From: a virus
Direction: 5' to 3' (one strand)
DNA: 64,000 nucleotides
IMG/VR virus record: IMGVR_UViG_3300010883_007299
Span: 1-64,000 of that record
Positions 1 through 64,000 of this stretch are shown piece after piece (position 1 is the first letter of the stretch; every line of letters starts with the position of its first letter). Position numbers and translations under genes: made by a program. A model generated the notes under the pieces. That model was not told the DNA's origin, did no database searches, and worked only from the letters and a program-made list of their open reading frames with translations.

Positions 1-124
1 CCAGTAGCATTAGGACATCGAGTTCATCGCCTTTTTCGGTATTGCGTGTTGCGCCCCATAATTCATCAATACGGGTTAGAGCTTGTTTTAGCTGTGTTTT
101 ATTTTTAATCGGATTCAGTTTCAT
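1..124 (-). CDS. HigA-like antitoxin / transcriptional regulator, N-terminal part (runs off window)
   Basis: Read leftward from an ATG at 124, the frame stays open to the window edge and gives 41 residues. They include an ALTRIDELWGATRNTEKGDE segment followed by LDVLMLL, which resembles the start of HigA-type antitoxins (AL..IE.L....GT.EGDELDVL.TL). Known family: HigA pairs with the RNase toxin HigB and represses its own operon through a C-terminal HTH, which lies outside the window. No toxin-sized frame lies in the 95 bases upstream, so an orphan antitoxin or a downstream partner is possible. The Shine-Dalgarno sequence is poor. The family call rests on a short piece. Confidence 0.55.
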   Translation of the reverse strand, partial: MKLNPIKNKTQLKQALTRIDELWGATRNTEKGDELDVLMLL

Positions 125-219
125 TGTATTGATCTCAAATATTAGCAATATCCTTTATTTCATCCTTGTAAATCTTCCATCACATGGTATATTTGCAAGC
201 ATGCTTGAAAGAATACTTT

Positions 220-1470
220 TCACCGACCCACTTGTTCTAGATACTTTTCTTTAGTATCATCCCAAGACTTATATATTAGATCATCATAAAATAGTGATGT
301 ATTACTAACCTTATCATTTCCAATAAGAGATTTTATTCTCTTACTGGCATATTTATTCTTCCATAGGTCAACCAAATATTCTGTAGATGTATCAAATCGT
401 GGTATTAATTTATCATCTGTTATCTCTTGACGTAAAAACTCTGGAGTATTTTCATAGAGGTGTGAAAAATAAATACCACGTTGGTGTTTAGACTCTGTAT
501 TTTTTATCTTTAGTTGTGAATAAACAAAGCCCAACATTCTAAACTTATGGTCTCTCTTATACTTCTGTCCTTTATCGTTCAATGCAAACCATAACTCCCA
601 ATATCTAACTGGATCCTTTTTATGAACCCAATCTCTAATTTTATAGAGTGTTGGTCTAGTAGGTTCAAACACCACCTTACCAGTAGTCTTGCCCCTTTTA
701 TTCCAATGTCTTAGATTATTATACTGTGAGAAAGACCCATACAAGGATGTTGTAGTAACACCTACTAGAGTTTGGCCATACCTCTTCTTCCATGTGTTCT
801 GAATCTCATCAGACAAACACAATAGAGCAAGTAGTTTGCCGCCCACATAGTTATACCCTAAGGGTTGGGTTGGTAATATACTAGAGCCAATTGCAGTATG
901 CAATAACATTCCACCATTACGTTGTTCTCTAGTCCAACCAATAAAATTATCTCTCGGTGTTAGGTCTATAAAATCTGATGATATAGTAACAACGCCAAGA
1001 TACTTGCCGGTGGGTTTATCAACCACCAAGTAATACATATTTCTACCTATATTATTATGATTGCGTTGTGTATGGCACAACGTTCTTATAGTCTGGAACT
1101 GTTCCAACAACCAATCATTATAGTCTGTCAGAATTAACTCTGGTTCTAATTTCAGATAATCTTCCGGAGATTCTGGCATCCATATCATAGACTTTGCTTT
1201 GTCTATAGTATGTTTCTGTTTACTCTCTACCAAATGTTGCTCTTGGCCAAATAGAGTAGACACTTCCCTAGTGGGGTATTTTCTTTGTATCTCACACCAC
1301 TTTTGGTAGAGTACATATTCCTGGACAGACATAGCTGAAACATACTCCAACTCAGTCATAATAAGTTGGCGTAGTTCGTCATCGCTAAGACATTCTACTT
1401 TATTCGGGTCGTTATTTTCTAACCACTTTTCGTAGTCTTGTCTTAATCTATCGTTCCATGCATCTCTCAT
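220..1470 (-). CDS. DUF4338 / DruA-like protein
   Basis: This is a 416-residue protein whose ATG overlaps the gp44 stop (ATGA). The central part, roughly residues 140-270, has the pattern MYYLVV..PTGKYLGVVTISS..., an FIGW motif, LHTAIGSSILPTQPLGYNYVG, LLALLCLSDEI and W..RYG. I recognise this order from DUF4338, the family of the Druantia anti-phage protein DruA. The N-terminal 130 residues are acidic and helical, and the C-terminus is basic. Function in a phage is unknown. It occupies the position after gp44 where T4 has gp62, but it does not resemble gp62. The family assignment is by eye and moderate. Confidence 0.5.
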   Translation of the reverse strand: MRDAWNDRLRQDYEKWLENNDPNKVECLSDDELRQLIMTELEYVSAMSVQEYVLYQKWCEIQRKYPTREVSTLFGQEQHLVESKQKHTIDKAKSMIWMPESPEDYLKLEPELILTDYNDWLLEQFQTIRTLCHTQRNHNNIGRNMYYLVVDKPTGKYLGVVTISSDFIDLTPRDNFIGWTREQRNGGMLLHTAIGSSILPTQPLGYNYVGGKLLALLCLSDEIQNTWKKRYGQTLVGVTTTSLYGSFSQYNNLRHWNKRGKTTGKVVFEPTRPTLYKIRDWVHKKDPVRYWELWFALNDKGQKYKRDHKFRMLGFVYSQLKIKNTESKHQRGIYFSHLYENTPEFLRQEITDDKLIPRFDTSTEYLVDLWKNKYASKRIKSLIGNDKVSNTSLFYDDLIYKSWDDTKEKYLEQVGR

Positions 1471-2402
1471 TTAAATTTACACTGACTCATAATCTCTGTT
1501 AAACAAGCTAAAAGATTAATCTCTTGGTCAGCCACAAACGCTGACTTATATTGATACTCACCTATTGTAATAACGGCAGACGGTATAGTGCTGGGATCCA
1601 TATTATTATAAAGACTATCGTAAACCTTACGAAATATTTTCGTGGGGTCGTTGTCAATATTATCGACCACCCATTTACGAACTTTTGTAAACTCTTTCAT
1701 CTTTAGGTGGGTTATTAATTCTTTCATATTGACTTCTGAAAGATTAACAAGAATGCCAGAGTCTATTTCACCCGACACACTATACCGCTGCAATTCGTTA
1801 ATCACTCTCCGATTATCCGGAAAGTGTTTCATAATTAATTCTGCTACAACTTTGTTTTCATACTTAACATTCTCTTTATTAAGTATATCACCAACTCGTT
1901 TCATCAACTCGCTAGCCATCTTATCACGACTACCATTCAACTTAAACTCAATGACTGAACACCGAGAATGTAATGGCTCTATGATTCTATTCTTAAAGTT
2001 ACAGGTAAAAATAAACCGACAGTTACGATGGAATTCTTCTATGAACCCACGCAATGCTGGTTGTGTTGATTGTGGATTTAAATAATCAGCCTCATCAAGA
2101 ATGACTACCTTTGTTCCACCCTGCAATGATACAGTAGATGCAAACTGTTTTATCTTTGTTCTTAGAACATCAATACCAGATTCTTCACTACCATTTATAA
2201 TAATATAATCAGAATGTAATTCTTCACACAGAGCTCTTGCCACCGTGGTCTTACCAACACCAGGTCCACCTGACAATAGAAGATTAGGAATCTCCTTATT
2301 CTTTACGAATTCTAAAAACGTTTTCTTAATTGATGGTGAAAGAATACAGTCCTCAATCTTTTTCGGACGATATTCCTCCACCCATAGGATATTTTCCACC
2401 AT
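1467..2402 (-). CDS. 44: Sliding clamp loader large subunit (gp44)
   Basis: This AAA+ ATPase loads the gp45 clamp onto primer-template DNA. Starting at the ATG at 2402 (311 residues; T4 gp44 has 319), it shows EEYRPKKIEDCIL at the N-terminus, Walker A GGPGVGKT (residues 45-52), Walker B VVILDEAD (99-106), sensor 1 FTCN (132-135) and the clamp-loader SRC motif (146-148). Upstream in-frame ATGs exist at 2420 and 2441, but the one at 2402 has GGAG ten bases ahead and matches the family N-terminus. This start overlaps the zinc-ribbon gene by 50 bases. The small loader subunit gp62 is not recognised in the window. Confidence 0.93.
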   Translation of the reverse strand: MVENILWVEEYRPKKIEDCILSPSIKKTFLEFVKNKEIPNLLLSGGPGVGKTTVARALCEELHSDYIIINGSEESGIDVLRTKIKQFASTVSLQGGTKVVILDEADYLNPQSTQPALRGFIEEFHRNCRFIFTCNFKNRIIEPLHSRCSVIEFKLNGSRDKMASELMKRVGDILNKENVKYENKVVAELIMKHFPDNRRVINELQRYSVSGEIDSGILVNLSEVNMKELITHLKMKEFTKVRKWVVDNIDNDPTKIFRKVYDSLYNNMDPSTIPSAVITIGEYQYKSAFVADQEINLLACLTEIMSQCKFK

Positions 2403-2589
2403 CTTCTGGATTCTCCACATTGTACTCTGATTTTTTACCACACCAAGGACAGAAAAACTCTCTTGAGTTTATTCCTAAGTCGGCATATAAATGATCTAGG
2501 TCGTTTGAAAAACCACCCATCGCTATACTCCACCATAACTTACACTCCGGGCAAGTAAAATGATAAAGTATTTCTATACTGTTTGACAT
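2353..2589 (-). CDS. Small zinc-ribbon protein
   Basis: This 78-residue protein has two CxxC knuckles, CPEC near residue 14 and CPWC near residue 47, about 33 residues apart. That spacing suits one structural zinc site. Its ATG abuts the pilin-like gene's stop (TAAATG), and its 3' end overlaps gp44, so the genes are co-translated. A nucleic-acid or protein-binding zinc ribbon in the replication operon is a fair inference. I do not recognise a named family. Confidence 0.7.
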   Translation of the reverse strand: MSNSIEILYHFTCPECKLWWSIAMGGFSNDLDHLYADLGINSREFFCPWCGKKSEYNVENPEDGGKYPMGGGISSEKD

Positions 2590-2883
2590 TTATGAATCAC
2601 AAGGCACCTCTACTGTACCTGCATCACCAAGAACATAACACTTACCACCACCCGGTGGGGCGGCAGCTGCGGTAGTTGTACTTGCCATGGTTGTGCATTT
2701 TGGTAGATCAGACTCTAATGCACAATCTAAAACATCTATTCTGGACTCTGATAACAAGGCTGCTTCTTGAGCCCTGACAACATAGCCTTGATACATAGGT
2801 AGTGATATCGTGGCAAGAATGCCCATAACAGCAACTACTATCATCAATTCAATTAAACTAAACCCACCATGGTTAGTTTTCAT
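2590..2883 (-). CDS. Type IV pilin-like protein with class-I prepilin leader
   Basis: This 97-residue protein has a short positive leader MKTNHGG. A type IV prepilin cleavage motif follows, G7|F8 with Glu at mature +5 ([20 protein letters not shown]), and the hydrophobic stretch makes the alpha-1 N helix. Residues 67-80 are a Thr/Ala/Pro/Gly linker. There are cysteines at 54, 63, 82 and 95, and the 82-95 pair could close a C-terminal D-loop disulfide. The mature part is about 90 residues, shorter than typical major pilins (130-160). AAGGAG lies eight bases before ATG. Prepilins are processed by host PilD and enter the inner membrane. Finding one between gp45 and gp44 is odd. Host-pilus interference or display is inference. 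Confidence 0.85.
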
Positions 2884-2896
2884 TACAAGACTCCTT

Positions 2897-3541
2897 CTAG
2901 TCTACTGTGGCCTCCATGGCAATCCAATAAGATGCCACTTTACCTACCCAATTAGAAATCTTAGCAGTGGTTGAAATTTGCACACTATAATCACCACGTA
3001 CCATTTTAAGATTCTCTGATTTGAAATGAGCTGTAAACTCTGTACCTGAATGAGTTCCTAAATCTTCAGTAAAATTATTAGACGTAGAATTTTTTAAATC
3101 CGTTGCTGTAATCTTACCATTACTTAAAACTACATCAGGTAATTGCATCACTGCTGATGCTTTCAATACTTTATCCAAAACTGTTTGTGAAAGATCAACT
3201 GTCACATCACACTCTGGCGGATTAAAAACTTCAGGTGGAGTTGTTAGAATGGAAGGATCAGAATACATATATCTAATCTTTGTACTACCACCATTAACTA
3301 ACAAGTACTTGTCATTATCAAAATTGAGTTCTGCATCTGATGCTAAGGACAACACACCTAGAAACTCATTCAAATCATAAATGCCAAACTCTGTTGGAAA
3401 CGACTCTGAAACATTTGCTTCAGCCAAAATATTTTTCATTGTTGAAATTGTGCGGAGTTGATTACCCTCTTTCACCATAATGTTTTGATTGATGGTGGAA
3501 AAATTCTTCAACACACTTACTGTTTCACTACTTAATCTCAT
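2897..3541 (-). CDS. 45: Sliding DNA clamp (gp45)
   Basis: This is the processivity clamp of the replisome and, in T4, the mobile enhancer of late transcription together with gp55 and gp33. The protein (214 residues; T4 has 228) starts [18 protein letters not shown], matching T4 gp45 MKLSKDTTALLKNFATIN. It keeps [20 protein letters not shown] and the C-terminal SYWIAMEA. I chose the ATG at 3541, which has GGAG seven bases upstream, over an in-frame ATG six codons earlier. It overlaps the preceding small gene by 14 bases. The gene heads the clamp-loader operon. Confidence 0.93.
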
Positions 3542-3812
3542 CTTCACTCTCCGTGTCATGTATATGTAACATGATTATACCATAATGTAAAATTTTCATA
3601 AGATCGACTCTACTCTTTCCGTTCTTACGCCCATATCGTTGAGCATACTTTAAAATATTGCCCATACAAAAACCTTCACCGTGACCACAATCTTCTATGA
3701 ACTGTGTAGCCTGATACTTACGTTGGGCATAATGCTTATCATAAGTACCATCCACATATTTTTGTAATTCACGGATAACTTCATCTTCACTAAATGCATA
3801 ATTAATTGTCAT
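3528..3812 (-). CDS. DUF3310-like small protein
   Basis: This 94-residue protein carries a central FCMGNILKYAQRYGRKNG...DLMKILHYGIIMLH pattern. It resembles DUF3310 (FC.GN.IKYL.R.G.K.....DL.KA..YL), a phage family sometimes labelled nucleotide-kinase-like without firm proof. It is the first gene of the gp45 operon. Its ATG lies about where transcription from the promoter at 3818-3846 should begin, so its mRNA may be leaderless. There is no Shine-Dalgarno sequence. Confidence 0.6.
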   Translation of the reverse strand: MTINYAFSEDEVIRELQKYVDGTYDKHYAQRKYQATQFIEDCGHGEGFCMGNILKYAQRYGRKNGKSRVDLMKILHYGIIMLHIHDTESEDEIK

Positions 3813-3817
3813 ACTAT

Positions 3818-3846
3818 ATTATCTCATAGTTTTAAACAAATGTCAA
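3818..3846 (-). promoter_or_regulatory. Sigma70-type early promoter of the gp45 operon
   Basis: On the minus strand TTGACA (3846-3841) is followed by 17 bases and GATAAT (3823-3818). The predicted start site is at about 3811, on the ATG of the next gene (3812). The -35 box and spacer length equal those of three other sites in the window. Confidence 0.75.
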
Positions 3847-3857
3847 GCGGAAAATGT

Positions 3858-3923
3858 GGGGTGAACAACCTTGGACTCTCTAGGTGTTTTGGTGTGGACC
3901 CTTGGTCGTATGGTTGTCACCCC
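3858..3923 (-). other. Structured 3' region after hsp20
   Basis: GGGGTGACAACC and GGTTGTTCACCCC (minus strand) can form a 12-bp stem with one bulge, enclosing 41 bases. It begins about 10 bases after the hsp20 stop, and no T-run follows. It may be a factor-dependent terminator or mRNA-stabilising structure. It lies just upstream of the gp45-operon promoter. Confidence 0.5.
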
Positions 3924-3932
3924 AACAAACAA

Positions 3933-4415
3933 TTACTGGATAGAAATTGTCCGAGGTTTCTTTTCCTCTGGAATGACTCGTTCTAAATGAACGGTGAGCA
4001 TACCATTATCCATCTTAGCATCTTGTACTACCACATCGTCAGCCAAAGTCCAACTTCGACTAAACTTACGGTGAGAAATACCACGATGTAAAAGTTCACC
4101 ATCATCATCGTTGCTCCGAATACGGAAGCCTGAGATATCCTCCGACTTCTTCTCAACACTACGAACAGTCAAAACACCATCAGCCACTTCAACTTCCAAA
4201 TCATCCTTAGATAACCCAGCAAGAGCCAACTCAATAACGAAATTGAAGTCATCGTCTTGACGGATGTTATAGGGTGGAAAGCCAGAGTTTGTCTGGTGTA
4301 GAACATAGTGGTCATGTAACCGATCAAACATACGGTCAAAGCCAACTGTGTAGGGTGATAATAGACTCCGATCAAACTGATCGAATATATTTGCGATTGC
4401 TCTAGTTGTTACCAT
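3933..4415 (-). CDS. hsp20: Hsp20 / IbpA-type small heat shock protein
   Basis: This 160-residue alpha-crystallin-domain chaperone has an IbpA-like GFPPYNIRQ entry near residue 45, and a crystallin core with LAGLSKDDLEVEVADGVLTV and an LLHRGIS..KFSRSW..A loop. It ends with an IXI-type tail, ISI, just before the stop. Such holdases are common in T4-like cyanophages and other marine myoviruses and are thought to protect virion assembly. The Shine-Dalgarno sequence AAAGGAGG is strong. Both a sigma70-type promoter and a TATAAATA late element lie upstream, suggesting expression early and late. Confidence 0.92.
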   Translation of the reverse strand: MVTTRAIANIFDQFDRSLLSPYTVGFDRMFDRLHDHYVLHQTNSGFPPYNIRQDDDFNFVIELALAGLSKDDLEVEVADGVLTVRSVEKKSEDISGFRIRSNDDDGELLHRGISHRKFSRSWTLADDVVVQDAKMDNGMLTVHLERVIPEEKKPRTISIQ

Positions 4416-4480
4416 TTTTAGGTCCTCCTTTTACTTCAAGCAAGGTTTAATGAAAGGCCCCAAAGGCACCTTTCTCCAAG

Positions 4481-4488
4481 TATTTATA
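4481..4488 (-). promoter_or_regulatory. Late promoter element TATAAATA upstream of hsp20
   Basis: TATAAATA on the minus strand is an exact match to the T4 late -10 consensus read by gp55. It sits directly downstream of the sigma70-type promoter at 4490-4518, so hsp20 has tandem early and late starts. Confidence 0.65.
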
Positions 4489-4489
4489 C

Positions 4490-4518
4490 AGCTTAACACA
4501 CTTTAGGTGGTTTGTCAA
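4490..4518 (-). promoter_or_regulatory. Sigma70-type early promoter of hsp20
   Basis: TTGACA (4518-4513), 17 bases, TAAGCT (4495-4490). The -35 box contains the stop codon of the upstream radical SAM gene. The spacer holds CACCTAAAGTG, the exact inverse of the element inside the 12266-12294 promoter, so it may be an operator. Confidence 0.75.
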
Positions 4519-5549
4519 CCCCCATAACTCTCCAATAACCAATTAGAAAATTGATTATTAATTAAATGATCTGCCTTATCATAATTCAAAATATCACTAG
4601 ACAACAAATTTAATTCCACTTTAAGAGTTTGTACAATATGTTTTAATTCATCCGTAGATAAATTCCAAATAGATAGATGTTCTGGATATCTAATGGTATT
4701 ATACCAAAGATCAACATTCTTTTCACCACACCACTTAACATAGTTAACCATTTCATCCCAATTATTCCTCATTGGATTCACCATAACACACAACCCAAAA
4801 GGAACTTCTTTCTTTCTATTTTCACTATAATTTTGTTTATTAATATACTCTAAAAAGATTTCAAAATTCTTCATCAACAAATCAAAATCACCATTGATTC
4901 TAATATCCTCATAGCGTTCTTTAATCAAACTATCAATACTAATATTTAAATATACGTTACAACTATCTAATAATTCTTTCACCCTATCATTATACACTGT
5001 ACCATTTGTGGCTATATTGATTTTTAAATCTGGTTTCAATATAGAAACTGTTTCACAAATCTCAAAAACTATCTTCTGTGCTAATGGTTCTCCACCATTA
5101 AATCTCAATTCTTCCAAATGTGGTATAAATTCTTCTAACTGTTTAACAAACGTATCATCATACATCATAGGCATTGGAGGCAATTTATCTCTATTCTTCC
5201 TTATACCGCTACTTAATTTTCCATTGCACATTATACATTCAAGGTTACATTGATTACTCAACTCCAACTCCATCATTGTTGGATACTTTGTAACAGAATA
5301 GGGTTCGTATGCTTTAGATAATGACCAAACATTATCATCAATATTTTTCTTACATATTCCACAAGGGCCTTCAAAAATATTATTAGATAAATCGTTTCGG
5401 AGTTTCTGGAACTTATCACCAAACCAAATATCACTAATAGAATTATCTTTACTCCATATCTCCTTCATATCCACAGTCAACCAACACGGTGCTACTGTAC
5501 CGGAGGTTGTGAAATACATATTATTAAATGGGGCTTTACAACTAGTCAT
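4515..5549 (-). CDS. Radical SAM protein with N-terminal SPASM-like domain
   Basis: This 344-residue protein has the radical SAM 4Fe-4S motif CNLECIMC (C101, C105, C108), the SAM-binding FNGGEP (150-155) and a TIM-barrel pattern INIATNG / LNISIDS. Before the core, residues 1-75 carry C4, C22, C63 and C66 in a CKAPFNN...G.V.PCW...GPCGIC pattern, which looks like a SPASM/twitch auxiliary-cluster domain placed N-terminally instead of C-terminally. SPASM enzymes modify peptides or proteins, but the substrate here is unknown. It overlaps the SPASM fragment upstream by eight bases and is the last gene of a long operon. Confidence 0.85.
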   Translation of the reverse strand: MTSCKAPFNNMYFTTSGTVAPCWLTVDMKEIWSKDNSISDIWFGDKFQKLRNDLSNNIFEGPCGICKKNIDDNVWSLSKAYEPYSVTKYPTMMELELSNQCNLECIMCNGKLSSGIRKNRDKLPPMPMMYDDTFVKQLEEFIPHLEELRFNGGEPLAQKIVFEICETVSILKPDLKINIATNGTVYNDRVKELLDSCNVYLNISIDSLIKERYEDIRINGDFDLLMKNFEIFLEYINKQNYSENRKKEVPFGLCVMVNPMRNNWDEMVNYVKWCGEKNVDLWYNTIRYPEHLSIWNLSTDELKHIVQTLKVELNLLSSDILNYDKADHLINNQFSNWLLESYGG

Positions 5550-5934
5550 CTTTTACTGTACAATTTGTTTTACAACACGGACTAATTTTTTCAGGATCAT
5601 CCCAAGACTCAGGTAAAGTTTTTGTATACCATTCGGAATTAATAATATCTTCTAAAGGTTTATTAAAAACATTATACTCATCTTTATTTTTATTATAATT
5701 CATCATCACTTTGTCTTTTGATGTATGATAAGCAGCTCTACCTATATCTACTAATTGATCTTCTATACCATAATGTTTTTTTGGTCCCCATTCTCCTTCT
5801 GGTACAAACACATTACCATAGAGATATAAATTATTTGCAAAATAACAACAAGGCAAAACTTGGCCATCTGGATTGACCAACAAACGCTTTGTAGTCATCC
5901 ACTCACACTTTATATTACAAGCATTCTTCTTCAA
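5542..5934 (-). CDS. Stand-alone SPASM-domain protein (probable second half of a split radical SAM/SPASM enzyme)
   Basis: This 130-residue protein has C10, the pair C29-C30 in LLVNPDGQVLPCC, a PLEDIINSEWY segment and a C-terminal CCKTNC (C120, C121, C125). This is the SPASM layout of auxiliary cluster ligands, with no radical SAM core. It starts with TTG inside the end of the preceding radical SAM gene, overlapping it by 20 bases in a different frame. Together the two are about the size of a normal SPASM enzyme. It is either a two-subunit enzyme or a frameshifted gene. Confidence 0.75.
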   Translation of the reverse strand: MKKNACNIKCEWMTTKRLLVNPDGQVLPCCYFANNLYLYGNVFVPEGEWGPKKHYGIEDQLVDIGRAAYHTSKDKVMMNYNKNKDEYNVFNKPLEDIINSEWYTKTLPESWDDPEKISPCCKTNCTVKDD

Positions 5935-6721
5935 TTTCTCTCATTTGATCCAAATTATTTAAATCAAAACTCCTACAATAAAAATTTTTACCTGGCAAAT
6001 TTCTAACAGGTTTCAAAGTTTGTTTACTATCTATACTAATATCAGCTCTAATTAAAACTTTCTTTTTATCATTAGCATCTATAAGTGTAAATTCTCTTTT
6101 ATCTGGATGCCACCTATCAGATAATACATACCGTATTTTTTTCGCACCCTTCTTCTTACATATCTTAGCAATATCATATAAACTATTTTGATTATGTTGA
6201 AAGACCACACAAAATACACTAGTTGTTGATTCTGTAAAGGATAAAACTTCCATATTATTTAATATTTTCTTTAGATTTGTATTTTGTCTATAATGTGAAT
6301 GTTGTTTTTGTGTTGTACCCTCTATATCAAATATAATTTCTAATCTCTTACCGCCAAGAACACCCAAATTCCACCACCACTCTGTATCTCTGATACTACC
6401 ATTAGTGTTGATTTGAATCCATGATGAAGAATTTTCTATGATATACTTAACAATATTAAATATATCCTTATTCATTATAGGATCACCCCACGTACCACAA
6501 AGATCAAATCTTTTGATATGTTGCATTGTCGTTTCGGGAAAAGCTTTTACAAATTCTTCAAGAGACCATTGTATAAGAGGAAGCCAATCTACTTTATCAA
6601 GACCATTAGGATTTGTTCTGTGACACTGAGGACACTTAGCATTACAGTGGGTCGATATATCGAGCCACATTATTAGATCACGTTCTCTATAAAGTTCTGT
6701 GTAATCTAAAAAAGTATCCAT
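5915..6721 (-). CDS. Radical SAM core protein (probable first half of a split radical SAM/SPASM enzyme)
   Basis: This 268-residue protein has CNAKCPQC (C26, C30, C33) within LDISTHCNAKCPQCHR, CGTWGDP (75-81) in the GGEP position, and INTNGSIRD. The C-terminal 60 residues lead into YCRSFDL and end just where a SPASM domain would begin. The product is undefined. The domain matches the radical SAM half of the peptide- or protein-modifying SPASM class. It overlaps the 127-residue gene upstream by 16 bases and the SPASM gene downstream by 20. Confidence 0.85.
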   Translation of the reverse strand: MDTFLDYTELYRERDLIMWLDISTHCNAKCPQCHRTNPNGLDKVDWLPLIQWSLEEFVKAFPETTMQHIKRFDLCGTWGDPIMNKDIFNIVKYIIENSSSWIQINTNGSIRDTEWWWNLGVLGGKRLEIIFDIEGTTQKQHSHYRQNTNLKKILNNMEVLSFTESTTSVFCVVFQHNQNSLYDIAKICKKKGAKKIRYVLSDRWHPDKREFTLIDANDKKKVLIRADISIDSKQTLKPVRNLPGKNFYCRSFDLNNLDQMREIEEECL

Positions 6722-7089
6722 GCCATTATCAACCCCAGGCCACCGTACATAAAAATTCTACCGATGTTGTTAAAGAAAAAAGAATATGCTCTTATAGCTT
6801 TAAGATTGCCAGCAGTATCATGTATCTTCATCGCCCTTTCTAATTCTGTTCTAACAACAAGTGGTAGTGGTCGCATATCAACAGTCCATTCATCCCATGT
6901 CTGAATATAATCTATATAAGATTCTTTATAGGCTGTCTTATAAACTCTCTCTGGATCCCAATCTTCAAGCCAAGCCAAAAGACTAATGAAATCGTGGTCT
7001 GCCATAGCTTTATAATTCGGTATCTTCTCCGGTAGCACATCAGACAATTTTACAGCGACTTGATGTAAAACAGATTTTCTATTTAACAC
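6706..7089 (-). CDS. Unknown protein with C-terminal membrane segment
   Basis: This 127-residue protein is not recognised. The N-terminal 80 residues are soluble, with several Trp/Asp pairs (LAWLEDWDPERV, TWDEWTVDMRPL). The last 20 residues, IFMYGGLGLIMAWILF, form one likely transmembrane helix with no charged tail. It overlaps deformylase by 11 bases and the radical SAM gene by 16, inside the recombination operon. Confidence 0.65.
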   Translation of the reverse strand: MLNRKSVLHQVAVKLSDVLPEKIPNYKAMADHDFISLLAWLEDWDPERVYKTAYKESYIDYIQTWDEWTVDMRPLPLVVRTELERAMKIHDTAGNLKAIRAYSFFFNNIGRIFMYGGLGLIMAWILF

Positions 7090-7654
7090 TCTGAATTCTC
7101 CTTGGTGTTTGAGCTTTTGCTAACAGTCTACGTTTCTTCTTAGCACGTTCCAAATGGAACCTATTGGCTTTTTTATCCATAGTTATACCCATTAGATGGT
7201 CATATTCGTGTTGAATAATTCTAGATGTAATGCCTTCAAATTTTTCATTAAAAGGATTACCCTTCTCATCTTCCCACTTCATAAAAATTGTAGTTGGTCG
7301 TTTAACTTCTACTGCTAGACCTGGAAAACTTAAACAACCCTCTACCATATATACTTCATCACCTTCATAATGTAGAATGTCTGGGTTGAAAAAGGTTTGT
7401 TGATATTCTTCTGTACCTTCAGTTGAAAAGTTACTCATACCAATACACATAACCCTAGTAGACAAACCAATTTGGTTTGCCGCCAATCCAATGGCGCCAC
7501 CACCAGCTCTAAGAAATTGCAAACTCTCACTGAGTTCTTCTGGGTCTACAATTGGATTTTCAAAATCAAATTTATCTGCAACCTTCTTTAATATAGGATC
7601 ATTTTCTTTTACTAAAGATTTAAGTCCACCAATATCTTCAACTAATTTTGTCAT
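7079..7654 (-). CDS. def: Peptide deformylase
   Basis: The enzyme removes the N-formyl group from nascent proteins. All three family motifs are present in the 191-residue product: GLAANQIG (56-63), EGCLS (105-109) and QHEYDH (148-153). The metal ligands are C107, H149 and H153, with catalytic E150. The length is normal. Marine T4-like phages often carry def as an auxiliary gene, which in cyanophages is thought to help maturation of host or phage proteins. It overlaps gp46 by ATGA, so it is translated with the recombination genes. Confidence 0.95.
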   Translation of the reverse strand: MTKLVEDIGGLKSLVKENDPILKKVADKFDFENPIVDPEELSESLQFLRAGGGAIGLAANQIGLSTRVMCIGMSNFSTEGTEEYQQTFFNPDILHYEGDEVYMVEGCLSFPGLAVEVKRPTTIFMKWEDEKGNPFNEKFEGITSRIIQHEYDHLMGITMDKKANRFHLERAKKKRRLLAKAQTPRRIQSVK

Positions 7655-9366
7655 GTTGTCATCCGTGTAAAATTCTGCATCTTTTCAAATCTAATTAAAT
7701 GGTCAAACTTATCTACATTCAAGTCGGACTTATGTGATATGATAAAAGTATTTTCATTACTTAAAGTATTTAGGATCTTCAAGAACTCATCTGTACCATT
7801 CACATCCAAACTGCTGTCAAATATCTCATCAAGTATTAATAGATTGGTGTTGGTACTATTCTTCATCTTGGCTATCTGTCTCCATGTAAAAAGAAGAGCC
7901 AAGTCTATTCGCATCTTTTCACCTTCACTAAAATTGGCATAACTAAACTCATCTCTATGTCTAGATTTAATCGTTTCATTAAACTGTTCATCTAATTCAA
8001 ACTTGACTTGAAACTCCAGCTGATTCAAAAAACTGTTTACCAACTTATTCATGATAGGTAGATACTTCTTAATGATCTTGGTTTTAATTCCAGAGTCCTG
8101 AAGCAACTGTTTCGCAATGTTGAGGTAGTTGGCTTGGTCTCCAATCTTTTCTTTTTCCTTCTGCAACTTCTTTAAATCATCACGGTACTCCAGTAACCGT
8201 GTCTTATCTTCCTCAAGAAAAGTTCCGGCCTTCTGTATATCATTTATCTGTCTCACTACCTGTTGATTAAAGTCCATAATAGATTCTATAGATGCTGTTT
8301 TCTTTGCAGTATCAACTTCATACTCCCTATTATCATTAGCGATCTTTTCATACAGACCAGTTCTAGCATCCATCTCTTTCAACTGTTCATCCAAACGCAC
8401 TAAAGAACAAGCACTGATAATCATTTTATCTGTACGTTCTTCTATTGCTGCACTCTTAAACTCCTCATCTATGTCTTGTTTACAAGTTGGACAGTTATCA
8501 TTATTTTGAAAAAACTCTATATCTTTTTTCGCTGTAGCCGATTTAAGGTCCATTTTATATTTAATATTATTCAGTTCAGACTTATCACCTTCCAATTTCT
8601 TTTGTTTGGGTAACACATCTGTTTCCCACTCTGTTATCAATCCTTTTAAAGAATTTATTTCTTTCTCCAACACAACCATATCATTTTGGTTTTTCTTCAC
8701 CTTCTTTTCTAGAGATTTAAGAGATGTCTTACTTGCATCTTTGGCTTCTATAATTTTATCCTCTTGCATTTGAACTTTATGATCGAGCATACTATTCTCA
8801 TAAGAAATATCTTTTAAACGTTCCTTATTATCCTTCGACCTCATTTTTAGAAGTACGTTCATCAGGGAGAATATCTTAATATCTAAAATCTCTTCCACCA
8901 CTTCACGCCGTGCAGAAGCTGTCAGTTGCATAAAAGGAATAAACGATGATGAACCCAATACCACCACTTGGGTAAACGACCGATGGTTTAATTTCAATAT
9001 GGTATTCTCTAGATGTTTCTGATAATCTCTAGCAGAAGCATCTTGATTTAAAAGTTTGTCATTAATATAAATCTCAAATTTGTTAGGTCTAATACTACGT
9101 CTTATTAAAAACTTCTTACGTCCTATAGTAAACTCAATTTCAACTTTACAATCCCGACCATTGACACTATTGACCAATTGATCCTTCTTAATACGTCTGA
9201 AAGGTTTACCAAAAAGTCCAAACGTCAATGCATCCAATACAGTAGACTTACCGCTACCATTGTCACCTATAACAAGAGTAGATGGATGTTTATTTAAATC
9301 TATTTGTATGGGTGTGTTGCCAGTTGATAAAAAGTTTTGCCAAGTTACGCTTTTAAATATTATCAT
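7651..9366 (-). CDS. 46: Recombination endonuclease subunit gp46 (Rad50/SbcC-like)
   Basis: This SMC-type ATPase partners gp47 to resect DNA ends for recombination-dependent replication. The 571-residue product has Walker A GDNGSGKS (34-41) and a coiled coil from about 170 to 430. The coiled coil is broken by a zinc hook CPTC (292-295). The C-terminal ABC signature is in NFSEGEKMRIDLALL, and Walker B is LLILDEIFD. The T4 protein is about 560 residues. The ATG overlaps the oxygenase stop (ATGA). Confidence 0.95.
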   Translation of the reverse strand: MIIFKSVTWQNFLSTGNTPIQIDLNKHPSTLVIGDNGSGKSTVLDALTFGLFGKPFRRIKKDQLVNSVNGRDCKVEIEFTIGRKKFLIRRSIRPNKFEIYINDKLLNQDASARDYQKHLENTILKLNHRSFTQVVVLGSSSFIPFMQLTASARREVVEEILDIKIFSLMNVLLKMRSKDNKERLKDISYENSMLDHKVQMQEDKIIEAKDASKTSLKSLEKKVKKNQNDMVVLEKEINSLKGLITEWETDVLPKQKKLEGDKSELNNIKYKMDLKSATAKKDIEFFQNNDNCPTCKQDIDEEFKSAAIEERTDKMIISACSLVRLDEQLKEMDARTGLYEKIANDNREYEVDTAKKTASIESIMDFNQQVVRQINDIQKAGTFLEEDKTRLLEYRDDLKKLQKEKEKIGDQANYLNIAKQLLQDSGIKTKIIKKYLPIMNKLVNSFLNQLEFQVKFELDEQFNETIKSRHRDEFSYANFSEGEKMRIDLALLFTWRQIAKMKNSTNTNLLILDEIFDSSLDVNGTDEFLKILNTLSNENTFIISHKSDLNVDKFDHLIRFEKMQNFTRMTT

Positions 9367-10154
9367 TCTAAATTTGGAGAACTATGCTCACTTGGATCAC
9401 CATCTATATTAACATCTATAACTATATTACCAGACAAGGAAATTCTTGTGACATCAGATTGAAAAGAATGTACAAAGTGTTGTAGGTGTGATGGAAAAAT
9501 AGCTACATCTCCACTATTAGGCATTATCCATGTATTGTGTACATTAAAATATTCTTGATGTCCGTATTGAAAAACTATTACTCCTGGACCCTGATGGTTA
9601 GATTTCCATTCATGTTCTTTATGTTCTTTATGAATTTCCTCAGGTATATCTAACCATATTACAAAAGATACATCCGAGTCATGGGTGTGTGGAGGATTCC
9701 ATTCATGTTTCTTTTGATAATTAACCCACAACGAATCTAAAGCCCAACCATATTGTATATCTTGATTTGGTTTAAGTTTAAATCCTTTTTCTTTAGCTTT
9801 CTTTACAAGCAACTGACTCAACATTTCCTGACGGGGAACATTCATTAAAAATGCATCCATCCAACGTCTGAATTTATCTCCAAACCAGTCCAAATGATCC
9901 TCTAAATTATATTCTTCATGAATATTGCCGGCCAATTGGTCTCTATAGTCTTTACTGGCAAGAATATTGCCATCTTCACCCAACCCTTCGGCTCTTGTCT
10001 TATCACTAATCGTTATTAATTCTTTAAGAAATTCTGGTGTCAACTGTGAATATATCATCCAAGGACCCCAATAGGTTGTTTGAAATTTTACTTCAAAGTC
10101 TTGATCTTCCGGTTGTGCTTTCATTCCACCGGTATTTACTTCTGTTCTTTTCAT
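9363..10154 (-). CDS. 2OG-Fe(II) oxygenase-like protein
   Basis: This 263-residue protein has a C-terminal double-stranded beta-helix signature. The iron-binding HTHDSD (156-161) follows W.PPH, then comes SGDVAIFPSHLQHFVHSF (214-231) with a distal His, probably H226, and R237 for 2-oxoglutarate. This matches putative 2OG-FeII_Oxy_5-type proteins, frequent in marine T4-like phages and of unknown substrate. It is inserted between gp47 and gp46, with 4-base overlaps on both sides, so expression is tied to the recombination nuclease. Confidence 0.8.
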   Translation of the reverse strand: MKRTEVNTGGMKAQPEDQDFEVKFQTTYWGPWMIYSQLTPEFLKELITISDKTRAEGLGEDGNILASKDYRDQLAGNIHEEYNLEDHLDWFGDKFRRWMDAFLMNVPRQEMLSQLLVKKAKEKGFKLKPNQDIQYGWALDSLWVNYQKKHEWNPPHTHDSDVSFVIWLDIPEEIHKEHKEHEWKSNHQGPGVIVFQYGHQEYFNVHNTWIMPNSGDVAIFPSHLQHFVHSFQSDVTRISLSGNIVIDVNIDGDPSEHSSPNLE

Positions 10155-11233
10155 TCTGATTCACTAGCCTCCACATATAAATTCTTTAACAGTTGTTTCA
10201 ATTTAGTTTTATTAAGAGCTGCACTATCAATTTCTTCTACATACCTATCTAACAATGTCATGGTATCTTCACCAACTTCCACAAGATCATCTGTAATAGC
10301 ACTAGGATCTAAATCTGAAAAATCTTCAACTATCTTTAGTTCATAAAAATTCCCTTCGCTATAACATCTATCAATAAATCTATCAAAGGTATAAAAATCT
10401 GTTTTCTGCACAACTATAATTTTAACATAACAATTTTCATATTCTGTTATATCATAATTCAACATCTCATCACAACTATGAGCGCCAACCAATGCATTGC
10501 CATCATCATAATAAATCTTTTTAAATAATTTATTAGGATTCTGATAAAATTCTAACTCTCTTGTTTCTGTATCAAATATATGAAATCCTTTCTTAGTGTT
10601 AAAATCATTCCAATATATTTCATACGGTGCACCCAGGTATCTAACATGGCCATCGTCCTGTTGTTGATGGTAGTGTCCAGAAAACACCCGTTCATATCTC
10701 TTGAACATTTCCCTATCCAACCCACCATCACAATAAAGACCAGGAGCCATTTCACTACCATTGATTTCCAAATGACCCATAACAATATCAGCTTTCGCTT
10801 TCTTTATTGTGTTCAAAGATGTAGTTAAATGTGCTGGTGCTATCCAAGGAACGAATAGTATATTACATCCACCTATCTCAACTAGTTCTGGAACATCCTC
10901 ATACAAGATTATATTATTATACTCTGCACAAGTTAATGATATAGAATTTACTTCATTATTATTCTTGTAATAACTATCATGGTTGCCAACCAACATATGT
11001 AATTTGAAATCCCTTGCGGGTTCAAAAAACATTTCTTTAGCTAGTTTAAGAGATAAGAAATTAGAATACTTGCGCCTATCAAAAGCATCACCCAAATGAA
11101 GTATCGTTGTAATGCCTTCCCTTGCAAGTATTGGGAAAAAAGTTCCTTCGTAGAATCTCCGCTGGAATTCGGAAAACGCCAAATTGTCATTCTTACCTCC
11201 GAAATGTGTATCGGTGATTATAGCAACCTTCAC
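10151..11233 (-). CDS. 47: Recombination endonuclease gp47 (Mre11/SbcD-like)
   Basis: This is the metallophosphoesterase nuclease partner of gp46. Motifs in the 360-residue product are D8-T-H10, HLGDAFDR with D49, GNHD (83-86) and a later FSGHYHQ. T4 gp47 has 339 residues. The start is GTG at 11233, with AGAGGA about ten bases ahead inside the end of gp55. It is part of the gp55-gp47-oxygenase-gp46-def run. Confidence 0.95.
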   Translation of the reverse strand: MKVAIITDTHFGGKNDNLAFSEFQRRFYEGTFFPILAREGITTILHLGDAFDRRKYSNFLSLKLAKEMFFEPARDFKLHMLVGNHDSYYKNNNEVNSISLTCAEYNNIILYEDVPELVEIGGCNILFVPWIAPAHLTTSLNTIKKAKADIVMGHLEINGSEMAPGLYCDGGLDREMFKRYERVFSGHYHQQQDDGHVRYLGAPYEIYWNDFNTKKGFHIFDTETRELEFYQNPNKLFKKIYYDDGNALVGAHSCDEMLNYDITEYENCYVKIIVVQKTDFYTFDRFIDRCYSEGNFYELKIVEDFSDLDPSAITDDLVEVGEDTMTLLDRYVEEIDSAALNKTKLKQLLKNLYVEASESE

Positions 11234-11236
11234 TAT

Positions 11237-11728
11237 TTAGTCTTCCTCTGAATGAAATGTATACTTGTCCAACATATCAACAAACTGTTGTTGGTACTTG
11301 CCGTCATCATCATGTGCCTGTAAAGCTATTCTCTGTTCGATGTCAGATTCTTTTAACATCTTTTCTTTAATAGCCTGTTGTTTCTTTTCTTTTGTAATAC
11401 GTCTGACAAAAGCAAAATAAATGATTTGTGTAAAATATGCAAATGGGTTTTTTGATTTTTCTGGATCAAATCTATCCATATACTGAAGGCAATTTTCTAT
11501 GCCATCTGAAATCATTTCTTCTCGATAAGTGTAGTTAATAAAATTTGGACGATACGACAGATGATTTGCAATCTTTAGAATACACTCTCCCAAATAATTG
11601 GTAATCTGCGGAGGTCCTTCACCAACCGCTTCAGCCTCAGCTGTCAGTTCTTTTCGTTCTACAAGAGCAGCGAAAAACAATTTATTATCTACATAGTGTA
11701 CCGGGTCCTTTTTTGAACGCTTAGCCAT
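11237..11728 (-). CDS. 55: Late-transcription sigma factor gp55
   Basis: This 163-residue protein resembles T4 gp55 (185 residues), the sigma-like subunit that directs host RNA polymerase to TATAAATA late promoters. The conserved block runs from YREEMISDGIENCLQYMDRF to NPFAYFTQIIYFAFVRRI, the region-2 type core. The ATG has GGAG eight bases ahead. Its presence agrees with the many TATAAATA elements in this window. gp33, the co-activator, is not recognised here. Confidence 0.92.
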   Translation of the reverse strand: MAKRSKKDPVHYVDNKLFFAALVERKELTAEAEAVGEGPPQITNYLGECILKIANHLSYRPNFINYTYREEMISDGIENCLQYMDRFDPEKSKNPFAYFTQIIYFAFVRRITKEKKQQAIKEKMLKESDIEQRIALQAHDDDGKYQQQFVDMLDKYTFHSEED

Positions 11729-11752
11729 CTTGGTCTCCTAACGGGAGGCCTA

Positions 11753-12229
11753 TCAGTTGTATGCTGGTGCAACATAATCTCCAAACAACCCAACAATAAC
11801 ATCTGCAGCATCTTCTAGATTATCTAGACGCCATGATGCATTATGTTTAATAAGTGGATGTTCTGTGAGATATTTGTCATCAGAAACAACTATCAATGGT
11901 TTTCTCAATCCGATTGCCCAACCGATTTCAATGACTGTACCATATGATGGTCGTCTATCGTTTAACTCTTGTGGGAGATAAGCCAAGACTAGATCACATG
12001 ACTCTGTATCTAACCAGTTCTTTGTGGCAATAGCACGTGGGTCTGACCACATTTTTGGAGTGGCGCCTTCATCTGTATACGTCAATCCCTTCTTTAAAGG
12101 TTCACACCTCAAAGGAGAAATGCCCACTATTCCATGTGGGAAAAATGTGCATACATGGTCACGCCATTCTGTTGCTTCTGTTTCAGTACAACCTGCAATA
12201 GGTCCTGCCAAATATATATACTTCTTCAT
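11753..12229 (-). CDS. Nucleoside 2-deoxyribosyltransferase-like protein
   Basis: This 158-residue protein begins with KYIYLAGPIAG (3-13). It has SCDLVLAYLP and YGTVIEIGWAIGLRKPLIVV (96-115), where E101 sits at the catalytic nucleophile position of the family. Members exchange or hydrolyse bases of deoxynucleosides or nucleotides, and in phages a nucleotide-salvage role is likely. AAGAAGG precedes the ATG, and a sigma70-type promoter lies 37 bases upstream. This appears to be the first gene of the operon that continues through gp55, gp47 and gp46. Confidence 0.85.
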   Translation of the reverse strand: MKKYIYLAGPIAGCTETEATEWRDHVCTFFPHGIVGISPLRCEPLKKGLTYTDEGATPKMWSDPRAIATKNWLDTESCDLVLAYLPQELNDRRPSYGTVIEIGWAIGLRKPLIVVSDDKYLTEHPLIKHNASWRLDNLEDAADVIVGLFGDYVAPAYN

Positions 12230-12265
12230 AGTTAAATGCCTTCTTTCTATTTTTAAGACACTATT

Positions 12266-12294
12266 AGCTTAACACACCTAAAGTGGAATGTCAA
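12266..12294 (-). promoter_or_regulatory. Sigma70-type early promoter of the gp55-gp47-gp46 operon
   Basis: TTGACA (12294-12289), 17 bases, TAAGCT (12271-12266), with a start site near 12259. The last bases before -10 (GTGTGT) and the boxes are identical to the hsp20 promoter. The spacer contains CACTTTAGGTG, the reverse complement of that promoter's CACCTAAAGTG. Confidence 0.78.
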
Positions 12295-12674
12295 GTCTTT
12301 TTCTTTACATCTTCTAGTCCCGTAACGGACCAATTTACGTTATTCCAATCACCATCTCTCACTACTGGAATTGCATGACATTTCATTCCTAGATGAGGAC
12401 TAATATCATTAATCAATATTCTACCACTATCAGCATGACCCATCAATAAAGTATCAAATGGTATACCCAATCTTCGGAGCTCTGATTCTGTTCTTTCTCT
12501 TACGGACTCTCGTCTACCTGTCATTAAGACTATCTTATGACCTTGAGTTTCCCATAGTCTCATTCTTTCTAATACACCAGGCAACAATTCATGATCTTTT
12601 TCCATTATGGCCTTATGACCACCACCCATATATTTTGTTAGAGTGCCGTCAATATCAATTATTAGGGTTTTCAA
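12291..12674 (-). CDS. HAD-family phosphatase
   Basis: This 127-residue protein has the HAD motif I IDIDGTLT (D7 nucleophile, D9), motif II in VLMTGRR, and a motif-III/IV acidic site in LINDIS. It lacks a kinase domain but resembles the 3'-phosphatase half of polynucleotide kinases and small phage HAD proteins. The substrate is unknown. The start is TTG at 12674 with AGAGGA nine bases upstream, and no better ATG exists. Its stop overlaps the -35 box of the following promoter. Confidence 0.82.
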   Translation of the reverse strand: MKTLIIDIDGTLTKYMGGGHKAIMEKDHELLPGVLERMRLWETQGHKIVLMTGRRESVRERTESELRRLGIPFDTLLMGHADSGRILINDISPHLGMKCHAIPVVRDGDWNNVNWSVTGLEDVKKKT

Positions 12675-12692
12675 TTTATTTCCTCTTGGGGG

Positions 12693-12721
12693 TTGACAAA
12701 TGGAGAAATCTATGATAAGCT
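12693..12721 (+). promoter_or_regulatory. Sigma70-type promoter facing antisense to the late gene at 12755-13252
   Basis: On the plus strand TTGACA (12693-12698), 17 bases, TAAGCT (12716-12721) have the same boxes and spacing as the minus-strand early promoters. No plus-strand gene follows. Transcription from about 12728 would enter the 3' end of the 165-residue gene. The palindrome TCCATTAATGGA, then CCTTTT, lies about 25-45 bases downstream and could end a short RNA. Confidence 0.6.
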
Positions 12722-12754
12722 AAACAGCATACCTCCGAAGGGAAAGAATATCCA

Positions 12755-13252
12755 TTAATGGAGTATCCTTTTGGACGGTATTAGTTCTTCAATCTGTTCT
12801 GGTATATCATCTTCTTCCTCTTCACCTTTCATTATCTGAGCTACCTTTTCCAAGTTCTCCTGTATCTCTAGCATTACATCACTTTCTTCCACATCTTTCA
12901 TATGTCCAGATTCCTGTCTAGCTTTCTTACTTAACATTTTATAATAAACAAGTACTTCTGGAGCTAAGTTACCAAATGACAATATACGATCTTTATATAT
13001 AACAAATGTGTCATCGTGGGTATAATTCATCCATCTATCTAAACCAGTATGTTCAACTACTCTTTTCTCTTTCTGTCGTTCATTAGGCATAACCACCTGA
13101 TGTTTAACAATAGTCATGGGCATTTCCACAACTAGAGCATCAGAGAATTCTCGAACAACTTTGCAGAAAACTTCATCACCACCCATAAGTTTTAACACTT
13201 TATAGTGTGATTCTGATAAAGCTTCTTGTTGGACTTCTTGAATGTCATCCAT
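12755..13252 (-). CDS. Unknown protein with Sm-like N-terminal pattern
   Basis: This 165-residue protein is not firmly recognised. Residues 18-50 (YKVLKLMGGDEVFCKVVREF...VVEMPMTI) read like the first strands of an Sm/LSm barrel, and a DRILSF segment near 108 could be a later strand. The C-terminal third is highly acidic (GEEEEDDIPEQIEE). It lies between UvsW and the HAD gene. AATAAATA is five bases before the ATG and there is no Shine-Dalgarno sequence, suggesting a leaderless late mRNA. Confidence 0.65.
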   Translation of the reverse strand: MDDIQEVQQEALSESHYKVLKLMGGDEVFCKVVREFSDALVVEMPMTIVKHQVVMPNERQKEKRVVEHTGLDRWMNYTHDDTFVIYKDRILSFGNLAPEVLVYYKMLSKKARQESGHMKDVEESDVMLEIQENLEKVAQIMKGEEEEDDIPEQIEELIPSKRILH

Positions 13253-13257
13253 AGTAC

Positions 13258-13265
13258 TATTTATT
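13258..13265 (-). promoter_or_regulatory. Late promoter element AATAAATA, 5 bases before an ATG
   Basis: AATAAATA on the minus strand is one mismatch from TATAAATA. It is followed by GTACT and the ATG at 13252. It overlaps the last base of the UvsW stop codon. Confidence 0.5.
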
Positions 13266-14716
13266 TAACCTTTTAGTTTAACAGGTATAATATCATAATC
13301 AAACTCTTGTTCGTTATATATCTTTATCCGTTCTTTAAAATGTTTTAAAGTGTAATTCTCTCTATTAGCATAACATAAATCATCTACAATGTCAAATACA
13401 TATAATTGGTCTTTGTCATCAGCCACTCGTAAACCACGTCCTATAGATTGTAGTACTTTTATTTGAGATTTATATGGTGATGCAAATACAATATTATGGA
13501 GTCTCTTTATATTAATACCTTGTGAGAATACACCATATGATGCAACAACTATAACATTATCTTCCTTTTCAACAATAGACCTAATCTCTTCCCTTTCATC
13601 TGTAGGTGTTCCACCATACACAAAAAATACAGTACGGTCACTAATTTCTTTCAGTATCAGTGTTATAGCTTCAAGTTGTTTTATATACTGTGCTAGAATT
13701 AGAATGTTACCATCTGTTGTTGCGGCCAGTTTACTTATGAAAATATTTCTGGAAGGTAGTGTTGCTAGAAAATCCATCTCGGCCGGGTACTGGAGTTTTT
13801 GTCTATGTTCTTTAATGTGGTCTAATACTAAACATCTAATATGTAAGTTTGATAATTGTTTTTTAGCTATCAATTCAGAGGTAGTAGTAACTCGTTTGTG
13901 TTTGTAAAATAAACCTTCGAGCACCAATCTATGTACCTCAGTACCATCTAGTGTTCCTGTTAGACCTATACGATATTTACATTCATGCAATTTGGCCATT
14001 ATACCAGTTATTGATTTTGCTTTAGCTTGATGAGCCTCATCTACAAACACAGCTCCAAATTGACTGAAGTATTTTTTATCTAGTTTGTAGATTGATTGCC
14101 AAGTGGAGATGACCACCTCTCTAGGAGTATTCTTATCTGATCCGCCATAAAGTTTGTGGCAGTATTCGTCTGGGAACCATCCATAGTCCGCAAAGTCATT
14201 GAACATTTGCTCAACAAGACCGGTAGAAGGAACAATAATAAGTATTTTTTTATCATCAAACTTTTGTAAATAATATCTTACTAGGGCATATATAATGAAA
14301 GACTTACCAGAGCCGGTAGGGCTAAGAATAAGACCTCTATTATTTTCCAAAATATAGTGTATAGCATCTATCTGATAATCTCTTGTTCGTATTCCTTTTT
14401 CTAATTTCCGTACAAATTTTTTAGTTAAGTTCTTGTCTAATTTCCGAGGGGTAACTATTCCTTCTCCGTATTCGATTTTCTGTCCTTGTTCCGCAAGAAA
14501 TCTCCGTACATACGGTAGTAATCCCAAATATATTTTACCAGTAGCAGGACTGAATAAACGTACACGACCATCCCACACACGACTTCGTACCGATGGCATA
14601 AATCGTGAATTCGGAACTTCAAAGGTAAAGAATTCTGAGAGTTCTTTTCCAACAGACGGTTCACATTTAACTCTGAGATAAACTTCATTAAACTTTTCAA
14701 TTAAAACTGACATCAT
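13265..14716 (-). CDS. uvsW: UvsW RNA-DNA / recombination helicase
   Basis: This SF2 helicase unwinds R-loops, D-loops and branched DNA, shifting replication to the recombination mode. The 483-residue product has Walker A SPTGSGKS (132-139), DEAH (226-229) and TGT (253-255). Later it has GVFSQGINIKRLHNIVFASP and QSIGRGLR, the motif V/VI region. The N-terminal 100 residues form the substrate-binding part seen in T4 UvsW (about 500 residues). The ATG overlaps the uvsY stop (TAATG), so the two are coupled. Confidence 0.95.
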   Translation of the reverse strand: MMSVLIEKFNEVYLRVKCEPSVGKELSEFFTFEVPNSRFMPSVRSRVWDGRVRLFSPATGKIYLGLLPYVRRFLAEQGQKIEYGEGIVTPRKLDKNLTKKFVRKLEKGIRTRDYQIDAIHYILENNRGLILSPTGSGKSFIIYALVRYYLQKFDDKKILIIVPSTGLVEQMFNDFADYGWFPDEYCHKLYGGSDKNTPREVVISTWQSIYKLDKKYFSQFGAVFVDEAHQAKAKSITGIMAKLHECKYRIGLTGTLDGTEVHRLVLEGLFYKHKRVTTTSELIAKKQLSNLHIRCLVLDHIKEHRQKLQYPAEMDFLATLPSRNIFISKLAATTDGNILILAQYIKQLEAITLILKEISDRTVFFVYGGTPTDEREEIRSIVEKEDNVIVVASYGVFSQGINIKRLHNIVFASPYKSQIKVLQSIGRGLRVADDKDQLYVFDIVDDLCYANRENYTLKHFKERIKIYNEQEFDYDIIPVKLKG

Positions 14717-15141
14717 TAGTCACCGTGTAAGAATTTCTTCCATTCTATGGTGTTACGAATTGCCCAATTTCTATTATTGATCTCCCTCAATATCCTTTCT
14801 AGATAATCTGATATTTGTTTTGTGTATGCCATCTTCTGGCCCAACTGTTGTAGTTCACTATCAGCATCCAGATAAATGCCAATATCAACCTTCAAAACCT
14901 TTAGTTCAAAAGGTTTCTCCGCATACACTTCGGGTGGGGATTTGCCACCATAATACTCCCACTTGAATCTATACATCACTTTATAATCATCTTGCAGTTT
15001 TTTATACTGCAATGAGTATGTGGTGTACAACTTTAAATACTTGTTATGAAGCTGTGGTGTCCGAATAGACTCTAGGTCTAGCTCGGTATCATCAATCTTC
15101 AAATCTCTTTCTATCTCATTATATAATTCATCAATATTCAT
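14716..15141 (-). CDS. uvsY: Recombination mediator UvsY
   Basis: This 141-residue protein is the size of T4 UvsY (137). It has the family's helical pattern, including YSLQYKKLQDDYKVMYRFKWEYY, a polar middle and a C-terminal RNWAIRNTIEWKKFLHG. UvsY loads the UvsX recombinase on gp32-coated ssDNA, but UvsX and gp32 are outside the window. Upstream is a long structured leader preceded by a late element. The Shine-Dalgarno sequence is weak (GGA). Confidence 0.88.
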   Translation of the reverse strand: MNIDELYNEIERDLKIDDTELDLESIRTPQLHNKYLKLYTTYSLQYKKLQDDYKVMYRFKWEYYGGKSPPEVYAEKPFELKVLKVDIGIYLDADSELQQLGQKMAYTKQISDYLERILREINNRNWAIRNTIEWKKFLHGD

Positions 15142-15158
15142 AATATATCCAAAACAAA

Positions 15159-15260
15159 GAAGACGACGACCAACTTGTACTGCTATGTTGTATTTAATTT
15201 ACATCTTCTATTTAAATACTAAACTTAAAAACTTGGGTCAGACCATTGGTCGCCGTCTCC
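15159..15260 (-). ncRNA. Structured leader RNA upstream of uvsY
   Basis: On the minus-strand RNA, GGAGACGGCGACCAA (15260-15246) can pair over all 15 positions, two of them G-U, with TTGGTCGTCGTCTTC (15173-15159), enclosing 72 bases. The wobble pairs fit only this strand. The TATAAATA at 15266-15273 would start RNA at about 15259, at the stem base. A cis-acting element is inferred, and its function is unknown. Confidence 0.5.
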
Positions 15261-15265
15261 AAAAT

Positions 15266-15273
15266 TATTTATA
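15266..15273 (-). promoter_or_regulatory. Late promoter element TATAAATA for uvsY-uvsW
   Basis: An exact TATAAATA on the minus strand overlaps the last codons of the tube-like gene. It would give uvsY a leader of about 118 bases. Confidence 0.6.
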
Positions 15274-15874
15274 AAACTTCCATATCGAACCAACTGTATG
15301 CAAACGAAACATCACACCTAACATAGTCCGTATCAGATTCTTGCTGACTATAATCCAACGAACTCATGCTGATAGGAAATCCCTCATACATGGTACATTT
15401 AACAATAGGATTATTTTTACTACTTAAAATTGTTAGGTGTATATCTGTATACAAATCTCTGTCACTAGTTTCGTAAAGTTCACCTGTTACAGTGTTTGCA
15501 GCCTTTTTACCTCTATTACTAAAATCAGGTCTTTCTAAAGAATTGAATTGTCTATGGTTGGATGGAAAACCAATGTTCTTCATCCAATTATAAATTTCTA
15601 TATAGTTATTATATTTCTCATCCACTAAAAATGTTAAAGAAAAAGGACTGTATGTAAGTTTATCTCCTACTATAGGCATATCTATCAATGGTGTCGGTTG
15701 TGATGCTTGTCCCAAATCAACACTTGGTATAGTAGCCCGCACAACAAAATATTCCGTAGTAGGAAATATAGGCAAAAATATTTTAAACTGGTTAGACTGT
15801 GCATAGTCCAACACTACAGGCTGTCTATGCACAGAACTAACCGAACCTTTTGTTACATTACTCGTACTTACCAT
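15269..15874 (-). CDS. Tail-tube-like structural protein (gp19-type fold)
   Basis: This 201-residue protein has the T4-like tube pattern: NQFKIFLPIFPTTEYFVVRATIPSVDLGQ, then TPLIDMPIVGDKL, LTFLVDEKYNNYIEIYNWM and IGFPSNHRQF. The C-terminal strands are DLYTDIHLTILSSKNNP and DVSFAYSWFD. It is distinct from the gp19 at 22080-22610, so it may be a tube initiator or terminator, or a baseplate-tube protein. It lies among capsid genes. Its exact position in the virion is not shown by sequence. Confidence 0.78.
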   Translation of the reverse strand: MVSTSNVTKGSVSSVHRQPVVLDYAQSNQFKIFLPIFPTTEYFVVRATIPSVDLGQASQPTPLIDMPIVGDKLTYSPFSLTFLVDEKYNNYIEIYNWMKNIGFPSNHRQFNSLERPDFSNRGKKAANTVTGELYETSDRDLYTDIHLTILSSKNNPIVKCTMYEGFPISMSSLDYSQQESDTDYVRCDVSFAYSWFDMEVL

Positions 15875-15879
15875 TTATA

Positions 15880-16260
15880 TTACGCAGCCGCCGTTTCAGC
15901 TAAAGCGCCTGTTCCAAATTCTACAATTACAGTATAGTCTGATACACCCGTTTTAACAACAGTAACATCACCTGTTGGTGAAGTTGCATTGTTAGCAATC
16001 ACAGGAGGATTCTGTGTAAGATTCCAATTACCATTGCCTGACAATCTTGCTGCCACCGCATCGGTAGAACCATCCCATGTAATAGTGATCTGACCACTTT
16101 CTGTTGTCCACATAACTCGTCTAATAGTAGCTGTGCCATCTGCTGGCATACCACCAAGAGCCGAAGCATCTAGTGTTGTAGTATCTGCTGCATCACCTTC
16201 TATCTTTACAACAAAACTACCTTGTTTTTTATTTCTTAAAATCTGTGACGTACTTGCCAT
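15880..16260 (-). CDS. Putative virion surface / decoration protein
   Basis: This 126-residue protein is Thr/Ala/Gly-rich and beta-predicted, with no cysteine. It contains TATIRRVMWTTESGQITITWDG and DYTVIVEFGTGALAETAAA, like small phage head or tail structural proteins. It is not a recognised named family. AAAGGAG precedes the ATG, the leader carries a hairpin, and a TATAAATA element lies upstream. Expression is therefore late and probably strong. It lies in the capsid neighbourhood, so head decoration is inferred. Confidence 0.65.
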   Translation of the reverse strand: MASTSQILRNKKQGSFVVKIEGDAADTTTLDASALGGMPADGTATIRRVMWTTESGQITITWDGSTDAVAARLSGNGNWNLTQNPPVIANNATSPTGDVTVVKTGVSDYTVIVEFGTGALAETAAA

Positions 16261-16276
16261 TTTATATTCTCCTTTA

Positions 16277-16325
16277 GGTACCCGCAGAGCTCATCATGCG
16301 GAAAAATACCTTTCCATTATTTATA
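16277..16325 (-). promoter_or_regulatory. Late promoter TATAAATA plus hairpin leader of the 126-residue structural gene
   Basis: TATAAATA occupies 16325-16318. The predicted 5' end lies just before a hairpin (16310-16277) with CCGCA/TGCGG and outer GGTA/TACC arms, and the Shine-Dalgarno sequence follows it. 5' hairpins of this kind stabilise T4 late mRNAs. That role is inferred here. Confidence 0.6.
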
Positions 16326-16328
16326 AGA

Positions 16329-16646
16329 CTACCATGGTCGTTTAAATTTTATTCTTAACCAAAGTCGTTCATGGCCATAATACAATCCCATTTTTGTGAA
16401 TACTTCTATGGAAGCTATTGTAGCTGCCCATGAAAAATAACCAGTAATAAACCAGGAGATTATAAAGGTATCTGTAGTTGCTAATACACGCCAACTGCAA
16501 GTTTTATATATAGACCTCATCTTGGAAACTTTAACAATCTGTTGAGCTTCCCAGGCATACTGTGTTTCTGGATTTTTCCAATAACCTTGTTCGGTTATCT
16601 GACGCTCTAAGTCTGAAACTGATTGATGTTGATTTATTTTCTTCAA
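16329..16646 (-). CDS. DUF2061 membrane protein
   Basis: This 105-residue protein has residues 44-103 matching DUF2061: an RSIYKTCSWRVLATTDTFII segment, SWFITG, a second hydrophobic stretch, then IEVFTKMGLYYGHERLW. Two membrane helices are predicted. DUF2061 proteins are small inner-membrane proteins of unknown role, also found in marine phages. The start is TTG at 16646, overlapping the stop of the 46-residue gene (TTGA), so translation is likely coupled. The next in-frame ATG would remove the N-terminal 42 residues. Confidence 0.8.
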   Translation of the reverse strand: MKKINQHQSVSDLERQITEQGYWKNPETQYAWEAQQIVKVSKMRSIYKTCSWRVLATTDTFIISWFITGYFSWAATIASIEVFTKMGLYYGHERLWLRIKFKRPW

Positions 16647-16783
16647 GTGTTTATGACCTGTATCACTAACTTATGCGTTTGAAAATGATATACAAGCCAT
16701 ATTATGAATCCTAAACAGGACAGTATCATAGTCGTCACTGTTAGTTCGCCAATCAATCGTTTTGTAGATTCTTTAAATAACAT
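16643..16783 (-). CDS. 46-residue single-span membrane protein
   Basis: A short frame begins at ATG 16783 with an excellent TAGGAGGG seven bases upstream and ends at TGA 16645-16643. The product has a basic N-terminus (KESTKRL) and then a membrane helix, MILSCLGFIIWLVYHF (about residues 19-34). It ends in a short basic tail. The family is not recognised. Coupling to the DUF2061 gene through a TTGA overlap suggests a pair of small inner-membrane proteins made with the capsid. Confidence 0.75.
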   Translation of the reverse strand: MLFKESTKRLIGELTVTTMILSCLGFIIWLVYHFQTHKLVIQVINT

Positions 16784-16802
16784 TTGATTCCCTCCTAAAA
16801 AG

Positions 16803-16830
16803 AAAAAACCCCACTCCTTACGGAGCGGGG
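16803..16830 (-). terminator. Intrinsic terminator after gp23
   Basis: The minus-strand stem CCCCGCTCC / GGAGTGGGG (one G-U pair) with a GTAA loop is followed by TTTTTTCTTTTT. It is a classic rho-independent terminator 45-75 bases after the major capsid stop. Read-through would reach the two small membrane genes, whose Shine-Dalgarno sequence follows the T-run directly. Confidence 0.9.
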
Positions 16831-16875
16831 CTTTCTAAAATCACCTTTGTTATTATAATATTATGGTGAAACTTA

Positions 16876-18177
16876 TTACATCAAGTTGGTAACCTGAACA
16901 CGACGGTAGTACACGTTAGAATCACGAGCACCCGGGCCATCTGTAGCAGCGGCTGTCTGAGCGAAAGGATTAACCTGCATACCATATCGAGTCTTGAAAC
17001 CAATCTTCGGCTGGAATGTGTTCTCACCAACCGCACGGACCATCTGCAACGGAACGTATGGGCAATAGAACAAGCCAGCATCGTATGGGGAAGCACCCTT
17101 ATAACCAACAACATAGTACTGGTTAGCGGCGGCGCCTGAACCTGTGTAAGGAACGCCCATGTTTGTATAAGGATCGACATAGACTTTAAAGCGACCATTC
17201 AATGTACCAGCGAATGTGTTGCCTGTGGAGTCTACTGTAAGATTGTCGGAAAGTCCACTTGTATAATCAAGCAGGCCGGCCATTGTAAGCGCAGAAGCGA
17301 CATCAGCGGAACAAAGGATAATGTTACCCTTTCCACGCCGTGTGTCACGGGCGATTACGTTAGCATCACGCTCTAGTGAGAACATGAGACCTTTGAACTT
17401 CTCAACAGACCAGCGACCATTGGAGTCTGTATCAAGATCGAAAATACCAGCAGTCGTTGTGTTGACCGCAGCACCTTGCTTCGAGTTGATATAGATAGTC
17501 CGAACGACCTCGCGGTTGATTTCCGCAAGAATCTCTGAGCTTAGGATGTTTGCCAGCTCAGTTTCGGCATCCAGACCGTGAATAGCCTTTAAGTCTTGTG
17601 CCAGTTCCATTGTGTATTCAGCTTTAAGAGCACGTGACTTTGCAGTTACGGTTGCTTTCTCAATACTGAATGCCATTTCTGCAAACTGATTAGCGGCGGA
17701 ATCGCCTAGTGCTTCAGCAGCAGCTGTGGTCATAGCGGTGCCTGAAGCGTAGTTGCCTGCGCTTAGGGCTTTAAGTACGTCTACACCGGTATGTGTTCCA
17801 GTACCAGCATGTGTAGTATCAGCTTCGTTGAATAACGCTTCTGTTCCAGCTTGAGAAGTGTAACGAGCCTTCATTGCAAAGATTAGCCCTGTAGGACCTG
17901 TCATTGGCTGAACGCCGCAAACATCATAAGCAATAAGAGAAGGCATCGCACGGCGCACCAGCGAAATTAGGATCGGATCCCAATTCGCTACTGCAGAACC
18001 AGTTGCGTTTGTAGGAGCTGCCTCTGAAAGAAACGCTGCATCTTCACGCATAGCCCTTTCTTGGTTTTCCAGGATTACTGTTGTAACGGCCCGACGGTAA
18101 GCATCATTGATCTCGGGGAGGTCAGGATGCTTTAAGACTGGCTGCCATTTTTCCTGTAGTTGTTCGGTTTGAAACAT
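16876..18177 (-). CDS. 23: Major capsid protein gp23
   Basis: This 433-residue HK97-fold major head protein has a T4-like N-terminus (EKWQPVLKHPDLPEINDAYRR). A likely gp21 cleavage site is LSE|A at residues 50-53 (consensus L/I-x-E). Then come ANWDPILISLVRRAMPSLIAYDVCGVQPMTGPTGLIFAMKARY, the best-conserved gp23 segment, and the YYVVGYKG / PYVPLQMVRAV region. T4 gp23 is 521 residues; marine relatives are shorter. Codon use is visibly richer in G+C than neighbouring genes, fitting high expression. A strong terminator follows. Confidence 0.96.
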   Translation of the reverse strand: MFQTEQLQEKWQPVLKHPDLPEINDAYRRAVTTVILENQERAMREDAAFLSEAAPTNATGSAVANWDPILISLVRRAMPSLIAYDVCGVQPMTGPTGLIFAMKARYTSQAGTEALFNEADTTHAGTGTHTGVDVLKALSAGNYASGTAMTTAAAEALGDSAANQFAEMAFSIEKATVTAKSRALKAEYTMELAQDLKAIHGLDAETELANILSSEILAEINREVVRTIYINSKQGAAVNTTTAGIFDLDTDSNGRWSVEKFKGLMFSLERDANVIARDTRRGKGNIILCSADVASALTMAGLLDYTSGLSDNLTVDSTGNTFAGTLNGRFKVYVDPYTNMGVPYTGSGAAANQYYVVGYKGASPYDAGLFYCPYVPLQMVRAVGENTFQPKIGFKTRYGMQVNPFAQTAAATDGPGARDSNVYYRRVQVTNLM

Positions 18178-18202
18178 TATTAGTTTTCTCCCTATTTGTT
18201 GT

Positions 18203-19441
18203 TTAAACTTTTGACGCTACGCCACGGGCTTCTGCTCGTGTGATAGCACTCATATACGCAGCCATTGTGTCGGTTACATCGAAATCTTCCGTACCTTCAT
18301 CCATTGGTGCTGTTGTGTCATCGCTGTTTGCTGTCGTTTTCGGAAAATATGAATTCATCAGTGTAGCGATCTTCTCACGAAAATCCTCTTCACCTGTATA
18401 CTCAACATTTTCTGTCAGGTCGGCAAACTTTTCTACTTCTGTATCCGCTAGGTCAGAAGCTACATCTAAAAGGATCTCATTCCTTTTCAACTCACCAACT
18501 TCTTTATTAAGTTCAATATTTCTTTCCATTGTCTCGTTCAATTTAGACTCGGTTTCGTCCGCCTTAGAGGCAGCTGCATCGAGCATATCAAACTGATCTT
18601 CAGGTATAGCAATATTGTGATCTTCAAATAAAGTTTTGAGTCCTTTGATAAAGCTCTCTGCGATTTCTGTTTTCATTTTATGTTGAACAGCCATCTCATT
18701 TTGCTTCATCCATTCTTCTACTACATAGTTAAGATAACCATCGACCTTATCAGTCATGTCATCTTTAGCTTCTTCAATAGCACCATCATACTTTGTCTGA
18801 AAAGCTTCAGTCATAGCTTCAAGCTCTGTCCGAATTTTTGCTTTAACAGCAGCTTCAAAAATTGTTGCGGCCTGTTGCTTAAATTCGTCTGAAAAATCAT
18901 CTTCACCTTCTGTTAGGGCTTTAACATCATTTGTAAAATCCATAGCAGCGAGGCGATCTTCTATTGTTTCCTCTTTTACTTCATCTTCTGTGTCGGCTTC
19001 TGCAACAACCTCTGCCTCAGTAGTCTCTGCTTCTGCAAAGACTTCTTCAGTTTCAGGTGTTTCAGTTTCAGCAATAATCTCATCGTTTTCATCAGCCTCG
19101 ACCCCTTCCTTTGCAGGTGGTCCACCAGGCGTCAGAGCTTTATCAGACTCTACTTTACCAGAAGCGTTAGAAGGTTTTCCCTTTCGGGGCAATTTATCAG
19201 ACTGCGAGGCCTTCTTTGAAGCTTCTTTTCCCATATCAGATGGGGCATCAGGAGAAACAACAGCAGGACCCATATCTTGGCGAGTACCGGGAACAGACTG
19301 CATCTTTTCAGCCGGAGCCGCACCTTTCTTGGGTTGATCCCAACTGATTTCGTCTAGTTGCTCTTCGCTTGATTGAGTTGCTTCGGTCTTCCCTAGCATC
19401 TCAGCTGCGACAGCTTCTAAACTTTCTTTAATATCTGTCAT
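18203..19441 (-). CDS. 22: Prohead core scaffold gp22
   Basis: This 412-residue, very acidic protein has a low-complexity N-terminal half rich in Glu, Ala, Thr and Pro, followed by a helical, coiled-coil half (MERNIELNKEVGELKRNEIL). Several L/I-x-E sites suit digestion by gp21. It sits between protease gp21 and capsid gp23, the standard T4 order. T4 gp22 is 269 residues; the extra length is the acidic N-terminal part, common in marine relatives. AGAGGGAG and a TATAAATA element lie upstream. Confidence 0.9.
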   Translation of the reverse strand: MTDIKESLEAVAAEMLGKTEATQSSEEQLDEISWDQPKKGAAPAEKMQSVPGTRQDMGPAVVSPDAPSDMGKEASKKASQSDKLPRKGKPSNASGKVESDKALTPGGPPAKEGVEADENDEIIAETETPETEEVFAEAETTEAEVVAEADTEDEVKEETIEDRLAAMDFTNDVKALTEGEDDFSDEFKQQAATIFEAAVKAKIRTELEAMTEAFQTKYDGAIEEAKDDMTDKVDGYLNYVVEEWMKQNEMAVQHKMKTEIAESFIKGLKTLFEDHNIAIPEDQFDMLDAAASKADETESKLNETMERNIELNKEVGELKRNEILLDVASDLADTEVEKFADLTENVEYTGEEDFREKIATLMNSYFPKTTANSDDTTAPMDEGTEDFDVTDTMAAYMSAITRAEARGVASKV

Positions 19442-19477
19442 TTCGGATAACTCCCTCTTGTGTTAATCTATATTAGT

Positions 19478-19485
19478 TATTTATA
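19478..19485 (-). promoter_or_regulatory. Late promoter element TATAAATA for gp22-gp23
   Basis: An exact minus-strand TATAAATA lies 36 bases upstream of the gp22 ATG, leaving a leader of about 30 bases that holds GGGAG. Confidence 0.7.
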
Positions 19486-19489
19486 AAAT

Positions 19490-20140
19490 TCAAAGTTTAG
19501 ACATGAAGTCCGCAAAGACTTTTATTTGTTTTTCTTCTAAATGTTTAGAATTTTTTAACATTTCTTTGCGATACTTAGCAATTTCAACTTCTTTTACTAT
19601 GCCATTATCCCATACCCACTCTTTGCCTTCCATAATACCTTCTACGAAAGCGTTGGGGGCAGATGGATCTGCGACAATATCAGCAGCAGTTGCTAGATAA
19701 AAATCATCTCTAACAACCTGCATATCTCGGCGGGGTTCTAATGAACCCATACCTCTAGATGAAACTCCCAACTTGGCACCTTCATCTATAAGATTCTTTA
19801 CTATTTTACCATAGGGTGTATCCATAATCTTGGCTTCACCAATAAAGTTTTTGCCATCTGGATACAATTTTGTAATCATATGCGAAGCACGTTCTAGATT
19901 GACTACCGGCCCATCTGGATGTCCGAGTTCACCAAACGCACGATTTTGGTTGATATACTCTTTATTATATCTCATTACTTCCTTTGCAAGAACTTGCTCA
20001 GGATACATCCTATTGTTGCGATTCTTAATATCGGCCTGCATAAAGATACCTTTAATACTATATTTTTTAGGACCACCATCTTTTGAGTCCTCAAAAAGGT
20101 ATTCTATATCATCTAGTATATGTTCGCATATAAGTTTCAT
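19490..20140 (-). CDS. 21: Prohead core protease gp21
   Basis: This 216-residue serine protease cleaves scaffold and head proteins during maturation. It shows the family pattern NRNNRMYP, GELGHPDGP with catalytic H74, then LGVSSRGMGSL with S127/S128 at the nucleophile site, and ADIVADPSAPNAFV. T4 gp21 has 212 residues. It is placed between the small core protein and gp22, as in other T4-like phages. Confidence 0.95.
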   Translation of the reverse strand: MKLICEHILDDIEYLFEDSKDGGPKKYSIKGIFMQADIKNRNNRMYPEQVLAKEVMRYNKEYINQNRAFGELGHPDGPVVNLERASHMITKLYPDGKNFIGEAKIMDTPYGKIVKNLIDEGAKLGVSSRGMGSLEPRRDMQVVRDDFYLATAADIVADPSAPNAFVEGIMEGKEWVWDNGIVKEVEIAKYRKEMLKNSKHLEEKQIKVFADFMSKL

Positions 20141-20142
20141 TT

Positions 20143-20358
20143 TTATTCCTCTGGTTCTCCTGTGATTCCAGTATCGAGTGGTTCGTATGTGACCTCAGGA
20201 GTAATTTCATCAAAAGCCGAACGTGCTAAAGTAAGCTTAGCATTATCCCACTCCGCCTGTCGTTTCATTTGGAGAGCAGAATCAAAATCGTCATTTGCTT
20301 TAGATAAATCACCGTCAACTATAGAGCTGACCATGTTTTTAATACTTTCTTTTGCCAT
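20143..20358 (-). CDS. Small prohead core protein (gp67/gp68-like)
   Basis: This 71-residue protein begins with IKNMVSSIVDGDLSKANDDFDSAL and continues LKxKRQ-like and helical, ending in an acidic tail. The pattern SIxDGDLxxANxxFxxAM recurs in small T4-like core proteins encoded between portal and protease. In T4 this slot holds gp67 and gp68, which shape the prohead. The stop is two bases before gp21. Assignment is by position and pattern. Confidence 0.68.
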   Translation of the reverse strand: MAKESIKNMVSSIVDGDLSKANDDFDSALQMKRQAEWDNAKLTLARSAFDEITPEVTYEPLDTGITGEPEE

Positions 20359-20373
20359 AATATATTCCTTTCC

Positions 20374-20381
20374 TATTTATA
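20374..20381 (-). promoter_or_regulatory. Late promoter element TATAAATA for the gp67-like gene and gp21
   Basis: An exact minus-strand TATAAATA, 15 bases before the ATG at 20358. The leader is short and starts inside or just after the AAAGGA Shine-Dalgarno sequence. Confidence 0.65.
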
Positions 20382-20386
20382 AGTTT

Positions 20387-22042
20387 TTAATTTTTCGCAC
20401 CATTACCGTTACCATTTTTGCGTGGAGTTGTTTCTGGTGGTGTATCATCCGCGTCAGGAAAATCATCATCGTCATCATCATCAAATTGGCCAACAGGTTC
20501 TCCAAAGCCACCTTCTGGTCCACCTAAATCTGTTCCTGCGTCTGTAGCAATAGTACCATCTGCCTTCTCAGCTGAAATTTGTGTATCAATTTCTTCTATT
20601 TCTTCATCTGTTTGTTTAAGGACATTCTTCCTTACCCACTCTACGGAGAAATATGTACCAATATATTCTGATACAGTGGTTAATTGATCCACCCTTTCCT
20701 TTAATAACTCAGCATCTTTGAGTTCAAAGAAATGGTTATCGTCTGCAAAGTCATAGATAACGTGTTCTTTAATAGAGTCCCAATCTTCGATGGTAATAAT
20801 ACCCTTCAATACCAATTGGGTCTTTAATACATCTTGGAAGATACCACAAAATTTCTTACGAATTCTCTGAATAAACTTTGCGAATTTTACCTCATCTCTA
20901 GTAATTTCAGCTGACCGTCCCATATTGAAACCACTGTCACTTATTAAACGAGAAATAGGAATATTCAAAGAACGCCAAAGTTTCTCTCTGAAATAAGTAA
21001 CATCATCCATTTCACCTAGATTTTGGCCACCACCCAATGTAGTAATCTCTGTACCACGTCCACCTTCACGGCGTGGCAACCAGAAATCTTCTAACATAGA
21101 CATCTGATTACGGTCATCTTTGACCTCACCAGTGTTCGCATCGTATACCACTTTGTTGCGGTAACGATTCATAATATCTTTTAGATATTGTTCTGCTTTG
21201 GGTTTGGGTAAATTACCAACGTCTATATAAAAAATTCTACGTTCTGGTGCCCGACTAATGCGGTAAATCACCAAAGAATCTTCCATCATTCGTAGTTGGT
21301 TTGTAGATTTAATTGCTTTGTGTAAGTGTCCGTATACCTGTTTGGTAGTTGGATTAAAAATACCAGATGTTACATAACAAATACTATCAGGTGAAATCTT
21401 TATACCTTGTTGGTTCTGTTGAAAACCTCCACCTGATCCTTGAAATGCTGGGTAGACACCCACCTCATTATAAACAAAGAACTCCTGAACTTTTTTAACC
21501 AAAGTAACCGCATCGGGTTTTTGTTTATCTTTTTCTACTACACGAACCTTCTTAATAAATTTAGGATCTATATACCGTAGTTCCGTTATACCTTTACGAG
21601 GTGAACTTTCCTCTATCATCTTATGGTAATGTATTCTACCATCTACATACCAACGTCTAAAAATATCGTGGCCTTTGTGTTTCCACTCCAACAGACGCAG
21701 CATTTCACCAAATTCAACGATAACTTTTTTCTTAATAGAGGTTGATAGGCCGGTATAATCTAAATTTACTTTAACCGAAAGATCGGTTTCATCCGCTGTG
21801 ATAGCCTCCTGAACTATGTCCTCAATAGCTTGGTCACATTCGGGTGCTTCTGATGTTGTGCGGTATTTACGAACAAGGTCCCAATCATTCTTTGCTGCGC
21901 GGTCTACATTTACATACTGGCTAAAAAAGCCAGTACCGCCAGCAATATCTAGTGTACCTTCTTCATCGGAAGGAGCGACGAAGGATTTACCCTTCGCCGC
22001 ATCCTTTTTCCTTTTTATTTCGTATCCAAAAAAATCTGCCAT
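20387..22042 (-). CDS. 20: Portal vertex protein gp20
   Basis: This 551-residue protein forms the dodecameric portal for DNA entry and neck attachment. Conserved T4-like stretches include QYVNVDRAAKNDWDLVRKYR, YRISRAPERRIFYIDVGNLPK, YLKDIMNRYRNKVVYDANTG, EDFWLPRREGGRGTEITTL and SDSGFNMGRSAEITRDE. The C-terminal 80 residues are acidic and low-complexity. T4 gp20 has 524 residues. The TATAAATA lies only five bases before this ATG and there is no good Shine-Dalgarno sequence, so the message appears leaderless from that promoter. Confidence 0.96.
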   Translation of the reverse strand: MADFFGYEIKRKKDAAKGKSFVAPSDEEGTLDIAGGTGFFSQYVNVDRAAKNDWDLVRKYRTTSEAPECDQAIEDIVQEAITADETDLSVKVNLDYTGLSTSIKKKVIVEFGEMLRLLEWKHKGHDIFRRWYVDGRIHYHKMIEESSPRKGITELRYIDPKFIKKVRVVEKDKQKPDAVTLVKKVQEFFVYNEVGVYPAFQGSGGGFQQNQQGIKISPDSICYVTSGIFNPTTKQVYGHLHKAIKSTNQLRMMEDSLVIYRISRAPERRIFYIDVGNLPKPKAEQYLKDIMNRYRNKVVYDANTGEVKDDRNQMSMLEDFWLPRREGGRGTEITTLGGGQNLGEMDDVTYFREKLWRSLNIPISRLISDSGFNMGRSAEITRDEVKFAKFIQRIRKKFCGIFQDVLKTQLVLKGIITIEDWDSIKEHVIYDFADDNHFFELKDAELLKERVDQLTTVSEYIGTYFSVEWVRKNVLKQTDEEIEEIDTQISAEKADGTIATDAGTDLGGPEGGFGEPVGQFDDDDDDDFPDADDTPPETTPRKNGNGNGAKN

Positions 22043-22047
22043 ACATA

Positions 22048-22055
22048 TATTTATA
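22048..22055 (-). promoter_or_regulatory. Late promoter element TATAAATA, 5 bases before the gp20 ATG
   Basis: A TATAAATA followed by TATGT and the ATG at 22042. With the usual 6-7 base spacing the RNA would start on the initiation codon. Confidence 0.65.
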
Positions 22056-22079
22056 CATCTTCACACAACGATTTTTTAA

Positions 22080-22610
22080 TTAAACACTACCGATACCAAC
22101 TCCTACGACAGGACCTGTGGTCATATAGTTGAACCTAAAGGTTACACCATACTCCTCAACAGCGTCATTTGTATCATAAGCGAGTTCAACAGCATCTATG
22201 GTTGTCGGCCAAACGTTGTATAGCGAAGCGCCCCAAACGGAACTTCCTTCTCTATTCAACTGCCGAACATTTGCAGTACCATAATATCCAGTACCCATCG
22301 CTGTAGTACTAGAACCAATATCAGCAATAGCGTGCATCCAAGTCTCTAGACCTGAACGAACTTGCCAGTTTGCATCATTGAATACTGTCACTGTCCATGC
22401 ATCATAAGTACGATCACCAGCAAGAAACACCTGACGACCACGATAGGGTACTGTTACTTCACCCAGTGTCATAGCAGGCATTTGTGCAGTTCTACATAGA
22501 AAAGAAAAGTTTTCTGTTAGAACTCCAATTCCAGTTAATGTAACTTCAAACTGATTAGCACGAGCGCCACCACCGGAGAGCCTGTTTACAAAAGCATTTA
22601 AATTAGCCAT
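22080..22610 (-). CDS. 19: Tail tube protein gp19
   Basis: This 176-residue tail tube subunit polymerises into the inner tail tube. It has the pattern FEVTLTGIGVLTENFSFLCRTAQMPAMTLGEVTVPYRGRQVFLAGDR, WTVTVFNDANWQVRSGLETWM and a C-terminal strand YGVTFRFNYMT. T4 gp19 is 163 residues. It is directly downstream of the sheath gene, as in T4. It is distinct from the second tube-like gene at 15269-15874. Confidence 0.93.
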   Translation of the reverse strand: MANLNAFVNRLSGGGARANQFEVTLTGIGVLTENFSFLCRTAQMPAMTLGEVTVPYRGRQVFLAGDRTYDAWTVTVFNDANWQVRSGLETWMHAIADIGSSTTAMGTGYYGTANVRQLNREGSSVWGASLYNVWPTTIDAVELAYDTNDAVEEYGVTFRFNYMTTGPVVGVGIGSV

Positions 22611-22623
22611 GTCTTATTCTCCC

Positions 22624-24585
22624 CTATGCCCGACCAACCACTTCACTGAAATCAACACCAGTTCGTGTTGCAATGAAGGTTAGCGTAATGAAGTTAATGG
22701 AACGTGCAGGTTTAATGTATACATCAGCACGAAATTCGTTATTATCAATAACTTGAGGTGTATTATTCGTTTCGTCACATACTGTTAAGAAATCTGTAAT
22801 ACCTCTCCGACCTTGAATGTCTCGCAAATATGGATCAACCATCGCCTTAAAGTTGTCCCTTGTAAACTGATCGTTGAACTCAAAGAGAACAGAACGAGCA
22901 GCAATCTTACAAGCTTCCTCAACTGTGAGGAATAGACGGCGAACGTTGATACGACTAAATGCACTATTACGAGCAAGACCTGTCTTATCACCAAATAGAA
23001 GTGTGCCTTCTCCCGGGAACGTTACAATAGGATTGATACGAGCCCGATACAAAGTATCACGTTCTGTTTGTGTGGGATTGAATGCCAATCCAATAGAACC
23101 ACGAATCTGACCACGAGCTATACCAGCAGGTGACCACCATGGATCTTCTAGAGCGTCAGTACGAGCACAAGCACCAGCAATATGTCCGTTAAGCGGAACC
23201 CAACGGTAAACGTCATTATGTTTATCAAACTGTTTTGTATAACCACTATCAAATACAGTATAAGATGAACTTGATAGGGAATCAAAGAAACCCTTAACGT
23301 TCTGGGATTGTGTGTAACTTTTCGCAATGTTTACTACATCACTATAATCTGGTGAGATAAAACCAACGCAGTCTTTTCTCTTTTCTACCATGTCTGTAAT
23401 GAATACAGCGTGAGTTATTGCACCAGTACTTCCAACAGAAGCAGGACCTGCAATTAACAGGTTCACATCTTCAATATCAGAATCTTCAAACAGTTTGTAA
23501 GCAAGCTGTCTTTCGCCTTCTGTAGGTGCAGTTGTATCACCTGAACCACCAGCTCCAGAAGATTCTTCGACATCATCAGTAGCATCGGTAAACGTAGTAC
23601 CTGCAGCAGTTCCGCCCCAGTTTGTACCACCCGCCGAGTGCTCTAACCAATAAATGTATTCAGAAGAATCAGCAAGAACATCAACATAATAGTTCTTAGC
23701 ACCATCATCTGTAAGAGCATCTGAAGCTTTTGATAGGTGAGACCATTTCTCTAATACTGTGCCTGCAACACCACTAACCTTACCATCAATGTCCTTAATA
23801 AGGATATGCAATTCATCATTTGCACCAGAACGATCAGATACATACGCAGATGTACCTGGCGCCCGATCAAATTGATCAGCAAATTCCCACTCTCGGTCAA
23901 TGTTAGCACCATTAGCAATAGCAGAAGAAAGGCCTGCAGCACCACTAGTTGGATATCGAACAATAGTTAAGTCGTTAGAAGCAATGCTACTAATCTTGTA
24001 TTTCTGGCCGTCAGTTTCTTGAAGGTAGATAATATCTCCAACTTCAAAAACTGTGGCATCAGTTACGCCAAAAGTCGTATCGCCTATAGCAATTGATGCG
24101 TCACTTACTGTTGTGATTGTCGTACCGGAAAACCCGGCGGCATCATTACAGAAAGCAACTTTTAAACTATTTCCCCAAGACCCAGCTGTACGGGCTGCCC
24201 ACATTCCGTTAGCACTAGGAGCTGAACCATCATCATAAGGGCCTGTAGTTCCATCACCATCTGTATAGTGTGTTTTGTTTTTGATTAGAAGTCCTGTACC
24301 AGCAGCCGTAGCATTCTTAGCTCCAGTAACATTAATTCTAACTACCTTTAGTGTATTACTATACATCAAAAAGGATGCAGCACTGAACCAATATTGATAG
24401 TTTGTACCGTTTGGCTTTCCGAAAATACTTACTAAATCACTCTCGGAACTACACGTTACAGTCTGTTCAATAGGGCCTTTCTCTGACGCAATAGCAATAC
24501 CAGCGATACTGGTTGCTTCACTTCTAACAGAGGTGGTAAGATCCTTTTCTTTTATAGCAATACCAGGTGAAACTAGATCAACCAT
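22624..24585 (-). CDS. 18: Tail sheath protein gp18
   Basis: This 653-residue contractile sheath protein has an N-terminus (VDLVSPGIAIKEKDLTTSV), a SIAGIAIASEKGPIEQTV strand set and the GKPNGTNYQYWFSAASFLMY segment typical of gp18. The conserved C-terminal domain includes NPIVTFPGEGTLLFGDKT, RINVRRLFLTVEEACKIAAR and FEFNDQFTRDNFKAMVDPYL. The protruding middle is variable. T4 gp18 has 659 residues. AAGGAG precedes the ATG. Confidence 0.96.
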   Translation of the reverse strand: MVDLVSPGIAIKEKDLTTSVRSEATSIAGIAIASEKGPIEQTVTCSSESDLVSIFGKPNGTNYQYWFSAASFLMYSNTLKVVRINVTGAKNATAAGTGLLIKNKTHYTDGDGTTGPYDDGSAPSANGMWAARTAGSWGNSLKVAFCNDAAGFSGTTITTVSDASIAIGDTTFGVTDATVFEVGDIIYLQETDGQKYKISSIASNDLTIVRYPTSGAAGLSSAIANGANIDREWEFADQFDRAPGTSAYVSDRSGANDELHILIKDIDGKVSGVAGTVLEKWSHLSKASDALTDDGAKNYYVDVLADSSEYIYWLEHSAGGTNWGGTAAGTTFTDATDDVEESSGAGGSGDTTAPTEGERQLAYKLFEDSDIEDVNLLIAGPASVGSTGAITHAVFITDMVEKRKDCVGFISPDYSDVVNIAKSYTQSQNVKGFFDSLSSSSYTVFDSGYTKQFDKHNDVYRWVPLNGHIAGACARTDALEDPWWSPAGIARGQIRGSIGLAFNPTQTERDTLYRARINPIVTFPGEGTLLFGDKTGLARNSAFSRINVRRLFLTVEEACKIAARSVLFEFNDQFTRDNFKAMVDPYLRDIQGRRGITDFLTVCDETNNTPQVIDNNEFRADVYIKPARSINFITLTFIATRTGVDFSEVVGRA

Positions 24586-24643
24586 TTTCTATTTCTCCTT
24601 GATTTTGTTAAAATCATATAAATTATTTCAATCTTTCATTAGT

Positions 24644-24651
24644 TATTTATT
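24644..24651 (-). promoter_or_regulatory. Late promoter element AATAAATA for gp18-gp19
   Basis: A one-mismatch late element on the minus strand, 58 bases upstream of the sheath ATG. It lies back-to-back with the plus-strand TATAAATA at 24703. Confidence 0.5.
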
Positions 24652-24702
24652 ATTTTGTCGTTCTTCAAAACCATTCTTTTTGCACATTTGTCTATCGGTT
24701 AG

Positions 24703-24710
24703 TATAAATA
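24703..24710 (+). promoter_or_regulatory. Plus-strand late promoter TATAAATA for the HNH-like gene
   Basis: TATAAATA on the plus strand, 21 bases before the ATG at 24732. It is one of only three exact plus-strand copies noticed, each in front of a plus-strand gene. Confidence 0.65.
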
Positions 24711-24731
24711 GTTTAAAAGAATATTGCACAA

Positions 24732-25004
24732 ATGTATACCAAAGGAAGAAAATTAAGGGTCATTAGTACCTTCAAAGATAAAATGTGTGAGGTTTGTGGT
24801 GTAACAGAAGAACACTTACTCATGTGGTTTCCTCACCACAAAAAAATAACTCACTATATGTTAAGGTATGGAAGAAAAACCAAAGAGCATCAAATAGCCC
24901 AACAGTTGATTGAAGAAAGCTTTCCAGTTTGTATGCACTGTAAAGCTAATAAAGACTACAACAAATTAATAAATGAAGAACTTGATCCTAGATGGCCACA
25001 TTAA
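24732..25004 (+). CDS. HNH-like zinc-finger protein (possible free-standing endonuclease)
   Basis: This 90-residue protein on the opposite strand to its neighbours has a CEVC knuckle near residue 19, HH at about 36-37, and a second CMHC near residue 67 followed by KANKDYNKLI. This resembles the zinc-bound beta-beta-alpha core of HNH nucleases, but the catalytic His pair is not certain. Small HNH genes next to terminase or tail genes are common in phages as homing or packaging-associated nucleases. Its stop overlaps the terminase stop (TTAA). Confidence 0.6.
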   Translation: MYTKGRKLRVISTFKDKMCEVCGVTEEHLLMWFPHHKKITHYMLRYGRKTKEHQIAQQLIEESFPVCMHCKANKDYNKLINEELDPRWPH

Positions 25005-26647
25005 AGCCTATCTTCTTCAAAGAAATCTGGCATCTCAGTAGGTCTCCAATAATCTCCATCAGCATCAACAAATGGTACATCCATATCCTTAGTACCAGTT
25101 TCTATAAAACCAAAAGGTGACATATCATTATCAATACTTTCTTTTTGAGTTTCATACAAACGTCTACGAATATCCTCATCAGTTAAATCTTTAAAGTATT
25201 GTTGGTCTGTAAGCCAAGCAAAGAATACAAGACACATTACCAAATCATCTGTTGCACCTTCTTCAGCTTCAAAACTTTGAGCTTTTTGGACAAACGTAGA
25301 TAGTTCTACAATAACATCAAAATCATTTATCTCTAGTTTATCACCTTCTAATAATTGTTTAAGATTAGAACACCCGATACGTTTAAGAGATTTGGTAGTT
25401 CTCACACCTAAATCTACTGTACCGTCACCAAATCCACCACCAACAACTTGACCCAAACGACCTCTCATCTGTGTCATTATTATATTTTCATAACCCATAT
25501 CGTGGTGTAATGCATCCGCAACTTGACCACCTATATCATTTATCTCCACCAATAGATGAGCGTTATGATAATTCTTAGCTACTTGATAGATTATTTCTGG
25601 AAATACTAGTGGTTTAATTTCATTATTTCTATACTTAGCAACCATCTTATAAGGCATACTAGTAATATCAATAACTACAAATGCACTATAATCATTTGAA
25701 CCACCCCTTGCTACATCAACCGATATACAGTATTCATGGTCTTTTTCTGGTTGCACATAAACATCTAACCCACCACTCTTTTCAACTGGATCCCAATACG
25801 GCATCGCTTGTAACTTGAGCACAGAGATTAAAGTATCTACAGACCCTAAGAATGAACACTCAAACTCTTGTTGAAACTGTCGGTCCGATGTGTTCTTTAT
25901 GGTCTGTTCTTTCCACTTATCATCTCTACCAGGCACCTCTGACCAATGCACCTCGATAGGTGTAAAGTCACTCACCTTATTGACAGCATCCATCCACATT
26001 CTATAGTACATATTCATACCGTGTGGTGTAGATACTATCATAACCTTTGAAGATTTACCAGAAGTAATCGTTGGATATACAGATGCAAAGAATTGTTCTG
26101 CTATGTGTGTTGGCACAAATGCAAACTCATCAAGGAAGATGATATTGAATGTCATACCACGAATAGCAGATGCTGACGTAGACGCCGCTATAATTCTAGA
26201 ACCATTTTCTAGTTCAAGTGAACCTTTGTTCCAGTTCAAAACTCCCATCTGCAACCATGATGGTAGATTCTCATATGCAAGTTGGAATCTAGCCAACAAA
26301 TCTCTAGATGTGGATGCCTTATTAGCAAGAATAGCTACGTTGGTCTGTTCATTAAAGATAGCAAAGTGTATCAAATAACCAATGATAGTAGTAGACTTAC
26401 CAGACTGTCTAGGCAGTTTACATATGGTAAAACGATTATTATGGAACGTACCTACTATATCTTTTTGAAAGGGATATAGTTTAAATGGTATAAGACCGTC
26501 ATCCAAACTGATAATCTTAACATACTGTTCAATGAAATGAATAGGATCTTTCTGACACCTTATAAATTCCTTTACTTGATCTTCAGTATACTCTTGTTGT
26601 ACAAGAGCCGATTTTAATTGAGGGTTTCCTTTATATATGTCAACCAT
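25001..26647 (-). CDS. 17: Terminase large subunit gp17
   Basis: This 548-residue packaging motor-nuclease has Walker A LPRQSGKST (78-86) and Walker B IIFLDEFAF (169-177). Coupling motif VSTPHG (205-210) follows. The RNase-H-like nuclease is marked by ISVDVARGGSNDYSAFVVID, with D311 at the first metal position. T4 gp17 has 610 residues. The start overlaps the gp16 stop by eight bases. It cuts concatemeric DNA at the portal for headful packaging. Confidence 0.97.
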   Translation of the reverse strand: MVDIYKGNPQLKSALVQQEYTEDQVKEFIRCQKDPIHFIEQYVKIISLDDGLIPFKLYPFQKDIVGTFHNNRFTICKLPRQSGKSTTIIGYLIHFAIFNEQTNVAILANKASTSRDLLARFQLAYENLPSWLQMGVLNWNKGSLELENGSRIIAASTSASAIRGMTFNIIFLDEFAFVPTHIAEQFFASVYPTITSGKSSKVMIVSTPHGMNMYYRMWMDAVNKVSDFTPIEVHWSEVPGRDDKWKEQTIKNTSDRQFQQEFECSFLGSVDTLISVLKLQAMPYWDPVEKSGGLDVYVQPEKDHEYCISVDVARGGSNDYSAFVVIDITSMPYKMVAKYRNNEIKPLVFPEIIYQVAKNYHNAHLLVEINDIGGQVADALHHDMGYENIIMTQMRGRLGQVVGGGFGDGTVDLGVRTTKSLKRIGCSNLKQLLEGDKLEINDFDVIVELSTFVQKAQSFEAEEGATDDLVMCLVFFAWLTDQQYFKDLTDEDIRRRLYETQKESIDNDMSPFGFIETGTKDMDVPFVDADGDYWRPTEMPDFFEEDRL

Positions 26648-27065
26648 CAGAATTATCTTTTAAGAGCGCTTGAAGTTCTTTAGTTGAACCAACAAACAAT
26701 GCATTAGTAACATTTTTAGGTCCATGGTCTGGAACTTCTTTAAGTCTTTGCATTTTTTCTTGAAGATCGGCCAATCTTTCTGTGACTTCTGATACGGTCT
26801 TAATCAACTGACCCGCCACCTCGTATGTTCTAGGATGCTCACTCTCTTGTGCCAGTTCAAGTATGCCTGTAATGGCATCCTGACCACGCTCAATGAGATT
26901 GTAGAAGTTTTCCCGACTATACCTGTAGTCTGTATCAACATCTCCGGTCTCATCAGGACGGCGAGCTGGCATCGTCTGTGTGTATGGTTTAGGGCCTAAT
27001 ACCTCTTGTTTGATGCTTTTAGTTAAACCTAGGGCATCACCTATTGCTTCTTCAACTCTACTCAT
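26640..27065 (-). CDS. 16: Terminase small subunit gp16
   Basis: This 141-residue protein, taken from the ATG at 27065 that overlaps the gp15 stop (TAATG), has the gp16 signature YSRENFYNLIERGQDAITGI, then AQESEHPRTYEVAGQLIKTVSEVTERLADLQ, a pair of helices that form the ring-making coiled coil. An earlier non-ATG start would add three residues. It regulates gp17 and recognises DNA for packaging. T4 gp16 has 164 residues. Confidence 0.92.
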   Translation of the reverse strand: MSRVEEAIGDALGLTKSIKQEVLGPKPYTQTMPARRPDETGDVDTDYRYSRENFYNLIERGQDAITGILELAQESEHPRTYEVAGQLIKTVSEVTERLADLQEKMQRLKEVPDHGPKNVTNALFVGSTKELQALLKDNSDG

Positions 27066-27832
27066 TATACCCACTCACTAGTTGTTTCATTAAATCCAAA
27101 GTTATCATCACCTTCAGTTGAAGGTGGTGTAGTTGCAGTAGCAGTATATCTCTGCACCCGTTGTGGTGTTTCATCTGGCAAATTAATATATGTATCCATT
27201 TGAACCTTTGTAATTGGTTCTGATGTAATAACAGGACCATATACATAAGCTTTAGCAGTAAAATCTAAACTATAAATTATAGCCCTACGTTCTTGGAAAT
27301 CACCAGCATAATTATCTTCATAAGATATGTTATTTAAAACTATAGGAACATCCCTAACTATATCCATCTCAGGAACTTCTTTAATTGATACAGTATATTC
27401 TGGTTGAAAGTATGGTAAAATCTGTTCTACTATCTGAATACCATCATCACTATTCTTTGTCATAACAAACAATTCAAAATTCACATTATAAGGAACAGGA
27501 GTATATTGTGTACTCATCTGTTTTAATTTCTTATCTGTTTCTTTAGAAACTTTCTTTTGTTTAATAATACGATTCAATTTTCTTTCAGGCGCATAACTAA
27601 AACCTTGAATCTCAAAACCTATACGAGGTAGAGTAGTTGCTATCTGTTGTGTTATGTTAGGATCCTGTTCCAATCTGGCTATGAATTTTTGTTTTGGTCC
27701 ATAGGCCAAAGGAACTTTCAAGCTTTGTGTTTTAGTTCCGGCCTGTCTAACAATACTAATATTGTTAAATAGAGCTCCAAAACCAACTACAACCTTTCTT
27801 ATTGATTCGTTATAGAAATGTTCTCCTAGCAT
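27065..27832 (-). CDS. 15: Tail sheath terminator / completion protein gp15
   Basis: This 255-residue protein begins with LGEHFYNESIRKVVVGFGALFNNISI. It also has LKVPLAYGPKQKFIARL and YTPVPYNVNFELFVMTKNSDDGIQIVEQILPYF, strongly matching T4 gp15 (272 residues). In T4 gp15 caps the tail and joins it to the head neck. It overlaps gp14 by TGATG and gp16 by TAATG. Confidence 0.94.
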   Translation of the reverse strand: MLGEHFYNESIRKVVVGFGALFNNISIVRQAGTKTQSLKVPLAYGPKQKFIARLEQDPNITQQIATTLPRIGFEIQGFSYAPERKLNRIIKQKKVSKETDKKLKQMSTQYTPVPYNVNFELFVMTKNSDDGIQIVEQILPYFQPEYTVSIKEVPEMDIVRDVPIVLNNISYEDNYAGDFQERRAIIYSLDFTAKAYVYGPVITSEPITKVQMDTYINLPDETPQRVQRYTATATTPPSTEGDDNFGFNETTSEWV

Positions 27833-28776
27833 CAGTATCTCTCCGTCGGTTCACCAAATGGATTCCTTTCTGTGAAATCCAATATAGCTTGATCGCCACC
27901 TTCAAAATCACCATCGCCTGTAGCAGCTTCTTCAAGAAACTCATTATCGGCCTGCGGCATTTGTGTAGCAATATCAAAATCTTCTAGTATTATATAGTAT
28001 TCGTCGCCTTCGGGATCTTCATGGAGTATAGCTTCTGGTCCAGTCTCATTTTCATTAACAAGATTACCAGGTCCAGTTGACGTTTCTAAAGTTAATAACC
28101 CAGTACTATATGGGTCTGTTCCAACTTCCAATCGTATATCCTCATTGTAAGTAAGCAAGGTTTCTCCAACAACTCTCCAATTTCTCGGATCCAATGTATA
28201 TTTGTCCTCAATAGTATTAATTTCAGCAATGTCTGTATTAATAGCTTCACTTGAGTATTCAAAAGTCTTACAATATAACTTATATACAGGAAGATTATCT
28301 ATTTGATAAAAAGGATCATCATGGTCAACAAAAGTTATTTCAAATAATTTTTTGACAGTTGGATGGTAAATTAAATCTCCCTCATTAGGTCGACCAGTTC
28401 CCAACATATCAGATAGATACTCTGTATCTGTTAGAGCTGTAGATGAACCTGTACCCGATGCGGCGATTAATATATCTTCCCAACGTCTACGGGAAACAAC
28501 AAATGTGGTCTCATCTCTTATCTCTAATCCAAATCTAGTTATCAATTCCTTCTCACCTTGATGACCTTCAGCAGTTTCCATCCACATTTCCATAGCAAAC
28601 GCATCTTCAAATTTGTTGAGAGTATCTTCACCAAAAAGGTCATCTTCACCTATATAAATTCTAGGTATATAATAGACCTCATGTCCATAAATTTGTAGGG
28701 CTTCTATTACTAAATCTTCGTAAAGTAATTGTTCGTTAGTCGTCCCTTTAGAAAAATATAAATTTGTTGTCGGCAC
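27832..28776 (-). CDS. 14: Neck protein gp14
   Basis: This 314-residue protein starts with a TNLYFSKGTTNEQLLYEDLVIEALQIYGHEVYYIPR segment diagnostic of T4 gp14. It keeps GEDTLNKFEDAFAMEMWMETAEG and the GLEIRDETTFVVSRRRWE block. gp14 forms the head-tail connector ring with gp13. T4 gp14 has 256 residues; extra length is in the acidic C-terminal region. It lies between gp13 and gp15 in canonical order. Confidence 0.93.
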   Translation of the reverse strand: MPTTNLYFSKGTTNEQLLYEDLVIEALQIYGHEVYYIPRIYIGEDDLFGEDTLNKFEDAFAMEMWMETAEGHQGEKELITRFGLEIRDETTFVVSRRRWEDILIAASGTGSSTALTDTEYLSDMLGTGRPNEGDLIYHPTVKKLFEITFVDHDDPFYQIDNLPVYKLYCKTFEYSSEAINTDIAEINTIEDKYTLDPRNWRVVGETLLTYNEDIRLEVGTDPYSTGLLTLETSTGPGNLVNENETGPEAILHEDPEGDEYYIILEDFDIATQMPQADNEFLEEAATGDGDFEGGDQAILDFTERNPFGEPTERY

Positions 28777-28781
28777 GATAA

Positions 28782-29597
28782 TTACCCAATATCAAAATGT
28801 AATGGTTCTTCCCACGTGGTTCTAGATTCTTCTTCTAATTTCAGAATAGTATCTTTAGCCTCATTAAAAATCATTTCACCATTCATAGTTACTCCACCCA
28901 GTAATTGAACTCCATTAAATTTTAAAAGATTCTCTCCCCATTGACGTTTGATAAGTGCGGTAGCATATTTCTTTAACCACAAGTCGTTGTAGATATCCGT
29001 AAATGTAACTGGATTTATTTTCTTATAACACTCTATAATAAGATGTTCACCAAGACTCATATCTTGACCCCAATCCATATTAAGATATAATCTGTTCGCA
29101 TGGACATTATACTGTATGGGTATCTCACCAATAAGAATCATATCTAGAAAATCTAAATGCATCATAGTCATTTGATATTGTATAATGGATTCAGATGAAA
29201 AATCATACAAGTCATTTAATCTTAATTGATAACGAACATCAAACATATTAAGATTACCACGATCACTAAAAGGCAGTACTCTCAATACACTTAAAACACC
29301 GTCAGGTATGACAAGGTATCCTTTACCTTGTTTCCATTCTGTAGATACTCCACTATCAGCATCATCTGTAACTGTTTCAGTTTCATTTGTATCTGCCCTA
29401 GCTACATCTTCAGTTGTAATAACGTGTTTTAGATATGCACGTTCCATACCGTTATACTGAAAAGTAAAAAAGTATTGTAATGCCTCGTCTAAACGATCAT
29501 CTACCTGGTCATCTTCTACGTTAATATCCAAAACTGAAGCGCCTAGTCTCCGTAGGCACCAATCTTTTAATGTAGTTTTTGAATTTGGTTCGGCCAT
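28782..29597 (-). CDS. 13: Neck protein gp13
   Basis: This 271-residue protein has LKDWCLRRLGASVLDINVEDDQVDDRLDEALQYFFTFQYNG at its N-terminus and a C-terminal LWLKKYATALIKRQWGENLLKFNGVQLLGGVTMNGE block, both typical of T4 gp13 (309 residues). It seals the portal with gp14 after packaging. It follows the long fibre gene with an overlapping start (TAATG). Confidence 0.93.
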   Translation of the reverse strand: MAEPNSKTTLKDWCLRRLGASVLDINVEDDQVDDRLDEALQYFFTFQYNGMERAYLKHVITTEDVARADTNETETVTDDADSGVSTEWKQGKGYLVIPDGVLSVLRVLPFSDRGNLNMFDVRYQLRLNDLYDFSSESIIQYQMTMMHLDFLDMILIGEIPIQYNVHANRLYLNMDWGQDMSLGEHLIIECYKKINPVTFTDIYNDLWLKKYATALIKRQWGENLLKFNGVQLLGGVTMNGEMIFNEAKDTILKLEEESRTTWEEPLHFDIG

Positions 29598-32500
29598 TAA
29601 TATGTTCCACCATCTATTATGTTAGTCCAATCTGGAGTGCCAGCATTTGAATACAAGAAATATCCAGCAGTACCTGCAGCAGTTACTTTAAGGTCATTAG
29701 CATCATCACCATACATGACACCACCTGCCGCCCACGTTACATCACCCGTACCACCATTTGTTACTGGAAGTGTTCCTGAAACCTTCGATGCCAAATCTAT
29801 ACCACCAAACAACTGAGCACTTGTTACACCCAAGTTCTTAATAGTAACATCACCAGCAGTTACACTGAAATCAGCAGTACTAAATGTTGCTATACCTTTA
29901 TTACTAGAAGAAGCATCTTCGCCAGATACCGTTAATGTTCCAGCAACATCATCGTAAACATGGTTAATACCTTCACCTGATTGGAAGAGATTGTTACCAA
30001 CCTCATCATCAATCGCTTCATTACTAGCATAAATGTTTACAGTACCCTGAGCAATATCATCAGAGTCTAGGGTTACTGTAGCACCCAATGCAATAACGTT
30101 ACCGTTAATGGTAATAGAATCGTTAGCCAACTGTGCATTGTCAACGCCCAAGGACTTAATTGCAACTGCACCAGTTGTTACTGCAAAGTCTCCACTAGCA
30201 AACGATGCAACACCCTTATTAGAGTCTGTAGCATCTTCAGCAGCTATTGTGAATGTATTAGCAGCATCATCATACGTTGTGGTAATACCTTCACCATCTT
30301 GTACCAAAGAATTGATGCGGTCATCAACCCTTTCGTTGGTGAAGAATATGTTTGTACCCTCAGCAAAATCATCTGTATCTAATGTTAATGTACCACCCAA
30401 TTCTAAATTGTTGCTGTTTATTGTTACAGATTTATTTTGTAGTTTGTTATTACCAACCGTACTATTAGCAATCATCGAATTTTGGATGCCCAAGCCTTTA
30501 ACTTGCAATGCATCACCAACAACTTCGATAGATGCATTATCTACTGCAACATCCAATGTATTACCTGATTTGGTTAACGCCTCTCCAGCAATTACCTGAC
30601 CTGCACCTGAGAACTGTGATACTGGTAGAGCAGTCGTTCCGATTGTTGGTACACCATTGTGAGTAAATGTATATCCGTTGTCTTGAGCAATAGTACCTTC
30701 TTCAACAAATACGAATGTGCCACCATCTAGTTCTTGTGATGGATCACCATCAGCATCTATAGCTCTAGTCAATACCCAATTCGCAGCACCACTACCAACT
30801 GTTGTTACTGTATAGATACCATTCTCAGCCTGTGCAGTCTGATCTTTAACCAACACTCTATCATTAAGAGATGCTGTAACACCGTCTACTGCAAATGCAG
30901 CCTGAGTACTATTGTTGGTTAATGTTGCACCAACACCCGCTGTACCGTTAGCATATGCACTAGACAAGTTAGCTGTTGTTGCTATTCTTGCAGAATCTTT
31001 AATATCAAGACCACTCTTTACTGCATCAACATACTGTTTAGTAACAGCATCTGTTGTTTGAGTTGGATCGGCAAGATTAATAATTCTTGCACTATTGGCA
31101 TCTATTGATCCAGTTCCATTAGGATTAAATAGAATGTCTCCATCTGTATCTGTAGAACTAATCGTATTGCCATCTATTCTTATGTTGTCTACATCTAATT
31201 GTGTTAGACCATTAACGTCTGTAATCGTATCGCCTAGATTAACTGTATCTGTACCAAACACTATAGTTGAATTGACTAGTTTAGCATTAGCAATCGAACC
31301 AGCGAGTTGTGCATTAGATACACCAAGTGCCTTAATACCAACTGCACCAGTTGTTACTGCAAAATCAGTATTAACAAATGATGCCACACCCTTGTTAGAG
31401 TCTGTAGCGTCCTCTGCATCAATCGTAAATGTACCAGCAGCATCGTTATACGTTGTGGTGATACCTTCACCATCTACAACTAGGTTACTTACTCGATCAT
31501 CAACTCGTTCATCTGTATACCATATATTGGTTGAACCTTCAGGTACGTCATCTGTACTAACTTGATTTGTACCTGTACCCCAATCAATAAGAGTATCATC
31601 AATAGCATCAGCCTGTATGTTTACTGCACCGGTCGTTACATCAAAATGTGTTGATTGAAAAGATGCAACACCCTTATTGGTTGTACTAGCATCTTCACCT
31701 TCTACTGTTACAATATTACCTGTAGCAGAAGTATTCATGCCTTCGCCGCCAATAATAGATAACGTTTCAGAGTCTAGGTCAATAGATATTGTACCACCGT
31801 CTGTAGTAAGGTCTAAATCTTCAGCTGTAATCTGTGTGTCTACATAAGTTTTAATACTTTCCGATGTAGCCAAAGTCGTAGCACTTGCAGTTCCAAAAGT
31901 ATCATCATCTAGAACAGCAGTACCTGCAACATCTGTATTAAGAACAGCACTCTCAACTACAACTGTACCAGTGCCATTCGGTGTAAGATTGATGTGACCA
32001 TTAGAATCTGTTGATATGATTGTATTACCATTAAGGTTAATATTGTCAACATCAAGGTCGCCCGTAATATCTACAGCACCAGTTATCGTTGATGTACCAT
32101 TAATCTCTACGTTAGCATTAACATCTAATGTAGTACCATTAATTGTAGCATCACCAGTAACAGTCAAGTTATCATTGATAGTAGTTTCTGATGTTGTGTG
32201 TCCAATAGACACCGGAACAGCAGAAGTTGTAGTAGCAATGTTTAATGATCCAGTTGCATTATTAATATAAGAATCTGTACCATTGTGGTAAAGTTGTAAA
32301 TCATCACCAGTACCTAATTTGACATTTGCATTGTCTGGCATTGTAATGTGGGTTGTTGTTGAAACAACTCCAGTTACATCAAGAGTATCACTTAACGTTG
32401 TAGCGCCACCAACTCCTAGTGTTGTTGCTATTGTAGCACTTTCATCAACATCCAAAACATCAACATGAGCTGTACCATCTACATAGAGGTTTCTCCATTC

Positions 32501-35194
32501 TTGAGTCGTTGTACCTAAATCATATGCATCATCCGTATTTGGTATGATATTGGAGTTTACGTCTGCACCAAATACCACATTGTCTGTAGCAGCATCACCA
32601 AGTTGTAGTGTGCCTCCATTCAGAGTTGATAGTCCTTCGACAGTAAGATTACCACTTACTAATGCATCACCAGTAACAGTTAAGTTATCGTTGATAGTAG
32701 TTTCGGATGTAGTATGTCCAATAGATATACCATTTGAAGCTTCTGTAGAAATCTTTAGTATGCCCGCATCATTAGTTATGTACGAATCTGTACCATTATG
32801 ATAAAGTTGTAAATCATCACCAGTACCCAATTTGACATGAGCATTATCAGGCATATCAATATGACTTGTCTGATTAAGAGCGCCTGTAATAGAAAAGTCT
32901 CCTGTTACATTTGCACTACCAAGTACAGCCAAATCAGCATCAAGTGTGGTGTTGCCCGTTACATCTAATGTACCAGCAATATCTGTATTACCAGTTGCAG
33001 AAGCAATAGTGAATTTATTTGTTGCTATATCAAAGTCACCATCTATACCCGTGTTACCTGTGACGTCCAGTGTAGAACTTAACGTTGTAGCACCAGTGAC
33101 TCCTAATGTATTGTTTAACGTTGTGGCAGCAGTAACACCCAATGTCGAACTTAATGTCGTAGCACCAGTAACTCCTAATGTACCGGCAACTGTAGCATTC
33201 TCATCAACATCCAATGTATCAATATGAGCTGTGCCATCTAAATATAAATCTTTCCATTCTTGTGTAGTAGTACCTAAATCATATGTACCATCTGTGTTAG
33301 GTATAATGTTTGAATTAACATCAGCACCAAATACCACGTTGTCTGTGGCTGAATCACCAAGTTGTAGTGTGCCACCATTAAGAGTTGACAATCCTTCTAC
33401 TGTTAAACTGCCACTAACTAAAGCATCTCCCTGTACAGTTAGGTTATCTGCTATTGTTGTTTCAGATGTAGTATGTCCAATTACAACAGGAACACCAGAT
33501 GTTTCTGTTGCAACTTTTAAAGAACCTGTCTTATTTGTAATAAAAGAATCTGTAGCATCATGGTAAAGAGATAGATCATTACCTGTACCTACATGAATCT
33601 CTGTGTCATCTGGTAGATGTATAAACGAACTTGCACCCGCTATCTCAACAGGAGCATTAACATTTAACTGGTCGTTTAATGTTGTAACGCCAGTAACACC
33701 CAATGTACTATTTAATGTTGTAGCATCAGTAACACCTAAAGTAGAATTAAATGTTGCTGTACCAGTAACTCCTAGAGTACCAGTAATTGTAGCATTTTCA
33801 TCTATATCCAATGTATCTATATGAGCAGTACCGTCTATGAAGATATTTCTCCATTCTTGTGAAGCAGTACCCAAATCATATGCATCATCAGTATTGGGAA
33901 TAATATTAGAATTAACATCAGCACCAAACACCACATTATCTGTAGCTGCATCACCAAGTGTTAATGTGCCACCATTAAGAGTCGAAAGTCCTTCGACTGT
34001 AAGATTACCAGCAATATCTACATTTCCACTAATATCTACATTAGCATCTACATCTAAATTTTTAAGAAACTGTATTTTTTCTCCGGCGTCTGTAGTATGA
34101 TATACTGTATAATTTGTAGCGCCTTCTGAAATTGTAAGAGCCGTAGCATTATTATCAATAATATTGATGTCTGTGGCTTGAGTAGATGTATCTATATTAG
34201 CAGAATTAAAATCTATATCTCCATCTAGAGTTGTTGTTCCTGCAACAATAAGATTTCCAGAATCAATATCAATGCCTTGGTTAAAATGCCATCGGTCATC
34301 TGTGTTCGACCAAGCAATAGTTTTATCCGTGGCGCCTTTAAGAGTAAGGCCACCACCATCAGCTGTAACATCAGTTGGAGTTGTAACTGAACCTAATTCT
34401 ATATTTTTATCATCAACTGAAATGGTAGCAACATTAAGAGTTGTTTGTGTACCATTGACAATCAAATCTCCTGTAACTGTTAGGTTGTCATTGACGGTTG
34501 TTTCTGATGTTGTATGTCCAATTGAAATTACTCCGCCACTATTGGATGTACCCAACTGTAAAGCATTAACGCCAGTAGGATCTATCGACAATATACCAGT
34601 GGTGGATGTTATAGCATTAGAATTTAAATTTATATTATCAACATCAAGGTCACCTGTAATATCTACTTCACCAGAAAGGGCTAAATCACCAGAAAAGAGA
34701 GAATTGCCAAAAACTGACAAATCTCCAGTAATGGATAAATTATCATTAATGGTTGTTTCAGATACAGCATTACCTATACTAACAACAGAACCACTAGTAA
34801 GTGTTCCGAGATTTAGATTTTGTGTGCCTTGTGCATCAACATTTAAATGGCCATTTGAAGTATACTCATGGAAGATACCTACATTATTTCCATCAAGAGT
34901 TACTCTATCAACTCGCCATTCATCTACCTTTTTATCTTCATCTACTAGTACAGCAGAGTCAGCTGTTATTTGACCATGCAAATGGTCCAACATATCTGTG
35001 TAATATTTACCACCTAGTTCTTGTAAGAATTCAGCAACACCACTGTATTCGTCTCCAGCACCTATAAAAAGTCTATCGCCTTTATTCGTATGTGTACCTG
35101 CACCATACGTTAAAGCCAATTCACCTGTAGCCAAATCTGTGGGTGCAACTACACCCCCTGATCTTTTAATTTTAAATTTTGAAATGGTAGGCAT
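29597..35194 (-). CDS. Giant repetitive tail-fibre-like protein
   Basis: This 1865-residue beta-rich virion protein has an N-terminal attachment-like segment (KIKRSGGVVAPTDLATGELA...GDRLFIGAG). Many short TINDNLTVTGDL / DVTGNTTLDADL repeats follow. Three longer modules begin GDALVSG.LTVEGLSTLNGG and run through NIIPNTD..YDLG. The second half has DSNKGVASF repeats and one DAVTKQYVDAV motif. No intramolecular chaperone or enzymatic motif is seen. Such proteins occur in marine T4-like phages and are thought to be fibres or whiskers. Receptor binding is inference. Confidence 0.85.
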   Translation of the reverse strand: MPTISKFKIKRSGGVVAPTDLATGELALTYGAGTHTNKGDRLFIGAGDEYSGVAEFLQELGGKYYTDMLDHLHGQITADSAVLVDEDKKVDEWRVDRVTLDGNNVGIFHEYTSNGHLNVDAQGTQNLNLGTLTSGSVVSIGNAVSETTINDNLSITGDLSVFGNSLFSGDLALSGEVDITGDLDVDNINLNSNAITSTTGILSIDPTGVNALQLGTSNSGGVISIGHTTSETTVNDNLTVTGDLIVNGTQTTLNVATISVDDKNIELGSVTTPTDVTADGGGLTLKGATDKTIAWSNTDDRWHFNQGIDIDSGNLIVAGTTTLDGDIDFNSANIDTSTQATDINIIDNNATALTISEGATNYTVYHTTDAGEKIQFLKNLDVDANVDISGNVDIAGNLTVEGLSTLNGGTLTLGDAATDNVVFGADVNSNIIPNTDDAYDLGTASQEWRNIFIDGTAHIDTLDIDENATITGTLGVTGTATFNSTLGVTDATTLNSTLGVTGVTTLNDQLNVNAPVEIAGASSFIHLPDDTEIHVGTGNDLSLYHDATDSFITNKTGSLKVATETSGVPVVIGHTTSETTIADNLTVQGDALVSGSLTVEGLSTLNGGTLQLGDSATDNVVFGADVNSNIIPNTDGTYDLGTTTQEWKDLYLDGTAHIDTLDVDENATVAGTLGVTGATTLSSTLGVTAATTLNNTLGVTGATTLSSTLDVTGNTGIDGDFDIATNKFTIASATGNTDIAGTLDVTGNTTLDADLAVLGSANVTGDFSITGALNQTSHIDMPDNAHVKLGTGDDLQLYHNGTDSYITNDAGILKISTEASNGISIGHTTSETTINDNLTVTGDALVSGNLTVEGLSTLNGGTLQLGDAATDNVVFGADVNSNIIPNTDDAYDLGTTTQEWRNLYVDGTAHVDVLDVDESATIATTLGVGGATTLSDTLDVTGVVSTTTHITMPDNANVKLGTGDDLQLYHNGTDSYINNATGSLNIATTTSAVPVSIGHTTSETTINDNLTVTGDATINGTTLDVNANVEINGTSTITGAVDITGDLDVDNINLNGNTIISTDSNGHINLTPNGTGTVVVESAVLNTDVAGTAVLDDDTFGTASATTLATSESIKTYVDTQITAEDLDLTTDGGTISIDLDSETLSIIGGEGMNTSATGNIVTVEGEDASTTNKGVASFQSTHFDVTTGAVNIQADAIDDTLIDWGTGTNQVSTDDVPEGSTNIWYTDERVDDRVSNLVVDGEGITTTYNDAAGTFTIDAEDATDSNKGVASFVNTDFAVTTGAVGIKALGVSNAQLAGSIANAKLVNSTIVFGTDTVNLGDTITDVNGLTQLDVDNIRIDGNTISSTDTDGDILFNPNGTGSIDANSARIINLADPTQTTDAVTKQYVDAVKSGLDIKDSARIATTANLSSAYANGTAGVGATLTNNSTQAAFAVDGVTASLNDRVLVKDQTAQAENGIYTVTTVGSGAANWVLTRAIDADGDPSQELDGGTFVFVEEGTIAQDNGYTFTHNGVPTIGTTALPVSQFSGAGQVIAGEALTKSGNTLDVAVDNASIEVVGDALQVKGLGIQNSMIANSTVGNNKLQNKSVTINSNNLELGGTLTLDTDDFAEGTNIFFTNERVDDRINSLVQDGEGITTTYDDAANTFTIAAEDATDSNKGVASFASGDFAVTTGAVAIKSLGVDNAQLANDSITINGNVIALGATVTLDSDDIAQGTVNIYASNEAIDDEVGNNLFQSGEGINHVYDDVAGTLTVSGEDASSSNKGIATFSTADFSVTAGDVTIKNLGVTSAQLFGGIDLASKVSGTLPVTNGGTGDVTWAAGGVMYGDDANDLKVTAAGTAGYFLYSNAGTPDWTNIIDGGTY
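32437..34020 (-). repeat. Three in-frame copies of a long fibre module
   Basis: The coding DNA repeats a module at about 33781-34020, 33187-33440 and 32437-32680. Each encodes LTVEGLSTLNGGTL.LGD.ATDNVVFGADVNSN-type sequence, then DLGT..QEW and DGTAH.D.LD.DE. Copies differ mainly at third codon positions, so they are old and selected at protein level. Spacing is about 590 and 760 bases. Confidence 0.75.
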
Positions 35195-35427
35195 TAGAAT
35201 GTTCCTCCATCAAAAAGGATTGTTCCTGAAGAATCTAAAACTGTATAATCAACATCAGTAATTAAGTCTTTTAATTCCCAACTATCTGATGTTGAATTAT
35301 AAAAAATAACTTTTCCATTCTGGGCCGCTGATAGTGTTCCAAAATTTGAATCGGTCAGTGTTCTCAATTTTAATTGAGATTTCACCACCTTCGCTTTTAA
35401 AGTAGTCCCACTTGAACTAATAGCCAT
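35194..35427 (-). CDS. Small putative virion protein
   Basis: This 77-residue protein contains LKLRTLTDSNFGTLSAAQNGKVIFYNSTSDSWEL, a pattern like the short beta N-terminal segments of phage fibre proteins. It has no named family that I recognise. It is the gene immediately before the giant fibre, sharing a base overlap at 35194, so it is probably a fibre-associated structural protein. Confidence 0.65.
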   Translation of the reverse strand: MAISSSGTTLKAKVVKSQLKLRTLTDSNFGTLSAAQNGKVIFYNSTSDSWELKDLITDVDYTVLDSSGTILFDGGTF

Positions 35428-35439
35428 TTATAACTCCCT

Positions 35440-35793
35440 CTACACTCTAGAAACGGAAGGCAATACTGTTAATCTTCCCTCTAAAGTTCTTGTTTTATTT
35501 CCCGCGGCATCGGTTAATTGTAAGTCCCAAACAAATCTCCCATCTTTAAGGGTTCCTGTTTGAACGTCAGTCAATTCAAGAGCTATCTTACCACTAGTCC
35601 TGTCTGCCGTAAAGGCAACAGTAAATGTTTCCGAAACACTACCAGAACCGTAGCGTTTCCTTATTTGTGCAAGAGCCGTATATCCAGTTAAGTCTAGTGT
35701 GGTAAGATTACCATCCGCATCTTCATTGGTTAGTTCTACAGTAACCGTAAAATCTGCATTAGCTTCAACTAGCAAGTTATTAATTAATGCCAT
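35440..35793 (-). CDS. Putative virion protein with Ig-like pattern
   Basis: This 117-residue protein is beta-predicted: DFTVTVELTNEDADGNLTTLDLTGYTALAQIRK, then KIALELTDVQTGTLKDGRFVWDLQLTDAAGNKTRTLEGRLTVLPSVSR. The order resembles the N-terminal domain of phage baseplate/upper fibre (BppU-like) proteins, where D.TGYTA.AQIRK is typical. Its late promoter lies in a hairpin 25 bases upstream. A structural role is likely. Confidence 0.68.
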   Translation of the reverse strand: MALINNLLVEANADFTVTVELTNEDADGNLTTLDLTGYTALAQIRKRYGSGSVSETFTVAFTADRTSGKIALELTDVQTGTLKDGRFVWDLQLTDAAGNKTRTLEGRLTVLPSVSRV

Positions 35794-35802
35794 ATAAACT
35801 CC

Positions 35803-35832
35803 GATCTTTTATACTCCTATTTATAAAAGATC
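35803..35832 (-). promoter_or_regulatory. Hairpin with embedded late promoter TATAAATA
   Basis: GATCTTTTAT and ATAAAAGATC form a perfect 10-bp inverted repeat with a 10-base loop, starting at the stop of the hydroxylase-like gene. The minus-strand TATAAATA (35825-35818) spans arm and loop. It may end one transcript and start the next. GGAG follows for the 117-residue gene. Confidence 0.7.
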
Positions 35833-36430
35833 AGAAGTTATAGCCCAATATTCCCGCCACAATATGCACTCTATTTTGTTCACCACCATTAAAAAAGTTG
35901 TGATATACCGTATTATTTGTGATCCAAACAGAACCATCGGCCGGCATATGTCTACATTCATCACCAATTACCATACGGCAACCTAGATTAGTAACAATAG
36001 GAACGTGCAAACGTGGTTCAGGATCCCTATGCCAACTCAAACAAGACCTAGGTTGTTTCAATAACAAACGAACTCTACCTAGTTTAAAGCGACTGGTTAA
36101 CGTTTCATATACTTCTTTAAAATAAGTATTTTCATACTTGGGGATAAATTCTGTGTAAAGATGTTCTTCTACATAGACATCTCTTTCTACTTCTTTGCCA
36201 TCGGAGTCTGGAATAGTCCAATACTTAGCTCGTATTTTATTTCCTTCTACGGAACTTGGATCTCCGGGAATTCTATTTAATGGTATAGCACCAAAGTTAG
36301 TTACACCTGGGGTCTCAAACTGTTGTTTAGATAACACATCCGTTAGAGCACCTTGCAACTTAGCTATATCAAATTTGAAATCGAACAGATGATGATAATT
36401 ACCATAATCTATATAAGTTTCTATATTCAT
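35831..36430 (-). CDS. Aspartyl/asparaginyl beta-hydroxylase-like 2OG oxygenase
   Basis: This 199-residue protein has iron-binding LSWHRDPEPRLHVP (H134, D136) and a distal histidine in NNTVYHNFFNGG (H177). NRVHIVAGI follows, with R187 for 2-oxoglutarate. This order matches the AspH family (PF05118), repeatedly seen in marine T4-like phages. The substrate is unknown; a fibre or host surface protein is possible from its position. A GATAAATA element and a palindromic leader precede it. Confidence 0.82.
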   Translation of the reverse strand: MNIETYIDYGNYHHLFDFKFDIAKLQGALTDVLSKQQFETPGVTNFGAIPLNRIPGDPSSVEGNKIRAKYWTIPDSDGKEVERDVYVEEHLYTEFIPKYENTYFKEVYETLTSRFKLGRVRLLLKQPRSCLSWHRDPEPRLHVPIVTNLGCRMVIGDECRHMPADGSVWITNNTVYHNFFNGGEQNRVHIVAGILGYNF

Positions 36431-36436
36431 TTTAGT

Positions 36437-36460
36437 GTTCCTTTAAAGGAACTATTTATC
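36437..36460 (-). promoter_or_regulatory. Late promoter element GATAAATA with palindromic leader
   Basis: GATAAATA (36460-36453) is directly followed by the perfect 16-base palindrome GTTCCTTTAAAGGAAC (36452-36437). This includes the AAAGGA Shine-Dalgarno sequence of the hydroxylase-like gene. Pairing of the arms would hide the Shine-Dalgarno sequence, so local structure may tune translation. Confidence 0.55.
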
Positions 36461-36464
36461 TAAA

Positions 36465-37280
36465 TTATACATCCAATCCTTCTCTTAACTTCTGAGCCAT
36501 ATCCCAACCACCAAAAGGTCTTTCTAATTCAATGATACCTGAATGTTTACCATCTTCAAACATTTCAGCTTTAAATATCATTTCTGTTGCATGGCCTGCT
36601 AATGCGGTGTGGCAATCTCCACCTATTTCTACTAATAGTTCCCTTTCCATTAAAGCATTAAGCCATGTCTCATAGTGATTAAATTTAATCATTTCATGTT
36701 TCCGATTTTGGTCATCTTCTCTAACTTGTATTGCAATAATGCCTTGACATATAGCAGGGATGGTATCTAAAGGTTTTTGTCCCACATCTATATTCAACAA
36801 ATTTAATCCAGCTGAAGCCAACACGATAGCATCATATTCTCCATCTCGCCACTTATCTATTCTAGTTTCAACATTACCTCTAATGTCTTTTACTTCAACA
36901 TCTTTAAACTTATTTTTTATTTGAGCCTTACGTCGAGGCGAACTTGTACCTACAACACAACCAGGAGTAATTTCTCCTATTAAACAATCTGTAGGATCAT
37001 TTCTCGGCAATACTGCCACAACAAGCAAACCTTCAGTTTTTTCGCTAGGCATATCCTTAAAACTATGAACTGCCACATCTATATTTTCATTCAACAATTC
37101 TTTTTCAACAGCATTACAAAATACAGCCTTGCCACCCATTTCCGCTATAGGAGTCTTTTGATCTTCATCACCCTCTGTAGTTATAATCTCACGGTCAAAT
37201 GACATCGCTGCCGTTTTCTCAAACAAATCTACTTGTGCTAAAGACAAAGCACTGCCTCTCGATCCTACTATCATTTCCAC
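36465..37280 (-). CDS. hemC: Hydroxymethylbilane synthase (porphobilinogen deaminase), HemC
   Basis: This enzyme joins four porphobilinogens into hydroxymethylbilane. The 271-residue product has VGSRGSALSLAQV at the N-terminus, GGKAVF (49-54), AVHSFKDMP with catalytic D76, GTSSPRRKAQ (111-120), RGNVETR (135-140) and AICQG in the PAVGQG position. GGDC places C223 at the dipyrromethane-cofactor cysteine. Catalytic residues are intact; the length is slightly under the usual 300-320. AGAGGTG precedes the ATG. It is the last gene of the tetrapyrrole operon. Confidence 0.93.
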   Translation of the reverse strand: MEMIVGSRGSALSLAQVDLFEKTAAMSFDREIITTEGDEDQKTPIAEMGGKAVFCNAVEKELLNENIDVAVHSFKDMPSEKTEGLLVVAVLPRNDPTDCLIGEITPGCVVGTSSPRRKAQIKNKFKDVEVKDIRGNVETRIDKWRDGEYDAIVLASAGLNLLNIDVGQKPLDTIPAICQGIIAIQVREDDQNRKHEMIKFNHYETWLNALMERELLVEIGGDCHTALAGHATEMIFKAEMFEDGKHSGIIELERPFGGWDMAQKLREGLDV

Positions 37281-37311
37281 TTCACCTCTTTGTTATCTAG
37301 TTTCGTAATTA

Positions 37312-38265
37312 TCATTGAAATCTTTTCCTAATAGTATCAATAAAAAGATGTACATTTGCTTCAGGAGTTTCTTTATCTATACCATGTCCTAAACCACATA
37401 CCCAACCGAGTCTATTTCGTAGTTGCATATAATCACAAAACGTATCAATTTTTTCTCGCAGTTCTTTTTTAGGTAACAGTAAATACTTTTCTTTAAAGTT
37501 ACCCTGTACAAATCCCTTATCACGACTCATCAATACTTTAGACATACTTTGAGATCCATCTATACCAACACCGCCCCAAGGATAATGAGTTGCTTTTAAA
37601 ATATCTCTATTCTTACAGTAGTATCCAACATTATCTCCCACTAAAGGTTTCAATAAAGGTATGTACTTCTTTTCCCAAAACCATTGGTTCATTATATCTA
37701 AAGTACTATCAAATATCATTACCTTTTCAGCACCCGCTTCTAATTGTAAATCTATATTTGCTTTCAATATAGGCACCATAATATTTTCTAACCATTCTAA
37801 AGGTTTGTCTTGAATACCTGGAACAAACGTTCTTTTCATTAACTGTGCCGTTATAGTATAAGGCCCACCAACAAATCCTATTAAACTTACATTGTTATCT
37901 AATCTTTCTCTAGTTGCTTTTATTACATCAGCTTGAAATTTCATATGTTCAATAGCTTTTTGAACATTGCCGTGTATGCTGCCACCAGTAAATTTAGGAC
38001 CTGGATCAAATTGTAATTCCATTCCCAATCCTTCCAATACAAACAATATATCAGAAAACATAATAGCAACATCTAGATCAAACTCCTTTACTGGGCCACA
38101 AGCTACCTCAGCAGCAAGCTCAGGAGTTTTACATAGTTGTTCAAATGTATATGTTTTTTTTAGTTCTTTGTAATGAGTATGATATCTTCCTGCTTGACGC
38201 ATATACCATATAGGGGGTGTGTTTTGTTCGATTCGTTCACAAGCATTATAAAAAGTTTTATTCAT
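37312..38265 (-). CDS. hemE: Uroporphyrinogen decarboxylase, HemE
   Basis: This enzyme decarboxylates uroporphyrinogen III to coproporphyrinogen III. The 317-residue product has PPIWYMRQAGRYHTHYKEL (R23 and R27, the propionate-binding arginines), AIMFSDILF with catalytic-type D72, IFDSTLD and GLGHGIDKETP. One oddity: by hand alignment, the family Tyr in the PWTLxTY motif (human Y164) is replaced by Gln141 in PYTITAQ. Length is a little under the typical 340-360. The ATG overlaps the bilin reductase stop by four bases. Confidence 0.92.
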   Translation of the reverse strand: MNKTFYNACERIEQNTPPIWYMRQAGRYHTHYKELKKTYTFEQLCKTPELAAEVACGPVKEFDLDVAIMFSDILFVLEGLGMELQFDPGPKFTGGSIHGNVQKAIEHMKFQADVIKATRERLDNNVSLIGFVGGPYTITAQLMKRTFVPGIQDKPLEWLENIMVPILKANIDLQLEAGAEKVMIFDSTLDIMNQWFWEKKYIPLLKPLVGDNVGYYCKNRDILKATHYPWGGVGIDGSQSMSKVLMSRDKGFVQGNFKEKYLLLPKKELREKIDTFCDYMQLRNRLGWVCGLGHGIDKETPEANVHLFIDTIRKRFQ

Positions 38266-38942
38266 AGTTCTACTTTAGGAAAAAGCATATCAGAACAAAA
38301 TAAGTCTACATCATTTTCGTCTAGACCTAAAGACTTCATTACCCTTGGTGTATGTGGGTTCTGTCTTTGGTTATCACAATAATAATTTTGACGTTCTAAT
38401 ACTTCTTCCTTATCTCCGTCCCCATGTGTTTCAGTCACATGGTCAAAATAATAATTAAGGTTTTTTAATGTTAGTTGTATAATATCTAAAGACTCTCCTT
38501 CCGTCTTTACATTACTAGCAGCAATCATAGAAGGAGAAAATATATTTAAAGCCCATTCTGGCAACTCTCTCCTTTTAGTAGGAATAAAATCTTCTACTGA
38601 TTCAGCAAACCACTGTATCATAAAATGATTCTTATCCACTGTTGCAGAAAAGTCGTGAAATGCTCCAGTAAACTTTCTTTGGCCAGATATAACATCAAAG
38701 CCAAAAATAGGACTGGTGTTAGTTAGATCAGGAAAAATGCAAACGTGCATCATCCATAATTTCTTTGTATCACGAACATCCACAACATCTATATGGCAAC
38801 GTCTGGTCGATTCGGTTTGCCATACTCTATTCATCCATCCAGATTGGTTAAAATGATCCATACCAGGTTCAAAAATTTCAACACCCACATCATTAAATTT
38901 TCTTATAAATTCATTCTGTAAGTTAATAAGATTATCCCACAT
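38262..38942 (-). CDS. pcyX: Ferredoxin-dependent bilin reductase (PcyA/PcyX-like)
   Basis: This 226-residue protein has the FDBR core: MMHVCIFPD with H66, PIFGFDVISG with D83, then AFHDFSAT. It ends with a YCDNQRQNPHTPRVMKSL helix and DMLFP. The H/D pair is 17 residues apart, as in PcyA (H88/D105). PebA, PebB and PebS have Asn in the His position. Viral PcyX enzymes keep the pair but make phycoerythrobilin from biliverdin. Product cannot be read from sequence, so the symbol is tentative. It follows heme oxygenase by four bases, fitting direct use of biliverdin. Ferredoxin would come from host or phage. Confidence 0.85.
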   Translation of the reverse strand: MWDNLINLQNEFIRKFNDVGVEIFEPGMDHFNQSGWMNRVWQTESTRRCHIDVVDVRDTKKLWMMHVCIFPDLTNTSPIFGFDVISGQRKFTGAFHDFSATVDKNHFMIQWFAESVEDFIPTKRRELPEWALNIFSPSMIAASNVKTEGESLDIIQLTLKNLNYYFDHVTETHGDGDKEEVLERQNYYCDNQRQNPHTPRVMKSLGLDENDVDLFCSDMLFPKVEL

Positions 38943-38946
38943 CTAT

Positions 38947-39564
38947 CTAACTCGATGGATCTAAATCATTGCCCATCATAAGTTGTGAATGGGTGTCTTG
39001 CCAATCTTTAAGTTCATCAAACAAAGATTGTGCAAACATAAAACTCATTCTAGCTTCAGATTCCATATTATCATTCAATCTAGATTCAAGTTCTTTTATA
39101 GATTTTTTAAGATCAACAAAATCAAATACTGTTGCTTTACCTGGCACCAAATCTTTAATCATCTGACCACCATATAGATCACCACCATGTCTCACATAGA
39201 TATGAGCCATAAGTTTATCATCATCATTATTGATTCTCATAATTCTATCAATGTGGCTTCTAGTTGAAACGAATGTGGGAGGTTCTGCTTCCATATCTTC
39301 TTCGTAGATTTCATCCCACAATTCCAAATAATCATTATAAAGTCTGATAGCTCTACAAGTATCTGGGTCAATAAGATTTCTCTCAACAGCAAATCTTTCC
39401 ATCACATCGTATATTAAATGTAGATTAAAACAATATACGGCATAGACTTCAGCATCCATACCTTTTACTAATGTCATTGCCATGGGGTGTCGTTCTGTTT
39501 CCATGTGTATATCTCTAAGAGATGTCCGCAGGTTATCAGTACGCTCTGATTTAATATCATTCAT
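38947..39564 (-). CDS. ho1: Heme oxygenase (HO-1 type)
   Basis: This enzyme opens heme to biliverdin, CO and iron. From the ATG at 39564 (GGAGG about nine bases upstream) the product has 205 residues. SLRDIHMETE carries the proximal heme ligand H20, LMAHIYVRHGGDLYGGQMI (118-136) is the distal helix with the GDLxGGQ signature, and the rest is helical. An in-frame start 11 codons earlier lies in the hairpin and is unlikely. It is the first gene of the operon HO - bilin reductase - hemE - hemC. Confidence 0.92.
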   Translation of the reverse strand: MNDIKSERTDNLRTSLRDIHMETERHPMAMTLVKGMDAEVYAVYCFNLHLIYDVMERFAVERNLIDPDTCRAIRLYNDYLELWDEIYEEDMEAEPPTFVSTRSHIDRIMRINNDDDKLMAHIYVRHGGDLYGGQMIKDLVPGKATVFDFVDLKKSIKELESRLNDNMESEARMSFMFAQSLFDELKDWQDTHSQLMMGNDLDPSS

Positions 39565-39583
39565 TATGTAATACCTCCACCAA

Positions 39584-39621
39584 TATTTATCGGGCAATAT
39601 CCAGAAGGATATTACCCGATA
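39584..39621 (-). promoter_or_regulatory. 15-bp hairpin and late promoter GATAAATA before the tetrapyrrole operon
   Basis: TATCGGGTAATATCC / GGATATTGCCCGATA (minus strand, one G-T pair) forms a 15-bp stem with a TTCT loop, after the RCC1 gene's stop. The 3' arm runs into GATAAATA (39591-39584), whose start site would be near 39577, just before the GGAGG of heme oxygenase. It probably insulates the fibre gene from the operon and gives late expression. Confidence 0.7.
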
Positions 39622-39642
39622 ATCAAAAGAAATAAAATGTGA

Positions 39643-41907
39643 TTAGTCTGTAGGACCAGAGTGCATACAGTAAACATCACGGTGGTTATCATTTCTATTC
39701 CATTGGAACCAACTGTAATGATAACAACTTCTGTTAGTTCTATCATACCCAGCCCACATGACCTTACCTCTATCATCTAGGTAAGCCATATTGGGATAGT
39801 GTCCAGAACCAAAAGCCATTAGATTAACAAGTCTAGTACCTGACGGCCAAAAAGACTTTCTCTTATTCTCAAAGTTCAAGCCTTCAAATCCTGCATCGGA
39901 CGTTGCCGGCCAGTTATGACTGTTCCAACCAGTATCATTTCCACCATGTTGAAACCATCGAGAAGTATAACCATCTTCGCCTCTACCACCAGAATATATA
40001 GAACCATTATAATCCAAATACATCGGGTCACTATACTGGTATGAAGCATCACCACGATCCGAGTTCCATCCAGAAACCCATTTAACGTGTTGTGGACCTT
40101 TAATCATTGTAAACATATTCTGAATACCACCAGAAGTATACCAGTAGTTATTTGCTGTGACAGAACTACCTCTACCACCGTTTGCATAGCCACCATTCAT
40201 TTCCCAAGTAGCACCTGTACTCTTCTGTCGCATGGCGATCCAATCATCTTCGTTATCACCTCCGATCCAGAACTCATCAACATCTCCGTTCGGTCGGAAG
40301 TTCAATTTCTTAAATGATCCAAACTGGTGAGCTCCTTGATAACCAATCGGCGCCCAACCTGGCCAGTAACTCTGATCTTCATAACCACAAGCCCATAGCC
40401 AACCATCATTGGTTAAGATCCATGTTGAACCCCAGGTGTTGCCATCCATGACAGCAAACTGTTTGATTCCACCATAGTCATTCCAATCAATACCAACTCG
40501 TCTTGGATTGTAGGTGTGATATGTACCATTTCTATGACCAAGTCCTAATTCACCGTTATAGTTGTGACCCCAGGACCATAAGAAACCTTCTTCATCCATT
40601 GCATAGAATCTACCTTGTGTCGCACCGCCGGACCATATATCAATAATCATCTTACCATCAAACATTGATTGCGGAATCCGGAAAGGACGATTAAAATGTG
40701 AACTATACCAACCCCAAGGCCAAACAGATGTTCCAGTTTGGTTACCAACAACTTCTCTGGTACCCATTGTAAAGTCTAGACCATCTGGACCTAAAGAAGT
40801 AGTACCTGACCAGTTGCCATCATTCTTAACGTGTGGGTTACCAAAACCAAGTTGACCTTCGTTATTGTATCCCCACATCCAAACAGAACCATCTTCACCG
40901 ATAGCACCGGTTGAAGTTGAACCTGTATCTGTAGCAGAACCAGTATTAGTAACTTTAACAATCTTCGTTTGGTTAAAAGTTTTAGTAGGATTACCAAGCC
41001 AATCAGTTGTATCGTTAGCTGTGACTCTTTCTGTCCATGGTCTGGAACTTGTATGCCAAGATCCCATCTGACCATGTCCATTATATCCTGCAGAATAAAC
41101 TTCACCATTATTCATTACGAAATAAGAAGTATCATGTCCATTTACTATTTGCATAGTACGAGGACATTCTCCATCAGGAGTAGGTAATCCTTTATCATCT
41201 GTATAGGTGTTAGGATTAAAACTGGAACAATCAGAACTCATCAACCAATCTGTGAATGTAAATCCTGTATATCTGTGTTTACCATAACCATGGCCACCGA
41301 TCTGACTTTCTCCAAGTCCAGATTTGGATCCGTTATCATCTCCACCAATATGCATTACTGTTCCATCGGAACAAAGAGCCATACAATCGTGATACCATTG
41401 ATGTTGGAAAGACCTAGCATCAATACCCATATTGTATCTCCAACCTAATGGGGCGAAGCCGGCAAAAGTAATAACTTCGTGACGACCATCTCTGCCACGA
41501 CGAGATTCAAATACCTTTGTCCAATACTCTGATTCTTCAACCCAAGTATTTCTAAACCTAGTCTGTTTAATACACTGGTAAAATTTACCATTTGCTTTAC
41601 AGAATTCACCAGGCTCATATTGGCGATGGTAGTCCCAAAGCGCACAATCAGGTGCACCTCTCATGTGTAGTGCCCAGTAAGTTCTATTATCTGGACGATA
41701 ACTTCTTTGGACTGCTTCTGGATGTTCAAACGCATAGTTAGTTGTATTAACTGTACCCTCATTGTAGATTACAAAGTCTACAGGACAGTCCCTAATACAA
41801 CGATAACTCTTACCGTGCCACTGTACAACATCATTCTTGCTGTAAGCTTTACGAGGTCGCCATCTAGATTTCCAATTAAGTCTTAATTTACTAGTGTCTA
41901 AAGCCAT
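39643..41907 (-). CDS. RCC1-repeat (beta-propeller) virion protein A
   Basis: This 754-residue protein begins with one carbohydrate-binding-like module (LNWKSRWRPRKAYSKNDVVQWHGKSYRCI) and a partial second. It then has about six or seven RCC1-type units, such as NNGEVYSAGYNGHGQMG, EDGSVWMWGYNNEGQLGFG and EEGFLWSWGHNYNGELGLG. A seven-bladed propeller is predicted. It is extremely rich in Trp, Gly, Tyr and Asn. It is paralogous to the genes at 42403-45168 and 45192-47786. Receptor-binding or fibre-tip function is inferred from neighbours. Confidence 0.82.
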   Translation of the reverse strand: MALDTSKLRLNWKSRWRPRKAYSKNDVVQWHGKSYRCIRDCPVDFVIYNEGTVNTTNYAFEHPEAVQRSYRPDNRTYWALHMRGAPDCALWDYHRQYEPGEFCKANGKFYQCIKQTRFRNTWVEESEYWTKVFESRRGRDGRHEVITFAGFAPLGWRYNMGIDARSFQHQWYHDCMALCSDGTVMHIGGDDNGSKSGLGESQIGGHGYGKHRYTGFTFTDWLMSSDCSSFNPNTYTDDKGLPTPDGECPRTMQIVNGHDTSYFVMNNGEVYSAGYNGHGQMGSWHTSSRPWTERVTANDTTDWLGNPTKTFNQTKIVKVTNTGSATDTGSTSTGAIGEDGSVWMWGYNNEGQLGFGNPHVKNDGNWSGTTSLGPDGLDFTMGTREVVGNQTGTSVWPWGWYSSHFNRPFRIPQSMFDGKMIIDIWSGGATQGRFYAMDEEGFLWSWGHNYNGELGLGHRNGTYHTYNPRRVGIDWNDYGGIKQFAVMDGNTWGSTWILTNDGWLWACGYEDQSYWPGWAPIGYQGAHQFGSFKKLNFRPNGDVDEFWIGGDNEDDWIAMRQKSTGATWEMNGGYANGGRGSSVTANNYWYTSGGIQNMFTMIKGPQHVKWVSGWNSDRGDASYQYSDPMYLDYNGSIYSGGRGEDGYTSRWFQHGGNDTGWNSHNWPATSDAGFEGLNFENKRKSFWPSGTRLVNLMAFGSGHYPNMAYLDDRGKVMWAGYDRTNRSCYHYSWFQWNRNDNHRDVYCMHSGPTD

Positions 41908-41934
41908 TTGCTTATTACCTTAATTTAATTTGTT

Positions 41935-42348
41935 TTAGAATCCAAGCGCTGTAATGTGAGCTGCTTTATCTGTTTCTACTTGTGCCAAGCCATCAACAAT
42001 TGCCGTTGTTCCCGCAGAAACACCAGCCAGGATTTCAACTTGTGATTTGCCAGTCATAAAAGCATCTTCCATTGCTTGTAGTTCCTGCCTTAACTGACCT
42101 TGTGACATTGCCTCAACCTTGACTGCATCAAGGACTGCTTGATCGTCTGCTACTCCCTTATCATATACTTTAACTTCGTAGTCTCCCTGAGGCGCCACTA
42201 CAGTTACATTACTGTCATCGTAAGAAAAGAACTCTTTGTCATCATATGATAACAAGAAAACAGGTGTATCAGCTACATCAGAATACGCAGGTTGCACATA
42301 ATCGTTATTGAGGGCAGTAGCCTTGTGACTATAAATTTTCGCTGCCAT
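41935..42348 (-). CDS. Unknown putative virion protein
   Basis: This 137-residue protein is not recognised. The N-terminal half is beta-rich with FLLSYDDKEFFSYDD. The C-terminal half is helical (AVKVEAMSQGQLRQELQAMEDAFMTGKSQVEILAGV). It lies between two RCC1-repeat genes and has its own TATAAATA and GGAG, so it may be a fibre connector or assembly protein. Confidence 0.6.
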   Translation of the reverse strand: MAAKIYSHKATALNNDYVQPAYSDVADTPVFLLSYDDKEFFSYDDSNVTVVAPQGDYEVKVYDKGVADDQAVLDAVKVEAMSQGQLRQELQAMEDAFMTGKSQVEILAGVSAGTTAIVDGLAQVETDKAAHITALGF

Positions 42349-42391
42349 TTTATTTTATCTCCGTTATAAAAAATATTTTGTTTTGTTGTAC

Positions 42392-42399
42392 TATTTATA
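42392..42399 (-). promoter_or_regulatory. Late promoter element TATAAATA within the RCC1 cluster
   Basis: An exact minus-strand TATAAATA, 43 bases upstream of the ATG at 42348, in the gap after the second RCC1 gene. It serves the 137-residue gene and RCC1 protein A. Confidence 0.65.
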
Positions 42400-42402
42400 T
42401 AG

Positions 42403-45168
42403 TTATCGGCCTATGCCTGGGTTAATCATTTGACCATTATTGTGACTGTTGTAAGTCCAATCATTATGTCCACCAGCATGGTTTCCATCATTACTACTAT
42501 GGCCACTGAATCCGATTACTAATTGTTGTCCATCTTCTGTGATGAACCAAGGCATCATACCATACCAACTGGCAGCTTGATGACCTCCTTGTGGTATAAT
42601 ATGTGAAATCTTAGTGCCAGCAGGTTGATAAACATGGTAAGGTTTATAAGTTCCATCTTCACCCGTCCAGTTATCGGCAGCATGAGGATTAGCACAACTT
42701 TTATAATTGTTTCGACCCTGTGTAAAGCATTCGCCTTCATCCGTAAGCCAATAACCCATATTGCCATCAGAATACGTACCGCAATAATAAACTTCTTTCA
42801 GGTTCTTAATCTTACCAATGAGTACAGGCGGATAGTTATTGCCTGTGCCACCATCACCAGAAGCATAATAAGTTCCAGAAAATCCAGCATGGTAAGTATC
42901 ACCATTCTGAGTTCTCATCCACAAACCGTGGTAAGAGTTAAAGTGTTGTCCCCAAATGTCAACAATATTACCATTAGGCGGACTTGTCATTTTTGTAGGA
43001 CTGTCTTGATGGTTAGTTGTATCCGCACCACTAGCGTTACCATAACCGTTATAGCCACCATGCCACACAAAGCCGTTGCCGTCTAATATATAAACACATG
43101 TGTTACTGGAATATCCAGCAATTTGCCAAGCGGCGATACCATTATTAGCAACAGGATCCCACGGTGTAGTAGATCCACCACCCCACTTCACAGGACGCCA
43201 ATAGTCAGTTGTGTTATTCTGATTGAACCAACCAGAGTTATTACTACCCCAACAATAGAGTTGATCGTCTGCTGTTCTTGCCCAACAACCTTGATAGTTG
43301 TCTCCGCAAGTAGCAATATCTACTATTCGTTTGTTCTCAAAGTATTCTTGAGGAATCTTATATGGAGCACCCCAACTTTCTGTACGTCCATTTCCTAACT
43401 GACCGTAACCATTGTAACCCCATGTCCAAACCTGACCCTTATCATCAAGAGCCATACAAGTATGTGTATCGGTCTCTTGCTGAGTACCAGTAGAAATCTT
43501 GATGATGTGAACACCTTCCAAGTTTTGTACGGGTTGCGGAACTGGATGATTTGTGAATTGTCCACCACCAGCCTGACCGTGGCCACCATAACCTTTATGG
43601 TGTACTTCGCCATTATCAAACAGCCAGTAATGAAAACCCCAACCTCTTTCTATCTGTACACATTTAGGTGTATGGAATTTACCAACTCGGTTTGTATGCC
43701 TTCCTCTCCATTCGCCACCTTTAATGCCAGAATCGTGAGCACCAAACCAGTTCTTATCTTCTGACTCATGCCAATCACGGAACTGGAAGTCCATTTCCAT
43801 CCAGTAACCAATTCCATCATCGGTGTGGCCATTCCAAGCTTCTGCGCCAGCAGTTGGGCCCCGTCCTAGATTCCATACCGTTCCGTTCTTATCAATCATA
43901 GCACGTGAACGATAGGTTTCAAAGTTACTATTGTTTACGTTCTTATAGGGCCAATTCATTCTGCCCATGTTGTTCGCCCAAATAGTAGCCTGTTGGTTTG
44001 TATTACCACCCGAAAGGTTTTCCCATCTCTGATCGAAACCTTGATTTTCTTCTGGAACACCTCGGTGATCCAATGCAGTTCCTATACCAGAAGTATTTGT
44101 AGTATCTTTAGCACTCTCTACCAATGGTCCGCCATGTCCACCTGTCTTACCCATATCAACTGACATAAGTTTTGAACGTGTCCTTTCCATTGATTGACTT
44201 GTCTGCGGCGGTGTACCGCTAGTATCAGCCAAAGCCCTATAGAATCCAACTGTAGAATATGAACGTTGGTCAGGCACGTTTAGGTTTGTTTGTGGTGTAC
44301 CACCTGTACCAGTGTGGTGTCTATAAGAAACTAGATCACCCCAATAATACTGTTTACTTGCTTCCCATACGCCTCGATAAGTTAGACCAGGCATTGTCAT
44401 TAGATCCCAATATGAATGTCCTATCCAACCTTGTTCAATAATGAGTCCTTTATCATACCACATATCAGCAGTAGCAACACTAAAGGGATAAACTCGTTCT
44501 TCTCCAGCAGGGACATGGAGCTCGACACGACGATGCCTATTAGCCATTGTGTTAAACAATGTTGCTGTTGCCATAGAAGCAACATAAGCTGTCTGTGTAA
44601 CTTCTTTTCTATTCAAGTAATATTTTAAAGGCGAATCAACAGTACTGTTCCAAATAGTTGTTCCAGAACCATGAGTACCATCAGCCGCTAAACTGAAGTC
44701 TAAAGCATAACCTTGGTTAGTGCTGTGGTTCTGATAAAAACTAAAATGACCACACTCATAGAAGTATGGTAGACTCTCAGAATTCATTGCATTACCACTA
44801 ACACCAGCAATTTTAAATCGCTGAGTGGTTTCTAGTTCTGTTTCAACCTCGTAATTATTTTCTACGGGTTTGAGGTTGTAATGAAAATTGCCATCGTCAG
44901 TCAAAGAATGATATGCATTAATATCTATATCAGATTCTAAACGACCCTTGGCCATATTTTCCCGTGTGTTCCATATAGTTCTATGATTTTTATATCCTAG
45001 ACCTTTGTCGCCCGGAGCGAATGTTTCAAACCCATTAGCGAGATAACCCTGAGTATTAATCCACAACTTACCACCCCACTGAACTACATCGTCCAATTCG
45101 TAGGTAATATTGGGATCCCATTCTCCTTCAAATGCGAGTTTAATTTTTCCTAAATCAATTTTAGCCAT
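42403..45168 (-). CDS. RCC1-repeat (beta-propeller) virion protein B
   Basis: This 921-residue paralogue of the flanking RCC1 genes has an N-terminal module (KLAFEGEWDPNITYELDDVVQWGGKLW). A second such module (YRGVWEASKQYYWGDLVSYR) follows near residue 266. The RCC1-type units include DNGEVHHKGYGGHGQAG, DKGQVWTWGYNGYGQLGNG, ADDQLYCWGSNNSG and GNGFVWHGGYNGYGNAS. The blade core (G..W.WGYNGYGQLG) is nearly identical to protein C, while loops differ. It has no enzymatic motif and is a likely virion surface protein. Confidence 0.82.
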   Translation of the reverse strand: MAKIDLGKIKLAFEGEWDPNITYELDDVVQWGGKLWINTQGYLANGFETFAPGDKGLGYKNHRTIWNTRENMAKGRLESDIDINAYHSLTDDGNFHYNLKPVENNYEVETELETTQRFKIAGVSGNAMNSESLPYFYECGHFSFYQNHSTNQGYALDFSLAADGTHGSGTTIWNSTVDSPLKYYLNRKEVTQTAYVASMATATLFNTMANRHRRVELHVPAGEERVYPFSVATADMWYDKGLIIEQGWIGHSYWDLMTMPGLTYRGVWEASKQYYWGDLVSYRHHTGTGGTPQTNLNVPDQRSYSTVGFYRALADTSGTPPQTSQSMERTRSKLMSVDMGKTGGHGGPLVESAKDTTNTSGIGTALDHRGVPEENQGFDQRWENLSGGNTNQQATIWANNMGRMNWPYKNVNNSNFETYRSRAMIDKNGTVWNLGRGPTAGAEAWNGHTDDGIGYWMEMDFQFRDWHESEDKNWFGAHDSGIKGGEWRGRHTNRVGKFHTPKCVQIERGWGFHYWLFDNGEVHHKGYGGHGQAGGGQFTNHPVPQPVQNLEGVHIIKISTGTQQETDTHTCMALDDKGQVWTWGYNGYGQLGNGRTESWGAPYKIPQEYFENKRIVDIATCGDNYQGCWARTADDQLYCWGSNNSGWFNQNNTTDYWRPVKWGGGSTTPWDPVANNGIAAWQIAGYSSNTCVYILDGNGFVWHGGYNGYGNASGADTTNHQDSPTKMTSPPNGNIVDIWGQHFNSYHGLWMRTQNGDTYHAGFSGTYYASGDGGTGNNYPPVLIGKIKNLKEVYYCGTYSDGNMGYWLTDEGECFTQGRNNYKSCANPHAADNWTGEDGTYKPYHVYQPAGTKISHIIPQGGHQAASWYGMMPWFITEDGQQLVIGFSGHSSNDGNHAGGHNDWTYNSHNNGQMINPGIGR

Positions 45169-45191
45169 TGCTTTTTTCCCTGTTTAAATTT

Positions 45192-47786
45192 TTATCCAAT
45201 AGGTGGCGGAGACATAACGTTTTCTCTGCTATTTCTCATGCCGCCATCCATATAATGTGATTCGTACCCACAATGTAGGAACCTGTTTCTATCTGTAATT
45301 ATACTACAACGCCAATAGTGATTGGTTGTATCATTAGATGTATAACCAAAAGGCCTAATACTTCTAATATGTCCTTGACAATCATTCATCAGTCGAGGCA
45401 TCTGGGCATAACCATTACTCCTATCTTCAATTCCGTTTGGTCTATCTTGACTTGCATTAGCATAAGTGTCAGACCAACCCATTGAAGATGAACCACGACT
45501 ATTTCTTCCACCCACAAACATATGTCCACCGTTTGTTAAGATAAAGACATTATGATAATCATAACCACTCATGCCCCATACACCCTTAATGTCTTTCATG
45601 GATACACCAAGGTTTGTGCCACCTACACTAAACTGTGGTATAACCGGAGCGTTTGTGTTTGAAGCACTTCCGTTACATAATTGATAATTTTGATTACTAC
45701 CACAAGCCTGCATATTTCCATCATCGCCTTTAACGTATATGGAACCATATTGGCCACATCCAATTAACCAGAAGTTTGCAGCTGTACCTGTACCAGAACC
45801 ATAACCCAAAGAAGCTTGAGTAAATATATTCTGTTGACTTGTCGTTCCTGACATAGCCCAACCTCTACCATTATATCCAGTGGTATAAATCTTCCCAGCA
45901 GATGTAAGAGCACAAGCCCTTCCATATGAAGCTCGTTCATCACACCAGAATTTTACAATAGTTTCACCCACACCCAATTCTAGATGTGCGCCACTACCAT
46001 CCTCACCAATAGCAAGTAATGGAGCTGTAGCCTGTGATGTACTATTAATTCCTAACTGACCGTAACCATTATAACCGCAACTGTAAATTCTACCCTGTGC
46101 AGTATAGAAATAACTGGATCCATATGAACCACCACACATCCACATATCTCTAATTTTCTGCAAGTTAAAGAAAGCGTTGTTAATCTTCTGAGGTCTATTA
46201 TGGTTAGTTGTACTACCAATTCCTAACTGACCGTAACCATTGTAGCCCCACATCCAAACATCACCATTCTCGTCAATAGCACCACAGTGGTGTGTACTAT
46301 CACCTTCACTAGACCAGTTAGAAAGATGAATGTCAGACATTCTTAAATCTCTCCAAACGTGTGTTGCTGTGTTTGTAGCGTCATAAATTTCTTGATATGT
46401 ACCACCAACTCGTTGCGGAAAACTTCTACTTGAGTTTGCCGCATCTCCATTCTGTCCATGTCCACCATAACCCCAGTGATACACTTCGCCATTGTTCATC
46501 AAGACCAAACCAGTTTCGTAACCTACCTGATACTTAATAACTTTAGGAGCTTTTCCATCTGGAGTATTATGTACACCTGTTCCACCATGATCTGTAGAAC
46601 GGTACCAATCCAAAAATGGAAAGTTTACATTACTCATTGTCATCATAGTTTGGTTGTGAGCATTCTGACCCGTAGAAGATGAACCCTGGACCATAATGTT
46701 ACCACGACCACCAATGAATGTTGGAAAGTTATGAGCCTCATATTTCTGATAGTTATTACCCAATCGTCGTGTTGGGTTATCCATACCCAAGACAGTTTCA
46801 TGCATAGGTTGTTCTATCGCTTCGATATAGTCACCAGTAAATGTTGCAATCTGTCCTTGTGCCTTATCAGAAGCAATAACACTGTCATCAAAATCTTCAT
46901 CAGAAGATACTAGATCCCAGTTAGCATTGTTGTTCCAAGGCAATGTGGTATTTGTTCCATCAGCTTGATGATCCTGTACACAAATGTAATTCGCCTTTGT
47001 TGTTCTTACCTGGTCATGCATCAAGAAGCCTGAGCCTCCAGTAGCATCACCACCAGAAAACTGTGAACCACCTAGTGTGTTATCATAAGGAACATCAATA
47101 TGAACTACATCGTTTACATAGTACTGTGTGGTTGCTGTATTAACGTGTGCTCCCTTCCAATCAAGACTTTCTCTAACAGTTCGCCAGTACATTGTAGCAT
47201 TAGTAACTGTAATTTCGTTACCCATGCCTGTACCGTGGACGCCACAATGATACCAAAGGTCTGCAGGTGATCCACCTGCAGGTGCAGTATCATGTACACT
47301 AATTTCTATTCGTCTTGTTGTAGCAGCATTAAAGTTTGTAACATTTTCGTACTGTGCCTGTGATTTCAACCTACCATCAAGATAGTAACGAACTCCTTTT
47401 GCATAATCTGCTACTGAAACATTACCGTTTGTTCCAAATAGCATCGGATGTCCGTCATTTGTAGAATCATCTTGATTAAAATGATGAAGTTCACCCCGTT
47501 TGAAAGTTAATGCTGGGTTAGTTATAGCAGCCGCATTTTGCATACCTTGACCAGCAAGAAAGAAAGTGTTTCCTGATCCACTTGGATATGTTGTACCAGC
47601 AGCGACAGTAACTAGATAATCAACTTCCCTGGGAATAGAGGGTAAGTTACCTGTACTTGGAGCAACACAAACAAAATCAGTGTTTCCTCTCTGCACTACA
47701 TCGTCAATGACATAAGCGGTACCAGCGTTGTAATCGCCCTTATAATTGAAATGCAAATTTCCTATATTTGTTGTTGTGACTGACAT
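45192..47786 (-). CDS. RCC1-repeat (beta-propeller) virion protein C
   Basis: This 864-residue protein has an N-terminal module (LHFNYKGDYNAGTAYVIDDVVQRGNTDFVCV). A second module lies near residue 210, followed by RCC1-type units NNGEVYHWGYGGHGQNG, ENGDVWMWGYNGYGQLGIG, AQGRIYSCGYNGYGQLGIN, SAGKIYTTGYNGRGW and three more degenerate ones. The first module is the same type as the six repeats in the 1701-residue fibre upstream. This suggests a shared attachment or glycan-binding role. Confidence 0.82.
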   Translation of the reverse strand: MSVTTTNIGNLHFNYKGDYNAGTAYVIDDVVQRGNTDFVCVAPSTGNLPSIPREVDYLVTVAAGTTYPSGSGNTFFLAGQGMQNAAAITNPALTFKRGELHHFNQDDSTNDGHPMLFGTNGNVSVADYAKGVRYYLDGRLKSQAQYENVTNFNAATTRRIEISVHDTAPAGGSPADLWYHCGVHGTGMGNEITVTNATMYWRTVRESLDWKGAHVNTATTQYYVNDVVHIDVPYDNTLGGSQFSGGDATGGSGFLMHDQVRTTKANYICVQDHQADGTNTTLPWNNNANWDLVSSDEDFDDSVIASDKAQGQIATFTGDYIEAIEQPMHETVLGMDNPTRRLGNNYQKYEAHNFPTFIGGRGNIMVQGSSSTGQNAHNQTMMTMSNVNFPFLDWYRSTDHGGTGVHNTPDGKAPKVIKYQVGYETGLVLMNNGEVYHWGYGGHGQNGDAANSSRSFPQRVGGTYQEIYDATNTATHVWRDLRMSDIHLSNWSSEGDSTHHCGAIDENGDVWMWGYNGYGQLGIGSTTNHNRPQKINNAFFNLQKIRDMWMCGGSYGSSYFYTAQGRIYSCGYNGYGQLGINSTSQATAPLLAIGEDGSGAHLELGVGETIVKFWCDERASYGRACALTSAGKIYTTGYNGRGWAMSGTTSQQNIFTQASLGYGSGTGTAANFWLIGCGQYGSIYVKGDDGNMQACGSNQNYQLCNGSASNTNAPVIPQFSVGGTNLGVSMKDIKGVWGMSGYDYHNVFILTNGGHMFVGGRNSRGSSSMGWSDTYANASQDRPNGIEDRSNGYAQMPRLMNDCQGHIRSIRPFGYTSNDTTNHYWRCSIITDRNRFLHCGYESHYMDGGMRNSRENVMSPPPIG

Positions 47787-47810
47787 CGTTATTCGTCCTC
47801 TATCCTTTTA

Positions 47811-50800
47811 TTATGATACGTTCATTTGTAGATGCCCATTAGCATCAATTTCTAATGTGGCAGCTTCACCAGCGGCAAACCAGAAAGCAGCGTTTCCGAA
47901 AGTAGCTGTTTGTGATGGAACATTATAGTTTGTGGATACAACGTGTGACAATCCACCTGTCTCACTATTATAAACCAATGCAGTAGCCGCAGGAGCGTCA
48001 TACTTATCTGCATATGTTTTATTAACTATATCGGCATCAACTGTCGGCACAATTGCAGTTTGTGTCTGGGCTTCTAGTAAAATCTTACCAGTTCCATTTG
48101 TCTGCACTTTCAAATCACCGTCTGTAACCGTGGTGATAAGAATATTACTATGTAGTTTTAACTGACCAACAAGAATTTCGTTGACTGTCAAGTTGTTACT
48201 ACCACCACCCAACTGGGTCTCAACATACGTTCTAATTGCTTTCTCTGTTACAAGAGCATTATCTGAATTTCCTGACAATGTTCCATCTGTTGAGAATTCT
48301 GAAACTGTAGCCCCAAAACTTCCCAGAGCAACAGATCCCAGTGACAATTCTTGTAGACCTGAAAGGTCAAAACTCTCAGCATTAAGTGTAGCCTTACCTG
48401 TGGCCTGATGTACTTTAAATAGGTCACCAACTCTGTAGTTACCATCTTGGTCAGTCGATGTGTAGAATACTCTACCACGATCTAACTCAACAACTTCATC
48501 GTCAGCATCAGATGCCTGTAATGGTTCTTCAGTCGGATAGTTGGTGTCTGCAAAACTACCAGTACCAATATCCAAGAAGTCATGTCCAGTCATTCTGATG
48601 TTAGAGTACTTATCCCTAAACGTAATGGCTGTATTGTCAGGCGGAGTTAATGACTTTGTTATAAGCGGCGAACACTGAATTGTTGCCTGTCCAAGACCAC
48701 CTGTAACTGCATTGGCCGTAGAACTAACAAACAAGTGTGCTGTTGTATTCGATGATACACCAACATTCACAGTAAGCGTTGTTGCAGCTATTGCTGTGAT
48801 GGACAATGATTTTCCTGATGCAGGATCACTGGCCCTTGGATATGTATGGTTACTACCATGACTATCATGAGCACAAGTAAATGTTAAACTGTTATTTACA
48901 ATCTCTATCGTTTGACCAACTGTCAAAGTGTGTGTTCCAACAGTCAATACTAATACACCTGTTATGGGATCATATGTTGCCGCAGACGGAGTAAACTTCG
49001 ACTGGCCCTGGTAATTAGTAGCTGCAACAACCAAGTAACTTGTATTGCTGTCATGTGCAAACTGAAAACTAGCTCCTTCTTTAGGTGCCTTAGATAGACC
49101 ATCAGCAACAAAACTGTTACCCACTGGGTTGATGTTTGAATAACCATCACCACTTACGGTTCCTGTTGTTGTTGCAGTCTTATATCCTGTACCACCCACA
49201 GTAATAGTTGATTGGCCAATTACTCCATTACCTATTACAGGAGTTGCAGTTCCTAATGTTGTTGCATTGGGGTCAGTAATTATTGCTGTTGGTGCAGAAC
49301 TATATCCTGCTCCGGTATCAAGAATAAAGATTTTCTGAATCTTCGATGATTTAACCGACACTCTAGCCAAAGCAGTTCTAGTAGGTGAACCACCGCCTGT
49401 AAAATGAATTCGTGGTTCAATTTCATAAGTCGTTGTGGCATTTAGTGATGTCTCAGCAGATGATCTGCCTCCAAAATAATCCCAACCAGAACTTGCAACT
49501 TCATTAACCATTGTACAGACTTTAGTTGATCCGTTATGGGCCTGAATAACGCCTGTCTGACCACAACCAGTACCATCGGTAATAGTCAATCTCATTCCAT
49601 TATAGAAACCAGTTACATTTGTATCTGACAGAGCAAGAGTAATAGTTGTTGCAGTACCAGTCTGAGCAGATGATGTAGTTGTTATATGGTTCTCACCAAC
49701 TGTTGTAACATCAACGTGTCTAACACCACCATCATTGATAGCAAGTGTAGCAGCCCCACTAGCGCCTGCACCCGAAAATGCGATTGTAGCGGTTTCTATA
49801 GTAGCAACATTAAATGTTAGTGCAGGTGCACCGCCGCCTCCCAACTGAGAGTCGTTGATACTAATTGTATCAGCTGCGACATGAGCATCACCACCACTAA
49901 TTAGGAGATGAGCCGTTACTTGACCAGAACTACCAATATCTATATTAACTATTAAGCCAGTACCAGAACCTGTTGTAGCGTCTTGAGTACAAGCAACATA
50001 AGAACCTTGAGTTCGTGAAGCGTGAGCCGCACCAAAAGTACCTAGTGTAGCGCCAACGCCATGGTTATAATTATTACCAGCGTATTCAAATTCGATTCTC
50101 TGTATAGCACCTGTGCCTGCAGTATTATGTCCTGCAAGTACTCGTCCCACTACAGCCTGTTGGCTTAAGTTATTAACAGTACCTGTTGCAGGTACTTCAA
50201 GTGGGTCTACACCAGAAGATACAGCTCCGTATTCTCCGTATGAGTTATTACAGTTTGCAGCTCGAATTGTACCACCCGAATCTGCAAGGTAACCCATGTG
50301 ACAGTAGTATGTAAATACAGAAACAATTTCTGATCTACCAGCATTTTTCATCCATACGCCAACACCATCGTCACATATTTGTGTGAAGTCATTAGAAAGA
50401 ATAGAATCATAACCCATGGGTTGTAATCCACCATCGACTTTAATACCTACAGCGCCCGAATAACTAACGTGTACTGCGTTCTGAACAAACGGTGACTGTA
50501 GATAAACAAGTCCGTTTGGATTAAGAGCAACAGCAACACCAGACCTTGTAGCGCCTGCTGTTTCTGTCGGTCGTTGTAGACCATCAGATGAAGCAGAAGC
50601 CAACTGACCGATAAGACCATTCATGGACACGCCACGAATAGTAGTCTTTTCGGTCATCTGGAACATATCAGAACGGTTGTTAGGTGTTGTACTATCGTCA
50701 GAAGTTCCTGGTCCAGGCCTGACTGTAACACTTCTCATCTCATCACCCATAACAGCAACACCTTCTGGTATTGCCATGGGTAACTGTTCGTCATATGTAC

Positions 50801-52916
50801 CTGACTTGATAAACAAAGTACGACTCGGCATGATTGGCAATGATCGGGCAGGCAATGTACTTAAATTACTTACCAAAGCATTTGTTTCAATCAACACATG
50901 AGCGGTGATGAATTCATCAGCCGCACCCTCAGCATTATTACCAGTCGTTGTCTGTGTAGTAATTACTGGTGACTGTAATGAACTATAAGCTGAATTTGTA
51001 AAGATGTAATTATTAATAACATCTCTTAATTTATTATGAATATCAACCTCGACCTGTCGAGCATTGTTATTTGCAGTAGCGCCGCCACCCTTATATGTAT
51101 CACCACTTGGGCCGCCGACGTATGTATCATTCGCCCAGAACATATGAGTAAAAGCTCGAATCCAACAGTTACCACCATAAGTCATATCGTGGTCTAGAGC
51201 ATCAATCATATAACCAATGTCTCTTTCGCACTTGGCGACATCGTATGTAAATCCGTACCAGATTGAACCTGAGGTAGATGCGTTAATAGCAACTTGCTGT
51301 GCAGCATAAGCAACCATTTCATCTTTCAACCACTCTTTATTAGCGCTCAACAAGGCGTGTGCATATGCTGGAACACCACCCTTAATAGCATTTGAAGTAG
51401 CACTAACAAATGTATGTGCATGAGTAATAGGTGCAACACCGACATTTATTGTAATTGTTGTTGCCGATACGGCATCAACAGCGATAGGTTTATTATAATG
51501 CGGATCAGTTGATCTCGGATATGAATGGTTTGAAGCATGACTATCTTGAGCACAAGTAAATGTTACAGCGCCTGAGTCCATTGTAATGTAAGAACCAGCA
51601 AGTATACTATGTGATCCTACAGTCAATTCCATAACACCAGATGTAGGTTCGTATGTTGCACCTGTTGTTGTAAGGAATGTTAAAGGATTACATTGTGCAG
51701 CCGCTTCTAATCGTACTAGGGCATACTTAATCGTAAGCCAAGGTTTGTCTAAAGAAGTTCCTCGTCCAGTTTGGGTATCATCTAAGCCGTTTTTGCTAAC
51801 ATAAAATATGTTAGGAACAACGCCCGAATATCCCCATTCAGGATCAAGACCCTCAGCATTAACTTTAAGTACTTGTCCTGAAGGACCTATCGGCAAACGA
51901 AAGTTAGCAGTAGCATTTCTGGAGAGTATATCACCCCGTGTGGATAATACTGCCGCAGAATCACCTTCAGCAACTAGGTCCCAATATACGCCAGCGGCAT
52001 CTGTTACTGGATCATTGGTTGCAGATGCAGAGGTGTGAGTTAATTTACAACGATATGAATTAGCAATGTGACCGACAACATCACCAGGACTATATACTGT
52101 AGCATTGGACCATGCATCTTTCCATGTCAAGCCTTCTACAACGAGTTCCCAATGTGTCGTCGAGTCTGGTGCATTACCTGTAGTATCAATCTTGGCGGCA
52201 AAAGAGTGGCCACCGTAGATTACTAAATCGCCCGGATTATAAGCCGTAGCGTTGTTATATGCACCTTTCTGTTTAAATCCTGTAGATAAAATATCCCAAT
52301 CTAGGGTATTGTTATAAGGAACAACACCAATATTCTGTCTTATCGCAACATAGTTATAACCGCCGTAGGTTACAACATCACCCTGTTGGTAGTTTGAGCC
52401 CACTACCCACGAATCTTCAAATTCTAAACCTGAAGCAAATAGTGCCCAGTTAGCATCTGTTAATGTGGCTCCACCAGTATGTTGTGTTGTACAAATGTAA
52501 GTTGAGGGACCATACTTAACTACATCATTAAGTTTATATGCGGTAGCATTTGCATAGTTACCTTTCCATGCAAAACCAGAGTTATACTCTGTCCATTTTG
52601 CTGTATCGTCATATAGACTAGCCTGTGATGTATGACCAGTATTACAAATATAATTCTTACCACCCCAAGATACTACTTCATCTACTTTGTAATACGTTGT
52701 TCCACCCCAAGCGCCTTTAAATTCTTGACCACTTGTAAACTTTTCAGTTTTACTAGCGGCAAGGTCTACATAAAAGTCCGCGTTGGCGGTATGGTTCTCT
52801 TTTACGACATAAACGTTACCACCGTACTTTACACAATCGTCTTTGATGTATACAGTACCGGTAACCCAGTCGCCTTTAAAATGGAATCTTAGTCTTCCTA
52901 ATACAAAATCTGCCAT
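47811..52916 (-). CDS. Giant fibre with six N-terminal binding modules and a beta-helix
   Basis: This 1701-residue protein opens with six ~50-residue repeats of the form FKG.W..GT.Y...D.V.YGG..Y.C...HT (to about residue 330), like carbohydrate-binding (chitin-binding 5/12-type) modules. Next comes NIFYVSKNGLDD...GTSLDKPWLTIKYAL, the entry of a pectate-lyase-type parallel beta-helix, with IPEGVAVMGDEMRSVTVRPG. Long Gly/Thr-rich repeats follow, and an EKAIRTYVETQL collar near the C-terminus. It is probably the main tail spike or fibre. No lyase active site could be assigned. Confidence 0.83.
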   Translation of the reverse strand: MADFVLGRLRFHFKGDWVTGTVYIKDDCVKYGGNVYVVKENHTANADFYVDLAASKTEKFTSGQEFKGAWGGTTYYKVDEVVSWGGKNYICNTGHTSQASLYDDTAKWTEYNSGFAWKGNYANATAYKLNDVVKYGPSTYICTTQHTGGATLTDANWALFASGLEFEDSWVVGSNYQQGDVVTYGGYNYVAIRQNIGVVPYNNTLDWDILSTGFKQKGAYNNATAYNPGDLVIYGGHSFAAKIDTTGNAPDSTTHWELVVEGLTWKDAWSNATVYSPGDVVGHIANSYRCKLTHTSASATNDPVTDAAGVYWDLVAEGDSAAVLSTRGDILSRNATANFRLPIGPSGQVLKVNAEGLDPEWGYSGVVPNIFYVSKNGLDDTQTGRGTSLDKPWLTIKYALVRLEAAAQCNPLTFLTTTGATYEPTSGVMELTVGSHSILAGSYITMDSGAVTFTCAQDSHASNHSYPRSTDPHYNKPIAVDAVSATTITINVGVAPITHAHTFVSATSNAIKGGVPAYAHALLSANKEWLKDEMVAYAAQQVAINASTSGSIWYGFTYDVAKCERDIGYMIDALDHDMTYGGNCWIRAFTHMFWANDTYVGGPSGDTYKGGGATANNNARQVEVDIHNKLRDVINNYIFTNSAYSSLQSPVITTQTTTGNNAEGAADEFITAHVLIETNALVSNLSTLPARSLPIMPSRTLFIKSGTYDEQLPMAIPEGVAVMGDEMRSVTVRPGPGTSDDSTTPNNRSDMFQMTEKTTIRGVSMNGLIGQLASASSDGLQRPTETAGATRSGVAVALNPNGLVYLQSPFVQNAVHVSYSGAVGIKVDGGLQPMGYDSILSNDFTQICDDGVGVWMKNAGRSEIVSVFTYYCHMGYLADSGGTIRAANCNNSYGEYGAVSSGVDPLEVPATGTVNNLSQQAVVGRVLAGHNTAGTGAIQRIEFEYAGNNYNHGVGATLGTFGAAHASRTQGSYVACTQDATTGSGTGLIVNIDIGSSGQVTAHLLISGGDAHVAADTISINDSQLGGGGAPALTFNVATIETATIAFSGAGASGAATLAINDGGVRHVDVTTVGENHITTTSSAQTGTATTITLALSDTNVTGFYNGMRLTITDGTGCGQTGVIQAHNGSTKVCTMVNEVASSGWDYFGGRSSAETSLNATTTYEIEPRIHFTGGGSPTRTALARVSVKSSKIQKIFILDTGAGYSSAPTAIITDPNATTLGTATPVIGNGVIGQSTITVGGTGYKTATTTGTVSGDGYSNINPVGNSFVADGLSKAPKEGASFQFAHDSNTSYLVVAATNYQGQSKFTPSAATYDPITGVLVLTVGTHTLTVGQTIEIVNNSLTFTCAHDSHGSNHTYPRASDPASGKSLSITAIAATTLTVNVGVSSNTTAHLFVSSTANAVTGGLGQATIQCSPLITKSLTPPDNTAITFRDKYSNIRMTGHDFLDIGTGSFADTNYPTEEPLQASDADDEVVELDRGRVFYTSTDQDGNYRVGDLFKVHQATGKATLNAESFDLSGLQELSLGSVALGSFGATVSEFSTDGTLSGNSDNALVTEKAIRTYVETQLGGGSNNLTVNEILVGQLKLHSNILITTVTDGDLKVQTNGTGKILLEAQTQTAIVPTVDADIVNKTYADKYDAPAATALVYNSETGGLSHVVSTNYNVPSQTATFGNAAFWFAAGEAATLEIDANGHLQMNVS

Positions 52917-52920
52917 TGTT

Positions 52921-53349
52921 TTATCCTATCCAGTTTTCTGTAGCGCCGTCTTGAGCAGCGGCATATGTAAAGTTATGTTGATATCGAGCTACGATATTTC
53001 CATCACTGTTCAAAAAGTATGTTAATTTGTTCTTATCAAATCTCATTTGTTCATAAGCCCTATCACCAGAATTTGTCTGATGTTGTAATCTTCCTGACTC
53101 ATATAGGCCATATTGTGATTCGTTTATATTATTATTGCCTGCGTCCGTATTTGTTTCTAATTCTTCTATACCGCCGAACGCATATCCTTCCCCACTATTT
53201 ATCGAAATTGCATCTGTACCATTAAAGTAAACTTTCTTATATGTAAGCAATCCCGTATCATCTCTATGCAAAACATGAAGTGCATATTCATCCGTAATAT
53301 CTTTTTCTCGGCTCTCATCTCGAGCCGCAGCACTAATTAGCATCGGCAT
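52921..53349 (-). CDS. Putative virion protein
   Basis: This 142-residue protein is not a recognised family. It contains DEYALHVLHRDDTGLLTYKKVYFNGTDAI and RFDKNKLTYFLNSDGNIVARY, a beta-rich make-up seen in small T4-like structural proteins. The ATG overlaps the preceding stop (TAATG), and the long fibre follows within five bases. A fibre-attachment role is inferred from context. Confidence 0.65.
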   Translation of the reverse strand: MPMLISAAARDESREKDITDEYALHVLHRDDTGLLTYKKVYFNGTDAISINSGEGYAFGGIEELETNTDAGNNNINESQYGLYESGRLQHQTNSGDRAYEQMRFDKNKLTYFLNSDGNIVARYQHNFTYAAAQDGATENWIG

Positions 53350-53687
53350 TAGCTAACCTCCAATACACTTAAAAAACATTCTAGGTGGTTGACATCTCCA
53401 ACAACTCTTATTTTATCCCCAGCCCCCAAATTAACTGGCTTATCCAGTATCAAAGTATTTTGAGCTGCAATCTCTAAAGATTTACCTATATGTCTAAACG
53501 TTGTACCACCATCTACTGTTACTTTAACATCAACATTACCCACACTTGATAAATCTAAATTTGAAATATAAACAGCGTGCAATATAGCTCTAGAAGATGT
53601 CGGACTTGCTGGACAAGTATAGATATCCGCTGTACTGTTATCTATCTGTGCTACTGCCGCACCTGCGTTTTTAAAATTACTTGCCAT
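53349..53687 (-). CDS. Small putative virion protein
   Basis: This 112-residue beta-sandwich-like protein has IYTCPASPTSSRAILHAVYISNLD, VDVKVTVDGGTTFRHIGKSLEI and LILDKPVNLGAGDKIRV. The pattern resembles short phage tail or fibre-linked proteins, but I know no name. It is co-oriented and overlaps the next gene by a TAATG junction. Confidence 0.65.
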   Translation of the reverse strand: MASNFKNAGAAVAQIDNSTADIYTCPASPTSSRAILHAVYISNLDLSSVGNVDVKVTVDGGTTFRHIGKSLEIAAQNTLILDKPVNLGAGDKIRVVGDVNHLECFLSVLEVS

Positions 53688-53690
53688 ATA

Positions 53691-54065
53691 TTATAACGCA
53701 ATAGCAAATGCTATTATGTCTCCATCAGTAGCTAATGTTCCATCTGCATTAGGTAAGGTTAATACTCTATCAACATCTGGATCTTGGACAGTAAGTGTTA
53801 GCTCTGCCGCATCAGGTGTTGAACCTTCAAACACTATATTTGAACCATCTAAATGTATATCATTTGAAGTTGAATTGTTTGCTTGTGTTACATCATGGAG
53901 TGTGACACCAACCGCACCACCGACTTCCTTGATGTTATTACTACTATCTTTAATATAGAGTTTTTGGTCAGCGGTATTGATTGCAATTTCGCCAACTTCT
54001 AAATCACCAGTACCAGGAGGGGTACTAGCAATTTCGTTACGTTTTACCTTGATTACTTGAGGCAT
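53691..54065 (-). CDS. Short fibre-like virion protein
   Basis: This 124-residue protein begins with KVKRNEIASTPPGTGDLEVGEIAINTADQKLYIKDSSN, the typical N-terminal motif of phage fibre proteins (L..GE.AIN..D.KLY.KDS). It continues with DVDRVLTLPNADGTLATDGD. It is the first gene of the large fibre operon, behind a TATAAATA and GAGGG. It may be a base for longer fibres. This is inference. Confidence 0.72.
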   Translation of the reverse strand: MPQVIKVKRNEIASTPPGTGDLEVGEIAINTADQKLYIKDSSNNIKEVGGAVGVTLHDVTQANNSTSNDIHLDGSNIVFEGSTPDAAELTLTVQDPDVDRVLTLPNADGTLATDGDIIAFAIAL

Positions 54066-54093
54066 AAATTACCCTCTATGGTTATTATATATC

Positions 54094-54101
54094 TATTTAT
54101 A
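54094..54101 (-). promoter_or_regulatory. Late promoter TATAAATA of the fibre operon
   Basis: An exact minus-strand TATAAATA, 28 bases before the ATG at 54065, with a short leader containing GAGGG. Confidence 0.68.
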
Positions 54102-54126
54102 CAAAAAACCATCTTATCCACTGGTT

Positions 54127-54138
54127 TATTTATAAATA
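54127..54138. promoter_or_regulatory. Two-way late promoter TATTTATAAATA
   Basis: The plus strand holds TATAAATA at 54131-54138. The minus strand holds TATAAATA at 54134-54127. The two overlap by four bases. The plus copy lies five bases before the ATG at 54144. The minus copy would add a second start for the fibre operon. Confidence 0.6.
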
Positions 54139-54143
54139 CTTTC

Positions 54144-54299
54144 ATGTCACAAAAATTAAAACAAAGTAGGCGTGTAGGAAAGAAACTTATAATAGTAATG
54201 CCGGCCAGTTCAGCTGAACGTCACAATGGATGGCCACCAGATAGACAATCTCGTAAGAAAGAACCAAAATTAAAAATACTATTTAAACATATCAAATAA
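54144..54299 (+). CDS. 51-residue basic protein
   Basis: A plus-strand frame from ATG 54144, five bases after TATAAATA, encodes a Lys/Arg-rich peptide with KLKQSRRVGKKLIIVMPASS and a C-terminal KKEPKLKILFKHIK. It has no cysteine and no membrane span. It is not recognised. Its 3' end overlaps the radical SAM gene tail by 21 bases, convergently. The dedicated late element supports expression. Roles such as DNA- or RNA-binding, or a substrate of the nearby modification enzymes, are speculation. Confidence 0.55.
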   Translation: MSQKLKQSRRVGKKLIIVMPASSAERHNGWPPDRQSRKKEPKLKILFKHIK

Positions 54300-56288
54300 C
54301 AATGGATCTCCTCTTTTAAATGTTGTTGCTATTACATCTCTAATATATGTTTCAGTTCGTTTGTCTCCACTATAATCTAACCATTTAAATTTAGATAACG
54401 TAGATGCATGATTGCCTGTCGTTTGCAATATGTCTTTAGAAACCTTTATTCTCTCAGGTTCATCCATTGGTTCGCTCCACCAATTAGATTTTGCTACTTT
54501 AAAATACTCTTGCCAATCATGTTCCATGGTAAATACAAACCCTTTAGTATAATCGTAATCCGGGGTTACTATTAAATCTAGATTAAATTTCATTATACTA
54601 TATAAGTTTTTTACGTCATAAGTATTTCGCATATATTGTTTTAATTCTTTTCTATATTCTGCAAAGTTAAGTAACAATAAAATTGTAATATATTCTTCAA
54701 CATCGTACATAGGTTTTAATGTTGGCACTTCTTCAACTTCATATTCCCAAAACCAATCATTTTCCAAATCAAATATAAAGTTATTGATATGTTCATTTAT
54801 TTTTGAATATATAGAATATACTGTGGGATATTTTGGATTCATAAAAAAGTTATTATGAAAATCTCTATAAAAATCTTCATATGATATATTGTGTGTGAGC
54901 TTTAAATAAATCGAAATGTATCGTGTAAATCCAAATCCATGAAAACTTCTTATCATAGCTGAAAAATTATATATATCTATATAATCTAATCTACTATATG
55001 TAGAAGTAGATATAACAAATTCGCCTGACGAGGTTACCTCTTTTGGATTATCTTTCTTTCGGCGTCGTTGTTGTGGGTGTCGTTCTATTGTTTCTATCTG
55101 CCATTTCTTTTTATAAGCTGGTTCATTGGCTGGTGAATTTGGTAAAATTTGGAAATGAAATACTATAAAGTTTTCTAGTATACCTTCATTCATTACATCA
55201 AAAAAGTTTTGTTGCCATCTATCATAATTATCTCCTGGCAGTCCCATTATAAAACAAGATTCAATAGGTATATTGTGATTACCAGTTTCTTTTGCTAATT
55301 TAATTAGTTCTTTATGAGGAATATTTTTCCGGTCAATAGCTTTTAATACAACATCGGATGTTGATTGTAAAGGTAATACACAAGTGGTTAACATCTCAGC
55401 GTCCCTAGCAATTTTTAATATTTCTTTTGTATAGTCCAATTTAGTTTTAGTGTGTTGTAAAAAAATTCTTGGTGGGTAACCACTCCTTTCTTTAACTTCT
55501 GCCATCTTGGATGTTATGTCTATATCTCTAGGAAAAATTCCAAAGTTAGCATTAATAACATCTATGAATCCAATGCCAGCTTCCCCAGCAAACTCTATAT
55601 CTTTATACACCACTTCTAAAGGAATCTTTCTAATTTTTTGTAGAGTAGCACTACCCCAATCACAGAATGTACAACCAAATGGACAACCCCTATCACTTTC
55701 TAACATGAGAGCAGTATTGTCTGAACTATGACAAAACTTTTTACTATCATGTGCAAGTTCCATAAATTCTTCAGCATAATCATGGAAATATGATTTAGTA
55801 AACTCTTTTTTTAATATTGGCATACCAGTATCACCACCATTCTTTAAAACCAATCCAGGAATATCCTCAAAATCCATAGTGCCTAATACAACTTCTTCAA
55901 CTATTCTAGGAAAGGAATACTCACCTTCATGTTTAACAACAATATCTATTTGTGGATTTTTATAGAAAAACTCTATGTCTCTGTAATAAGGTTCTGGTCC
56001 TCCTACAACGACAAGACAATTCGGGTTTTCTTTTTTTATTTCGGCTGCTAGATTATAATTAGTTTCCCTGTTCCAGGTATAAACAGAACAAGCAAAAATG
56101 TTTAGATTTTTTAAATCATATCTAGATAATTTAATATGGTTCTTCCTATAGTATATCGGTTTATACCAATTAACTTCATCACCCAAACCAGGAACATCAT
56201 CAACAGACCCTTTAAGAATTCCATGTATATATGGTAGATATTCAAAAGAGGTATATGAACATGGATTACTATATAATATATCAATCAT
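54279..56288 (-). CDS. B12-binding-type radical SAM enzyme
   Basis: This 669-residue protein has an N-terminal Rossmann-like cobalamin-binding-type domain (NIFACSVYTWNRETNYNLA, CLVVVGGPEPYYRD, VVKHEGEYSFPRIVE). Then comes radical SAM motif CPFGCTFC (C202, C206, C209) within LESDRGCPFGCTFCDWG, and a barrel with SCFIMGLPGD. A long C-terminal domain follows from about residue 430. Class B enzymes of this layout often methylate unactivated carbon or phosphorus. The classical DxHxxG B12 motif is not obvious, as in many of the class. The substrate is unknown. The ATG overlaps the SET gene stop by eight bases. Confidence 0.86.
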   Translation of the reverse strand: MIDILYSNPCSYTSFEYLPYIHGILKGSVDDVPGLGDEVNWYKPIYYRKNHIKLSRYDLKNLNIFACSVYTWNRETNYNLAAEIKKENPNCLVVVGGPEPYYRDIEFFYKNPQIDIVVKHEGEYSFPRIVEEVVLGTMDFEDIPGLVLKNGGDTGMPILKKEFTKSYFHDYAEEFMELAHDSKKFCHSSDNTALMLESDRGCPFGCTFCDWGSATLQKIRKIPLEVVYKDIEFAGEAGIGFIDVINANFGIFPRDIDITSKMAEVKERSGYPPRIFLQHTKTKLDYTKEILKIARDAEMLTTCVLPLQSTSDVVLKAIDRKNIPHKELIKLAKETGNHNIPIESCFIMGLPGDNYDRWQQNFFDVMNEGILENFIVFHFQILPNSPANEPAYKKKWQIETIERHPQQRRRKKDNPKEVTSSGEFVISTSTYSRLDYIDIYNFSAMIRSFHGFGFTRYISIYLKLTHNISYEDFYRDFHNNFFMNPKYPTVYSIYSKINEHINNFIFDLENDWFWEYEVEEVPTLKPMYDVEEYITILLLLNFAEYRKELKQYMRNTYDVKNLYSIMKFNLDLIVTPDYDYTKGFVFTMEHDWQEYFKVAKSNWWSEPMDEPERIKVSKDILQTTGNHASTLSKFKWLDYSGDKRTETYIRDVIATTFKRGDPLLFDMFK

Positions 56289-56943
56289 TGATTAGGGCCT
56301 CGTATTCTTTTTTTAATAACTCTGATTTATTTAAATCTATTTTCTGTAATCTTTTAAACTGTTCTAGTTTAGCTTGGTCGTTAGTACCTTTTATTTTTTC
56401 AAATAAATGTAAAGTAAATCGGTTAGCTTTCTGAAAATCTGATGAGAGCCAATCTTTACCAGTAACATATGTTCTACATTCAACAAATCCACATTGACAA
56501 TTTTCAAATTGCAGAACATCATCGTCATGTATAGTACCATAGTCTACAGATAGTTCCTCATCCTTTTTAATATTTGTTAGTGTTTTAATACACATTTGTC
56601 CACTAACATAGCAATTAGGTTTACAAGTATGATTGATAGTAGCGGCATATTTATCCGTACCCATTTGTAATAACATATGATTAGGATCAATCTGAACACC
56701 AGTTGCAAAGTTCCATCTTGATTTAACAGCGTTATATTCTTCAACTGTAAGTACTATACCACCTGCTAATACAACTGTTTCTCCAGCACCTATATCTTCT
56801 ATAGCAAATCTACCATTGCCTGCATTAGGAATTAATGATGGCCTTACTTCTGTTTGTGGTGACATCCAAGATAGACCAATTGGATTTTTATCCAACCAAT
56901 CAATCAATTCGTTTATTCTGGAAATTTTCATATAAGTGTTCAT
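56281..56943 (-). CDS. SET-domain methyltransferase-like protein
   Basis: This 220-residue protein contains SET hallmarks: IPNAGNGRFAIEDIGAGE (38-55), NHTCKPNC (104-111, the NHxCxPN knot), LTNIKKDEELSVDYG (122-136). A post-SET-like CQCGFVEC (149-156) could hold zinc with C111. SET enzymes methylate lysines using SAM. A phage or host protein substrate is inferred. It overlaps the PP-loop gene by 44 bases; a second in-frame ATG at 56931 would shorten this. Neither start has a clear Shine-Dalgarno sequence, so translation is probably coupled. Confidence 0.85.
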   Translation of the reverse strand: MNTYMKISRINELIDWLDKNPIGLSWMSPQTEVRPSLIPNAGNGRFAIEDIGAGETVVLAGGIVLTVEEYNAVKSRWNFATGVQIDPNHMLLQMGTDKYAATINHTCKPNCYVSGQMCIKTLTNIKKDEELSVDYGTIHDDDVLQFENCQCGFVECRTYVTGKDWLSSDFQKANRFTLHLFEKIKGTNDQAKLEQFKRLQKIDLNKSELLKKEYEALIND

Positions 56944-57889
56944 ACCCTATTGTTAAAGTTTTCACTTGTTCATCATAATCTGTCCAAAGTTCTTGAACAT
57001 TTCCCCAATGCGCTTGGAATTCGGTTCGCAGTTCATGTTCCAACTGCATCTCTGGTTTTGGGATATATTCAAATCCAGTATAGTCTGTATACCATCTTCC
57101 TTTACGGCACCAACTTACAATTCTAGGACGTGGTTTTAAATTAGGGAAATGTGATATGTACATTTCATTTTTATTATACTGCATGGCAACATCAGTATGT
57201 TCTATGTTATTAGCAAATTTAATTGTTTCCCAATCTAAAAATTGACTAGTCTTTAACTCTGGTGTATATTTAAAAAACGACCCAGCACCATTTCTATTTT
57301 TATGTCTCAAATATCGTTCTTGACATCTTAATATTTCTGTATCTATATTCCAAGATTTGGTTGCTATTTTTTTATTTCTATTTAAATCAGCTTCTCCATA
57401 TCCAATTACAGGAAAACCATCAACTAGTTCCATTGCCCATGGAAGAATACAAAATTGAGGAGTCCAAGATTGTATTAACGATCCAATATCCCATGCTTCA
57501 TTTTCTAAAAATTTCATATAATCTAAATCTAGAATAAGTGGTTCTATATTATATTCATCACACCACTCTACAGCAAATTTCATATCATGCCAATTCCAAG
57601 AATCAGTCAATCTAATAATAACTATTTTAAAAGGCACACCCGATAATCTAAATGATTCTGCTACTACAGCAGAGTCCATACCTCCACTAAAATAGATAGT
57701 GGGTATTTCTCCGTTAGCTTCATCATATATAAGTTTTGCTGTTGCTATACATTCTTCACGCCAAGGTAATGGTTCTCTAGTTAATCTTCCATACCTTACA
57801 AAAAATTCATCACTATCCTTTTCACGAAATGAAAATGGAATATCATTATAACCCCATACAAATGTATTTCTATAATTCACGAAAGACAT
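56900..57889 (-). CDS. PP-loop ATPase (asparagine-synthase / adenylating type)
   Basis: This 329-residue protein has the PP-loop IYFSGGMDSAVVA (65-77), as in the amidotransferase/adenylation domain of asparagine synthase and related ligases. The following Rossmann strands are FKIVIIRL and IEPLILDLD. It has no glutaminase domain. Such enzymes adenylate a carboxyl or amide and then transfer nitrogen or sulfur. The substrate is unknown. It is flanked by SET and GNAT genes with overlapping ends, so the three act as one translation unit. Confidence 0.82.
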   Translation of the reverse strand: MSFVNYRNTFVWGYNDIPFSFREKDSDEFFVRYGRLTREPLPWREECIATAKLIYDEANGEIPTIYFSGGMDSAVVAESFRLSGVPFKIVIIRLTDSWNWHDMKFAVEWCDEYNIEPLILDLDYMKFLENEAWDIGSLIQSWTPQFCILPWAMELVDGFPVIGYGEADLNRNKKIATKSWNIDTEILRCQERYLRHKNRNGAGSFFKYTPELKTSQFLDWETIKFANNIEHTDVAMQYNKNEMYISHFPNLKPRPRIVSWCRKGRWYTDYTGFEYIPKPEMQLEHELRTEFQAHWGNVQELWTDYDEQVKTLTIGYEHLYENFQNKRID

Positions 57890-58316
57890 AACAATTTACT
57901 CCCCAATCAGCCTGTTCAAATTCAGACTCTTTAGTAAATCCAGCTCGAATATATAAAGGCAGTACTGCTTCGTTAGGATAACCCCACACACCATCGCCAC
58001 CTAAATCTTTTGCTGTTTGTATTGTTTGATCCAATAACAATTTGCCAAAACCTTTGCGTCTATATTCTGACAAAACATAAAATGATCGAACACGATATAG
58101 GTTATTAGGAGTTAAATATACACTGAGAGTACCGCAAAGTTTAAATCCTATATACACTCCAAAGAATGTTACCTTTACTTCATCGTCAGATAAAGTCCAC
58201 TTTGCATCTTTTTTGTAACTCATTTTTGCATATTTTTTATGTTCTCTGCCAGGATGTAATAACTCTATCAATGGTAATGTATCTTTAAACTCCACTGTCC
58301 TCATGTCATAATTCAT
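57870..58316 (-). CDS. GNAT-family N-acetyltransferase
   Basis: From the ATG at 58316 the product is 148 residues. It shows a LYRVRSFYVLSEYRRKGFGKLLLDQTI segment with the acetyl-CoA pyrophosphate loop RRKGFGK and a C-terminal NEAVLPLYIRAGF. GTG and ATG codons upstream (58340, 58334) lie inside the shared promoter with the divergent radical SAM gene, so I prefer 58316, two bases after the predicted RNA start. The acetyl acceptor is unknown. Confidence 0.8.
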   Translation of the reverse strand: MNYDMRTVEFKDTLPLIELLHPGREHKKYAKMSYKKDAKWTLSDDEVKVTFFGVYIGFKLCGTLSVYLTPNNLYRVRSFYVLSEYRRKGFGKLLLDQTIQTAKDLGGDGVWGYPNEAVLPLYIRAGFTKESEFEQADWGVNCYVFREL

Positions 58317-58318
58317 AG

Positions 58319-58332
58319 TATAAATATTTATC
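58319..58332. promoter_or_regulatory. Divergent late promoter TATAAATATTTATC
   Basis: Plus-strand TATAAATA (58319-58326) lies six bases before the ATG at 58333. Minus-strand GATAAATA (58332-58325) lies eight bases before the ATG at 58316. One 14-base near-palindrome thus seems to serve two divergent, nearly leaderless genes. Confidence 0.65.
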
Positions 58333-59331
58333 ATGGCCACCTATGAAGAAAAAATGTATGCTGCACTATCTAGAGATAAAATAAATTTAGATATACACAG
58401 TAAGTGTACTTTAAAATGTAGTGGTTGTGCTAGAAAACAATATAATGATTATAAAATAAAAGTACCCGGCGAAAGAATGTCTATAGAATGTTTTAAAAAA
58501 ATCATAGAATTTTTTGTTTGTGTAAATTTTTGTGGCCAAATATCAGATCCTATATTACATCCAAAATTTCCTGAATTTTTAAAACTTACTTATGAAAAAG
58601 GAACCGAGGCCAGAGTGGCCACTGCTGCTTCTCACAAACCTTTATCTTGGCATAAAAAATGTTATGAAGCAAATCCAAAGGCAAGATGGATATTTGGTAT
58701 AGATGGTCTTCCAGAAGAAAGCCATAAGTATAGAGTTAATCAAGATGGTATAAAGGAATTTGAAAGAATGAAGTTATGTGCTGAAATGGGATTAGATACT
58801 TTGTGGCAATATATAATTTTTGATTATAATGAAAATCATGTAGATGAAGCCAGACAAATGGCTACCGATATTGGTGTTTGGTTTGTAGAGTTACGATCTA
58901 CAAGGTGGAATAAACAAACCATACATTTAAAACCTAAACAAGAAGATTCTTTTGGAGAAAAAAATCTTATAGAAAAATTACGTCCAAAATGTATAGAAAA
59001 ATTAGATAAACTTAAACCAGAAAGTTTGGCTAGACATGGACCAAAACAATTAGGTCATTCATCACTTGGATATCTTCTTCCTTGTTGTTGGCAAGATCCA
59101 TCAGCTATTAGAATTAAAGAAACTGAAGATATAAAAGATTTATTTCAAGATCATTTAAAAATAGAGAATGTAGATACTATAGAAGAAATTTTATTTTCTG
59201 ATGAATGGATAAACTTTTTTAAAGTATTGGTAACTGATCCAGAAAATGCTCCATCTAGCTGTCAAAGACGTTGTAAGGAGTTGGTAGTTGATGAACATGA
59301 CCGTATAATAACAAATGTAATAGTCAAATAA
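58333..59331 (+). CDS. Radical SAM / SPASM protein
   Basis: This 332-residue plus-strand protein has CTLKCSGC (C25, C29, C32) after LDIHSKCTLKCSGCARK. A shortened barrel follows, then a C-terminal SPASM-type cysteine set, LLPCCWQDP near residue 254 and CQRRCKE near 315. A GGEP-like element is FCGQISDPIL. SPASM enzymes modify peptides or proteins. It is divergent from the GNAT/PP-loop/SET/B12 radical SAM unit and convergent with the glycosyltransferase operon, overlapping it by eight bases. Confidence 0.84.
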   Translation: MATYEEKMYAALSRDKINLDIHSKCTLKCSGCARKQYNDYKIKVPGERMSIECFKKIIEFFVCVNFCGQISDPILHPKFPEFLKLTYEKGTEARVATAASHKPLSWHKKCYEANPKARWIFGIDGLPEESHKYRVNQDGIKEFERMKLCAEMGLDTLWQYIIFDYNENHVDEARQMATDIGVWFVELRSTRWNKQTIHLKPKQEDSFGEKNLIEKLRPKCIEKLDKLKPESLARHGPKQLGHSSLGYLLPCCWQDPSAIRIKETEDIKDLFQDHLKIENVDTIEEILFSDEWINFFKVLVTDPENAPSSCQRRCKELVVDEHDRIITNVIVK

Positions 59332-60037
59332 ATAAATGATAATCTTTCCAATCGTGTGGTCTATTTTCGGATCGTGTGAAGTGTACCATTTTAATAAGTG
59401 GGAAAAATTCTCCACCTAGATAAATGTGATCGTAGCCAGTAACATCATTCCATTTTTTAGTAATACTCTCTTGCCACATCCAAGAGTTACTGCCTGCGGG
59501 CCCGTAGGCTGAAAAGTCAACATGAGCATTCCATCTAGTAAACCATTCGTCTGGTAAAGTAATCAACTCTAGACGTTTCTTAACTTGATCTTCCACAAAA
59601 TACTGTTCACCATTTACAGGCCCCACAGTTGTACCATTTTTAATATAGTGTCTTTGCCACTTCATGGGATCTGACATAAATTCTTCCCAAATATACTTAC
59701 ACTCTTTTGGATAGTACTTAAAAAATCCACCGTTAATCTTATAGTCACCTTTAAGAGCTCCACCCCACCAACCAGGCATAGCAAGAAATTGGCCATGTTC
59801 TATTGGATACTCAAACACTTCTTTATAGTCATTCACCAAAAGAATATCAATGTCCATAACACAGATAGGTTCATTGGTATCTATATTCATGCCTATCATT
59901 TTATTCCATTGAAGCCATACATCATCTTGTATAGGTACTCGTATCCAAATGATTTCGTAATCCGATAACTTTTTCTCTAGGTAGGTCTCATATTCAGGAC
60001 CATACTTATCACCTATTCTAACTATTATTATTTTCAT
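59324..60037 (-). CDS. Glycosyltransferase-like protein
   Basis: From the ATG at 60037 (TAATG overlap with the upstream gene) the product is 237 residues. It begins MKIIIVRIGDKYGPEY and has VMDIDIL with D62/D64 as the DxD metal site of GT-A transferases, then GWWGGALKGDYKINGGFFKY. It is the last gene of the surface-glycan operon. Donor and acceptor are unknown. A virion, DNA or host-surface target are all possible. Confidence 0.72.
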   Translation of the reverse strand: MKIIIVRIGDKYGPEYETYLEKKLSDYEIIWIRVPIQDDVWLQWNKMIGMNIDTNEPICVMDIDILLVNDYKEVFEYPIEHGQFLAMPGWWGGALKGDYKINGGFFKYYPKECKYIWEEFMSDPMKWQRHYIKNGTTVGPVNGEQYFVEDQVKKRLELITLPDEWFTRWNAHVDFSAYGPAGSNSWMWQESITKKWNDVTGYDHIYLGGEFFPLIKMVHFTRSENRPHDWKDYHLFI

Positions 60038-60897
60038 TAATCTTTCCAATACATACTAAAACGTTTATTAATCATGTGGTATAATTTAACATCTGGATTT
60101 AATTCTACATCTATTTTTAAAACTCTAGCGTGCCAATAATAATCTAAAAGAGATATTGGTACATTATTCTCAATAACTCTATATCCAAAAACAGTTTCAT
60201 TATCGAAACCAAAGTTTTGTCTTATGTCTATAGGGTACATACTATATTCATCTTCTTGGAGTTCTTTCATATACTCCATCAAATTTTCAAAGTCATCAAA
60301 GTAATGTAACTTAGCTATAGCATCTTTTGTGCCACCCATGATTGCTGTATTCCAAGCCCTAACATCCAAAGTTTCGTATTCTCTATAAGCTAACATAGCA
60401 TGAGCATTCCAATATTTGGAGATAGGATTTCTATTGTCATGTGAGTCCATTCTACCAATCATTAAATTAAAACGAGCGTCTTGTTCCGAATCTGCTAAAC
60501 AAACAGTATCTTCCACATTCCAAACATCAAAAAAATCTTCTGTGGTATTTGGTATTACGTCAAAGTCCAAATACAAAACCTTTTCATACTTCTTTGCTGT
60601 TTCTACAAACAACCAAATCTTATAAAAATTTAAAATGTCATAATGAGACATTGTTGGTTGAAGTTTATGCAACCAATCATAAAATTCTCTATACTCTTTA
60701 TCATCTCCAAATAGAATATAGTCTGCTCCAATAGCTTTAGCATACTCTAGATGAGCTGCAGATAACTTATTAGCATACTTCTTTAACTCTAATCGAGTAC
60801 GTTCACTTTTATTAATAGTATCCCAAGAGTAAGGTTTCTGTTCATCAATCTCACCAGGAGGAATATCTATGTAAAGACTATAAACTAATTTATTCAT
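60037..60897 (-). CDS. Glycosyltransferase-like protein (paralogue of 61754-62605)
   Basis: This 286-residue protein begins NKLVYSLYIDIP and has KVLYLDFDVIPNT with DxD residues D111/D113. AWNTAIMGGTKD follows, and it ends KLYHMINKRFSMYW. The same order (VFSVYIDL, EILYLDSDVLVNT, WNTGIIAINRD, MIHVINKRF) is found in the gene at 61754-62605, so the two arose by duplication. A GT-A fold is likely. The substrate is unknown. Confidence 0.75.
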   Translation of the reverse strand: MNKLVYSLYIDIPPGEIDEQKPYSWDTINKSERTRLELKKYANKLSAAHLEYAKAIGADYILFGDDKEYREFYDWLHKLQPTMSHYDILNFYKIWLFVETAKKYEKVLYLDFDVIPNTTEDFFDVWNVEDTVCLADSEQDARFNLMIGRMDSHDNRNPISKYWNAHAMLAYREYETLDVRAWNTAIMGGTKDAIAKLHYFDDFENLMEYMKELQEDEYSMYPIDIRQNFGFDNETVFGYRVIENNVPISLLDYYWHARVLKIDVELNPDVKLYHMINKRFSMYWKD

Positions 60898-61126
60898 CTG
60901 GTCTTTCCAATTCAGCTTCTATTAAATGTTTAATAAATTGTTGAGGAGTAATTTCACTTTGGACTGCAGCAATAATAAATTCTGCCATATGTATTTCTTT
61001 TTCAATCCAAAACTTCTTTCTTATTAAATCTTCTAGTTGAATTTCATAACCTTCCAGTTCCTTTTGTTTCCGAACTTTGTTTTCTATGATGTCCGTAATC
61101 GAAATAATATTAGTTTTATTATCCAT
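60890..61126 (-). CDS. Small helical protein
   Basis: This 78-residue protein is not recognised. It is almost wholly helical and charged (IIENKVRKQKELEGYEIQLEDLIRKKFWIEKEIHMAEFI), with coiled-coil-like spacing. It ends acidic. It overlaps both neighbours by eight bases in the glycosyltransferase operon. It may be an accessory or scaffold peptide. This is inference. Confidence 0.6.
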   Translation of the reverse strand: MDNKTNIISITDIIENKVRKQKELEGYEIQLEDLIRKKFWIEKEIHMAEFIIAAVQSEITPQQFIKHLIEAELERPDE

Positions 61127-61757
61127 TTAATTTATTCTCAAAAAAAACTTTCCACTGGTCAACATCTTCTATATACTTTTCATAATTTATATTCATCGGT
61201 TCAAAATTACTATGAGGTGTATCGACACTAAAAAATTTATTCAAATAAGTTTCATTTAAATCTTCATATTGTAAAATAGTATGTACTTGTTCTTCCAAAA
61301 TAGTATTGATTAAATCTACCTTTTTTTTAAAATCGTCAATAAACTTCATCACCGAAACATCATCAACTATTATTTTAAAATCATCAGGAATAATAATTTC
61401 TTTACCCGTGTAGTTGAGAAATGTATTTGTTTGATTCGCATACCGATGACTTATAAACATATCCCAAGGGTTTCTTTTAATAGTTAGTATGTGGTATCCT
61501 CTAAAATGTCGTATTAATTTTTCAATAAAATCAGGATCATCTGCTACAAATTGATCTAGAATATTAACTATAATTGGATGATGGTTTCCCATACTCTTTT
61601 CATTTCTAAGCCAAGTCCACATTTCTTCATCGGTAACACCTAGTTTAGTCACACGCAAATGTGGTAAAAAGTATTCTCCAATATGTATATCTCCTTTAGT
61701 GTAAGTATAAAGATAGTGAGTTCCCGTCCTACTCTGTGAAAGTATTTGATAAGTCAC
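61119..61757 (-). CDS. Sulfotransferase-like protein
   Basis: This 212-residue protein has LSQSRTGTHYLYTY (6-19) in the position of the PAPS 5'-phosphosulfate loop. HILTIKRNPWDMFISHRYANQ (89-109) reads as the 3'-phosphate-binding motif (R.P.D...S). Both motifs in this order suit P-loop sulfotransferases, which sulfate sugars, lipids or tyrosines. PAPS would come from the host. It sits among glycosyltransferases, so a sulfated glycan is inferred. Confidence 0.68.
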   Translation of the reverse strand: MTYQILSQSRTGTHYLYTYTKGDIHIGEYFLPHLRVTKLGVTDEEMWTWLRNEKSMGNHHPIIVNILDQFVADDPDFIEKLIRHFRGYHILTIKRNPWDMFISHRYANQTNTFLNYTGKEIIIPDDFKIIVDDVSVMKFIDDFKKKVDLINTILEEQVHTILQYEDLNETYLNKFFSVDTPHSNFEPMNINYEKYIEDVDQWKVFFENKLNG

Positions 61758-62605
61758 AATACATCTTCAAACCTTTTATTGATAACATGAATCATGCGTG
61801 CTAAAGGATTGAGATCACCTATCCTTTCTTGGTCATATATGTGATGCCAGTTATCATCCATAATGTGAACATTTATATTTTTACTATAGGTTAGGTATGA
61901 CATTATAGATTCATTGTTTATACTGAAACTTTCTCTAAGATCATTTTTTCCATATTTAGCTACCGTTCTTTTCCATACTATATCTTTACACATCGGCCAA
62001 AAGTAATCTCCAAAATAATCTAATTTATTTACATGATCTCTATTGATAGCTATTATCCCAGTATTCCATATCTCTGGGTCCATATCATTATTTAACAATT
62101 CTTTTGTAATAGCATATTTCATTAACGGCGATCTAGATGATGGTTTATATGTTGCTAAAAAATTACGTTCTTGAGTTTTATACAAATACTTTTCTCTCAT
62201 TTCATCCAGGCCCGTAGCATTCTGCGGTGCTAAACATATGCCATTGGACAAATCAAACTCCTCAAAAATATTTTCATCAGTATTTACCAGAACATCAGAA
62301 TCTAAATATAGTATTTCGTCATAATCATATTTGAGTTTATCTAAACATAGTATCTTAAAATTATTGATTGTTTGGTAATGTGTTACTTCTGGATCTATGT
62401 TTTTTAATTTCTGATAAAATTCATCATACCATGGAGCGTCACGTTGTATTATAACATAATTAGCATCACACTTCCATGCATAATCTTCCTGATTATGCCG
62501 TATAATATCATGGTACTCTTTGATTTTAGGAAAGTAATCTTTACCCCACGGTTCATCATCATACTCAGATAAATCTATATAAACAGAAAAGACAACCCGT
62601 TTCAT
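61754..62605 (-). CDS. Glycosyltransferase-like protein
   Basis: This 283-residue protein starts KRVVFSVYIDLSEYDDEPW and has EILYLDSDVLVNT (D102, D104), DPEIWNTGIIAINRD and MIHVINKRF. It is paralogous to 60037-60897. It overlaps the methyltransferase-like gene and the sulfotransferase-like gene by four bases each. A GT-A-type sugar transferase is likely. Confidence 0.75.
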   Translation of the reverse strand: MKRVVFSVYIDLSEYDDEPWGKDYFPKIKEYHDIIRHNQEDYAWKCDANYVIIQRDAPWYDEFYQKLKNIDPEVTHYQTINNFKILCLDKLKYDYDEILYLDSDVLVNTDENIFEEFDLSNGICLAPQNATGLDEMREKYLYKTQERNFLATYKPSSRSPLMKYAITKELLNNDMDPEIWNTGIIAINRDHVNKLDYFGDYFWPMCKDIVWKRTVAKYGKNDLRESFSINNESIMSYLTYSKNINVHIMDDNWHHIYDQERIGDLNPLARMIHVINKRFEDVL

Positions 62606-63264
62606 TTTTTAATTCCAAATGACATATATCTTTCATGGTCTCCCATAGAAGTGGGCCACGGTTTTGTCAAAGAAACATATTCATCAAAGTGCCAATGGTA
62701 TCTATCATTAAATTCTTCTTCTGATTCCGAACAGTTTATATGTTCTTGCAAACCAAAGAAATTATTGCTCTGAAAAATAAATATAGTTCCAGACTCAGCT
62801 GTATCTATTGTATGATTTACTATTTCTTGTTCCATATGTTCTGTTGATGTGTTTATAATTATATCATAAGAATCATCAAAATTTATTTCAGCAACATCTT
62901 TTATACGAAATTTAATAATATCTTTATCCAACGGTTGAAATCCTTTGTCGGATCCCACTCCATGTAGTATTTTTCCTACTTTCTTTGTCATATAATCCAT
63001 ATCAAAAGACTCTATTAGTTTTATTTCAACTCCTAATTCCTCTATAAGAATATGGGCTAATAAACCATACCACCCACCCAACAAAGCAATGATATAAGAA
63101 CCATCACGTTTACCATGTTTATAAAGATACAAGTTAAGTTCTTCTGCTAACCATCTCTTACTTAGCCATTGTGTTTCATTACAACTATTAAGATAATCCA
63201 ATACTCTACCTGGATATTTTCTTATTAATTCTTGTAATGCTTTTGTATTTTCAAAATCAATCAT
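62602..63264 (-). CDS. SAM-dependent methyltransferase-like protein
   Basis: From the ATG at 63264, overlapping the upstream stop by eight bases, the product is 220 residues. The segment YIIALLGGWYGLLAHILIEE, then VEIKLIESFDMD, reads as strand 1, glycine loop (63-67) and acidic strand-2 end of a Rossmann methyltransferase. YDIIINTSTEHM follows in the motif-IV position. The glycine loop is GGWYG rather than GxGxG. The target is unknown. The family is probable, not certain. Confidence 0.6.
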   Translation of the reverse strand: MIDFENTKALQELIRKYPGRVLDYLNSCNETQWLSKRWLAEELNLYLYKHGKRDGSYIIALLGGWYGLLAHILIEELGVEIKLIESFDMDYMTKKVGKILHGVGSDKGFQPLDKDIIKFRIKDVAEINFDDSYDIIINTSTEHMEQEIVNHTIDTAESGTIFIFQSNNFFGLQEHINCSESEEEFNDRYHWHFDEYVSLTKPWPTSMGDHERYMSFGIKK

Positions 63265-63868
63265 AACGTTGGTTCCATAAAAATATAGGTGCTTCGTCAT
63301 TTGGTTCTTCTTGTTGCCAACTAGCAACATGAATATCTTTTAAAAGTTTATAAGATACATTTTCATTATAGATAAAACCATCTATGCCTTTATACAACCG
63401 CAAATAGGTATCACGATTGGACATAAACTGTTTAAAAATAGATTCAGAACTCCACCATCTCATAAAAGAACTATTAATTCTAGTATCATTGTACAATCTA
63501 AAACGAAAAATATCTTTATCAAACACAGTAGCTACATGAAGTTCATCACACCGTTTTGATTTCCATCTTGAAGAATCTATTAAAGTAAATTCTTGAAAAT
63601 CTGTAAACAAGAAATCTATATTCTTTTTTATCTCAATATCTAAATCAAAAAAGATAGATGGCCCAGTAAATTCTAAAAGAGCTAGTTTATGCCATACACC
63701 TCTCAAGTAAGGATACTTAACAGGTATATCATATTCACTTTCTGGCTGGTCAGTATAACACCAAAATTTTATATCTAATGTGGTATTAGATTCTACGTTA
63801 TCTTTTAAACGTGTTACAAAATCTCGGTTATACTTATCACCCCACTTAACACAATAAACATTATACAT
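63257..63868 (-). CDS. Glycosyltransferase-like protein
   Basis: This 203-residue protein begins MYNVYCVKWGDKYNRDFV and has GPSIFFDLDIEIKKN with D75/D77 as the DxD site, then SSFMRWWSSE. The N-terminal pattern recalls the gene at 59324-60037 (VRIGDKYGPEY). The start overlaps the preceding gene by eight bases. Sugar and acceptor are unknown. Confidence 0.7.
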   Translation of the reverse strand: MYNVYCVKWGDKYNRDFVTRLKDNVESNTTLDIKFWCYTDQPESEYDIPVKYPYLRGVWHKLALLEFTGPSIFFDLDIEIKKNIDFLFTDFQEFTLIDSSRWKSKRCDELHVATVFDKDIFRFRLYNDTRINSSFMRWWSSESIFKQFMSNRDTYLRLYKGIDGFIYNENVSYKLLKDIHVASWQQEEPNDEAPIFLWNQRYD

Positions 63869-64000
63869 TCAATTTATCAAATTCTACAAGTACTTTAAGT
63901 TTGTTTGGAGCTTTTCTTATCTTGGCTTTTTGTTCTTTATTTTTATTCTTCTTCACTTTTTCCATTTCAAAAATAGCCAATTTTAATTTAAACAATTCTT
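63861..64000 (-). CDS. C-terminal end of an unknown Lys-rich protein (runs off window)
   Basis: An open frame from the window edge to TAA at 63861 gives 45 residues. They include a helical, Lys-rich EMEKVKKNKNKEQKAKIRK and end KLKVLVEFDKLNV. It overlaps the next gene's ATG by eight bases, like the other junctions of this operon, which supports it as a real gene. No family can be assigned from this piece. Confidence 0.6.
   Translation of the reverse strand, partial: ELFKLKLAIFEMEKVKKNKNKEQKAKIRKAPNKLKVLVEFDKLNV

What the first reader, a model, noticed from the sequence alone, without database searches (positions are those of the whole stretch)
3818..12721. Family of early promoters: TTGACA, exactly 17 bases, TAAGCT/GATAAT
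Four sites (3818-3846, 4490-4518, 12266-12294 on minus; 12693-12721 on plus) share a perfect -35 and exact spacing, and three share the unusual -10 TAAGCT. The three minus-strand ones sit directly upstream of the gp45 operon, hsp20 and the gp55/47/46 operon. This separates an early host-sigma class from the TATAAATA late class.
Basis: seen in the sequence. Interest (0 to 1): 0.6.

Follow-up and report, generated by a model that had tools for sequence, protein, structure and literature searches.

The report
Host-sigma promoter family in T4-like phage
The four sites are real and belong to a larger set of strong bacterial-type promoters that this marine T4-like virus and its relatives keep in front of the same replication and regulator genes: a known kind of switch with an unusual local spelling, plus one conserved member that fires the wrong way into a possible small RNA.

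Summary
All four sites exist exactly as described. TTGACA-N17-TAAGCT occurs 3 times in the window against 0.02 expected. The window is part of a 96.5-kb T4-like marine phage contig, whose nearest named relatives are Melnitz (OM43 host) and Mosig (SAR11 host). Across the contig the family has seven TAAGCT members, TTGAC(A/G)-N17/18-TG(T/A)TAAGCT, against 0 in simulated sequence. All seven lie at gene boundaries. The fourth site (3818) is a sibling with GATAAT.

In 80 related contigs plus this one, TTGACA and TGnTAnnnT sit 17 bp apart 145 times; other spacings give 0-6. The promoters recur before the same genes while their spacers diverge: the gp55/47/46 operon, hsp20, the DUF3310-gp45 operon, and an oppositely directed site. 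This is a -35/TGn/-10 host-sigma70 class, as in T4 early promoters. "Early" is inferred; no expression data exist.

Corrections: spacing is 17 or 18; TAAGCT is specific to this lineage; hsp20 carries an early-type promoter fused to a late TATAAATA, so the classes overlap there; the gp45-operon mRNA is probably leaderless; the plus-strand site serves no annotated gene but is conserved and precedes a possible antisense hairpin RNA. New member of a known kind.

The parts
3818..3846 (-). Promoter of the DUF3310-gp45 operon: TTGACA-N17 (TGA) -GATAAT; ATG follows 5 nt after the -10, so the mRNA is predicted leaderless
   Evidence: sequence; orthologous sites before DUF3310 in relatives with ATG about 6 nt after the -10
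4490..4518 (-). hsp20 promoter, early type: TTGACA-N17 (TGT) -TAAGCT
4481..4488 (-). hsp20 late-type promoter TATAAATA, one base downstream of TAAGCT
   Evidence: same fusion in L013, L045, L050, L053, L059, L072
12266..12294 (-). Promoter of the deoxyribosyltransferase-gp55-gp47-gp46 operon: TTGACA-N17 (TGT) -TAAGCT
   Evidence: 43 contigs including this one carry it at the same place
12693..12721 (+). Oppositely directed promoter TTGACA-N17 (TGA) -TAAGCT; no gene downstream on its strand
   Evidence: 42 contigs including this one carry it at the same place
12729..12781 (+). Possible structured RNA start (hairpin) of the 12693+ transcript; its 3' half overlaps, antisense, the end of the Sm-like gene
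   Evidence: MFE -21 kcal/mol, z -2.75; own arms pair better than swapped arms; no consensus structure from RNAalifold
3528..3812 (-). DUF3310 gene, first gene of the gp45 operon
   Evidence: PF11753 E 2.9e-11
2897..3559 (-). gp45 sliding clamp
   Evidence: phrog_223 E 3.9e-71
3933..4415 (-). hsp20
11753..12229 (-). nucleoside 2-deoxyribosyltransferase, first gene of the gp55 operon
11237..11728 (-). gp55 late sigma factor
   Evidence: phrog_234 E 3.2e-57
12755..13252 (-). Sm-like gene whose 3' end is antisense to the 12693+ transcript
   Evidence: Sm_like, below cut-off; phrog_471
13367..13395 (-). Look-alike TTGACA-N17-TATGCT inside uvsW; explained by the protein sequence FDIVDDLCYAN, not counted as a promoter

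Best explanation
The sites are sigma70-type promoters of the -35/TGn/-10 class, read by the host RNA polymerase with its housekeeping sigma factor, which a T4-like marine phage uses for non-structural (replication, recombination, regulator) genes before its own late sigma gp55 and clamp gp45 take over at TATAAATA. Shown here: the motif, its excess over chance, fixed spacing, position at gene boundaries, conservation before the same genes in relatives, and the separate TATAAATA sites before structural genes. Inferred: that host sigma reads them, that they are early, that the DUF3310-gp45 mRNA is leaderless, that hsp20 is switched from the early-type to the late start about 10 nt apart, and that the 12693+ member makes a short or antisense RNA. 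TAAGCT keeps the three -10 bases that matter most (T-12, A-11, T-7) and has TGn upstream, so it should work as a -10.
For: Exact sites; 3 against 0.02 expected in the window; 7 against 0 for the family and 7 of 7 at gene boundaries, p about 6e-9; spacing test in 81 contigs: 145 matches at 17 bp against 0, 0, 2, 2 and 0 at 14, 19, 13, 15 and 16 bp and 6 at 18 bp; 29 matches against 0 for the reversed pattern in 10 records; four orthologous promoters with conserved -35/-10 and diverged spacers; isolates Melnitz and Mosig have TTGAC- promoters before gp55; T4 early promoters are -35/TGn/-10 promoters (PMC2988021), and RB49, RB43 and Aeh1 prefer G at -33 (PMC1524935); cyanomyoviruses are thought to use unmodified host sigma70 for early genes (PMC2984593).
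Against: No transcript data. TAAGCT matches TATAAT at only 3 of 6 positions. No A-rich UP element is evident upstream. In T4 genes 45 and 55 have middle promoters (own knowledge), so 'early' may really mean early plus middle. Host unknown, so its sigma preference could not be checked. Only about 96 kb of the genome is held.
Confidence: 0.82

Rival explanations
1. The sites are host-sigma promoters but not an early class: they act throughout infection or as a MotA-independent middle class, with dual early/late sites such as hsp20 giving middle timing.
For: hsp20 has both elements, conserved in relatives; in RB49 and S-PM2 middle timing has been ascribed to overlapping early and late promoters (PMC2984593); the genes involved (gp45, gp55, gp46/47) are not immediate-early in T4 (own knowledge).
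Against: Only hsp20, not the gp45 or gp55 operons, carries a late box next to the early-type promoter.
Confidence: 0.35
2. TAAGCT is uniform because a phage factor or modified polymerase reads it, or because the promoters were copied within this genome, not because of host sigma alone.
For: 7 of 7 TGn promoters in this contig have TAAGCT, and 2 of 2 in L007, while relatives vary (TATAAT, TATTAT, TAGCAT, TACCCT and others); 92117 and 95964 also share flanks (GATAGGTGGTTGACGGG).
Against: Spacers and flanks of most members differ, which speaks against recent copying; the -35 and TGn are fully host-like; orthologous promoters with TATAAT exist in relatives. MotA and AsiA gave no match in the contig, but the tool's own control did not ring either, so this says nothing.
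Confidence: 0.2
3. The 12693+ site is not a promoter for an RNA; the conserved block is a 3' processing or termination element of the Sm-like/uvsW operon on the minus strand.
For: The hairpin spans the stop codon of the Sm-like gene, and part of its conservation (TTAATG..AGTAT..TTT) is the reverse complement of the coding end K..LH-stop.
Against: A full TTGACA-N17-TGATAAGCT on the plus strand, conserved in 42 contigs with diverged spacers, and TTGACA-N16-TATAAT at the same place in Mosig, is not needed for a 3' element; folding energy favours the plus strand.
Confidence: 0.25
4. The four matches are chance hits in an AT-rich genome.
For: A generic sigma70 scan finds no excess in the first 16 kb (60 found, 71 expected).
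Against: The specific motif is far above chance, fixed at 17 bp and conserved at orthologous places.
Confidence: 0.01

Closest known systems
T4 early promoters and those of RB49, RB43, Aeh1, 44RR
   Same: -35, TGn and -10 elements for host sigma70, placed before non-structural genes, with a separate TATAAATA late class (PMC2988021, PMC1524935)
   Different: -35 is a plain TTGACA, not T4's GTTTAC; -10 is uniformly TAAGCT in this lineage; no evident UP element; gp45 and gp55 operons carry this type
Early promoters of T4-like cyanophages S-PM2 and Syn9
   Same: host sigma70-like motifs before homologues of early genes, late (N/T)ATAAATA, some genes with both (PMC2984593)
   Different: here the motif is strict enough to be found by exact pattern, and orthologous conservation was measured
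Melnitz (OM43) and Mosig (SAR11) myophages
   Same: same operon order gp55-gp47-gp46 ... and, in Melnitz, hsp20 - DUF3310 - gp45; TTGAC promoters before gp55; Mosig also has an oppositely directed TTGACA promoter there; Melnitz paper reports 31 early and 15 late predicted promoters and no middle ones (PMC9004378)
   Different: their -10s are TATAAT-like and spacing is 16-17; no TAAGCT; Melnitz hsp20 has only the late box
Antisense RNA CfrI of cyanophage S-PM2
   Same: a T4-like phage RNA transcribed against a gene
   Different: different locus (psbA and a homing endonuclease), about 225 nt, experimentally seen (PMC2984593); the one proposed here is only predicted

Membership tests
T4-type early promoter (host sigma70, -35/TGn/-10) | -35 hexamer matched by sigma70 at 16-18 bp from the -10 | tested here: met
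   TTGAC[AG] at 17 or 18 bp in all members
T4-type early promoter (host sigma70, -35/TGn/-10) | TGn extended -10 | tested here: met
   TGT or TGA in all seven TAAGCT sites and TGA at 3818
T4-type early promoter (host sigma70, -35/TGn/-10) | -10 with T-12, A-11 and T-7 | tested here: met
   TAAGCT keeps all three; GATAAT at 3818 lacks T-12
T4-type early promoter (host sigma70, -35/TGn/-10) | A-rich UP element near -40 to -60 | tested here: inconclusive
   no obvious A tract in the flanks read; not scored
T4-type early promoter (host sigma70, -35/TGn/-10) | transcribed immediately after infection without phage protein synthesis | not testable with these tools
   no expression data
T4 middle promoter | MotA box at -30 in place of a -35 | tested here: not met
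   a -35 TTGAC[AG] is present in every member
T4 late promoter | TATAAATA at -13 to -6, no -35 | tested here: not met
   not in the family; but hsp20 has a separate TATAAATA one base downstream
PeSL mobile promoter cassette (Arbiol et al. 2010, recalled from memory) | early promoter plus stem-loop, dispersed within and between genomes | tested here: inconclusive
   stem-loops follow 4490, 12693 and contig 89377, but promoter positions are stable between relatives; the paper is not in the library

The most novel reading that the evidence does not exclude
A conserved, oppositely directed host-sigma promoter beside the gene-55 operon makes a short structured antisense RNA early in infection in a large clade of marine T4-like phages, regulating the Sm-like/uvsW operon end or acting in trans.
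Probability: 0.35. Interest if true: 0.55.

Novelty: new member of a known kind. Interest (0 to 1): 0.33.

Why it matters
Promoter prediction in pelagimyophages has been difficult: one study could not find middle or late promoters by existing methods (PMC7029224). A strict, conserved motif gives operon starts for a large clade of uncultured marine T4-like phages and a simple experiment in cultured relatives (Melnitz, Mosig). The conserved hsp20 early/late fusion, the predicted leaderless gp45 operon and the oppositely directed promoter are testable details, but the basic idea, host-sigma promoters before replication genes, is already known.

Tried and rejected
A shared operator in the spacers of 4490 and 12266 (CACCTAAAGTG and its reverse complement CACTTTAGGTG) looked striking, but it is not kept in hsp20 promoters of relatives; only a weaker ACTTTA is frequent in gp55-operon spacers. 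Rfam and tRNA searches found nothing. RNAalifold on the leader alignment gave no structure; the gp55-operon leader hairpin (AUGUCU/AGGCAU) is nearly invariant, so there is no covariation to support it. MotA and AsiA searches were uninformative. TATAAATA alone is not more frequent than chance in the window (13 against 9); only its position is telling.

Full report
Observation. The four sites are present letter for letter at the stated coordinates. The exact pattern TTGACA-N17-TAAGCT occurs 3 times in the window; 100 dinucleotide shuffles average 0.02 and none reach 3. A generic sigma70 scan shows no excess (60 found, 71 expected), so the signal lies in the specific motif.

The whole contig. The window is bases 1-64000 of a 96,473-base viral record. 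A scan of all of it finds seven members with TAAGCT: 4490-, 12266-, 12693+, 89377-, 92117-, 94762- and 95964-. All carry TGT or TGA before the -10; two have an 18-bp spacer and two have TTGACG. Of the eight TGnTAAGCT in 96.5 kb, seven have the -35. Simulated sequence gives 0 where 7 are seen, and all seven lie at gene boundaries although only 6.7% of 29-mers do. Site 3818 is the same -35/TGn type with GATAAT.

Relatives. gp47 recovered 80 related contigs. In these plus the present contig TTGACA and TGnTAnnnT are 17 bp apart 145 times (90 distinct sequences; 67 of them outside genes, in sequence that is 4.4% non-coding); other spacings from 13 to 21 give 0-6. The reversed pattern gives 0 against 29 in ten records. 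Of 22 distinct in-gene matches, 17 are set by conserved protein sequence in gp47 or UvsW, and three of the other five contain stops in the frame read, so they are probably not coding.

Orthologous promoters. (a) The deoxyribosyltransferase-gp55-gp47-gp46 operon has one in 43 contigs. (b) hsp20: in L013, L045, L050, L053, L059, L072 and here the -10 is followed at once by TATAAATA. (c) The DUF3310-gp45 operon: the start codon lies 5-6 nt after the -10, at the expected start of transcription, so the mRNA is predicted to be leaderless. (d) The oppositely directed site occurs in 42 contigs. The -35 and -10 are kept while most of the spacer changes, which is what promoter function predicts.

The TAAGCT spelling. 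It is uniform here (7 of 7) and in the close relative L007 (2 of 2), but relatives have TATAAT, TATTAT, TAGCAT, TACCCT and others at the same places. It keeps T-12, A-11 and T-7. It also occurs in unrelated phages. I treat it as a lineage-specific spelling, cause unknown.

Late class. TATAAATA is not over-represented in the window (13 against 9 expected), but most copies sit just upstream of genes on the coding strand in the structural region. hsp20 is the only gene in the contig with both kinds.

The plus-strand site. No annotated gene lies downstream on its strand. Transcription would start near 12728 and run antisense into the end of the Sm-like gene. The first 55 nt fold to -21 kcal/mol (z -2.75). 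Over 31 relatives the mean z is -1.0, against about 0 further downstream, and the two arms pair better with their own partner than with swapped ones (-11.3 against -9.4 kcal/mol, 0 of 300 permutations). However, part of the block is the reverse complement of coding sequence, RNAalifold found no common structure, and the permutation ignores relatedness. The promoter is well supported; the RNA is a suggestion.

Placement. The nearest named phages are Melnitz (OM43) and Mosig (SAR11), with gp23 identities of 75% and 72% and gp47 of 47% and 43%. Both keep the operon order; both have a TTGAC promoter before gp55, and Mosig has the oppositely directed TTGACA-N16-TATAAT too.

Literature. T4 early promoters are -35/TGn/-10 promoters (PMC2988021). 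RB49, RB43 and Aeh1 prefer G at -33 (PMC1524935). Cyanophages are thought to use host sigma70 for early genes and some genes have both early and late promoters (PMC2984593). Early and late promoters have been predicted in Melnitz (PMC9004378). The finding is therefore a new, well-supported member of a known kind. Timing and sigma dependence remain inferred.

Noticed in passing
G000 contig 89340-89405 (minus), outside the window: TTGACA-N17-TGTTAAGCT is followed at the predicted start by GGTCCTCAGTAAATAACATTATTGAGGACTTTTTTT, an intrinsic-terminator-like hairpin, then an ATG. A relative (L100) keeps the promoter and hairpin with a different spacer; it may be an attenuator.
   Followed up: partly
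12230-12265 (minus): Leader of the gp55 operon: AUGUCU...AAGGCAUUU is nearly invariant in 28 distinct relatives and could pair over the AAGG ribosome site.
   Followed up: partly
2590-2883 (minus): A type IV pilin-like protein with an N-terminal methylation motif (PF07963, E 3e-8) is encoded between gp45 and the clamp loader gene.
   Followed up: no
4515-6721 (minus): A radical SAM/SPASM gene (4515-5549) and two neighbouring genes that look related (5542-5934 and 5915-6721, CxxxCxxC-like motifs, not searched) stand between hsp20 and the deformylase region.
   Followed up: no
13367-13395 and gp47 about +829 in relatives: Near-perfect sigma70 look-alikes inside uvsW and gp47 are conserved because of protein sequence; a trap for promoter predictors.
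   Followed up: yes
L165 (contig IMGVR_UViG_3300029286_000024): An unrelated phage contig with more than 20 TTGACATT-N-TGnTAnnnT promoters in 13 kb, all on one strand before small genes.
   Followed up: no
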